Below, in pieces: positions 1 through 33,771 of a DNA stretch of 33,771 nucleotides. The stretch is from Gemmatimonadales bacterium. Lineage in GTDB: Bacteria > Gemmatimonadota > Gemmatimonadetes > Longimicrobiales > Gaopeijiaceae. Position 1 is the stretch's first letter. Every line of letters begins with the position of its first letter. Made by a program: the position numbers and the translations under genes. The notes under the pieces were generated by a model, which saw only the letters and a program-made list of their open reading frames with translations, did not search any database and was not told the DNA's origin. The stretch spans positions 1 to 33,771 of the forward strand of contig REBP01000102.1 in assembly GCA_007692665.1 (NCBI GenBank), read 5' to 3'.

Positions 1-1123
1 CCAGATGGGAGCACCCTGCGCCGCAGGTGGGGTCGTCCTCGCGGAGGGCGTCCAGCTCCACGTGCAGCATGACCTGGTAGCGCCCGGCGCGGGAGCCGGA
101 GAGCGGGAAGGGGGTGGGAGCCGCGGGAGCCTCGGAGTCGCCTGACAGCTCCGGAACCGCGGACCCCGCGTCCGCACCTGACGCCACCTCTACCATCCTC
201 CGCGCCCCGAACCCCGCCCCCAGCGCGCACTCGGCCAGGAGCGCCACCGCATCGGCGCGCCTCCGGGCCGCAGCGGCCTGGGTCTCGCGGCGGAGCCGGG
301 AGTCCGGCAGCGCCACCTTCGGCTCGTACGGCTGCCCGTGGGTCTCCTCGCGGAAGAGCACGTCGCCGGCGGCCTCGATGGCGCGCATGAGCAGGGCCCC
401 CTGCTCGGGGGTGAGCCTGCCGCGGACGAGGTACATGCCGTCCAGGTCGGGCACCACCGAGAAGGACCGGGAACGCTGCCGCTCCTGTTCGCGCTCGACG
501 GCGTCGGCGGCGGACTTCATGCGCCAGCCCCGCACCATGCGCTCGACCTGGGCGGTGGTCATGCCGTCGGCGGCCTCGAGAAGGTCGGACTCGTCGTCCG
601 GGGTGGCCACCCGGGTCAGCGCCCGGGCCTGGCAGAAGCTGATCCGGCCCAGGGCCATCCAGGCGCTGGTTTCGGGCAGCTCTTCCAGCGCCCGTGCCAC
701 CCGCACCTTCTCGCGCGCCGTGCCCAGGTCCAGCTTCGCGCGGGCGGCGAGCCAGTGCGCGCAGGAGGCATGGCCCCCGAGCTCCCAGCCCCGCCGCGCG
801 TCGAACTCGGCCAGGAGCTGGAGCTGCTGGTGCCCCGCAAGCTCGACGTGGGCGGAGATCTCGAGGATCCGGTCCTCCAGCGCGCGGAGGGGTTCCGGGT
901 CGGAAAACGGATCGGGGTGCGAGGGCGGCTGGGAGCTGGGGACCGGTGCGGACCCGGCATCCGGGTCGAATCCGGCATCCGGCTTGGCCCCGGCACCCAG
1001 GGACCTCTCCTCCTCCCTGGCCTCCGCCACGCGGCGCGCCTCTTCCGCATCCTCCGAAGGCCGCGCCCGGCGCGCCATCCGCCCGCGGAACCGCTCCATC
1101 CCTCCCTCTCCGAATCCCACCAT
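1..1123 (-). CDS. DUF222 domain protein, probable HNH endonuclease-type (13E12 family), C-terminus off the window
   Basis: The 374 visible codons stay open to the left edge, so the protein is truncated by the window. After a charged, Pro/Asp-rich N-terminal segment of about 80 residues comes a helical DUF222-type region: ILEISAHVELAGHQQLQLL, then GHASCAHWLAARAKLDLGTA, TTAQVERMVRG and LDGMYLVRGRLTPEQGALL. In this family DUF222 is usually followed by an HNH nuclease motif, which here would lie beyond position 1 and is not seen. The start at 1123 is chosen because a GGAGGGGGG tract lies just upstream; a second ATG (MERFRG) is at 1099. The function of these proteins is not settled; they are multicopy in many high-GC genomes. 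The family call rests on pattern recognition of the translation. Confidence 0.75.
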   Translation of the reverse strand, partial: MVGFGEGGMERFRGRMARRARPSEDAEEARRVAEAREEERSLGAGAKPDAGFDPDAGSAPVPSSQPPSHPDPFSDPEPLRALEDRILEISAHVELAGHQQLQLLAEFDARRGWELGGHASCAHWLAARAKLDLGTAREKVRVARALEELPETSAWMALGRISFCQARALTRVATPDDESDLLEAADGMTTAQVERMVRGWRMKSAADAVEREQERQRSRSFSVVPDLDGMYLVRGRLTPEQGALLMRAIEAAGDVLFREETHGQPYEPKVALPDSRLRRETQAAAARRRADAVALLAECALGAGFGARRMVEVASGADAGSAVPELSGDSEAPAAPTPFPLSGSRAGRYQVMLHVELDALREDDPTCGAGCSHL

Positions 1124-1448
1124 GATCCCCCCTCCCCCCGTTGGAAGCCCCCCCTTGCGGCGACGCCCAAACCTCACCGCCACAGATGCTTGCAATGAAT
1201 ATAACGGCGGGTTCTTCGACCTCCGGAAAGGCCCCCGGAAGGCACGGGGACGAGGGTGGGGGTCGCCGCGAGGAGGATCTGGAGGAGATCGGCGGCCCAG
1301 AGCCCTGCAGAGGACGCGAGGGCGCGAAAGCGGGCGGGGAGGGCAGGTCAGGCGGCCCCGGCATCCGAAATCCTGTCAACCCCTCCGGGGCACGGATCGG
1401 GGGACTCCTGCATGGGAATTCGGGACGATCGGACTCAGACGGTCACGG
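1124..1448. other. Intergenic region between msrA stop and the DUF222 gene start
   Basis: About 325 bases without a convincing gene; the open frames here have poor codon structure. It holds an AT-rich patch near 1190-1205 that could be the -10 region of the DUF222 gene, and a TTGACA-like hexamer on the minus strand at 1374-1379 with no matching -10. No clear terminator for msrA was found. Confidence 0.6.
1198..1203 (-). promoter_or_regulatory. Possible -10 element for the DUF222 gene
   Basis: The minus strand reads TATATT here, within one of the few AT-rich patches of the region, about 75 bases upstream of the start at 1123. No matching -35 hexamer is present at 16-18 bases, so this is only a candidate. 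Confidence 0.25.
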
Positions 1449-2171
1449 TCAGCCCGCGTCGGCACCCCAGAGCTGGCGCAGGCGGCCATCCCGCCCGCAG
1501 GAGGTCCGGTAGACCCGGTAGCGCACCGGGTTCTTCCGGTAGTAGTCCTGGTGGTACTCCTCGGCGGCGTAGAACGGGCCGGCCGGCCGCAGTTCGGTGA
1601 CGATGGGGTCGCTGAAGCGACCCGACTGTCGGAGCGCCAGCACCGAGGCCTGCGCCGCCTCCACCTGGGCGTCCCCCCGGGCGAAGATCGCCGCGCGGTA
1701 GATCGAGCCCCGGTCGCAGAACTGGCCACCGTCGTCCAGCGGGTCCACGTTCACCCAGAACACCTCGAGAAGCCGCTCGTAGCTCACCCGGGCGGGTTCG
1801 AATACGACCTGCACGACCTCGATGTGCCCCGTCCCCCCCGCCGTGACCTGCTGGTACGTGGGGTTCGCCACCGTGCCCCCCATGAACCCGGAGGTCGTCG
1901 AAAGCACGCCATCGAGCCTGTCGAAGGGCGGCTCCATGCACCAGAAGCAGCCGCCGGCGAACCAGGCGGTGTCGGCAGCCTGGAGGTCGGCCGGTGGCGG
2001 GTCGGCGGGAGGCTCCCCGGTGGGGAGGGCATCAGACCGAGCCGCATCGGCCCGAGGCGCGTCGGCCAGGTGCGCATCCGGCAGGGCTTCGAGCTCCGCC
2101 CCACATCCGGCCAGAACCATCGTTGCCACCAGCGCCCAGAGTCCCAGGCCCCGCTTCGTAGGCGCGCTCAT
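1449..2171 (-). CDS. msrA: Peptide-methionine (S)-S-oxide reductase MsrA, lipoprotein form
   Basis: Reduces the S epimer of methionine sulfoxide in proteins. The 240-residue product starts with a lipoprotein signal (KRG...LVATMVLAGC, lipidated Cys at 23), followed by an Asp/Ala/Pro-rich linker to about residue 67. The MsrA domain then begins with the active-site GGCFWCMEPPF (catalytic Cys about 75), TTSGFMGG, GHIEVVQV and the later YHQDYYRKNP segment typical of the family. The start at 2171 is fixed by an ATGA overlap with the stop of msrB; the frame is open further upstream but that stretch lies antiphase within msrB. Being lipidated, it should act on periplasmic or outer-membrane proteins and would need a non-cytoplasmic reductant, which is not evident in the window. 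Confidence 0.93.
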   Translation of the reverse strand: MSAPTKRGLGLWALVATMVLAGCGAELEALPDAHLADAPRADAARSDALPTGEPPADPPPADLQAADTAWFAGGCFWCMEPPFDRLDGVLSTTSGFMGGTVANPTYQQVTAGGTGHIEVVQVVFEPARVSYERLLEVFWVNVDPLDDGGQFCDRGSIYRAAIFARGDAQVEAAQASVLALRQSGRFSDPIVTELRPAGPFYAAEEYHQDYYRKNPVRYRVYRTSCGRDGRLRQLWGADAG

Positions 2172-2737
2172 CCCCGGAGCTCCGGCAAGGTCTGCCCCTC
2201 GGGCACGAACTCCAGGGCCAGCCCGTTGATGCACCACCGCTCGCCGGTGGGCGGAGGGCCGTCGCCGAAGACGTGCCCCTGGTGCCCGCCGCAGCGGGAA
2301 CAGTGACATTCGGTCCGCCGCATGAAGAAGGTGTCGTCGGGCCGCGTCCCCACGGCGCCGGGCAGGTGCGTCCAGAAGCTCGGCCAGCCGGTGGTGGAGT
2401 CGTACTTGGCCTCCGAGCTGAACAGGGGCTGGAAGCAGGCGGCGCAGATGTAGGTTCCGGGTTCGTAGATCTTGTCCAGCGGGCTGGACCCTGCAGGTTC
2501 CGTCCCGTCCTCGAAGAGGATGCGGTACCGGTCGGCGGGAAGGATGTCGCGCCACTCCTCGCGGGGGAGGAGTTCGGGGACCGGGTGATCGCCCGAGCCC
2601 CTCGAACGCCCTCCGCAGGCGGAGAGGATCAGCGCCGCTCCGGAGCCCAGGAGGGGGAGAGCCAGGCGCGTGGACATGAGGGACGCGCCCGCCTGCGCAA
2701 GAAAGCCGCGACGACCCACGGGGGTCGGCCGGCTCAT
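2168..2737 (-). CDS. msrB: Peptide-methionine (R)-S-oxide reductase MsrB, Tat/lipoprotein signal
   Basis: Reduces the R epimer of methionine sulfoxide, complementing MsrA. The N-terminus has a twin-arginine motif (GRRGFLAQAG) and a hydrophobic stretch ending in LILSAC (lipidated Cys about 41), so the enzyme is exported, perhaps folded via Tat. The MsrB domain shows both zinc CxxC pairs (CAAC and CSRCGGHQGHVFGDGP), GWPSFW, and the catalytic Cys in RWCINGLALEF. The start at 2737 places the RR motif near residue 9; alternative ATGs at 2758 and 2767 would add up to ten residues, and none has a good ribosome site. It overlaps msrA by ATGA, so the pair is translationally coupled. Confidence 0.92.
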   Translation of the reverse strand: MSRPTPVGRRGFLAQAGASLMSTRLALPLLGSGAALILSACGGRSRGSGDHPVPELLPREEWRDILPADRYRILFEDGTEPAGSSPLDKIYEPGTYICAACFQPLFSSEAKYDSTTGWPSFWTHLPGAVGTRPDDTFFMRRTECHCSRCGGHQGHVFGDGPPPTGERWCINGLALEFVPEGQTLPELRG

Positions 2738-2896
2738 GGGGGTCCAGTGGTCATACATGTCGGACATGGGAGACTCGGGGGGGTGTGCAGGGGGAACGGC
2801 CCGGCGCGGCAGGGGCTGCGCGGGACACCTCTATCACCCCGTGGATCGACCGGCGTTCCGCACCGAGGAGGCCTTCGGGAGGCGGCGGCCATGCAC

Positions 2897-3253
2897 TCAG
2901 CCCAGGCTCCAGAGGATCCACAGGGCCCCCAGCGAGAGGCCGAGGGCAACACCGTAGGTCACGAGGGCGATGAAACGGCTCAGGTGGTAGAGCTGGAGAC
3001 CATCATGGAGGGTATGGCGGAATCGGTGAGCCCAGTGGAAGAAGAAGAGGGGGAGGAGGAGCCCCATCCCGATGCGCACCACGGGGTGCACCGCCAGGAG
3101 CCTCAGCCCCTCGTGGTCCAGGGGTCCGAGGAGCCCCAGGGGCGCCGCGATCCAGAGAATGCCGGCCAGCGCGGGGAGCACCAGGGCGGCCACCATGCCG
3201 CCGGCACTGAAGAGCGCCCAGACCAGCGGTTCACGGGGAGGCTTCAAGGCCAC
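2897..3253 (-). CDS. frdD: Fumarate reductase membrane anchor subunit FrdD
   Basis: Small hydrophobic subunit that with FrdC anchors FrdAB to the inner membrane and helps form the quinone site. The product is 118 residues, matching the roughly 119 of the E. coli protein. Its N-terminal EPLVWALFSAGGM closely resembles the family's EPVFWGLFGAGGM, and PLGLLGP plus HRFRHTLHDG match the conserved loop regions. Three membrane segments are visible (about 12-36, 55-78 and 93-115). The start is GTG at 3253, with GGGGGAGG a few bases upstream, inside the frdC end (10-base overlap). It is the last gene of the frdABCD run. Confidence 0.9.
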   Translation of the reverse strand: MALKPPREPLVWALFSAGGMVAALVLPALAGILWIAAPLGLLGPLDHEGLRLLAVHPVVRIGMGLLLPLFFFHWAHRFRHTLHDGLQLYHLSRFIALVTYGVALGLSLGALWILWSLG

Positions 3254-3837
3254 GGTGCCTCCCCCGGGTCTCCGAGCGCGAACAGCAGGCCAGCCACGAT
3301 GATGGCCGAGAGCGCGAGCCACGCGAAATGGTGGGCCAGCAGGACGATCCGGGACGGGACCCGTCGGCCGCGGATGCGGAGAGCAATGGCCTGGGGGGCC
3401 AGGTTCAGCCAGGTCACCGTGTGGTAGAGGAGCGCCGCCAGGACGAAGAGGTGGAAGGCCACCACGCCGGGTCGGGCGAGCCACGCCTGGAACGCGGCAT
3501 GGCTCTCCGGCCCCCTGTCCAGCGCCAGGAGATGGATCAGGAGGAGGACCGCGGCGTAGAGGACGGCCACGCTGGTGAGTTCCCGGAGAATGAAGGCACG
3601 GTAGCGCCGGTTCCGGGTCCACCAGGTGAGGGGGGTGGGCTGCCGGTGCCACTTCGGGTGGTACCGGGTGTGGCGGGGGTTCTCCTGCACCGGGGGTGCC
3701 CCCCGGTCGCCCATGGCGTGCAGCTCCTGCGGGATCTCCCCCCCCCGGGTGCCGGCTTCGGCCGGAGGCGGCGCCCGGTCCGACCCGGTGGTCGCCCGAT
3801 CCGGACCGGTGGCCGCCCCTTCCTCCCGGCTCCTCAT
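3244..3837 (-). CDS. frdC: Fumarate reductase membrane anchor subunit FrdC with N-terminal extension
   Basis: Second membrane anchor of quinol:fumarate reductase. The core matches E. coli-type Frd[34 protein letters not shown] and a third hydrophobic helix. The Glu of LRE and the His of YHT sit where E. coli FrdC has the quinone-site residues Glu29 and His82. At 197 residues it is about 65 longer than usual because of a polar, low-complexity N-terminus; an internal ATG at 3714 (MGDRGAPP) would remove most of it. The start at 3837 is supported by ATGA overlap with frdB. The extension is either real or an over-called start. Confidence 0.9.
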
Positions 3838-4601
3838 CCGCTCCTCCCGGGGCGCAGCAGGGACCGGAACCAGTCCATGGTGGCGGTGACCTTGTAGCGC
3901 TGGATGGCACCGGCCGGATCGACGTCTTTCGGGCACACCACCGAGCATTCACCCACGAAGGTGCAGTCCCACACCCCGTGTTTCCGTGAGAGCACGTCCA
4001 TCCGTTCGTCTGCGCCATGGTCCCTGGAGTCCAGGTTGTATCGCTGCGCGAGAGCGATGGCGGCGGGACCGATGAAGTCCGGCTCCATTTCGTAGATGGG
4101 GCAGGCGGCGTAACAGAGCATGCAGTTGATGCACATGCTGTACTGTCGGAATGCCCCCACCTCCTCGGGGGTCTGCAGGGTCTCCCCGGCATCCAGGGGC
4201 TCCTCCTCCTTCCGGATGATCCATGGTTTCACCCGCGGCAGCTTTGCCATGAAGTCCCCCAGGTCTCCCACCAGGTCCCGGATCACCGGGAAACCGCGAA
4301 GGGGATCGATGCGGATGGGGCCCGGAAGAAGGTCCTCGATGTAGGTGGCGCAGGTAAGCACGGGCTCCCCGTTCACCGTCATGCCGCAGCTTCCGCAGAC
4401 CCCCATCCGGCAGGACCACCGGTAGGAGAGACTGCCGTCCATCTCGTCCTTCACATGATTCAGGGCGTCCAGGACCATCCAGTCCTCCTGGTAGGGGACC
4501 TCGAACGTCTCGTACTCAGGCTCGGGCGCCGTCTCCGGGCGGTACCGGAAGACCTTCAGCGTGACGGTGTCCACGGCGTTCTCCATCGGATCATCCGCCA
4601 T
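3834..4601 (-). CDS. frdB: Fumarate reductase iron-sulfur subunit FrdB
   Basis: Transfers electrons from the membrane quinol site to FrdA through three iron-sulfur clusters. All ligands are visible: the [2Fe-2S] set in [12 protein letters not shown] plus the later LTC, the [4Fe-4S] set in [12 protein letters not shown], and the [3Fe-4S] and remaining Cys in [17 protein letters not shown]. The Lys in QRYKVTA matches the quinone-site Lys of E. coli FrdB. Length (255) is normal. The ATG at 4601 overlaps the frdA end by 11 bases; a second ATG at 4586 (MENAVD) lies just past the frdA stop with GGCGGA upstream and could be the true start. The next gene, frdC, follows by ATGA. Confidence 0.95.
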
Positions 4602-6335
4602 AGTGGCGCTCGGCAGGCGGCCAGCGGGTGATGGTCACCGGCTCGAACTCCACCCGGCACGAGCCGTCCTCCTCCCGGTAGCAGAGGCTGTGGGCGAGAA
4701 AGTCCGCGTCGTTTCGTCCCGAGTGATCCGTCCTCTGATGCGAGCCCCGGGACTCGGTGCGCTCCAGCGCGGAGCAGAGGATCGTCTCGCCCACGTCCAG
4801 CAGGTTCTCGAGTTCGAGACCGTGGGCCAGCTCGGTGTTGAAGGTCAGGCTCCGGTCGTCGAGGGCGACGTCGGCGAACCGCCGGCGCAGCTCCTCGACC
4901 TCGGAGATTCCGGCCCGGAGCCCCGCCTCGTCCCGGAAGATCCCGGCCCGGCTCTCCATGGTCGCAAGGAGGTCCTCCCGCACGGACGCGAGGCGCTCGC
5001 CCCCTTCCGTGGACCGGCCCAGCACCCCCCCGTGGAGGCGCTCCTCCTCCTCCAGGGCCTGGGCCAGCACCGAACGGGGCGGATCGCCGGAGCCCCTGGC
5101 GAACTCCGCCGCGGCACGTCCAGCCCGGGCTCCGAACACCAGCAGCGCGGTGAGGGAGTTGGAGCCAAGTCGATTGGCTCCGTTGATGTTGATGCAGGCG
5201 GTCTCGCCTGCGGCGTAGAGGCCTGCGAGGGAAGTTGCGCCGTCCATGTCGACATCGATGCCCCCGATCATGTAGTGGACCACCGGTCGGACCGGGATGA
5301 GCTCTTCCACCGGATCGATCTTCTCGTACTTCCGGCAGAGCTCCCGGACGAAGGGAAGCTTCTCGTCGATGACCTTCTCGCCGAGATGGCGCAGGTCCAG
5401 GTGCACCACCTCTCCGTAGGGGCCCTCGATGGTCCTCCCCTTTTCCCGTTCTCCCTCGAAGGCCTGGGAGAGCCGGTCCCGGGGGCCGAGTTCCATGGAG
5501 CGCTTCACGGCTCGTCGCTGGGCTCCCCCAGGTCGTAGTCCTGGAGGTAGCGATATCCGTCCTCGTTCACGAGCCAGCCCCCTTCCGCACGCGCCGCCTC
5601 GGTGATGAGGATCCCGGTGAAGGGAAGCCCGGTGGGGTGGTACTGGACGAACTCCATGTCCTTGAGGGGGACCCCGGCGCGGTAGGCCAGCCCCATCCCG
5701 TCGCCCGTCTTGATGCTGCCGTTCGTCGTGAAGGGGAAGACGGTGCCGGCGCCCCCGGTGCAGAGGATCACCGACCGGGCCAGGACAGCATGGACCTTTC
5801 CGGTCGCCATCTCGATGGCTACCACCCCGTGGCAGCGGCCATCCTCCACCAGGAGCCGGGTGGCGAACCACTCGTCGTGCCGCTGGATGGGAGGGTAGGA
5901 GAGGGTGGTCTGGAACAGGGTGTGGAGGAGGTGGAAACCGGTCTTGTCGGCGGCGAACCAGGTCCGGTCGTGCTTCATCCCGCCGAAGGAGCGGGTGGCG
6001 ATGGTGCCGTCGGGGTTCCGGCTCCAGGGGCACCCCCACCGCTCCATGCGGAGCAGCTCCCGGGGGGCCTCCTCCACGAAGAATTCCACGGCATCCTGGT
6101 CACAGAGCCAGTCCCCGCCGCTGATGGTGTCGTGGGCGTGGTCGTCCAGGCTGTCGTCCTCGCCGATGACGGCCGCCGCCCCTCCCTCCGCCGACACCGT
6201 GTGGCTCCGCATCGGATAGACCTTCGAGAGCACCCCGATGCGGAGTCCGGGGCTGTGTTCTGCCACCGCAATGGCCGCGCGCAGCCCCGCGCCTCCTCCC
6301 CCCACCAGAAGCACATCGTGGCTTACCACATCCAT
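4591..6335 (-). CDS. frdA: Fumarate reductase flavoprotein subunit FrdA, interrupted by an apparent one-base frameshift near 5508
   Basis: FAD-containing catalytic subunit reducing fumarate to succinate. The N-terminal frame (6335 to 5505) has the dinucleotide fold [18 protein letters not shown], the FAD-linking His in [13 protein letters not shown] and [11 protein letters not shown], then stops after [11 protein letters not shown]. The other frame (from about 5508) continues exactly where the family would, with [30 protein letters not shown] and [10 protein letters not shown]. One extra G would turn CCGTGAAG into Pro-Val-Lys and restore a protein of about 581 residues. The stop and a GTG in the new frame overlap (GTGA), so reinitiation is formally possible. 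A sequencing or assembly error is more likely because all catalytic residues are intact. Start at 6335 has GGAG seven bases upstream; a GTG lies one codon earlier. Confidence 0.93.
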
Positions 6336-6667
6336 CACGCATCTCCGCGCTCGATTCACCCGGGTGAAGGTCCGAAATGCGGGTCCTCCGGGATCCGGCC
6401 CCGGCCCGGGCCCCGGCGCATCCCGCTGGTACCGGTCAACGTGCAGGGAATATGCCACCATACGGATGCGGCGCACCGGTTCTTCGCCGGCTCCGTTTCG
6501 ACCTTTCGGAGGGCAAGGGACGGATCTGCAGACGCCACCTCGGCGTGCACGGCCGCCGAACCGGGCACGCCACCTTTTCTGGGCGCTACGCGTTTGGATC
6601 TGCCACCCCGCACGGGTACCTTCACAGGATGCAGGAAGGGCCTGCCACCGTCTCTCTGGAGGACTGG
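6336..6667. other. Divergent intergenic region between frdA and the response regulator gene
   Basis: About 330 bases that must contain the promoters of the frd operon (leftward) and the regulator gene (rightward). No hexamer pair stands out in either direction. The plus-strand reading frame upstream of the regulator start is open but Arg/Pro-rich and lacks protein-like composition. A divergent placement makes the regulator a candidate controller of frd, though nothing in the sequence proves it. Confidence 0.5.
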
Positions 6668-7323
6668 ATGATCCAGATCGCGATCATCGAGGACAACCGC
6701 CTCGTCCGTGATGGACTCACCCTCAAGCTCAATGAGCAGGAGGGCTTCGAGGTCATCCATTCTGCAGCGATGGGCTGCATCGACGCCCTCGGGAAGACCG
6801 CGCCCCGGGTGCTTCTCCTGGATGCGGGGCTGGAGGGTGAGGACAGCCGGGAGCTGGCGGAGCGGGTGCGGGATGCCCTCCCGAATACCCGGGTCATCGT
6901 CATGGACCTGCTCCCGGTCCACGAGGAACTGGTGGAGTTCGTCACTGCCGGGGTGGCCGGCTTCGTCCTCAAGGACGCCACCCTCGAGGAGTCCTCGCCA
7001 CCATCCGGTCGGTGGCCGAGGGACGCACCGTCCTCCCCCCCGAAATGGCCTCGACCCTGTTCTCCCAGATCGTGGGAGAGGCGATTCTCCGGGGCCCGGG
7101 TGCCGTGGGGCACGCGACGGAACTGACACCCCGGGAACGCAAGGTGGTGGGCCTGATCGGCGACGGCATGAGCAACAAGGCCATCGCGAAGACTCTCGCC
7201 ATCTCCCCCCACACGGTGAAGAGCCACGTCCGAAACGTGATGGACAAGCTGGCACTCCACAGCCGCCTCCAGATCGCCGCATATCTCCACAAGGGCATCG
7301 ACGAAGAGGCCGGGCAGGAGTAG
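6668..7323 (+). CDS. NarL/FixJ-family response regulator, with an apparent one-base frameshift near 6990
   Basis: Two-component DNA-binding regulator. The receiver domain is clear: acidic pocket [14 protein letters not shown], phospho-acceptor Asp in VLLLDAGL, and the conserved Lys in [11 protein letters not shown]. The frame is then lost, and the next frame carries [19 protein letters not shown] followed by a LuxR-type helix-turn-helix ([37 protein letters not shown]). Restoring one T in GAGTCCTCGCC (to GAGTTCCTCGCC) gives Glu-Phe-Leu-Ala and a protein of about 218 residues, the family norm. The start at 6668 has an excellent GGAGG five bases upstream. The sensor partner is not adjacent; the only kinase in the window is at 26259. 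Confidence 0.9.
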
Positions 7324-7331
7324 TCGTCTCC

Positions 7332-7357
7332 TCCCCCACCCTCCCTATTGTGGGGGA
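7332..7357 (+). terminator. Weak hairpin after the response regulator
   Basis: An 8-bp perfect stem (TCCCCCAC with GTGGGGGA) around a 10-base loop lies nine bases past the regulator stop. It has no T-run, so termination is doubtful. Confidence 0.3.
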
Positions 7358-7505
7358 TACTTGCCTCCCGGGGGTTCCACTACAGTCCGTACGTCTGCAC
7401 GAAGCGCTCCTGGCTCACCTCGGAGCCGGTCTCCTCCGGGAGATCCGGGAGCGGAAGCGCGGCACCCGCGCGATGTGCACGTACGAGCCTGCCTGGGAGC
7501 ACACC

Positions 7506-7823
7506 ATGAAGGACGGTACGGCCGAAGCTGAAACCTCGGCGCCATCCGCCGGGAGACCTCTCTGGGTCTACGGCTACCAGATGAATCCACCGCAGCCGGA
7601 GGCCCGGATGACCGCAATCCGCGACCTCCTGGACAAGCAGAACGATGCCGTGGCCCTCAAGGGTCGGAAGTGGACTGCCTGTCTGGTCACGGAAGAGAGG
7701 GTCACCCATGTACTGGTCGTGACCTCCAGCCCCGAAGAGAACCTCGACCTGAACCGACGGCTCGAGTCCGAACTGAAGGGCATGGGCATCAGGTTCGAAC
7801 TCTCGGTCCCGATGCCGGTCTGA
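7506..7823 (+). CDS. Small protein of unknown function (105 residues)
   Basis: Not recognised. Codon use matches that of neighbouring genes, and GGGAG lies six bases before the ATG at 7506; an upstream in-frame ATG at 7473 is less well placed. After a short Ala/Thr/Glu-rich start come PLWVYGYQMNPPQPEARMTA and a mixed alpha/beta pattern (TACLVTEERVTHVLVVTSSP, LNRRLESELKGMGIRFELSV). There is no signal peptide, membrane segment or Cys motif, so it is probably cytoplasmic. The alternating strand-helix pattern would suit a small ligand-binding or regulatory fold, but this is a guess. It sits between the response regulator and the ice-binding gene and shares their direction. Confidence 0.7.
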   Translation: MKDGTAEAETSAPSAGRPLWVYGYQMNPPQPEARMTAIRDLLDKQNDAVALKGRKWTACLVTEERVTHVLVVTSSPEENLDLNRRLESELKGMGIRFELSVPMPV

Positions 7824-7921
7824 ATCCGGACCGAATCCCCGCCCCAAGGTCGTAGCCCATAGGGGTTACCCCGCAGCGCCGACGGACCCCCCTCTCTTCT
7901 CCCGCGAACGCCCGATAGAGA

Positions 7922-7929
7922 GCCCGTCC
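7922..7929 (+). promoter_or_regulatory. Upstream arm able to compete with the leader palindrome
   Basis: GCCCGTCC here is exactly complementary to GGACGGGC at 7961-7968, the left arm of the downstream palindrome. In RNA the two pairings exclude each other, the layout of a terminator/antiterminator or similar switch. Eight bases is short enough to arise by chance in such GC-rich DNA. Confidence 0.35.
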
Positions 7930-7960
7930 CCCTTCCGTGAGCTTCAGGAGCAGGGGAAAT

Positions 7961-7988
7961 GGACGGGCCGTGGTACCACGGCCCGTCC
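7961..7988. promoter_or_regulatory. 28-bp perfect palindrome in the leader of the ice-binding protein gene
   Basis: Each half is 14 bases (left half GGACGGGCCGTGGT) with no mismatch and no spacer. As RNA it would form a 12-bp stem with a GUAC loop; as DNA it is a two-fold-symmetric site of a size suited to a dimeric regulator. It lies 53 bases before the GTG at 8042. It is followed by CCCC, not T's, so it is not a canonical intrinsic terminator. Confidence 0.75.
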
Positions 7989-8041
7989 CCCTGGCCGTTT
8001 CGAGAACCATGAAAGACACCCAACGACTCAGGAGAGTCCAC

Positions 8042-9868
8042 GTGAAGATCCCATCGATGACACGCACGCCAGGCGCGCTGCGTCCCCCTTTCCCGGCCAT
8101 CCGGTGGATCGTCGCGGCGGCGCTCATGACCGTCACAGCCGTCGCCTGTGACGTCCATTCGCCCGTTGGCCCCGGGGAAATCGCCAGCATGACCCTCACC
8201 CCCGCTCAGACCACGATGGGCATCAGCAGCACCCAGCAGCTCGTGGCGCGGGCCTTCGACGCCGAAGGGAAGGAAATCAGCATCAGTGGCTCCGGTGCGA
8301 ACTCGTCCGCCCAGTGGGACATGGTGAACGGGGGAGGGACCGTCGACGGGGCGGGCATGTTCCGGGCGGGCACTGCCATCGGGACCTTCACGAACACCGT
8401 CAGGGTCAGCATGGGGGGCAAGGAAGCCTTCGCCTCCTTCACCGTCGTTGCAGGTCCGGCCGCTGCCATCGTGGTCACGCCAAACCCCGATTCGGTGGGC
8501 GTCGGCATGACGCGGCAGTTCGTCGCCACTGCGGTTGATGCAGGGGGCAACCCCGTTCCCGTCACACCCACCTGGACCGTGGTGAGCGGAGGCGGAACCA
8601 TCAATTCCAGCTCGGGAATGTTCACGGCCGGAACGACGGCCGGGACGTTCAGCAACACCGTCCGGGCTTCCAGCGGCAGCCTCTCGGGCTTTGCGACGGT
8701 CACGGTGAGGCCCGGCCCGTCCGTCTCCCTGGCCGTTTCTCCGAATCCTCACGCCATGCCCGCGAACGGGGTTCAGCAGTTCACGGCCATGGCCATGGAT
8801 GCTTCGGGGAACACCAGCCCGGTTACCGCCACCTGGACCGTGGTGAACGGCGGCGGCGCGATCAACAGCGCCTCCGGAGTGTTCACGGCCGGGACGGCAG
8901 CCGGAACCTTCACCGGCACGGTGCGGGCCGCGAGCGGGAGCCTCTCCGGCACGGCGACCGTAACGGTCATCGGCGCTCCGGCCGTCACCATCACGGTGAC
9001 CCCGAACCCGGTCACGCTGGGCACCAGGGGGACGCAGCAGTTCAACGCCACGGCCGTTGATGCACTCGGCAACGCTGTTGCCATCAGTCCCGTCTGGTCG
9101 GTCGTCCATGGGGGCGGAAGTATCAACGCCTCGAGCGGCATGTTCACCGCCGGAGACTCGACCGGGACCTTCGTCAACACCGTCCGTGCCACGAGTGGCA
9201 GCCTGTCCGGCACCGCGACCGTGAACGTGACGACGTCCTCGTCCCCGCCGCCGCCGCCGCCGCCGGGGATCTTCGGATCCGCCGCGCCGAACGGCATCAT
9301 GGCAGGCACCCAGGTCACCTGCATCACCAATGGCCTCATCAGCGCCGACGTGAGCATCTCCCCCGGATCCACCATCACCGGGTACCCGCCGTGCGTGATC
9401 ACCGGGACGCGCAACCTCGCAAATGCGCTCGCTGCGCAGATGCAGATGGACCTGACCAAGGCCTACAACACCCTGGCCGGGCTCCCCTGCCCGCCGGCGA
9501 ACGCCATCGTGGCTGACCTGGGCGGCACCACGAAGCCCGCCGGTGTCTACTGCAGCGCCACGGGGATCGGCGTGACGGGCACGCTGACCCTGGACGGAGG
9601 CGGAAATCCCAACGCGGAATTCGTCTTCCAGGCCGGGAGCTCGCTCACGACCGCCGGAAACATCGTGCTGATCAACGAGGCGCAGGCCAAGAACGTCTAC
9701 TGGCAGGTGGGAAGCTCCGCCACCATCGGCACGGCTTCCAAGTGGCAGGGCAACATCGTCGCCCTGACCAGCATCACGCTGGTGGACACCGCAACGCTGA
9801 TCGGCCGGGCCCTGGCCCGGAACGGAGCCGTCTCGCTCGGCACCAGCAACACCATCACCCTCCCGTAA
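8042..9868 (+). CDS. Lipoprotein with four Big-like repeats and a C-terminal ice-binding (DUF3494) domain
   Basis: The 608-residue product starts with a signal peptide ending in TVTAVAC (lipidated Cys 36). Four bacterial-Ig-like repeats of about 87 residues follow (about 47-141, 142-228, 229-315 and 316-400), each with a TPNP-type start, a QF.A.A.DA.GN segment and a W.VV.GGG...SG.F.AG...G pattern. A Pro-rich hinge (SPPPPPPPG) leads to residues 409-608, which look like DUF3494: IFGSAAPNGIMAGTQVTC, GLISADVSISPGS, AGVYCSATGIGVTGTLTLDG, FVFQAGSSLTTAGN, VYWQVGSSATIGTASKWQGN. Some family members bind ice; others are of unknown or adhesive function. The GTG start has AGGAG seven bases upstream; ATGs at 8009 and 8057 lack such a site. 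The layout suggests a stalk presenting the domain at the surface. Confidence 0.88.
   Translation: MKIPSMTRTPGALRPPFPAIRWIVAAALMTVTAVACDVHSPVGPGEIASMTLTPAQTTMGISSTQQLVARAFDAEGKEISISGSGANSSAQWDMVNGGGTVDGAGMFRAGTAIGTFTNTVRVSMGGKEAFASFTVVAGPAAAIVVTPNPDSVGVGMTRQFVATAVDAGGNPVPVTPTWTVVSGGGTINSSSGMFTAGTTAGTFSNTVRASSGSLSGFATVTVRPGPSVSLAVSPNPHAMPANGVQQFTAMAMDASGNTSPVTATWTVVNGGGAINSASGVFTAGTAAGTFTGTVRAASGSLSGTATVTVIGAPAVTITVTPNPVTLGTRGTQQFNATAVDALGNAVAISPVWSVVHGGGSINASSGMFTAGDSTGTFVNTVRATSGSLSGTATVNVTTSSSPPPPPPPGIFGSAAPNGIMAGTQVTCITNGLISADVSISPGSTITGYPPCVITGTRNLANALAAQMQMDLTKAYNTLAGLPCPPANAIVADLGGTTKPAGVYCSATGIGVTGTLTLDGGGNPNAEFVFQAGSSLTTAGNIVLINEAQAKNVYWQVGSSATIGTASKWQGNIVALTSITLVDTATLIGRALARNGAVSLGTSNTITLP
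8467..9234 (+). repeat. Three tandem ~260-bp coding repeats (Big-like units 2-4)
   Basis: The last three Ig-like units are similar at DNA level, with near-identical stretches around the W.VV.GGG and F.AGT.AGTF segments. Such blocks are prone to unit gain or loss, so copy number may vary between strains or be compressed in an assembly. The first unit (about 8180-8460) is more diverged. Confidence 0.75.
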
Positions 9869-9874
9869 TTCGCA

Positions 9875-9909
9875 GCGCGGGAGCCGTGCGGACCGGGCGG
9901 CTCCCGCGC
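9875..9909 (+). terminator. Strong hairpin after the ice-binding protein gene
   Basis: A 12-bp perfect stem (GCGCGGGAGCCG with CGGCTCCCGCGC) around an 11-base loop begins six bases past the stop. There is no T-tract, so it could be a 3'-protective structure or a partial terminator between this gene and the OmpA-family gene. Confidence 0.5.
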
Positions 9910-10012
9910 GCTGATTCGATTACAGCGCCGCGGCCCCGGACCGAGTCTCACCGGGCGCCACGGCAGGCGGGCGAAGCTGCCCGCCACCAGGAACTTCAAT
10001 TGGAGAATGGAA

Positions 10013-11026
10013 ATGCTCGCTAGAATCACCACGCTGGGGGCGGCCCTTCTGCTGGTGGCCACTCCGGCCGCCTCGCAGGACCGGGGGACCGTCGAGTTCG
10101 GAGGGTTTGCCACCGGCACCTCCTTCGACAGCAGTCTCAACATGAACGGCAGTTTCGGAGCCGGCGGCCGGGTCGGGATCTTTCTCGCCCCGTGGCTCTC
10201 GCTCGAGTTCGATGGCCAGGGCAGTACCGCGACCCGCACCCTGGGCCTTCGCGACGTGAACGTCGGCATGGTTCACGCACGCGTCACCGCGATCCCCTTC
10301 ACGGTGGGGCCGGCCTCGCTCCTCGTGGGCGTCGGGGTCAACGACTTCGACACGAACTTCCACCTGAGCTACGGCGTGCACGGGCTCATCGGCGCGAAGT
10401 TCGCGCTGACGGACGCGGTCTCCCTCCGGGTGGACGGCATCCAGGACCGCATGTCCATGGGCGGAGGAGCCAACCGCACCCTGCAGGTCGGGCTGAGCTA
10501 CTACCGCCATGCGCCCTCGACCACCGTGACCCAGGTCGTGACCCGGGACGTCCCGGCACCTGCCGCGCAGCAGCGGCCTGACTCGGTGAGCGCGGCCGAA
10601 ACCGCACGGCTCCGGGCCATCGAGGCCGAGCACAACCGGATGCTTGCCGCGAATGCACGCTCCGATGCGGATGCCCTCACGATGGCGGAAGTGATCCACT
10701 TCGCGCACGACTCGTCCGAGCTGAGCAGCGCGGCGCGGACCATCCTGGACAGCAAGGTCAGGATCTTCCGGAGCGATCCGGAGATGCGCATCGTGATCAC
10801 CGGGTACGCAAGCCAGCCCGGCACCGCGGAATACAACATGGCGCTGGGACTTCGCCGCGCCGAAGCCACCCGGGCGTACCTGGTCTCGCAGGGCGTTGCA
10901 GGCTCGCGCGTCCAGATCGCCACGCGCGGTCAGAACGAACTCGTGATCGACGGCCCAGGTGAGCGTGCCGACGCGGCGAATCGCCGCGGCGAGTTCCGCC
11001 TCCTGGTGGCCGACCCCGGCCAGTAA
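10013..11026 (+). CDS. OmpA-family outer membrane protein (beta-barrel-like N-terminus plus OmpA C-terminal domain)
   Basis: The 337-residue product has a signal peptide (LLLVATPAASQ) and an N-terminal region of alternating amphipathic strands to about residue 165 (VEFGGFATGTSFD, GGRVGIFLAPWLSLEFDG, LQVGLSYYRHA), typical of a small barrel. A linker with an Ala/Glu/Arg helix leads to an OmpA-like domain (VIHFAHDSSELSSAARTILD, YNMALGLRRAEATRAYL, GQNELV). The usual peptidoglycan-binding GHTD/GHCD motif reads GYAS, while the Arg of the RRAEA helix is kept, so wall binding may be altered. GGAG seven bases upstream supports the ATG at 10013 over that at 10007. It follows the ice-binding gene and may share its regulation. 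Confidence 0.88.
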   Translation: MLARITTLGAALLLVATPAASQDRGTVEFGGFATGTSFDSSLNMNGSFGAGGRVGIFLAPWLSLEFDGQGSTATRTLGLRDVNVGMVHARVTAIPFTVGPASLLVGVGVNDFDTNFHLSYGVHGLIGAKFALTDAVSLRVDGIQDRMSMGGGANRTLQVGLSYYRHAPSTTVTQVVTRDVPAPAAQQRPDSVSAAETARLRAIEAEHNRMLAANARSDADALTMAEVIHFAHDSSELSSAARTILDSKVRIFRSDPEMRIVITGYASQPGTAEYNMALGLRRAEATRAYLVSQGVAGSRVQIATRGQNELVIDGPGERADAANRRGEFRLLVADPGQ

Positions 11027-11066
11027 CGCAGCACGGGCAACGACGGGGCTACGTCCCGAAAGGCCG

Positions 11067-11102
11067 CCGGCGGCGCTCCCACCCGGGGCGCCGCCGGTTT
11101 TT
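11067..11102 (+). terminator. Rho-independent terminator after the OmpA-family gene
   Basis: A 10-bp perfect GC stem (CCGGCGGCGC with GCGCCGCCGG), an 11-base loop and a TTTTT run make the clearest intrinsic terminator in the window. It lies between convergent genes, about 40 bases after the OmpA-family stop. Confidence 0.88.
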
Positions 11103-11119
11103 CGTTGTCAGGACTTCGC

Positions 11120-11156
11120 GGCGACCGACATCAGGCCTCCGGCGACCGACATCAGG
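11120..11156. repeat. 21-bp tandem duplication at the trxB stop codon
   Basis: GGCGACCGACATCAGG occurs at 11120-11135 and again at 11141-11156, a 21-base period, and its first ten bases recur at 11164-11173 inside trxB. The unit covers the trxB stop, so the last codons and stop have been copied just downstream. Confidence 0.7.
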
Positions 11157-12228
11157 AGTCCGCGGCGACCGACTCCGCGGCGATGGGCTCCGACGCCACC
11201 GGCTCCGCCGGGATCTCGTGGGGCGTCCCCTCCACCCCGTGGGCCAGCCAGCGCTCCGCGTCCAGGGCCGCCATGCACCCGGTCCCCGCGGCGGTGACCG
11301 CCTGCCGGTAGTAGGCATCCATGACGTCGCCGGCGGCGAAGATGCCCTCCACCGAGGTGCCGGTGCGCCAGGGCTCGGCGGGGATCACGTAGCCCGCATC
11401 GTCGAGATCCACGACGCCCTTCAGGAACCCGGTGTTCGGGGTGTGGCCGATGGCCAGGAAGAGCCCGCCCACCGTGATCGTGGACTCGGCCCCGGTGACG
11501 GTGTCGCGGAGGCGAAGGCCGGTGATGAAGTCGTCGCCGAGCACGTCCACGACCTCGGAGTTCCACGCCACCCGGATCTTCGGGTCCGCCAGGGCCCGCT
11601 CCGCCATGATGGGCGAGGCCCGGAACGAATCCCGGCGATGCACGATGACGACTTCGCGGGCGAACTTCGTCAGGTAGGTGGCCTCCTCCATGGCCGAGTC
11701 GCCCCCGCCCACCACCGCCAGCACCTGGTCGCGGAAGGCCGGGAGCGCACCGTCGCACACCGCGCACGCCGAGACGCCGCCCCCGGACTGGGCCAGGCGC
11801 TCCTCGTTGTGGAGGCCCAGCCAGTTGGCCCGGGCGCCGGTGGCGAGGATGACCGACCGGGCGAAGTACTCGCCGCTGTACCGGGTCACGAGGCGGAAGG
11901 GGCGCACCGAGGTGTCCACCTCGACGACGTCGTCGGTGACCACCCGCGTGCCGAAGCGCTCGGCCTGGGTCTTCATGTCAGCCATGAGCTTCTGGCCGTC
12001 GACGCCCTCGGGGAAGCCCGGGAAGTTCTCGATGTCGGTGGTGAACATGAGCTGGCCCCCGGGGATCATTTCCCGGGAGGGGCCCCCCTCGATGACCAGG
12101 GGGTCGAGGCGGGCACGGGCCGCGTAGACCGCGGCGGTCCATCCGGCGGGCCCCGACCCGATGATCACGACGTTCTCGATGCGGGCGGTCGCATCCCCCG
12201 AAGGGGTGTTCGCTGCAGACTCGGACAT
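11152..12228 (-). CDS. trxB: Thioredoxin-disulfide reductase
   Basis: NADPH-dependent flavoenzyme that reduces thioredoxin. It has the FAD-binding [20 protein letters not shown], the [16 protein letters not shown] loop, the redox-active CAVCDG, the NADPH-binding [15 protein letters not shown] with HRRDSFRAS, and the C-terminal FAD motif [15 protein letters not shown]. The 358 residues exceed the usual 310-320 because of a short N-terminal lead and an acidic, Ala/Glu-Pro-rich C-terminal tail of about 20 residues. It starts four bases after the stop of the ferredoxin-NADP reductase gene with GGGAG inside that gene, so the two are co-transcribed. Confidence 0.96.
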
Positions 12229-12231
12229 CAG

Positions 12232-13299
12232 TCAGGCTCCCTGGAAGACCTTGAGGCTCGTGGAGTGTCCCGGGTTCACCCGGGCCGTGGGATCCACGAA
12301 GCGGACGGCATTGTTGACGGCGGTTGCGGCTTCGGCGAAGCCGGTGGCGATGAGGTCCAGCTTCCCCTCGTAGTCCACGAGATCGCCGGCGGCGAAGAGG
12401 CCGGGAATGTTCGTTTCCATGAGGCGGCCGACCTTGACCCGGTTCTTCTCGACCTCGATCCCCCAGGCCTTGATGGGCCCCAGGTCGGGCTTGAAGCCGA
12501 GGAAGGTCAGCACCACGTCCACCTCGATCTCGCTCCGGCTCTGGTCCCGGTTGTCGACGAGGGTGACCCGCTCGATGGCGTCGCCTCCGAAGATCTCGCC
12601 CACCTCCTGGAAGAGACGGAGCTCGACTTCGCCTGCGGCCACGGCGGCGTCCAGCTGGGACACCGAGGCCTCGTGGGCGCGGAACTCGTCGCGGCGGTGG
12701 GCCAGCACCACGTGCTCGGCCTTCTCCTTCAGGATCAGCGTCCAGTCCAGCGCGGAATCGCCGCCCCCGACGATGAGGATGCGCTTGCCCGCGAAGTCCT
12801 CGGGGCGCTTCACCGCGTAGTGCACGCCCCGCCCCAGGAAGGTTTCGTAGCCGGGGCACTCGAGCTTCCGGGGCTCGAAGGCCCCCCGTCCGCCGGCCAG
12901 CACCACGGCCCGGGTCCACCAGGTTCCCGTGCGACCCTCGAGGCGGAAGAGGCCGTCGTCCTGACGGATCACCTGCCGGACCTCCTCGTCGAGGATCACC
13001 TCGGGCTCGAACTGCATGGCCTGCGAGATCAGACTCATGGCCAGGTCCTTGGCCAGGACCTTCGGAAAGCCGCCCACGTCGAAGATGTGCTTCTCCGGAT
13101 AGAGGGCCATGAGCTGCCCGCCGAGCTCGGGGAGGGAATCGATGATGCGCACCGAGACGCCCCGCATGCCGGCGTAGAAGGCGGCGAAGAGCCCGGTGGG
13201 GCCGCCCCCGATGACCGTGAGGTCACGCGTGCGGTCGGGATCGGAGGTGATGGAGCCGGGCCCCGGGGGGGCGGTTTCCTGCGTCATGGCCTGGGTCAT
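12232..13299 (-). CDS. Ferredoxin/flavodoxin-NADP reductase, thioredoxin-reductase-like type
   Basis: FAD- and NADPH-binding reductase of the TrxR-like FNR group (YumC-type), which exchanges electrons between NADPH and ferredoxin or flavodoxin. It has LTVIGGGPTGLFAAFYAGM, LGGQLMALYPEKHIFDVGG, a second nucleotide fold ILIVGGGDSALDW with AHRRDEFRAH, and GLFAAGDLVDYEGKLDLIA. It lacks the CxxC pair between the two folds, which separates it from TrxB. The frame is open well upstream; ATG at 13299 (MTQAMTQE) or 13287 is the best start, as the upstream stretch is not protein-like. Neither has a strong ribosome site. Length is 355 residues. Confidence 0.93.
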   Translation of the reverse strand: MTQAMTQETAPPGPGSITSDPDRTRDLTVIGGGPTGLFAAFYAGMRGVSVRIIDSLPELGGQLMALYPEKHIFDVGGFPKVLAKDLAMSLISQAMQFEPEVILDEEVRQVIRQDDGLFRLEGRTGTWWTRAVVLAGGRGAFEPRKLECPGYETFLGRGVHYAVKRPEDFAGKRILIVGGGDSALDWTLILKEKAEHVVLAHRRDEFRAHEASVSQLDAAVAAGEVELRLFQEVGEIFGGDAIERVTLVDNRDQSRSEIEVDVVLTFLGFKPDLGPIKAWGIEVEKNRVKVGRLMETNIPGLFAAGDLVDYEGKLDLIATGFAEAATAVNNAVRFVDPTARVNPGHSTSLKVFQGA

Positions 13300-13402
13300 G
13301 GAAGAAATCGGGAGTGGAAGCGTCACGGGGATGAAGATGCGGGACCGGGGCCGCGGGGTCGAGGGGGGACGGCGGGTCGAGGCGAAACGGCCCCGGGCTC
13401 TC

Positions 13403-14734
13403 CTACTCCCCGGGCACGGCGGGGTGCCCTTTCCCCGGGGGAAGGGTGTCGGTGGCGAACTGGTGGGCGCGGCGATAGCGGGCCATGCTGCGCTCCGCCA
13501 GGATCTTGATCCCGACGGCGGCCGGCACGGCGAGGAGCAGCCCGACGAAGCCGAAGAAGAAGCCGCCCACGGCAATGGCCAGGAGGATCCACACCGGGTG
13601 GAGCCCCGTGGAATCGCCCACGATGCGGGGGCTGATGACGGCGCTCTCGAGGGTCTGGGCGACGCCGTACACGAGGGCCACGCGGAAGAGGGCCGAGCCC
13701 ACGTCCCCGCTGGTGAGGGCGATGGCCAGCGCCGGAAGGAGGCTGAGGACCAGCCCCAGGTAGGGGACGACGTTGAAGACGGCGACGATGAGCCCGAGGA
13801 GGATGGCGTAGGGGAAGCCCACCAGGAGGAGCCCCGCTGCCGTCATGGTCCCGATGATGAGGGAGACCATGACCTGTCCGCGCAGGTAGCCGGCCAGCGC
13901 CCGGTCGTACTCCCGCCCGAAGGTCAGGAGGTGGGCATGGGTCACCGGGACCAGCGAGGCCGCGCGCGCCACGACCCGGTCCCAGTCGCGCATCAGGTAG
14001 AAGGCGACGACCGGGGTCAGCACCAGGTACCCGAGGATCGTGAGGAAGGCGCCCACCCCCCGGCCCACGCCCAGTGCACCGCTCAGGAGCCACTGGCCGA
14101 TCTGCTGCTGCCGGGTCTCCAGGAAGACCATGATGTCGTCGGCCTGGAGCGTCCGGATCCGGCCGGCCAGCTCCGCTCCCTCCACCCCGGGGATCCGGAG
14201 CCTCGCGAGCCGAACCTCGAGCCCCTGGAGGATCACCGCCAGGCGGTCCAGCGCCGCGGGGGCCCGCCGCGCGAGCCCGGCGATTTCGGCGGCGGCCCAC
14301 GGGACCCCCCAGATGGCCGCGGCGGCAACACCCCCTGCCACCGGAATGGCCAGGAGCGCCACCGACAGCGTCCGGGGGAGGCGGTCCGTGTCCCCGAACC
14401 GGGCACCGGTCCAGGCGAGGGGCCGCCCCCGGGCCATCCGGTTCACCAGCGGGTTCAGGATGTAGGCCAGCACCACCGCCACCACGAAGGGGGCCAGGAG
14501 CGCGCCCAGTTCGCTCAGGAGCCAGAGGAAGGTGAAGACCCCCGTGGTCACGACCAGCGGCAGGAACACCCTCGCACCCCGGAAAGGAAAGAGGACCGCC
14601 AGGAGGGCGGCCCAGACGAGCACGGGGTTCAGCAGCGGAAGGAGGAGCCAGAGCAGCGCGCCCAGGAGGAGGAGGGCCGCGCCGGCACCGGCGATCCGGG
14701 CCGGATCGGGGCCGGCGTCGGGGGTTTCGATCAA
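13403..14734 (-). CDS. AI-2E family transporter (PerM/TqsA-like)
   Basis: Integral membrane protein of the AI-2E (UPF0118) family, whose members export small molecules or act in sodium/proton exchange; the substrate cannot be told here. About eight hydrophobic segments flank a hydrophilic central region (about 150-215). Family-typical stretches are LAYILNPLVNRMARG, LTPVVAFYLMRDWDRV, GYLRGQVMVSLIIG, FNVVPYLGLVLSLLPALAIA and the C-terminal ILLAIAVGGFFFGFVGLLLAVPAAVGIKIL. The start is TTG at 14734, overlapping the Nudix stop (TTGA), with GGGAGG a few bases upstream, so the pair is coupled. The product is 443 residues, longer than average because of the N-terminal and C-terminal tails. Confidence 0.92.
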   Translation of the reverse strand: MIETPDAGPDPARIAGAGAALLLLGALLWLLLPLLNPVLVWAALLAVLFPFRGARVFLPLVVTTGVFTFLWLLSELGALLAPFVVAVVLAYILNPLVNRMARGRPLAWTGARFGDTDRLPRTLSVALLAIPVAGGVAAAAIWGVPWAAAEIAGLARRAPAALDRLAVILQGLEVRLARLRIPGVEGAELAGRIRTLQADDIMVFLETRQQQIGQWLLSGALGVGRGVGAFLTILGYLVLTPVVAFYLMRDWDRVVARAASLVPVTHAHLLTFGREYDRALAGYLRGQVMVSLIIGTMTAAGLLLVGFPYAILLGLIVAVFNVVPYLGLVLSLLPALAIALTSGDVGSALFRVALVYGVAQTLESAVISPRIVGDSTGLHPVWILLAIAVGGFFFGFVGLLLAVPAAVGIKILAERSMARYRRAHQFATDTLPPGKGHPAVPGE

Positions 14735-15165
14735 AGCGCCTCCCAGGGGAGGTGCTCGATGGCCCGGTGGATCATCTCCCGGGCGTTGTCGTAGGTGACA
14801 CGCCGTTCCGCCTCCCGAGCGGGGAGCCAGAGCACCTCGGAGATCCCCTCGGCCACCTGCGGGACCGCCTCACCCTGGCGCGACGCCATCAGGTAGAAGC
14901 GGCAGAACTTGTGGATGCGGGTCCGGCCGGACCGGAACACCCAGTCGATCTCGCCCAGCTCGGGGCCGAGCAGGAGGTCGGAGAGGCCGGTCTCCTCCCG
15001 GACCTCCCGGATCGCAGCGTCGGCCGGGGCCTCCTCCCCCTCCAGGTGGCCCTTGGGGAGCCCCCACTTCCGGTACGGGTCCCGGATCAGGAGAACATGC
15101 ACCTCCCCGTCGATGGTCCGGAGCACCACGCCTCCTGCGCTCCTTTCGACGGTGGTCATGGGCAT
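14731..15165 (-). CDS. Nudix hydrolase
   Basis: Hydrolyses nucleoside-diphosphate-linked compounds. The full Nudix box is present (G-x5-E-x7-REVREETGL, from GHLEGEEAPADAAIREVREE), preceded by AGGVVLR and KWGLPKG. With 144 residues and this N-terminus it resembles bacterial diadenosine-polyphosphate or mRNA-cap-type Nudix proteins, but substrate cannot be assigned. ATG at 15165 or 15159 may be the start; neither has a clear ribosome site. It is coupled to the AI-2E transporter gene downstream and follows mlaD by 60 bases. Confidence 0.92.
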   Translation of the reverse strand: MPMTTVERSAGGVVLRTIDGEVHVLLIRDPYRKWGLPKGHLEGEEAPADAAIREVREETGLSDLLLGPELGEIDWVFRSGRTRIHKFCRFYLMASRQGEAVPQVAEGISEVLWLPAREAERRVTYDNAREMIHRAIEHLPWEAL

Positions 15166-15225
15166 GTTGGCGGAAGGTCGAAGGTTCGGCAGGAGACGAC
15201 GTCGGCCGGACGAGGCGGACGGCGG

Positions 15226-16215
15226 TCAGAAGATCGACAGTCGAAGATAACGCCTCGGGTTCTCGCGGATATCCTGAAGCAGGACCTGGAGCTCGGCAAG
15301 CGTCCCCTCCATGCCCGCCGCCATGGTCGGGTCGCTCAGCAGCCGCCCGAGGGATCCCTCGCCCTCCGTGGCCTGAACGGCCACCCGGTCGAGGGCGGCA
15401 AAGGTGGAGTCGACCTGCATCGCCATGGCCTGCACCGTGGTGTTCGTGCCCTGGAGGTCCTCGCTCAGCTGTCGGAGATTCTCCGCCAGCGCGGCAAAGT
15501 CCGAGAGGGCCTCGCCGGTGGCGGCCTGCCCCATGACCGAGTTCAGCCGGGCGAGGACCACCTGGGCCTCGAGGGCCGCGTCGCCGATCCCCTGCGTGGC
15601 GCGACGAACGTCATCGGTGACGTCGGTGAAGGACACCGCCTGCTGGGTGACCAGCTCCGAGAGGCGCTCGGTGACCTCCTCCATGTTGTCGATCATGGAG
15701 GCGATGTTCATGGCCGTCTCCTCGGAGAAGGCGATCCCGATCCGGTCCGAAAGGGTGCCGATGTTGTCCGAGATCCGGTCCGCCGTGGCCGTGAGCTGAG
15801 CGATGTCGGGGAGCGCATACCCGGGCAGGTCGCCCGGTTCCCGGGCGTCGGCGAACTGGGCATGGGGGAAGCGGGCCCTCGAGTGGATCTCGGCCTGCCA
15901 GTCGCCGAAGAAGGACTCCGGCGAAAGCACGACCACCGCATCCGGCGGGATGCGGAGGTCCTCCTGGACCCGGAAGGTGACCCGCACCAGGCTCCCGTCC
16001 GGAAGGACCTCCACCCTCCGGACGCTCCCGACCCGGACGCCCCGGAACTTGACGGGATTTCCGGCCGTGATCTGGCCGACCTCGCTGAAGACAGCGTGCA
16101 CATCGGTGGTTTCGCCGGCGAAGCTGGTTCCCTCCAGCCACATCGTGCCCACCACGATGACCACCAGGGCGGCCACGATGACGACCCCGACCATGGCGTC
16201 GCGCTTCTCGTTCAT
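15226..16215 (-). CDS. mlaD: MlaD-family (MCE domain) substrate-binding protein
   Basis: Periplasmic, membrane-tethered MCE protein that passes phospholipid between the MlaFE transporter and other envelope parts. A single N-terminal helix (VGVVIVAALVVIVVGTMWL) is followed by one MCE domain (TTDVHAVFSEVGQITAGNPV, FRGVRVGSVRRVEV, VRVTFRVQEDLRIP). The long remainder (about 140-329) is predicted helical and rich in Ala/Gln/Thr/Asp, suggesting a coiled-coil needle or barrel as in longer MCE proteins. The ATG at 16215 overlaps the mlaF stop (ATGA). Confidence 0.92.
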   Translation of the reverse strand: MNEKRDAMVGVVIVAALVVIVVGTMWLEGTSFAGETTDVHAVFSEVGQITAGNPVKFRGVRVGSVRRVEVLPDGSLVRVTFRVQEDLRIPPDAVVVLSPESFFGDWQAEIHSRARFPHAQFADAREPGDLPGYALPDIAQLTATADRISDNIGTLSDRIGIAFSEETAMNIASMIDNMEEVTERLSELVTQQAVSFTDVTDDVRRATQGIGDAALEAQVVLARLNSVMGQAATGEALSDFAALAENLRQLSEDLQGTNTTVQAMAMQVDSTFAALDRVAVQATEGEGSLGRLLSDPTMAAGMEGTLAELQVLLQDIRENPRRYLRLSIF

Positions 16216-16961
16216 GACGAATTCTCCATCAGTTCGGGCCGGCCCTCGATGAACGCCCGGATCACCGGGTCCTCCGAGTTCCGGAAGTCGTCGGGGGTCC
16301 CTTCGAGTCGGCAGATCCCCTCGTACAGCATCGCCATCCGGTCGGCCACGCGGAAGGCGCTCTCCATGTCGTGGGTGATGACGATGCCCGTGACCCCGAG
16401 TTCGTCCTTCATCCGGTTGATGAGTCGATCGACGACGGCCCGGGTCACCGGGTCGAGACCGGTGGTGGGCTCGTCGTAGAGAAGATAGCTGGGGCGGGTG
16501 GCCACGGCCCGGGCGATGCCGGCCCGCTTTCGCTGCCCACCCGAGAGTTCGGAGGGGGAGCGGTCCTCGAATCCCACCAGGTCCACCACCCGGAGCGCCT
16601 CCCGAACCCGTTCCTCCCGTTCCTCGTCCGACACCTCCCGCATCCGGCGGAGTCCCATGGCCACGTTGTCCGCCACCGACATGGAATCGAAGAGGGCGGC
16701 GAACTGGAAGACGTACCCCACGTTCCGCCGAAGGGCGAAGAGCTCCTCCAGGGTCCGCCCGGCCACCCGCTCCCCGTCCACCCGGACCTCGCCCTGGTCC
16801 GGCTCCAGGAGCCCGACCACGTGCTTGATGGTCACGGACTTCCCCGACCCGGACTGGCCCAGGATGACCAGGGTCTCGCCGTCCCGGGCCTCCACGGAAA
16901 ACCCCCGGAGGACCTGGTTCGACTCGAAGGCCTTGTGAATCCCGTCGATCTCGATGCTCAT
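16212..16961 (-). CDS. mlaF: MlaF-family ABC transporter ATP-binding protein
   Basis: ATPase of the phospholipid transporter. It shows Walker A LGQSGSGKS, a Q-loop region YVFQFAALFDSMSV, the signature LSGGQRKR, Walker B YLLYDEPTTGLDP and the switch His in VITHDM. The 249-residue form starting at 16961 is preferred because GGAGGGG lies a few bases upstream; an in-frame codon at 16976 lacks this. It is separated from mlaE by 19 bases and overlaps mlaD by ATGA. Confidence 0.95.
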   Translation of the reverse strand: MSIEIDGIHKAFESNQVLRGFSVEARDGETLVILGQSGSGKSVTIKHVVGLLEPDQGEVRVDGERVAGRTLEELFALRRNVGYVFQFAALFDSMSVADNVAMGLRRMREVSDEEREERVREALRVVDLVGFEDRSPSELSGGQRKRAGIARAVATRPSYLLYDEPTTGLDPVTRAVVDRLINRMKDELGVTGIVITHDMESAFRVADRMAMLYEGICRLEGTPDDFRNSEDPVIRAFIEGRPELMENSS

Positions 16962-16980
16962 GATGCCCCTCCCCACCCGC

Positions 16981-17763
16981 TCACAGCAGCAGCACGGCCC
17001 AGAAGGCGTCGAGGACGAGGATCACCATGGAGCTCGCCACCACGGCCCCCGTCGTGGACCGTCCTACCCCTTCCGCCCCGCCCCGGGTGCCGAATCCGAA
17101 GTGACAGCCGATGGTCGTCACGACGAAGCCGAAACTCGTGGCCTTGATCATGGCGTACGCCACGTCGAAGGGAACGAAGAAGAGGGTGAGGCCCCGGATG
17201 AACTCGGGGGTGGACAGCTCCAGGAGCTGGATCGCCGTGAACCACCCCGCCACGATCCCCATGGCGATGGCCAGCGCCGTGACCAGGGGAAACATGATCG
17301 TGCCGGCAATGACCCTCGGTACCACCAGGTAGGCCACCGGCGGATACGCCATGGTTTCCAGCGCATCGATCTGCTCGGTGACCCGCATCGTGCCGATCTC
17401 GGCGGAGATGTTCGCCCCCACGCGGCCCGACAGGGCGAGCCCCGTGAGGACCGGCCCGAGTTCCAGCATCATCGTCTTTCCGACAAGGACGCCCACGAAG
17501 TACAGGGGGATGGCGCCGGTAAAGGTGTAGGAAGCCTGCAGGGCCAGCACGATCCCCGTGAACGCCGCGATGAAGAGCGCAATGGGCACGGAATCCACGC
17601 CGATGCGCGTCATCTGCCGGAGGGTGAGGGGCGCCCAGATCTCGACCCACCGCAGCGCCCGGGCGGCGTCGATGACGAGCCCGCCCCAGCGCCCGATGGC
17701 GAGCGTGAAGACGCGGACCCCCCTTCCGAGGGCCGTGAAGGGGGCGAGGAGCGTGCGTGTCAT
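16981..17763 (-). CDS. mlaE: MlaE-family ABC transporter permease
   Basis: Inner-membrane permease of the Mla/MCE transport system. It has the family segments LTLRQMTRIGVDSVPIALFI, FTGIVLALQASYTF, ELGPVLTGLALSGRVGANIS, AEIGTMRVTEQIDALETMAY and VVTTIGCHFGFGTRGGAEGV, with five to six hydrophobic helices. The start at 17763 (260 residues) is fixed by ATGA overlap with the upstream unknown gene; the frame is open further up but reads Arg-rich noise. Confidence 0.95.
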   Translation of the reverse strand: MTRTLLAPFTALGRGVRVFTLAIGRWGGLVIDAARALRWVEIWAPLTLRQMTRIGVDSVPIALFIAAFTGIVLALQASYTFTGAIPLYFVGVLVGKTMMLELGPVLTGLALSGRVGANISAEIGTMRVTEQIDALETMAYPPVAYLVVPRVIAGTIMFPLVTALAIAMGIVAGWFTAIQLLELSTPEFIRGLTLFFVPFDVAYAMIKATSFGFVVTTIGCHFGFGTRGGAEGVGRSTTGAVVASSMVILVLDAFWAVLLL

Positions 17764-18122
17764 GCGTCTGCGGGGGGATCCAGGCCGTCTTCCAGCACGA
17801 AGCCCAGCTCTTCCTCGCCCGGTCCAGGCACCCTCGGCACCCGACAGGTGACGACGACGCGGGAAACGGAATTCCGACAGCATCGGACCACCACCTCCAG
17901 GTCCACCCCCTGTTCGGCACAGGTGATGCGGGTACGGACCTGGTCCCCGGGTTCGCCTTCGCCCCGCTCCTGGGGGTTCCGGAAGAGCGTCATGGTCGAC
18001 CGCCGGCCCGAGGGGAGGTCCCGGCTCACCTTCACGTGCCGGAGCCAGTCGGGGGCATAGCTGATCCGGTAGCTGAACCCGCGCTGGTCGACGCCCTCGC
18101 CTTCCCTGTTGTGTCGAGCCAC
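17760..18122 (-). CDS. Unknown 120-residue protein, first gene of the mla operon
   Basis: Not recognised. Codon third positions are strongly G/C and it overlaps mlaE by ATGA, so it is very likely translated and coupled. The sequence has a mixed beta-rich pattern ([54 protein letters not shown]) with five Cys, and an acidic C-terminal end; no signal peptide or membrane segment. The GTG at 18122 is taken as start because a -35/-10 pair lies just upstream; TTG or GTG codons near 18206-18209 would fall on that -35 element. The place usually taken by an accessory Mla protein suggests a helper role, but it does not look like a STAS-type MlaB. Confidence 0.7.
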
Positions 18123-18173
18123 GGTGCCGAACCTGCCTGTTGGGGTGGGGAGAGGCGCCTTCGCCGCCCGGCG

Positions 18174-18202
18174 AATGTCCCGGAGCGGCCTCCGCGTGTC
18201 AA
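18174..18202 (-). promoter_or_regulatory. Candidate promoter of the mla operon
   Basis: On the minus strand TTGACA (18202-18197) is a perfect -35 hexamer, followed after 17 bases by GACATT (18179-18174), a weak -10. Transcription would start near 18167, about 45 bases before the GTG at 18122. Confidence 0.5.
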
Positions 18203-18253
18203 GCACCAACCCGCGTGCCGGGGGCGGTGGCGGCCGAGACCTGGCGGGCGATC

Positions 18254-18282
18254 TTGCCCACCTCGCGAAGGACGGTTATCGT
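18254..18282 (+). promoter_or_regulatory. Candidate promoter of rho
   Basis: TTGCCC (18254-18259) and TATCGT (18277-18282) are separated by 17 bases, each matching four of six consensus positions. This predicts a leader of about 170 bases before the rho start. Confidence 0.5.
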
Positions 18283-18324
18283 GGCCGCGCTCCTCGGAAA
18301 CCCTAAGGTTCGAAAGGACCGTTT

Positions 18325-18340
18325 CCGCCCCCCTGGGCGG
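18325..18340 (+). other. Small hairpin in the rho leader
   Basis: CCGCCC and GGGCGG can pair around a CCCT loop, followed by TTT. It could be a pause or attenuation element, but stems of this size are common in DNA this rich in G and C. Confidence 0.3.
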
Positions 18341-18390
18341 TTTCGCCCCCTGCGGTCGCCCGGTTCCGGGGACTCCTGCCCCAGACGCGG

Positions 18391-18433
18391 TCCCCACCGC
18401 CCGCACTTTCCCCTCCCTCCCGCCTGCCCCTGT
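18391..18433 (+). promoter_or_regulatory. C-rich, G-poor tract in the rho leader (possible rut site)
   Basis: Within 43 bases there are 27 C and only 5 G, which is striking in this genome and is the composition Rho prefers for loading. It lies in the untranslated leader just before the rho start, where autoregulation by Rho-dependent attenuation would act, as is known for E. coli rho. Confidence 0.45.
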
Positions 18434-18460
18434 CGGTCCCCCCGACGCCGGAGAACCCCC

Positions 18461-19711
18461 TTGGACATCGCCGACCTCAAGAAGAAGACCGTCGCGGAGC
18501 TCGCGGCCATCGCCACCGAGCACAACCTGCAGAACATTTCCGGCCTCCGAAAGCAGGAGCTCATCTTCAGGATCGAGCAGAAGCTCCTCGACACGGACGT
18601 CACGCTGCGGACCGAGGGGGTCCTCGAGGTCCTGCCGGAGGGCTACGGCTTCCTCCGTTCGTCGGACTGGAACTACCTCTACGGACCCGACGACGTCTAC
18701 GTTTCGCCGTCCCAGATCAAGCGCTTCGACCTGCGCACCGGCGACACGATCAAGGGACAGGTCAGGCCGCCGAAGGAAGGGGAGCGCTACCTGGCCCTCC
18801 TCAAGGTCGAGGAGGTGAACCTGGACGAGCCCGAAAAGGCCAAGCACCGCACCACCTTCGACAACCTCCGCCCCCGCTACCCGGAAACCCGCATCCGGCT
18901 GGAGAACGCCGCCGGCGACATCTCCACCCGGGTCATCGACCTCATCGCCCCCATCGGCATGGGCCAGCGCGGCCTCATCGTGTCGCCCCCGAAGGCCGGA
19001 AAGACCACCATCCTCCAGAAGATCGCGAACTCGATCCGCGAGAACCATCCGGACGTCTACCTCATCGTGCTCCTCATCGACGAGCGCCCCGAGGAGGTCA
19101 CCGACATGGAAGAGCATGTGGACGGCGAGGTGGTCTCCTCCACCTTCGACGAGCCCGCCGAGCGTCACACGCAGGTGGCCGAAATGGTGCTGGACAAGGC
19201 CAAGCGCCTGGTGGAGCACGGCAAGGACGTGGTGATCCTGCTGGATTCCATCACCCGCCTGGCCCGGGCCTACAACGTCACCGTGCCGCACTCGGGCAAG
19301 ATCCTGTCGGGTGGTGTGGATGCGAATGCCCTCCACAAGCCGAAGCGTTTCTTCGGGGCCGCGCGGAATATCGACGAGGGCGGGTCCCTCACGATCATCG
19401 CCTCCGCGCTCATCGAGACCGGCAGCCGCATGGACGAGGTGATCTTCGAGGAGTTCAAGGGGACCGGGAACATGGAGCTGGTCCTGGACCGGCACATCGC
19501 CGACAAGCGCATCTTCCCGGCCATCGACGTGAACAAGTCCGGCACCCGGCGCGAGGAACTCCTCTTCACCGAGGCCGAGCTGAACCGGGTCTACCTGCTG
19601 CGCAACTTCCTGGCCGACATGCATCCCTCCGAGGCCATCGAGTTCCTCATGGACCGCCTGAAGCGCACGAAGACGAACAACGAGTTCCTGGAGTCGATGC
19701 AGTCGGGGTAG
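18461..19711 (+). CDS. rho: Transcription termination factor Rho
   Basis: Hexameric RNA-dependent ATPase/helicase that ends transcription. The 416-residue product has the N-terminal helical domain ([20 protein letters not shown]), the OB-type RNA-binding domain ([34 protein letters not shown]), Walker A PPKAGKTT (about residues 176-183), [13 protein letters not shown], the Walker B region [17 protein letters not shown], and the Q- and R-loop region [20 protein letters not shown]. There is no long insertion. The start is TTG at 18461 with GGAG seven bases upstream; the longer upstream frame is Arg/Pro-rich noise. Confidence 0.97.
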
Positions 19712-19795
19712 GGGCGCGGTCCCTCTGCACCAGGCATGTAGTGGCCAACGGGAGCACGTTCCCCGCCAGGTCGTCCCCATTCGAAGGAGGTTGTC

Positions 19796-20171
19796 GTGCG
19801 GAGATCCCTACCACGCCGATGGCACCCTCGCCTGGATCGCCCGGTTCCCCGACCTCGCCATCCCCCGGTTCCTGGCCTCGGAGTCCACCATCCGTGCCGA
19901 CCGGAGCGGCGCTGCGGCCCTCGAGCACCTGAGTCACCTCAGCCACATCGCACCCGAGCTGCTCGCCGTGCAGGTCACGTCGCGGCGCATGGAACGGGAG
20001 CCCGGTGGCTCGCCGCTTGCATACCGGACCTATCTCCTGAACGCCCGCACCGGCGAGCAGGCAGGCGCCTTCGCCGCCGATCACCTGGTGATCGGGGGCG
20101 GATCGGGGCTGGCCGTGCTCTACCGTCCCGCGCCGTTTCCGCAGGTTTCGCTGGTGCGGGGGTTCGAATGA
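19796..20171 (+). CDS. Unknown protein of about 126 residues with an apparent frameshift at its start
   Basis: Not recognised. From about 19800 one frame has strong G/C third positions and protein-like sequence (DPYHADGTLAWIARFPDL, HLSHIAPELLAVQVTSRRME, AYRTYLLNARTGEQAGAFAA, HLVIGGGSGLAVLYRPAPFP). However, the well-spaced start signal, AGGAGG then five bases then GTG at 19796, is in another frame. The only start codon in the coding frame, TTG at 19791, touches the ribosome site and is unlikely. One extra G after GTGCGG would join them as Met-Arg-Gly-Asp-Pro. A one-base loss in the consensus is therefore suspected. There is no signal peptide. It lies between rho and an exported protein gene. 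Confidence 0.65.
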
Positions 20172-20247
20172 GCCCGGGAGGATGGCGGGGGTGGCCGGCC
20201 CGGCGGGCGCGACGGGTGAACGCCATGACGGCCCTGCCGGAGAGACC

Positions 20248-20973
20248 ATGACGACCGAACCGACGACGATGCGGTATCTCGGATGGCTGTTCGCGGCGTT
20301 CGCCCTCCTCCCCTCGCAGGCCCTCGCCCAGGGGATCACGGGCCAGGTGGTGGACGCCGAGACCGGGGCGGGTGTGGCGGCGGCGCAGGTCGCCCTCCTG
20401 GTCGATGGCGAGGTGCACGCGAGTGTGCAGACCGACGAGGATGGGTGGTTCAGCCTTCGGGTACTCAGGTCCGGAGACTTCCTGCTCCGCACCCGCGCCC
20501 TGGGCTATGCCGAGCGCGCGGCCGATCCGGTGCGTGTCGAGCCGCGCGAGGTGGTGGAGGTGCGGGTGGAACTCGCCCGCCAGGCCATCGCGCTTGAGCC
20601 CATCACCGTGACGGGCCGCCGCGAGGATCCCCGGCACGCCGCCACCTTCGAGGGCTTCCTGGCCCGGCGCGCGGTGGCGCGCCCGGTGGGACCCGACCGG
20701 GTCGTGCTTCGTACCGATCCCGAGATGGCCGCCGCCATGACCGTGCGCGATGTCATGCGTTGGTTCATCGGAAGGCGAAACTGCCTGGTCGTCTTCATGG
20801 ACGGCCGGCGCACCAGCTGGCCCGTGCTCGACCTGTCCGCAAGCTGGTTCGAGGGCGTGGAGTTCTACCGTGACGGATTCACTGCCCCGTTTCCGTACCG
20901 CGGGGAGTTCTGCGGGAATTCCAGCAACTACTCTGTCCTGGCCGTCTGGTCGGAGCGTTCGTCGCCGAGGTAG
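20248..20973 (+). CDS. Exported carboxypeptidase-regulatory-like domain protein
   Basis: The 241-residue product has a signal peptide (MRYLGWLFAAFALLPSQALA). A CarboxypepD-regulatory/peptidase-associated beta-sandwich follows (GITGQVVDAETGAGVAAAQV, TDEDGWFSLRVLRSGDFLLR, LGYAERA), then the ALEPITVTG linker typical of TonB-dependent-receptor-like proteins. The remainder (AATFEGFLARR, MTVRDVMRWFIGRRNCLVVF, FYRDGFTAPFPYRGEFCGN) resembles a plug-like region, without any beta-barrel. Such short stand-alone forms are common in Gemmatimonadota- and Bacteroidota-type genomes; role unknown. GGAG five bases before 20248 sets the start. Two Cys in the C-terminal part could form a disulfide. Confidence 0.8.
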   Translation: MTTEPTTMRYLGWLFAAFALLPSQALAQGITGQVVDAETGAGVAAAQVALLVDGEVHASVQTDEDGWFSLRVLRSGDFLLRTRALGYAERAADPVRVEPREVVEVRVELARQAIALEPITVTGRREDPRHAATFEGFLARRAVARPVGPDRVVLRTDPEMAAAMTVRDVMRWFIGRRNCLVVFMDGRRTSWPVLDLSASWFEGVEFYRDGFTAPFPYRGEFCGNSSNYSVLAVWSERSSPR

Positions 20974-21061
20974 GGGTCAGGGGCAGTCGGATCCCCCCCG
21001 GGCCCGGGGGACGCCGTCCACGCGGCGGCCGGAGCCAGGCGGGCCACGCGTGCAGACCCCG

Positions 21062-21697
21062 CTACTCCTCGCCCAGGACCTCGCGGTACCGCGGGTTGAC
21101 GACCCATTCCTCCCCGTCGAAGACCTTCACATCCCAGGGAAAGATGATCATGGCGTCGGTCTCGAGGGCGTGGTAGTCGGGGCGGTACCCGCCGGGGCGC
21201 ACGAAGGTGGTGGCGGTGCGGATCTCGGCGGGCCCGGCGTTCCTGAGCGTGGCGATCCCCAGGCGGAGCGTGTCCCCCGACGTGGCGATCTCGTCGGTGA
21301 GCAGGACCCGCTTCCCCTCGATGTGGTGGGGCACCTGCGAGAAGATCTGCGGGCGCTCCCGCGTGGGGTTCTCCTCGTCGGCCCGGTCCAGCCCCATGCG
21401 CCGGGAGATGCTGATGGCGTGGAAGTCGATGCGGAGGAGCGCGGCGATGATGGCCGCCGGGATCACGCCGGCCCGCGCGACGCCGACCACGACCTCCGGC
21501 TGGTACTCCCTGGCCACGCGCATGGCGAGGACCCGGCAGAACTCGCCGAAGAGCTCCCAGTCCATCTCGAAGAACTCGCCGGGACGGATGTGGGTGTCGT
21601 GAGGCGCAAAGGGGAAGCCCCCTGCGGGACCGCGGGGGGAACCGGGAGATCCGTGGGATCCGGGGGACCCGGGGGATCCGGGGGGCTGGCCTTGCAT
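21062..21697 (-). CDS. Phosphoribosyltransferase-domain protein with a collagen-like N-terminus
   Basis: Type I phosphoribosyltransferase fold: VVVGVARAGVIPAAIIAALL and the PRPP-binding VLLTDEIATSGDTLRLGIAT are clear. It resembles xanthine/hypoxanthine-guanine or Gpt-like small PRTs, but the substrate hood is not diagnostic. Unusually, residues 7-21 are five Gly-Ser-Pro-type triplets, followed by RGPAGG; the conserved part starts about residue 40. The start at 21697 has AGGAG six bases upstream; the frame is open further up without support. The total length is 211 residues. Confidence 0.88.
   Translation of the reverse strand: MQGQPPGSPGSPGSHGSPGSPRGPAGGFPFAPHDTHIRPGEFFEMDWELFGEFCRVLAMRVAREYQPEVVVGVARAGVIPAAIIAALLRIDFHAISISRRMGLDRADEENPTRERPQIFSQVPHHIEGKRVLLTDEIATSGDTLRLGIATLRNAGPAEIRTATTFVRPGGYRPDYHALETDAMIIFPWDVKVFDGEEWVVNPRYREVLGEE
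21635..21679 (-). repeat. Five 9-bp repeats coding Gly-Ser-Pro/His triplets
   Basis: Imperfect units of the form GGATCCCCC encode the collagen-like segment of the phosphoribosyltransferase. Unit number may vary by slippage. Confidence 0.75.
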
Positions 21698-21813
21698 GGA
21701 AATCTCCTGGCGGCGGGAGAGGACGGAGGAGCAACGGGGAAAGGGGCCGGACTGCTTCCCTTCAGCATAACGAATCCGGCGCCTCGGTGGCGGGGGGTCC
21801 CGGAGGCCGCCTG

Positions 21814-21842
21814 TTGACCGCCCCGTCCCCGTGCCCCATCGT
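21814..21842 (+). promoter_or_regulatory. Candidate promoter placed for leaderless transcription
   Basis: TTGACC (21814-21819), 17 bases, then CATCGT (21837-21842). The expected start point is at or next to the ATG at 21849, and no ribosome site is present, so the mRNA may be leaderless. Confidence 0.45.
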
Positions 21843-21848
21843 GGCATC

Positions 21849-22304
21849 ATGACCCAGGACATTGCTGCCGCCGCCGACCGCCGGTTCTCCGAACGCCTGG
21901 CCGCCACGGGGGCCCGGGACCCCAGGGAGTTCTACCGGGGGCTTCTCCGGGAACTCCGGGAACGCGACGAGACCGTCTACCGCGAAATGGTCGTCCTGTA
22001 CGAGACCAGCGTCATCCAGGCCGTCGGGCGCGGCGACGCGGACCCCCTCGAGGCCTGGCTGGGATTCGGCGTCGCCCTTGCCGGAGCGTCGGCGGGGGCG
22101 GGGAGCGCCGTGGTCATCGACGACTCCGGCCGGGCTTCGCCGCTGGAGGGGGTCCCGCGCTGGGACCAGCTCGTCCTGCATCTTCCCGAGGCACGAGGCG
22201 TCCGCGCTCTCCCGGTCGGTCTTCCCCCCGAACTCTCCGAGGCCCAGCGGGCCACCGTGGACCTTCTGGTGAAGGGCAAGGTACGAATCCCGTCAGACGA
22301 GTGA
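21849..22304 (+). CDS. Unknown 151-residue protein
   Basis: Not recognised. Codon use is typical of the genome. The first half is predicted helical and charged (DRRFSERLAATGARDPREFY, LLRELRERDETVYREMVVLY); then comes an Ala/Gly-rich stretch (GFGVALAGASAGAGSAVVID) that might be buried or membrane-associated, and a C-terminal beta/helix region (WDQLVLHLPEARGVRALPV, LSEAQRATVDLLVKGKVR). No signal peptide. It is divergent from the phosphoribosyltransferase gene. The ATG at 21849 lacks a ribosome site but is correctly placed behind a promoter-like pair. Confidence 0.75.
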   Translation: MTQDIAAAADRRFSERLAATGARDPREFYRGLLRELRERDETVYREMVVLYETSVIQAVGRGDADPLEAWLGFGVALAGASAGAGSAVVIDDSGRASPLEGVPRWDQLVLHLPEARGVRALPVGLPPELSEAQRATVDLLVKGKVRIPSDE

Positions 22305-22424
22305 AGGCTGCCGTCCCACGCCCTGCGGCCTGCGAGCCGCGACCCCCGAGCGACCAGTCACGGGCCGCAATCCACCGCCGCTTCGCAGGCCCACCTCCAG
22401 CAACCCAACCGGAGCCCCGACCCC

Positions 22425-22709
22425 ATGCGCGAGACCCGCGTCCAGACCTCGAGCAACGTAGCATGGACCCCCCGGCCAGGCTGGGCCACGATTCGCCTCG
22501 TGGGCACCTGTGCCGACCGCTCGCTCCGCCGCGGCCAGGTGGTCATGCACTCGCCGTCGGAAGAGGGCGACGACCTCCCGGGCTACATGGAGGAACTCCG
22601 CTCCGGCACCATGGTCATCGTGCTTGCCGAGGCCGCCCACCTCGTGGAGGACGACCTGAACCTGGTTCCGGAGATGGCAGTCGTGGCCGTGGGCGAACTC
22701 CTGCCCTGA
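22425..22709 (+). CDS. Unknown 94-residue protein
   Basis: Not recognised. Third codon positions are G/C-biased and the sequence is protein-like: TSSNVAWTPRPGWATIRLVG, CADRSLRRGQVVMHSPSEEG, YMEELRSGTMVIVLAEAAHL, NLVPEMAVVAVGELLP. The beta-rich pattern suggests a small soluble domain. A GGAG lies about 11 bases before the ATG, somewhat far. It is 120 bases downstream of another unknown gene on the same strand. Confidence 0.65.
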   Translation: MRETRVQTSSNVAWTPRPGWATIRLVGTCADRSLRRGQVVMHSPSEEGDDLPGYMEELRSGTMVIVLAEAAHLVEDDLNLVPEMAVVAVGELLP

Positions 22710-22760
22710 CCCCCGACCTCCGGCTCCGGTCTCGGCCGCTGGTCCGGTTCCGGGGTCAGC

Positions 22761-22789
22761 CCGGGATCAGGTCCCGGCTCGGATCCCGG
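22761..22789. repeat. Hairpin and imperfect repeat between convergent genes
   Basis: CCGGGATC (22761-22768) and GATCCCGG (22782-22789) form an 8-bp stem. The region 22760-22808 is also an imperfect duplication of about 25 bases (units starting CCCGGGATCAG and CCCGGATCAG). It lies between two converging stop codons and may act as a weak two-way terminator, though without a T-run. Confidence 0.4.
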
Positions 22790-22790
22790 A

Positions 22791-23813
22791 TCAGTTCCCC
22801 GCTCCGTTCCCCTCCGCCTCCATGATGACCTCGGCGGCACGGGGGGCCATCTGCCCGTTGGAGTGGCCCACGTCGGGCACGATCTCGAGGGCCCAGTCGG
22901 ACCTCACCCTCAGCTCCGCCGCGAGTGCGCGGGTGAACTCGAAGTAGTTCTGGCCACGGGCGAAGCGGTGGGGACCCTGCGCCTGGGCCTCCTGCGAGGT
23001 CCTGAGCCCCGATGCCCTCGGGTCGGTGTCCTGGTCCCCCAGGAGGACCACCACGTCGCGGCCCAGGAAACCGGTCACGTAGGCCGCCGGGACCACCGCA
23101 TCCTCCGCCCCGTACCCTTCCCCGCTTTCCAGTGCCAGCCCGTACGGCCACGCCTCGCCCGAGGTGGGGAGCGTGTACCAGCCGGCATTGGCCAGCACGA
23201 CCCGCGAGGCGCGGGCCCCGGGCACGAAGAGGAGGAACCGGTGTGCGAACTGGCTCCCCGCCGAATGCCCGTAGAGGTGATACCGCTGCCTGGTCAGCCC
23301 CAGGCGCACCCGGGCGTCGTCAAAGGCGGGCTCGATCTGCGAGAAGCTCCACTCGGCCTCGGAACGGCGGTTGCCGTCGGCGGTGAAGACGTTCCCCAGG
23401 TTGTATTCGCGGGAGCCGGGGTAGTGCTCGTCGGTGAACTCCGGCACGAGAACGACGAACCCGTGCCTGTCGGAGGGGGCCACCCAGGCGTCCCGGTAGC
23501 CGTCGGCGTTTCGGCCCATGCCGTGAAGCACGATGACGACCGGCGCGTCGGGCTCGGCGCCTTCGGGGACATGGTACCACATCTCGATGGGGCGATCCGC
23601 GGCGAGGGGCGTCCCGCGAAAGGTCCAGGAGCCCGACCCGGAGGGAAGCGTGGTGACGCCGTTGTTCCCGGCGCCCCCTGTCGATGGTCCGGCATCGGCA
23701 GAGCAGCTCCCAAGCGCCAGCAGGAAGGGGAGCAGGAGGACGGCTCCGGCTGCGACGGGGATGCCACGGATGGATGCGACGGAAGCTGAACCAGGAGCAG
23801 GGGAACGGAGCAT
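22791..23813 (-). CDS. Alpha/beta hydrolase lipoprotein (esterase/depolymerase-like)
   Basis: Exported serine hydrolase. A lipoprotein signal ends in LALGSC (Cys 37). The fold shows the oxyanion region VVIVLHGMGRNADGYRDAW, the nucleophile elbow YHLYGHSAGSQFAHRF, a likely acid in VVLLGDQDTDPR and the catalytic His in PDVGHSNGQM, all in the right order. It is closest in appearance to the PHB-depolymerase/feruloyl-esterase-like group; substrate unknown. ATG at 23813 is preferred because it puts the signal peptide at the N-terminus; the frame is open to 23912. No clear ribosome site is seen. Confidence 0.85.
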   Translation of the reverse strand: MLRSPAPGSASVASIRGIPVAAGAVLLLPFLLALGSCSADAGPSTGGAGNNGVTTLPSGSGSWTFRGTPLAADRPIEMWYHVPEGAEPDAPVVIVLHGMGRNADGYRDAWVAPSDRHGFVVLVPEFTDEHYPGSREYNLGNVFTADGNRRSEAEWSFSQIEPAFDDARVRLGLTRQRYHLYGHSAGSQFAHRFLLFVPGARASRVVLANAGWYTLPTSGEAWPYGLALESGEGYGAEDAVVPAAYVTGFLGRDVVVLLGDQDTDPRASGLRTSQEAQAQGPHRFARGQNYFEFTRALAAELRVRSDWALEIVPDVGHSNGQMAPRAAEVIMEAEGNGAGN

Positions 23814-23931
23814 GGAGACCGAGGCGTGGGCGTGGGGGATTCGGGGGCGAGTCGAGAGGGCGAAGCGTACGAAGTGCAGCGCGGGCGCATGGACGGTCGG
23901 GGGCTGGGCCACCGAATCGCCGGCCGGCTGC

Positions 23932-24432
23932 TCAGCAGTCCCGGGTGACCTCGGTTTCGACGAAGCGCACGGTGCCGGCGACCCGGGGCACCGAGACCGC
24001 GTGAACGGGCGCCGTGAGCGCCATCGTCATGCCGCATCCGGGCCCGGGCCGAACCTCCCGCACACGAACATAGAGGTCGTCACCGTCCTGGTGGACGCCG
24101 CTGATCTCGATGGCGTAGCCCCCGGAGGCGCGCTGCCCCATGGCGGCGAGGACCACGATCCGCGCGTCGAAATCGAGGGGCGGGACGGCCGGGGCCGGAA
24201 TCAGGAGCGCGTGTGCGCGGGTCCAGGCATCCGCCCACTCGGCCTGCGAACGGAGAACGGTTCGGCTCCGCTGGTCCAGTCCCGAATTGCCGGTCTGCAG
24301 GACCGTCTGGACCTGCTGGCCCGAAAGCTGGGTTGCGGCATCCGGAATTCCCACCACCCCTCCCTGCGTGCAGGCGAATGCGCTGGAGGCCAGGGCTGCA
24401 GCCACAACCAGCGCGACGGTTCTCGTGCTCAT
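23932..24432 (-). CDS. Lipoprotein with a PrcB C-terminal-like domain
   Basis: The 166-residue product has a signal peptide ending in SSAFAC (lipidated Cys 21). A short helical segment follows (LDQRSRTVLRSQAEWADAWT), then a domain resembling the PrcB C-terminal (protease complex subunit) family: DFDARIVVLAAMGQRASGGY, AIEISGVHQDGDDLYVRVRE, PGPGCGMTMALTAPVHAVSV. Proteins of this type are small secreted or lipidated proteins of unclear function. GAGGGGGAAGC just before the ATG supports the start. The upstream gap carries three 10-bp direct repeats. Confidence 0.82.
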   Translation of the reverse strand: MSTRTVALVVAAALASSAFACTQGGVVGIPDAATQLSGQQVQTVLQTGNSGLDQRSRTVLRSQAEWADAWTRAHALLIPAPAVPPLDFDARIVVLAAMGQRASGGYAIEISGVHQDGDDLYVRVREVRPGPGCGMTMALTAPVHAVSVPRVAGTVRFVETEVTRDC

Positions 24433-24462
24433 GCTTCCCCCTCGGGACGGTCGGGACGGTAC

Positions 24463-24492
24463 GGACGCGGATGGACGCGGATGGACGCGGAT
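24463..24492. repeat. Three perfect 10-bp direct repeats upstream of the PrcB-like gene
   Basis: GGACGCGGAT occurs three times head to tail (24463, 24473, 24483), and degenerate GGGACGGT-like units lie beside it. The period equals about one helical turn. It lies 31-60 bases upstream of the start at 24432. Confidence 0.7.
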
Positions 24493-24560
24493 GGAGCCAG
24501 GCACGTCTCCACCAGGGCAATCTACCGGCCATGCGTTTCGTGCGGCAACGGTGCCCGCAG

Positions 24561-26072
24561 TCAGGGACCGAGCGCTGCGGGCGCGTTCGACCCGCCGGTC
24601 CCGTGGGGCGCCGTCCCCCGGGTGAGGCGGCTCACCAGGACGGTGGCCAGGGTGGCAAGGAGAAACGCCGGCACCAGTTCGTACACCATGGCCCGCAGGA
24701 TGGGTGTGTAGTACCAGATCACCGTGACAACCGCGCCCGTCACGATGCCGGCGATGACCCCGGCCCGGGTCGTGCCCGGCCAGTACAGTGCCAGGATCAG
24801 GGGAGGCCCCAGCGCGGCCCCCAGCCCGGCCCACGCGAAGAGGACCATCCAGAAGACCAGGTCCTGGGCCACCCATCCGAGAAGGAGCGCGCCTGCCACC
24901 AGCGCCACGACCACCGCGCGCGACAGCGCGACGAGCGTTCGCTCCGGCACGTCCTGGCCCCGTCGCATCCCCTTCTCGTACACATCCCGGACCACGGCGG
25001 ATGCGCCCACCAGGAGCTGGGAGTCGGCTGTCGACATGATGGCGGCGAAGATGGAGGCCACCACGACGCCGAAGAGGACGGGCGGGAGGGTTTCCGCGGC
25101 GAGCATGGGGTAGAGATTCTCGGTGTCGCCCCCCAGGAGGGCCACGTCGGGGAAGTGGGCGCGCCCGACGATGCCGATGAAGACCGCCCCGGCGCCCATG
25201 AGCACGTTGGCGGCGGTGCCGGTGAAGGCTGCGAAGCGGAGGTTCCGCTCGTCGTCGATGGACATGTAGCGCACGAGGATGTGCGGATTGCCCGGTGAGC
25301 CCAGCCCGATGGCCACGAGCCCCAGCAGCGCCCCCGCCCCGAGGGCCATCGGATCCAGGAACGCGGCGTCGGCGGCCAGCACCTGGGCCGATACCGCCCC
25401 CCACCCCCCCTCCGCCGAGAGGGCGAGGAACGGGATCACGACGAGCGCCCCGATCATGAAGGCCGCCTGGAGCGTGTCGGTGAGGGAGACCGCGAGGAAT
25501 CCCCCCACCGAGGTATAGGCCAGCACGATGCCGGCGGTGAGGAGGATGCCCGCCGTGGGGGTGAGGCCGAAGCCCGCCGCCATGGCCTTTCCGCCCCCCG
25601 CGAACTGGGCCGCCACGTACGCGGCCATGAAGCCGAGGATCACCACCGAAAGCGTGGTCCGGAGCGTGCCCCGGGGGTCGCCGACGCGGGCGACGAACAC
25701 GTCCGTGAGGGTCACGCAGTCGGCATCCCCGGCCACCCTCCTGAGCCGCCGGGCCAGCGTCAGGAAGAGTACGAACTCCACCACCGTGTAGCCCACCACG
25801 GCCCACATCGCCCCCACCCCCATGGACCAGGCCATGCCGGTGACGCCCAGCAGGAGCCAGGCGCTCCGCCCGGAAACCACGGCGGACATGGCCACGACCC
25901 ACCGGTTCATGGCGCGCCCCCCCACGAAGAAGTTCCCGATCCCCCGCGAAGAGAACCGGGCGGAGAGGGCCCCGATGAGGAGGATGAGGAGCAGGTACGC
26001 CACGAAGGCCGCCACGGCGGCGGGGTCCGCCCCCAGCTGCAGGGGGCCTGTGGCGGTCTGGTCGGGGTCCAT
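24561..26072 (-). CDS. Sodium:solute symporter family (PutP-like) transporter
   Basis: Sodium-coupled symporter of the SSS family, 503 residues, with about 13 hydrophobic helices. Recognisable parts are FVGGRAMNRWVVAMSAVVSG, WLLLGVTGMAWSMGVGAMW, TLTDVFVARVGDP, LAYTSVGGFLAVSLTDTLQA, GSPGNPHILVRYMSI and AAIMSTADSQLLVGASAVVR, which match the proline/pantothenate-like branch. The substrate is not certain; the GNPH and STADSQLL stretches favour a proline-type carrier. ATG at 26072 has no ribosome site but follows a -35/-10-like pair by eight bases. It is divergent from a sensor kinase gene. Confidence 0.9.
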   Translation of the reverse strand: MDPDQTATGPLQLGADPAAVAAFVAYLLLILLIGALSARFSSRGIGNFFVGGRAMNRWVVAMSAVVSGRSAWLLLGVTGMAWSMGVGAMWAVVGYTVVEFVLFLTLARRLRRVAGDADCVTLTDVFVARVGDPRGTLRTTLSVVILGFMAAYVAAQFAGGGKAMAAGFGLTPTAGILLTAGIVLAYTSVGGFLAVSLTDTLQAAFMIGALVVIPFLALSAEGGWGAVSAQVLAADAAFLDPMALGAGALLGLVAIGLGSPGNPHILVRYMSIDDERNLRFAAFTGTAANVLMGAGAVFIGIVGRAHFPDVALLGGDTENLYPMLAAETLPPVLFGVVVASIFAAIMSTADSQLLVGASAVVRDVYEKGMRRGQDVPERTLVALSRAVVVALVAGALLLGWVAQDLVFWMVLFAWAGLGAALGPPLILALYWPGTTRAGVIAGIVTGAVVTVIWYYTPILRAMVYELVPAFLLATLATVLVSRLTRGTAPHGTGGSNAPAALGP

Positions 26073-26080
26073 GGGGGGCG

Positions 26081-26109
26081 AACATCGAACGTGGATGCGA
26101 GTCGCGCAA
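26081..26109 (-). promoter_or_regulatory. Candidate promoter of the symporter gene, leaderless spacing
   Basis: On the minus strand TTGCGC (26109-26104) is followed after 17 bases by GATGTT (26086-26081); the ATG at 26072 begins eight bases further on. This predicts an almost leaderless mRNA. Confidence 0.4.
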
Positions 26110-26140
26110 TGCGGCGCCCTGCGGTGAACCCGTTTGCCCG

Positions 26141-26190
26141 GCCTGCCCCGGCCTGCTCCGGCCTGCTCCGGCCTGCTCCGGCTTGCTCCG
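26141..26190. repeat. Five tandem 10-bp direct repeats in the symporter/kinase divergent region
   Basis: Units GCCTGCTCCG: three perfect copies (26151, 26161, 26171) flanked by one-mismatch copies at 26141 and 26181. The period matches a helical turn. It lies about 70 bases before the kinase GTG and about 70 before the symporter ATG, placed to serve both. Confidence 0.75.
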
Positions 26191-26258
26191 TCGGCGGGGT
26201 ATCGGCGAAGTTCAGGCTCACCTCACCGGTTGGACCCCCCTGCCCCAGGAGCCTCACC

Positions 26259-28181
26259 GTGTCCGACACGGCGCAACCGGGCCAACCCGCGCAACCGGCC
26301 CGCCGCTCCCGGAGTTCCGGGCCCGCCTACTGGGTGCTTCCGGGAATCATCGGGCTCGCTGCCATCGTGCTGATGCTCCTGATCGGGGCCGCCGTCGCTC
26401 TCGCCGCGCTGGCCGGCGCCCGGGCCGTGGCCCAGGGGGAGTCGAACTGGACGCATGCGCAGAAGGACCTTGTCATTGGAATGACTTCCCTTGCCGCCAC
26501 GGGAAACGGGGCGGACATGGCGAAGGTTCGGGAGGCCAGCGCCTTCCACGGCGCGGTGGAGGAAGTCCTCGCCCTGGTGGTGGCGGGCGAGGCCGACCGG
26601 GAGACGCTTGAGGCTGCCGCCGCCGTTCTCCCGGGGTTCGAGGGGGAGGCCCGGTCCTTCGCCCGGGCGTTCGTCTGGTTCCGGGGGGCGGAGTTCGTCG
26701 ACGCCGCCGTGACCGAGTGGGCCTTCGCCCAGCAGCAGGTGGCGGAGATCGCCTCGCTGGCGCCGGCGCTGGAGACCGCGGTTGCGCAGGGCGACGACGC
26801 CCGGGTGCAGTCGATCCTCGCCGACGTCAATCGGCTGGACGGCGAGATCGGCGATTTCCGAGGCCGGTTCACGGAGGCCTCCGACCGGTGGGCACGCGTC
26901 GCCCTCCGGGGATCCGCCACCGCCCTGTCCCTCCTGGGCGTCGTTCTCCTGATCCTGGGGTCGCTGGGGCTCGCCTACGTCTTCCGGCGCCTCGAGCGCT
27001 CCGAAGCGGAACTCCGCGAGAGCCGGGCCAGGTTCGAGCAGGTCACCGCCGCGATCCGGGAGGTCTTCTGGCTCACGAGCCCCGACAAGACGGAGGCCTT
27101 CTACGTGAGCCCGGGGTTCGAGAGCGTGTGGGGGCGGCGGATCCAGGATGCCTGGGCCGACCCGATGGGCTGGCTCGAGCAGGTCCACCCGGAGGACCGG
27201 GAACGGGTCCGGGCCTCCCTTCCGGCGCAGCAGGAGGGGCACCACGAGATCGAGTACAGGATCCGAACCGCCAGCGGGCAGGTCAAGCACCTCCGGGACC
27301 GGGCCTTCCCCGTGCTGGACGAGGAAGGCAGGGTGATCCGGGTGGCCGGCATGACGGAGGACATCACCGAGCGGAAGGCCCTGGAACAGGAACTCCTGCA
27401 GACGAACAAGCTCCGGTCCGTAGCCCACCTTGCCGCCGGGGTCGCCCACGAGTTCAACAACCTCCTCACCGCGATGCGGAGCCATGTCCAGTTCCTCGAG
27501 CAGGACCTGGCAGACCGCCCGGACACCCGACAGGACCTGCAGGGAATCCGGGAAGCCGCCGACCGGGCCGGGACGCTGACCCGGAAACTCCTCGCATTCG
27601 GACGGCAGCAGATCGTCCTCCCGGGACCGGTGCACCTCTCGGCGCTCGTCTCGGATACCGAGCCGTTGCTCCGGTCCCTCCTTCCTCCCAGGATCAGGCT
27701 CGAGATCGAGGCGCCGGCGGACCTGCCGGCGGCGAGGGCCGACCGGGAGCACCTGCGGGAGGCGCTGCTCTCCCTGGTCATCAACAGCCGGGACGCCCTG
27801 GACGGAGGGGGCACGATCCGGATCGAGACCCGCCGCCTGGCGGAGGCCGATCTCTCACCGGTCCGGCCCGGTGACCCCACTTCCAGGCGCATTGCCGTGG
27901 AAGGGCGCCCGCTGGACGGGGACAGCTTCGTCGTGCTGGAGATCCGCGACGACGGCACGGGCATGACCGAGGACATCCGGGGCCAGGTGTTCGAACCCTT
28001 TTTCGGGGGGCGGAGCGGTGCCGCAGCGGCCGGGCTGGGGCTCCCCGCAGTGCTGGGGCTCATGGAGCAGATGAATGGAGGCGTGGCCATGGATTCCCGC
28101 CCGGGCGAGGGAACACGGGTCCGGCTTTTCCTCCCCCTGGACCCGGTCGGTTCGGTGGACCCCGCCGAAGTGGCCGCATGA
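26259..28181 (+). CDS. Membrane-bound PAS sensor histidine kinase
   Basis: Two-component sensor of 640 residues. Two membrane helices (about 25-55 and 213-240) bracket a helical extracytoplasmic sensor region. A PAS domain (about 258-373: VTAAIREVFWLTSPDKTEAF, WLEQVHPEDRERV, GMTEDITERKAL) is followed by the phospho-acceptor box AHLAAGVAHEFNNLL (His about 397) and an ATPase domain with N-box LVINSRDAL, G1 DDGTGM and VFEPFF. The glycine-rich G2 loop reads AAAAGLGLPAVLG, not the usual GTGLGL. It resembles NtrB-type kinases. GTG at 26259 has AGGAG seven bases upstream. No response regulator is adjacent, so it is an orphan. The mtgA start overlaps its stop. Confidence 0.9.
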   Translation: MSDTAQPGQPAQPARRSRSSGPAYWVLPGIIGLAAIVLMLLIGAAVALAALAGARAVAQGESNWTHAQKDLVIGMTSLAATGNGADMAKVREASAFHGAVEEVLALVVAGEADRETLEAAAAVLPGFEGEARSFARAFVWFRGAEFVDAAVTEWAFAQQQVAEIASLAPALETAVAQGDDARVQSILADVNRLDGEIGDFRGRFTEASDRWARVALRGSATALSLLGVVLLILGSLGLAYVFRRLERSEAELRESRARFEQVTAAIREVFWLTSPDKTEAFYVSPGFESVWGRRIQDAWADPMGWLEQVHPEDRERVRASLPAQQEGHHEIEYRIRTASGQVKHLRDRAFPVLDEEGRVIRVAGMTEDITERKALEQELLQTNKLRSVAHLAAGVAHEFNNLLTAMRSHVQFLEQDLADRPDTRQDLQGIREAADRAGTLTRKLLAFGRQQIVLPGPVHLSALVSDTEPLLRSLLPPRIRLEIEAPADLPAARADREHLREALLSLVINSRDALDGGGTIRIETRRLAEADLSPVRPGDPTSRRIAVEGRPLDGDSFVVLEIRDDGTGMTEDIRGQVFEPFFGGRSGAAAAGLGLPAVLGLMEQMNGGVAMDSRPGEGTRVRLFLPLDPVGSVDPAEVAA

Positions 28182-29182
28182 TGCGCCTCGTCGCGCGCGG
28201 GGTCCTGCTCCTCCTCGCGGTTCCCGCGCTTGTCTGGCTCGTCCAGCCCTGGCCCCTCCCCCTCCGCTGGACGGACCCGGGAACCACGGCGTACATGGAG
28301 GCCCGGCTCCGGGATGCGAGGGCTTCCGGCGAGCCGATGGAGCTGAGTCACGCGTGGGTGCCGCTCGCCGAACTCCCCGACGTGCTGGCCCGCGCGGTGC
28401 TGGTGGCCGAGGACGATCGCTTCCGGGAGCACGGCGGGGTCGACTGGGTCGCCCTGGCGGAAGAGGTGCGCTACCGGGGGCCCATTCCACCCGACCTCCG
28501 GGACCCTGCGGACCGCGAGGCACTGCGCGCGGCGTGGACCTACCTCTCGGAGAACCGGGAGCGGGTGCGCGGTCGGAGCACGATCACGCAGCAGCTGGCG
28601 CGGAACCTCTACCTGTCGGAGGACCGGTCGTTCATCCGGAAGGGACAGGAACTCCTGCTGGCGCGCCGCCTGGAGTTCTTCCTCGACAAGGACCGGATCC
28701 TCGAGATCTACCTGAACGTCGCGGAGTTCGGCCCGGGGATCTTCGGCGTGGAAGCGGCTTCGCAGGCGTACTTCCAGCGCTCCGCCCGGGACATCAGCCG
28801 GCAGCAGGCGGCATCGCTGGCGGGCACGCTCCCCCATCCCCTGACCTCGAACCCCGGCTTCCAGCCCGGGCGCATGGCCTGGCGAAGGGACCGGATCCTG
28901 GCGCGGCTCGGGGGCGGCCCGCCGGTGGCTCCAGCTCCACCGGAGGTCGTTCCGCCACCCCCGGCCCCCCTTCCCGCTCCGGACACCGTGCCGCTGCCGG
29001 ACACGGTCGTGCCGCCGGACACGGTGCCCCCGCCGGACACGGTGCCGCCACCGGACCCGGTCCCCCCGCCCGACACGGACCTCTACCGCCCTTCGGGCAG
29101 CCTCCCCTCTTCCTCCCACCGGCTCCACGGAAGCTCGATGGAATCGATGAGCCCGGTCTTGAGCCGGAACATCCAGCCGTGA
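28178..29182 (+). CDS. mtgA: Monofunctional peptidoglycan glycosyltransferase (GT51) with a Pro-rich tail
   Basis: Polymerises lipid II into glycan strands at the inner membrane. A single N-terminal helix (GVLLLLAVPALVWLV) is followed by GT51 motifs: AEDDRFREHGGVDW (catalytic Glu), GRSTITQQLARNLYL, LARRLEFFLDKDRILEIYLN and EFGPGIFGVEAASQAYF, then QQAASLAGTLPHP. After the domain (about residue 245) comes an unusual periplasmic tail built from PPDTVPPPDTV-like repeats. The last 100 bases overlap the carbonic anhydrase gene on the other strand. The ATG at 28178 overlaps the kinase stop (ATGA); a second ATG follows at once. Confidence 0.9.
   Translation: MMRLVARGVLLLLAVPALVWLVQPWPLPLRWTDPGTTAYMEARLRDARASGEPMELSHAWVPLAELPDVLARAVLVAEDDRFREHGGVDWVALAEEVRYRGPIPPDLRDPADREALRAAWTYLSENRERVRGRSTITQQLARNLYLSEDRSFIRKGQELLLARRLEFFLDKDRILEIYLNVAEFGPGIFGVEAASQAYFQRSARDISRQQAASLAGTLPHPLTSNPGFQPGRMAWRRDRILARLGGGPPVAPAPPEVVPPPPAPLPAPDTVPLPDTVVPPDTVPPPDTVPPPDPVPPPDTDLYRPSGSLPSSSHRLHGSSMESMSPVLSRNIQP
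28975..29080 (+). repeat. Pro-Asp-Thr-Val coding repeats in the mtgA tail
   Basis: Short imperfect repeats of the type CCGGACACGGT(G/C) encode the Pro-rich tail. Slippage here could change length or frame, bearing on the overlap with the next gene. Confidence 0.7.
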
Positions 29183-29757
29183 AGGCGTAGCGGACGCTCC
29201 GCATCCACGAGCCGGGCCCGCACGGCGGGGTACGCCAGCGCGTTTTCGAGCTGTCGGATGACGTTCATCTCGGCCAGCGTGTCGGCCCGGGTCCTGAAGT
29301 GCAGGAGCGCGTCGAGCTCGGTGGCGTTTTCCGCAGCCAGGGCCCGGACCGGTGCGGTCCAGCGCCCGAGGTCGCCTCCAGGGTCTTCCAGCAGCGACGC
29401 CTGGATCCCGCCACACCCGGTGTGCCCGCAGATGATGAGGTGCCGGACACCGAGAACGCCCAGCGCGAATTCGAAGGAGGCCCCGATGGCCGGATCGTCC
29501 GGACGCACCTGGTTGGCGACGTTCCGATGCAGGAAGAGGCGTCCGGGCTGGGACCCGGTCACGAGGTCCATGGGCTTCCTGGCATCGCAGCACCCCACCA
29601 GCAGGTAGGGCGGCGCGTGCACCCGGTCCATCTCGTTGAAGGCCTCCGGGAACTGGCGAAGACGTTCCGCCGCCCAGCCCCGGTTGCCTGCGAGGAGTTC
29701 ATCGATCTCCCGGTCGAGTTCCGGATGGGCAGCGGGGTATCCGGAGGATGAGGACAT
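29083..29757 (-). CDS. Beta-class carbonic anhydrase
   Basis: Interconverts CO2 and bicarbonate. The 224-residue protein has the zinc and catalytic motif CCDARK (C-x-D-x-R), LFLHRNVANQV, and the His-x-x-Cys zinc ligands in ICGHTGCGG, with LRLHGWMFRLKTGLI near the end. There is no signal peptide, so it is cytoplasmic. Start at 29757 has AGGAG, though about 11 bases away. Its 3' end overlaps mtgA convergently by 100 bases. Confidence 0.94.
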   Translation of the reverse strand: MSSSSGYPAAHPELDREIDELLAGNRGWAAERLRQFPEAFNEMDRVHAPPYLLVGCCDARKPMDLVTGSQPGRLFLHRNVANQVRPDDPAIGASFEFALGVLGVRHLIICGHTGCGGIQASLLEDPGGDLGRWTAPVRALAAENATELDALLHFRTRADTLAEMNVIRQLENALAYPAVRARLVDAERPLRLHGWMFRLKTGLIDSIELPWSRWEEEGRLPEGR

Positions 29758-29887
29758 GGGACCAGCGTCTCCTGCAGGGGGTAGGACGGAGAGGTCGGCG
29801 GTGGACGCGGCGCTGCGATGCCTGGCGTGCACCCCGAGCCTCGAACGGCCCTCCATCATCGCCTTTTCACCCTCCCGGTGCCAATCC

Positions 29888-31483
29888 GTGCCTCTCCAGA
29901 ACCGCCATCCATGTCGTCCGTCCCGGCGTCCGTTCCGCCTCCTCGCCACGCTGCTGGCAGGCGCGCTCGTCTCCGGCTGCGGGGGGGATGGATCGGGTGG
30001 TCCCACCGATCCGGATCCGACCGATGGCACCCCTGCGGCTCTCGCCGCCGTCGGGAGCGCCGCCTTCGGCGGTACCGTCGGGACCGAGCTGAGCACGCCA
30101 CTTCGGGCCCGCGTGACCAACGCCGCGGGCCAGGGGGTGGCGGGCGTCACTGTCACCTGGGAGGTGACCACCGGGGGCGGCAGCATCGAACCGGTGGACG
30201 GCGGAGCCACCGCCGGCTCGGGAGAGGCGCACGCCCGATGGACTCTCGGAACCGGGGCGGGCCAGCAGGAGGCCCGGGCCCGGGTCACCGGGCTTCCGGG
30301 GCTGGCCTTCACCGCCGACGCACGGGCCGGTTCCCCCGCGCTCCTGGAACTGGAGCCCGCGTCGGGGGCGCGAATCGCCGTGTTCGGAGGCGCCTTCGCC
30401 GAGCCGCTTCAGCTTCGCCTGGAGGACCTGTACGGGAACCCCGTCCAGGGGTTCGCGGTGGATGTGGAGGTCACGGCCGGCGGGGGGTGGACCACCGACG
30501 TCCCGCTCACCGATGCACAGGGTACGGCGAGCTTCCACTGGTACACCGGCCCCGGTCCCGCACCGGAGGAGCAGCGCCTCCGGGTCCGAGCCGGCACGGG
30601 GGACCTCCTCGCGGCGAACGCCGTGGGGCTCTCCGAAGCTCCCGCACCGGGGGCGATGCTGGAGGGGCATCGAGGGTTCGTCGAATACACGGCGGGGACG
30701 CTCCCCTTCATCATCACGGCGGGTCACGGCGGGACGCTCCTTCCGGGGGACATCCCGGACCGTTCACCCCCGGCCACGCTGGTCCGCGACCTCGACACCG
30801 ACATCCTGGCCCTCCTCGTTGCCGACTCGCTGGAGGCCCTCACCGGGGAGCGTCCCCACCTGATCCGGGTGCACCTGCACCGCAGGAAGATGGATGCGAA
30901 CCGTGACCTGGCCGAGGCCGCCCAGGGCAACCCCGAGGCAACCCGGACGTGGAAGGAGTTCCACTCCTGGACCGAGACCGCCATGGCCGGCGTGCGGGCC
31001 TCGCATCCCAGGGGGCTGTACGTGGACGTCCATGGCCACGGGCACGACGTGCAGCGCCTGGAACTCGGCTACCTGCTCACGGGAGCCCAGCTTGCCGTCG
31101 ACGACCACGTGCTCGACGGCTCGGGTGCAGCGGGGAGCATGAGCCTGAGGGAGATCGCGGCGTGGACGGGGCGAACGCCGTCGCGGATCGTCCGCGGAGA
31201 GGGCTCCCTCGGAGACCTGTTCCACCGCCGGGGCTACCCGGCCGTCCCCTCCCCGCAGGACCTCCACCCCGCAGGTGCCCCGTTCTTCTCCGGCGGGTAC
31301 AACACCCGGCGCTACGGGTGCGGCGACGGCGGGACGATCTGTGGCTTCCAGCTCGAGGCCAACCGCATCGGGGTCAGGGACTCGGAAGCCGCCCTGGGCA
31401 GGTTCGCCGGAGCCACGGCCAGGGTCCTGCTGGAGTACTGGGCCGACGTCACGGCGTCCGGCGCGGGCCGCGACACGCCCTGA
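29888..31483 (+). CDS. Ig-domain lipoprotein with an N-formylglutamate amidohydrolase-like domain
   Basis: The 531-residue product begins with an Arg-containing lipoprotein signal ending in ALVSGC (Cys 31). Two invasin/Big-1-like beta domains follow (VTVTWEVTTGGGSIEP, GGATAGSGEAHARWTLGTG; then DLYGNPVQGFAVDVEVTAGG). The C-terminal domain (about 258-525) resembles N-formylglutamate amidohydrolases: FIITAGHGGTLLPGDIPDRS, VHLHRRKMDANRDL, LYVDVHGHGHDVQRLELGYL, FQLEANRIGVRDSEAAL. His and Asp residues of HGG, DANR and DVHGH are the likely metal and catalytic set. Attachment to Ig domains and a lipid anchor is unusual for this usually cytoplasmic enzyme class. GTG at 29888 is the best start; its ribosome site is weak. 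Confidence 0.78.
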   Translation: MPLQNRHPCRPSRRPFRLLATLLAGALVSGCGGDGSGGPTDPDPTDGTPAALAAVGSAAFGGTVGTELSTPLRARVTNAAGQGVAGVTVTWEVTTGGGSIEPVDGGATAGSGEAHARWTLGTGAGQQEARARVTGLPGLAFTADARAGSPALLELEPASGARIAVFGGAFAEPLQLRLEDLYGNPVQGFAVDVEVTAGGGWTTDVPLTDAQGTASFHWYTGPGPAPEEQRLRVRAGTGDLLAANAVGLSEAPAPGAMLEGHRGFVEYTAGTLPFIITAGHGGTLLPGDIPDRSPPATLVRDLDTDILALLVADSLEALTGERPHLIRVHLHRRKMDANRDLAEAAQGNPEATRTWKEFHSWTETAMAGVRASHPRGLYVDVHGHGHDVQRLELGYLLTGAQLAVDDHVLDGSGAAGSMSLREIAAWTGRTPSRIVRGEGSLGDLFHRRGYPAVPSPQDLHPAGAPFFSGGYNTRRYGCGDGGTICGFQLEANRIGVRDSEAALGRFAGATARVLLEYWADVTASGAGRDTP

Positions 31484-31495
31484 CGGGAACCCGTG

Positions 31496-32746
31496 CTACA
31501 TGAGCTCGGTGGAAACCTCGACGCCCCTTTCGAGGCTCCGGTGAACCGGGCACCGGTCGGCGATCTCGACGAGACGCTGCCGCTGCTCCTCGTCCAGGTC
31601 CCCCTCCAGGGTGAGCTCCCTCACGACGTGGTCCTTGCCGCCCTCCTTGCTGTGACGGATGCGGACGTGCACATCCTCGAGGGGCCAGGACTTCCGGTCG
31701 GCGTACATGCGCAGCGTGATGGTGGTGCAGGCCGCGAGCGAGGCCCAGAGCATCTCGTAGGGCGTCGGACCCTCGTCGGTGCCACCCAGGTGCTCGGGCT
31801 CGTCCAGAACGAAGCGGTGCCCCCGCACCCCGGCCTCCGTGCGGTACCCGGTGGGACCGGTTGCCACCGCAACCTCGCCGGAGTCCGCGGCCACATGGGC
31901 GCGGGGGGCTCCCGGAGCCTCCGCCTCGCCTTCTCCGGCGGCGGCATCCAGCGTGCCGCCTGCGGAGCCGGCACCCTCCACTTCGAGCCCGAGGTAGCGG
32001 GATGCCCACGCCGCGATGACACGCGCGGCGTATCGGGAGTGCTCGGGATCCGTGAGCAGGTGATCGGCTCCGTCGAGGGCCACGAAGCTCCTCGGATGCC
32101 GGGCCGCCGAGAAGATCTTCCCCGCATGGGCCACGGAGACGACCTCGTCATCGGGCGCGTGGAGCACGAGGAGCGGCCGCGCGAGCGATTGCACGGCCTC
32201 GTCGAGGCGCGCTTCCGATACATCGTCCACGAATCCCTGCCGAACCGTGAAGGGACGGCCCCCGATGGAAACGAGGGCCTCGCCGCTGGCTTCCAGTTCC
32301 TCCAGCTGTCCCTCCATGTGCCCGAGGACATGCGCAGGGTCCGACGGGGCGCCGATGGTCGCCACCGCCCGCACCGAGGGGAGGGCCAGCGCCGCCCGGA
32401 TCACCGCCGCCCCCCCGAGGGAATGCCCGATCAGGAGCTGGGGCGCGGCCCAGGCCTCGGCCATGTAGCGGGCCGCCGCCACCAGGTCGTCGACATTGGA
32501 GGTGAAGTCGGTATCGGAAAAATCCCCCTCGCTCGTGCCGAGCCCCGTGAAGTCGAAGCGGAGGACACCGACGCCGGCCTGGTTCAGGGCCCGCGACAGG
32601 TTCACCACCGGCCGCAGGTTCTTGCTGCAGGTGAAGCAGTGCGCGAAGAGGGCCCAGGCCACCGGATCCCCCCCCACCGGGAGATCGACCCGCGCGGCCA
32701 GCCGGTCCCCGAAGGCTCCCTGGAAGTGCACGATGTGGGTCTTCAT
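31496..32746 (-). CDS. Bifunctional alpha/beta hydrolase-OsmC fusion protein
   Basis: A known fusion architecture in 416 residues. The N-terminal hydrolase (1 to about 260) has FDFTGLGTSEGDF, nucleophile elbow LLIGHSLGG (Ser 109), LLVLHAPDDEVV and the His in LDGADHLL. A variable linker rich in Ala/Gly/Glu follows. The C-terminal OsmC/Ohr-like domain has GYRTEAGVRGHRFVLDEPEH, LWASLAACTTITLRMYADRK and CPVHRSL, with the two peroxidatic-type Cys in place. Likely role is thiol-based peroxide detoxification coupled to ester hydrolysis; the real substrate is unknown. ATG at 32746 overlaps the SRPBCC stop (ATGA). It converges with the Ig-lipoprotein gene, 12 bases apart. Confidence 0.93.
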   Translation of the reverse strand: MKTHIVHFQGAFGDRLAARVDLPVGGDPVAWALFAHCFTCSKNLRPVVNLSRALNQAGVGVLRFDFTGLGTSEGDFSDTDFTSNVDDLVAAARYMAEAWAAPQLLIGHSLGGAAVIRAALALPSVRAVATIGAPSDPAHVLGHMEGQLEELEASGEALVSIGGRPFTVRQGFVDDVSEARLDEAVQSLARPLLVLHAPDDEVVSVAHAGKIFSAARHPRSFVALDGADHLLTDPEHSRYAARVIAAWASRYLGLEVEGAGSAGGTLDAAAGEGEAEAPGAPRAHVAADSGEVAVATGPTGYRTEAGVRGHRFVLDEPEHLGGTDEGPTPYEMLWASLAACTTITLRMYADRKSWPLEDVHVRIRHSKEGGKDHVVRELTLEGDLDEEQRQRLVEIADRCPVHRSLERGVEVSTELM

Positions 32747-33285
32747 GGGGCAACGGTGTCCTTCCCGGAGTCGCCGGGAGTTGTGGGAGGACGCTCGGCC
32801 CGATGCCGCAGGCGTTCGAGCCAGGCGGCACGGGCCACGTCGAGGGTGCGCTGCAGCGTGCGGCGCAGAAGGCGGGGCGTGATTCCGGTCCACCACTCCT
32901 CGATCCGGACCGAGGTGCCCCCGTCCGGGAGCGGCAGCAGGCTCCACCGCTGGGCGCCGGTGGCCCCCATCATGCGGAGTGTCCATTCCAGCCGGCCCGG
33001 GGAAGTGCCGCCCCCCGGTTCGCGGGCCTCCAGCACCACCGAGCGAATCCGCATCCCGTCGGCGCGCCAGTCCAGTTTCACTCCGGGGGCCGGGGCATCG
33101 CCCCGAAGAATCGCAACGTCGATGCCGGGATGCCACGCGGCCCATCGTTCCACGCGGCACAGGAGGTTCCACACCCGTTCCGGGGGGGCCGCCACGTCCA
33201 CCTCCAGCGCCACGGCCACCGGCGCTGCGAGGTGGCCGCGCTCGAAGGCCCCGGGCTCCGGGGTGGTGGGCTTCCGAACATCCAT
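32743..33285 (-). CDS. SRPBCC-family (START-like) protein
   Basis: The 180-residue product has the fold's signature: a first strand (VALEVDVAAPPERVWNLLCR), helix and turn ERWAAWHPGI, later strands (VKLDWRADGMRIRSVVLEAR, RLEWTLRMMGATGAQRWSLL, GTSVRIEEWWTGI) and a long C-terminal helix (LLRRTLQRTLDVARAAWLER). These proteins hold hydrophobic ligands; function not predictable. Start at 33285 has GGAG six bases upstream. It is coupled to the hydrolase-OsmC gene. Confidence 0.85.
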   Translation of the reverse strand: MDVRKPTTPEPGAFERGHLAAPVAVALEVDVAAPPERVWNLLCRVERWAAWHPGIDVAILRGDAPAPGVKLDWRADGMRIRSVVLEAREPGGGTSPGRLEWTLRMMGATGAQRWSLLPLPDGGTSVRIEEWWTGITPRLLRRTLQRTLDVARAAWLERLRHRAERPPTTPGDSGKDTVAP

Positions 33286-33330
33286 GGATGGCTCCGCGGC
33301 GGGGGGGAGGAAACGAACCCCTCGAAGCTC

Positions 33331-33369
33331 GACGGGCGGCCCGGACCCCACAAGGCCCGACCGCCCGTC
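33331..33369 (-). terminator. Hairpin after the cupredoxin gene
   Basis: GACGGGCGG and CCGCCCGTC form a 9-bp stem with a 21-base loop, downstream of the stop at 33403 on the minus strand. No T-run follows; weak candidate. Confidence 0.35.
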
Positions 33370-33402
33370 TCGATCCCCAGCCCTGCCGTGCGACGGTCCG
33401 GT

Positions 33403-33771
33403 TCAGCGTCCGAGCCTGCCGGCTACCTGCCGGGGCGCGGCCACGAACAGCCCTTTCGCACCCTTCTCCGCATCGGCAAACTCGTGGTCCACCATGGCGT
33501 ACATGCCCGGCTCGGGCACGATCCACTCCATGACGGCGCCGTTCGAGGCGCCCAGGAGGACGGTCTGCATCCCCCGCCACTCGTTTTCCACGTTCCCCTC
33601 GTACCAGACCCGGTCGAAGATCGCCCCCACCACGTGGAAGCTCGAGACGTCGCTGGGTCCCACGTTCAGCACGTAGAGGCGGACCCGGTCTCCCTCGGTC
33701 ACCGGGATGGGGTCGGTCCAGTGGCGGGACTGGTGCCCGTTGAAGGCGACGATGAGGGGCTGCTTCAGGGC
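33403..33771 (-). CDS. Multicopper oxidase/NirK-like protein, C-terminal cupredoxin part (5' end off the window)
   Basis: 122 codons of the C-terminus are visible and the frame is open through the right edge. The sequence PVTEGDRVRLYVLNVGPSDV, SSFHVVGAIFDRVWYEG, NGAVMEWIVPEPGMYAMVDH and GAKGLFVAA matches the last cupredoxin domain of two-domain copper proteins such as NO-forming nitrite reductase. The His of SFHVVG is a likely copper or active-site ligand. Whether it is a true NirK cannot be told without the N-terminal type 1 copper motif. Confidence 0.85.
   Translation of the reverse strand, partial: ALKQPLIVAFNGHQSRHWTDPIPVTEGDRVRLYVLNVGPSDVSSFHVVGAIFDRVWYEGNVENEWRGMQTVLLGASNGAVMEWIVPEPGMYAMVDHEFADAEKGAKGLFVAAPRQVAGRLGR

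Follow-up and report, generated by a model that had tools for sequence, protein, structure and literature searches.

The window, by which we mean the whole stretch of DNA analysed, is one complete contig of 33,771 nucleotides from a 4.2 Mb Gemmatimonadota genome assembly (258 contigs, approximately 95% complete). All features given here with coordinates lie on its forward strand, apart from one palindrome to which no strand is assigned. Two neighbouring genes were studied. One encodes a stalked lipoprotein with a DUF3494 (ice-binding-like) domain (8042..9868; ORF of 608 aa with a GTG start, which is kept in the nearest relatives G078 and G080), the other an OmpA-family protein, here called partner or anchor (10007..11026; 339 aa with signal peptide, identified as ORF and by Pfam). 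The lipoprotein starts with a signal peptide and a lipobox leading to the predicted lipid-bearing Cys36 (8042..8149; codon 8147-8149). This lipobox reads TAVAC, where the Ala at -3 is allowed by the pattern used, and is followed by DVH; the motif C-D-V-H is common to many members. Repeat comparison delimited a stalk of four tandem repeats (8174-8452, 8453-8713, 8714-8974 and 8975-9235) of 87-93 aa each, with 44-64% identity to the second repeat, and among relatives the copy number ranges from one to eight. A Ser-Pro hinge, SSSPPPPPPP with its (Pro)7, is read directly from the sequence (9236..9265) and has a Pro-rich counterpart at the equivalent position in most relatives. The protein ends with the DUF3494 head (9296..9847), which is matched by PF11999 at residues 419-602 (E=4e-44; 151.2 bits, cut-off 28.7). 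This is its sole domain, and profile search yielded no RTX or other giant-adhesin machinery. The lipid anchor, the four repeats, the Pro hinge and the terminal DUF3494 domain had already been given in an initial annotation made from the sequence, with correct coordinates.

The designation of the repeats as Ig-like, also taken from that annotation, stands in part. It is backed by similarity to LigA of Leptospira (E=3e-7; profile E=0.003) and by sub-threshold Big_1/Big_2 matches in the stalks of relatives, whereas the stalk of this genome gave no Pfam match. Therefore, "Ig-like" is the least well supported label of the lipoprotein architecture.

For the head, structure modelling gave a beta-solenoid with a long helix (62-79) at a pLDDT of 95.6, so that the beta-solenoid expected from the first reading of the DNA is present in the model. 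The model superimposes on EfcIBP (6eio) with a TM of 0.91 and an rmsd of 1.4 at 42% identity, and on AnpIBP with a TM of 0.90. The ice-binding face was assessed by alignment, not by geometry: GSSAT on the predicted B-face (9710..9724) is identical in AnpIBP, where Ser558 and Thr561 align with S153 and T156. This fungal protein requires both residues to bind ice, and its B-face mutants S153Y and T156Y reduced thermal hysteresis down to 17% (PMC7277481). Homology, fold and these two conserved ice-binding-site residues suggest ice as the ligand of the head. The head furthermore contains four cysteines which are invariant across the aligned heads of its type (type A, see below) and absent from the 6eio sequence; two disulphides are likely. 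Among named homologues, those most similar to the head come from Gemmatimonadota MAGs.

The partner carries a predicted N-terminal outer-membrane beta-barrel (10040..10501). Its PF13505 score of 27.9 lies just under the cut-off of 28.7, and 10 of 11 orthologues match at E<=0.001; the model, based on three sequences only, shows eight strands at low confidence (pLDDT 44.5). The C-terminal part is an OmpA/Pal peptidoglycan-binding-type domain (10700..10984; PF00691 at residues 232-326, E=3e-17, 63.1 bits, cut-off 27.2), assigned also by comparison with Pal and OmpA structures. Within it, the altered GYAS motif pointed out by the initial annotation is found at residues 266-269 (10802..10813). Here Ser269 replaces the usual diaminopimelate-binding Asp of the G-x-x-D motif in Pal and OmpA, and R284, 15 residues on, is retained. 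The Asp corresponds to D271 in OmpA of A. baumannii, for which the roles of the Asp and the Arg have been described (PMC6572160). Because a Ser takes the place of the diaminopimelate-binding Asp here, the partner may have a weak hold on peptidoglycan. GYAS or GFAS occurs only here and in G078, G080, G074 and G158, whereas the Asp is retained by the majority of partners (GYTD, GHTD, GNTD). The loss of the Asp is thus local, and GYAS was discarded as a defining feature of the module.

Transcription signals and the NarL-type regulator

Lipoprotein and partner genes are separated by 138 bp. The gap contains a hairpin (9875..9909) but no T run, and co-transcription of both genes is therefore plausible. 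An intrinsic terminator with a 14-pair stem and a T run follows the partner gene (11066..11098), one of two found by a scan in which 1.5 were expected. A leader and a terminator belonging to the module itself had been proposed; the terminator was recovered, the leader only partly, as the promoter scan gave nothing above chance and no sigma-70-like promoter for the module. An Rfam search yielded no match. Upstream of the lipoprotein gene lies a perfect 28-bp palindrome (7961..7988). It is unique in the genome and not found upstream in G078 and G080, and was discarded as a conserved operator. Likewise, a hairpin at the Shine-Dalgarno sequence was rejected as an RNA thermometer, being absent elsewhere and folding no better than shuffled sequences (z +0.84). 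This hairpin reads GACTC-AGGA-GAGTC here and GATTC-AGGA-GAATC in G078 and G080, which amounts to a single paired substitution within a single lineage.

Further upstream, a NarL/LuxR-type response regulator was identified by profile match (6668..7323). Its reading frame is broken by 1 nt in this genome and intact in G078 and G080. A nearby gene for a succinate dehydrogenase flavoprotein-like protein also appears split between frames, so that an assembly or sequencing error is possible for the regulator as well. Between the regulator and the module lies a small ORF with uncertain start (7506..7823), which is kept beside the regulator in several relatives. The regulator accompanies 14 module loci, in 12 of them within 2 kb. 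Apart from these, the regulator of G061 is found upstream at a distance of 4.3 kb, separated from the module by an MCE operon, and the contigs of G162 and G381 end upstream of the module. Mostly it is placed upstream on the same strand, in family f3 it is convergent after the partner gene and in G074 it lies downstream. With at least 46% identity the subfamily is set apart from ordinary NarL regulators (at most 37%). It occurs in one to four copies per genome, also beside genes for an MCE transporter, an AI-2E-type permease and YiaD-like proteins. As the subfamily adjoins other envelope genes and is present in genomes lacking DUF3494, we rejected it as a pair-specific component, and "envelope regulator" is the better name. 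It probably controls the module in many members.

Co-occurrence of the lipoprotein and partner genes

The lipoprotein and its partner form a conserved two-gene module. PF11999 was detected in five of 121 genomes of the same family, and exactly these five contain the full-length partner, defined by at least 45% identity over the whole length; all other hits were C-terminal OmpA domains only. The two genes are adjacent in four of the five genomes, and in the fifth (G080) both are situated at contig ends with matching orientation. Within the class, 35 of 394 genomes have PF11999 above the cut-off. Of 25 evaluable loci with a stalked DUF3494 protein, 19 have an OmpA-family ORF as the next gene downstream, versus two of 15 unstalked ones (Fisher p=2e-4 for the class-wide sample, relatedness ignored). 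The reciprocal count gave a similar picture: at 18 loci with a strong anchor match (at least 230 bits), DUF3494 is adjacent at 14, a contig end cuts three, and one has none. In total, the conserved pairing that the initial annotation had named as a check was seen in about 20 other genomes. Among 75 other loci from a scan of a genome collection, outside the Gemmatimonadota and mostly Gram-positive, no DUF3494-OmpA pairing was found. The anchors of paired loci have diverged to 23-45% identity. The persistence of the pair despite this divergence and despite the exchange of heads described below speaks for a functional link.

Six stalked loci are without a partner. In the partner-less Gemmatimonadota MAGs L086 and L087, both labelled palsa, inspection revealed, after the lipoprotein gene, an ORF similar to transposases of insertion sequences. 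The single strong anchor locus without DUF3494 (G268) has a related regulator next to the anchor.

Three types of heads were distinguished by phylogenetic analysis. The anchor tree groups G074, this genome, G078 and G080 (support 0.95-1.0); the head tree contradicts it and distributes the heads of G074, this genome and G078/G080 over three types. Type A comprises the heads of this genome, of G061 and of most of family f7, type B those of G078, G080, G217 and G237 (support 1.0), and type C those of G074 and G317 (support 1.0). Compared to G078, this genome has 75% identity in the anchor and 30% in the head; compared to G061 the values are 41% and 73%, respectively. Stalk and signal region are near-alike in this genome and G078. 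Type C and the majority of type A heads possess the equivalents of S153 and T156, which are replaced in type B, so that the closest relatives G078 and G080 combine a diverged head lacking the ice-binding-site residues with nearly the same stalk and anchor. A constant stalk and tether with a swapped tip is the pattern that one expects of an adhesin or a receptor.

Possible functions and comparison with known systems

We propose, at a probability of about one half, that the two genes form a surface-adhesion device, namely an ice-binding adhesin-like protein of the outer membrane which is tethered by an OmpA-family protein. According to this model, the lipoprotein would undergo export, acquire its lipid at Cys36 and end up on the outer membrane, where the four Ig-like repeats and the Pro hinge would extend the beta-solenoid head outward from the cell. 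The barrel of the partner would reside in the outer membrane and bind the lipoprotein, and its periplasmic OmpA domain would tie the complex to peptidoglycan, in analogy to the role of TpgA for the adhesin AtaA and of TraB for TraA. As a head of this type should bind ice, the cell would attach itself to ice or freezing pore water, the putative ligand being ice or ice-like ordered water. From the surface module of the initial annotation, the lipid anchor, the stalk and the status as a module hold; an ice function is suggested by homology, fold and residues, and the type B heads and an Asp next to the lipidated Cys (see below) complicate this reading. Further points against the model are the missing diaminopimelate-binding Asp of this partner, the six stalked loci without a partner and the prevailing view that the majority of DUF3494 proteins modify ice in soluble form. 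More tentatively, and with the odds against it, we suggest a so far undescribed surface-display system of Gemmatimonadota, in which a constant chassis of C-D-V-H anchor, Ig stalk, OmpA-family tether and NarL regulator carries interchangeable heads of the DUF3494 superfamily; the head type found here would make it an ice adhesin, the second one known in bacteria after MpIBP.

Several other explanations have to be weighed against the ice adhesin. That the two genes are neighbours through coincidence or plain inheritance and have no functional relation is hardly credible: OmpA-family genes are plentiful, with approximately 24 first-look candidates in this genome, but the co-occurrence within the family, the class-wide and reciprocal counts and the fact that the pair outlasts exchanges of the head argue against it. 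A serious competitor, which we nevertheless consider doubtful, is an adhesin for a non-ice ligand, in which the DUF3494 scaffold would bind minerals, polysaccharide or other cells and different heads would recognise different ligands. Three head types on one chassis and the residue-less type B would fit to this, as would the fact that Gemmatimonadota are mostly soil bacteria. However, the head of this genome keeps the equivalents of S153 and T156 and resembles biochemically proven ice-binding proteins, and several records of the homologue scan are labelled palsa, Chersky or NGEE_A, which we take to be permafrost or cold-soil sites. The natural swaps offer a built-in comparison between an ice-competent head and the residue-less heads of G078 and G080 on a near-same stalk and anchor, and could reveal the role of DUF3494 in bacteria not known to live in ice.

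Rather unlikely in our view is a cell-bound cryoprotectant, whose head would limit ice recrystallisation close to the envelope while stalk and partner keep it cell-associated. Cryoprotection is the role usually proposed for DUF3494 proteins; the lack of RTX or giant-adhesin machinery and a stalk of just four repeats would also agree. On the other hand, stalks of relatives reach eight repeats, and the dedicated envelope partner and the exchanged heads are adhesin-like. The weakest link of the surface model is the Asp in position +2 relative to the lipidated Cys. It is conserved in the lipoproteins of the module, rare in other lipoproteins of module loci (one of 29), and known as an inner-membrane retention signal in E. 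coli, which casts doubt on sorting to the outer membrane. Consequently, the protein could be an inner-membrane or periplasmic lipoprotein never exposed at the surface, with partner and regulator belonging to an envelope-stress regulon, and the genes for the MCE transporter, the AI-2E-type permease and YiaD-like proteins beside the regulator subfamily would fit to such a regulon. We regard this as improbable, since a secreted-type ice-binding domain on an Ig stalk that varies in copy number has no obvious periplasmic use and the E. coli sorting rules are, to our knowledge, not known to apply in Gemmatimonadota. Alternatively, C-D-V-H might serve as an export signal peculiar to this lineage.

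Neither the DUF3494 family and its fold nor the existence of Ig-linked members is new. The type 1 proteins EfcIBP (6eio), AnpIBP (7bwx), SfIBP_1 (6bg8) and FfIBP belong to the same family above the cut-off and share the beta-solenoid and the Ser/Thr of the B-face, and SfIBP_1 from Shewanella, titled Ig domain protein, already combines Ig repeats with DUF3494. What differs from the known proteins is the lipid-anchored four-Cys head, the Ig stalk, the OmpA-family gene downstream and the exchangeable heads. Within the open-access literature searched we found no published DUF3494-OmpA pair and no article containing both DUF3494 and OmpA. In this literature, neither the pair nor the exchange of heads nor a lipoprotein with a four-Cys head appears to have been described. 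The parts seen of an Arctic MAG survey of DUF3494 gene neighbours name no OmpA gene (PMC9957290).

A comparable arrangement is present in MpIBP, the RTX ice adhesin of Marinomonas primoryensis, whose ice-binding domain is likewise displayed by tandem Ig-like extender repeats. As of 2016, no other adhesin was known to bind ice, and MpIBP is so far the one proven example of bacterial ice adhesion (PMC5014055). In contrast to this 1.5 MDa protein with another ice-binding domain and a C-terminal RTX part, we deal here with a 61-kDa-class lipoprotein ending in DUF3494 and having an OmpA-family neighbour. A module of this size with just two genes would be much simpler to produce and assay than MpIBP.

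Regarding the partner, two known systems come into consideration. In Acinetobacter, the peptidoglycan-associated OmpA-domain protein TpgA strengthens the anchoring of the adhesin AtaA (PMC13082670); AtaA and TpgA thus likewise are an adhesin and an OmpA-domain partner, but AtaA is a trimeric autotransporter. TraA and TraB of Myxococcus constitute a two-gene unit of a surface receptor and an OmpA-domain partner (PMC3325183). TraA is highly polymorphic (PMC6372800) and, unlike the DUF3494 lipoprotein, possesses a PA14 lectin-like head and a MYXO-CTERM sorting tag. Both systems are the nearest functional analogues, as the OmpA-domain protein fastens the surface protein encoded with it to the cell wall. 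The partner of this genome scored 34.4 bits with the TpgA model (NCBIfam NF047726; equivalog cut-off 350) and 43.2 bits with the TraB model (NF033763; cut-off 700). As both values are far below the cut-offs, the resemblance to TpgA and TraB is a likeness, not a membership.

Leader, heads and layouts of the module

At 8023-8041 in the window, a putative hairpin with a 5-bp stem (GACTC-AGGA-GAGTC) would place the Shine-Dalgarno sequence of the stalked DUF3494 lipoprotein gene in its loop. The hairpin is also seen at loci L065 and L067, and in G078 and G080, the genomes of the closest relatives, it differs by a single compensatory pair change, a candidate observation on scant data. A TTCACATGCATCAGGTCAGGAGGAGTTCGATG-like leader precedes the lipoprotein start codon at loci L205, L172, L170, L171, L080 and L163. 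This leader is similar across several families and may represent a regulatory element common to them.

The type-B DUF3494 heads at L065, L067, L072 and L166 are borne on the same stalk and anchor and have lost the ice-binding-site residues; each contains five cysteines. At L236 (G268:C45:43000-53500), the OmpA-family anchor is found together with a related response regulator and without a DUF3494 gene. Here, the tether may serve a different partner. A second layout is possibly represented by L176 (G134:C3), where the DUF3494 gene is unstalked and a 580-aa OmpA-domain protein is encoded upstream, not downstream.

Reading frames upstream of the module

A 1-nt frame break splits the NarL/LuxR-type response regulator gene at 6668-7323, and the same gene is unbroken in G078 and G080. 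The split could be an assembly error or a true pseudogene. Since a succinate dehydrogenase/fumarate reductase flavoprotein-like gene (4591-6476) also looks split, apparently lying in two frames with a break near 5500, sequence errors in that stretch are hinted at. A small protein of about 85-105 aa is encoded at 7506-7823, with counterparts at L065, L067, L064, L072 and L168. It has no Pfam match and is conserved in several relatives, adjoining the regulator or the module.

Further envelope genes

A further putative lipoprotein with Big_1 Ig-like domains is encoded at 29888-31483. The envelope genes at 13403-17763, comprising an AI-2E-type permease, a NUDIX protein and an MCE set (MlaD/ABC/MlaE), are of the same kind as those near other copies of the regulator.
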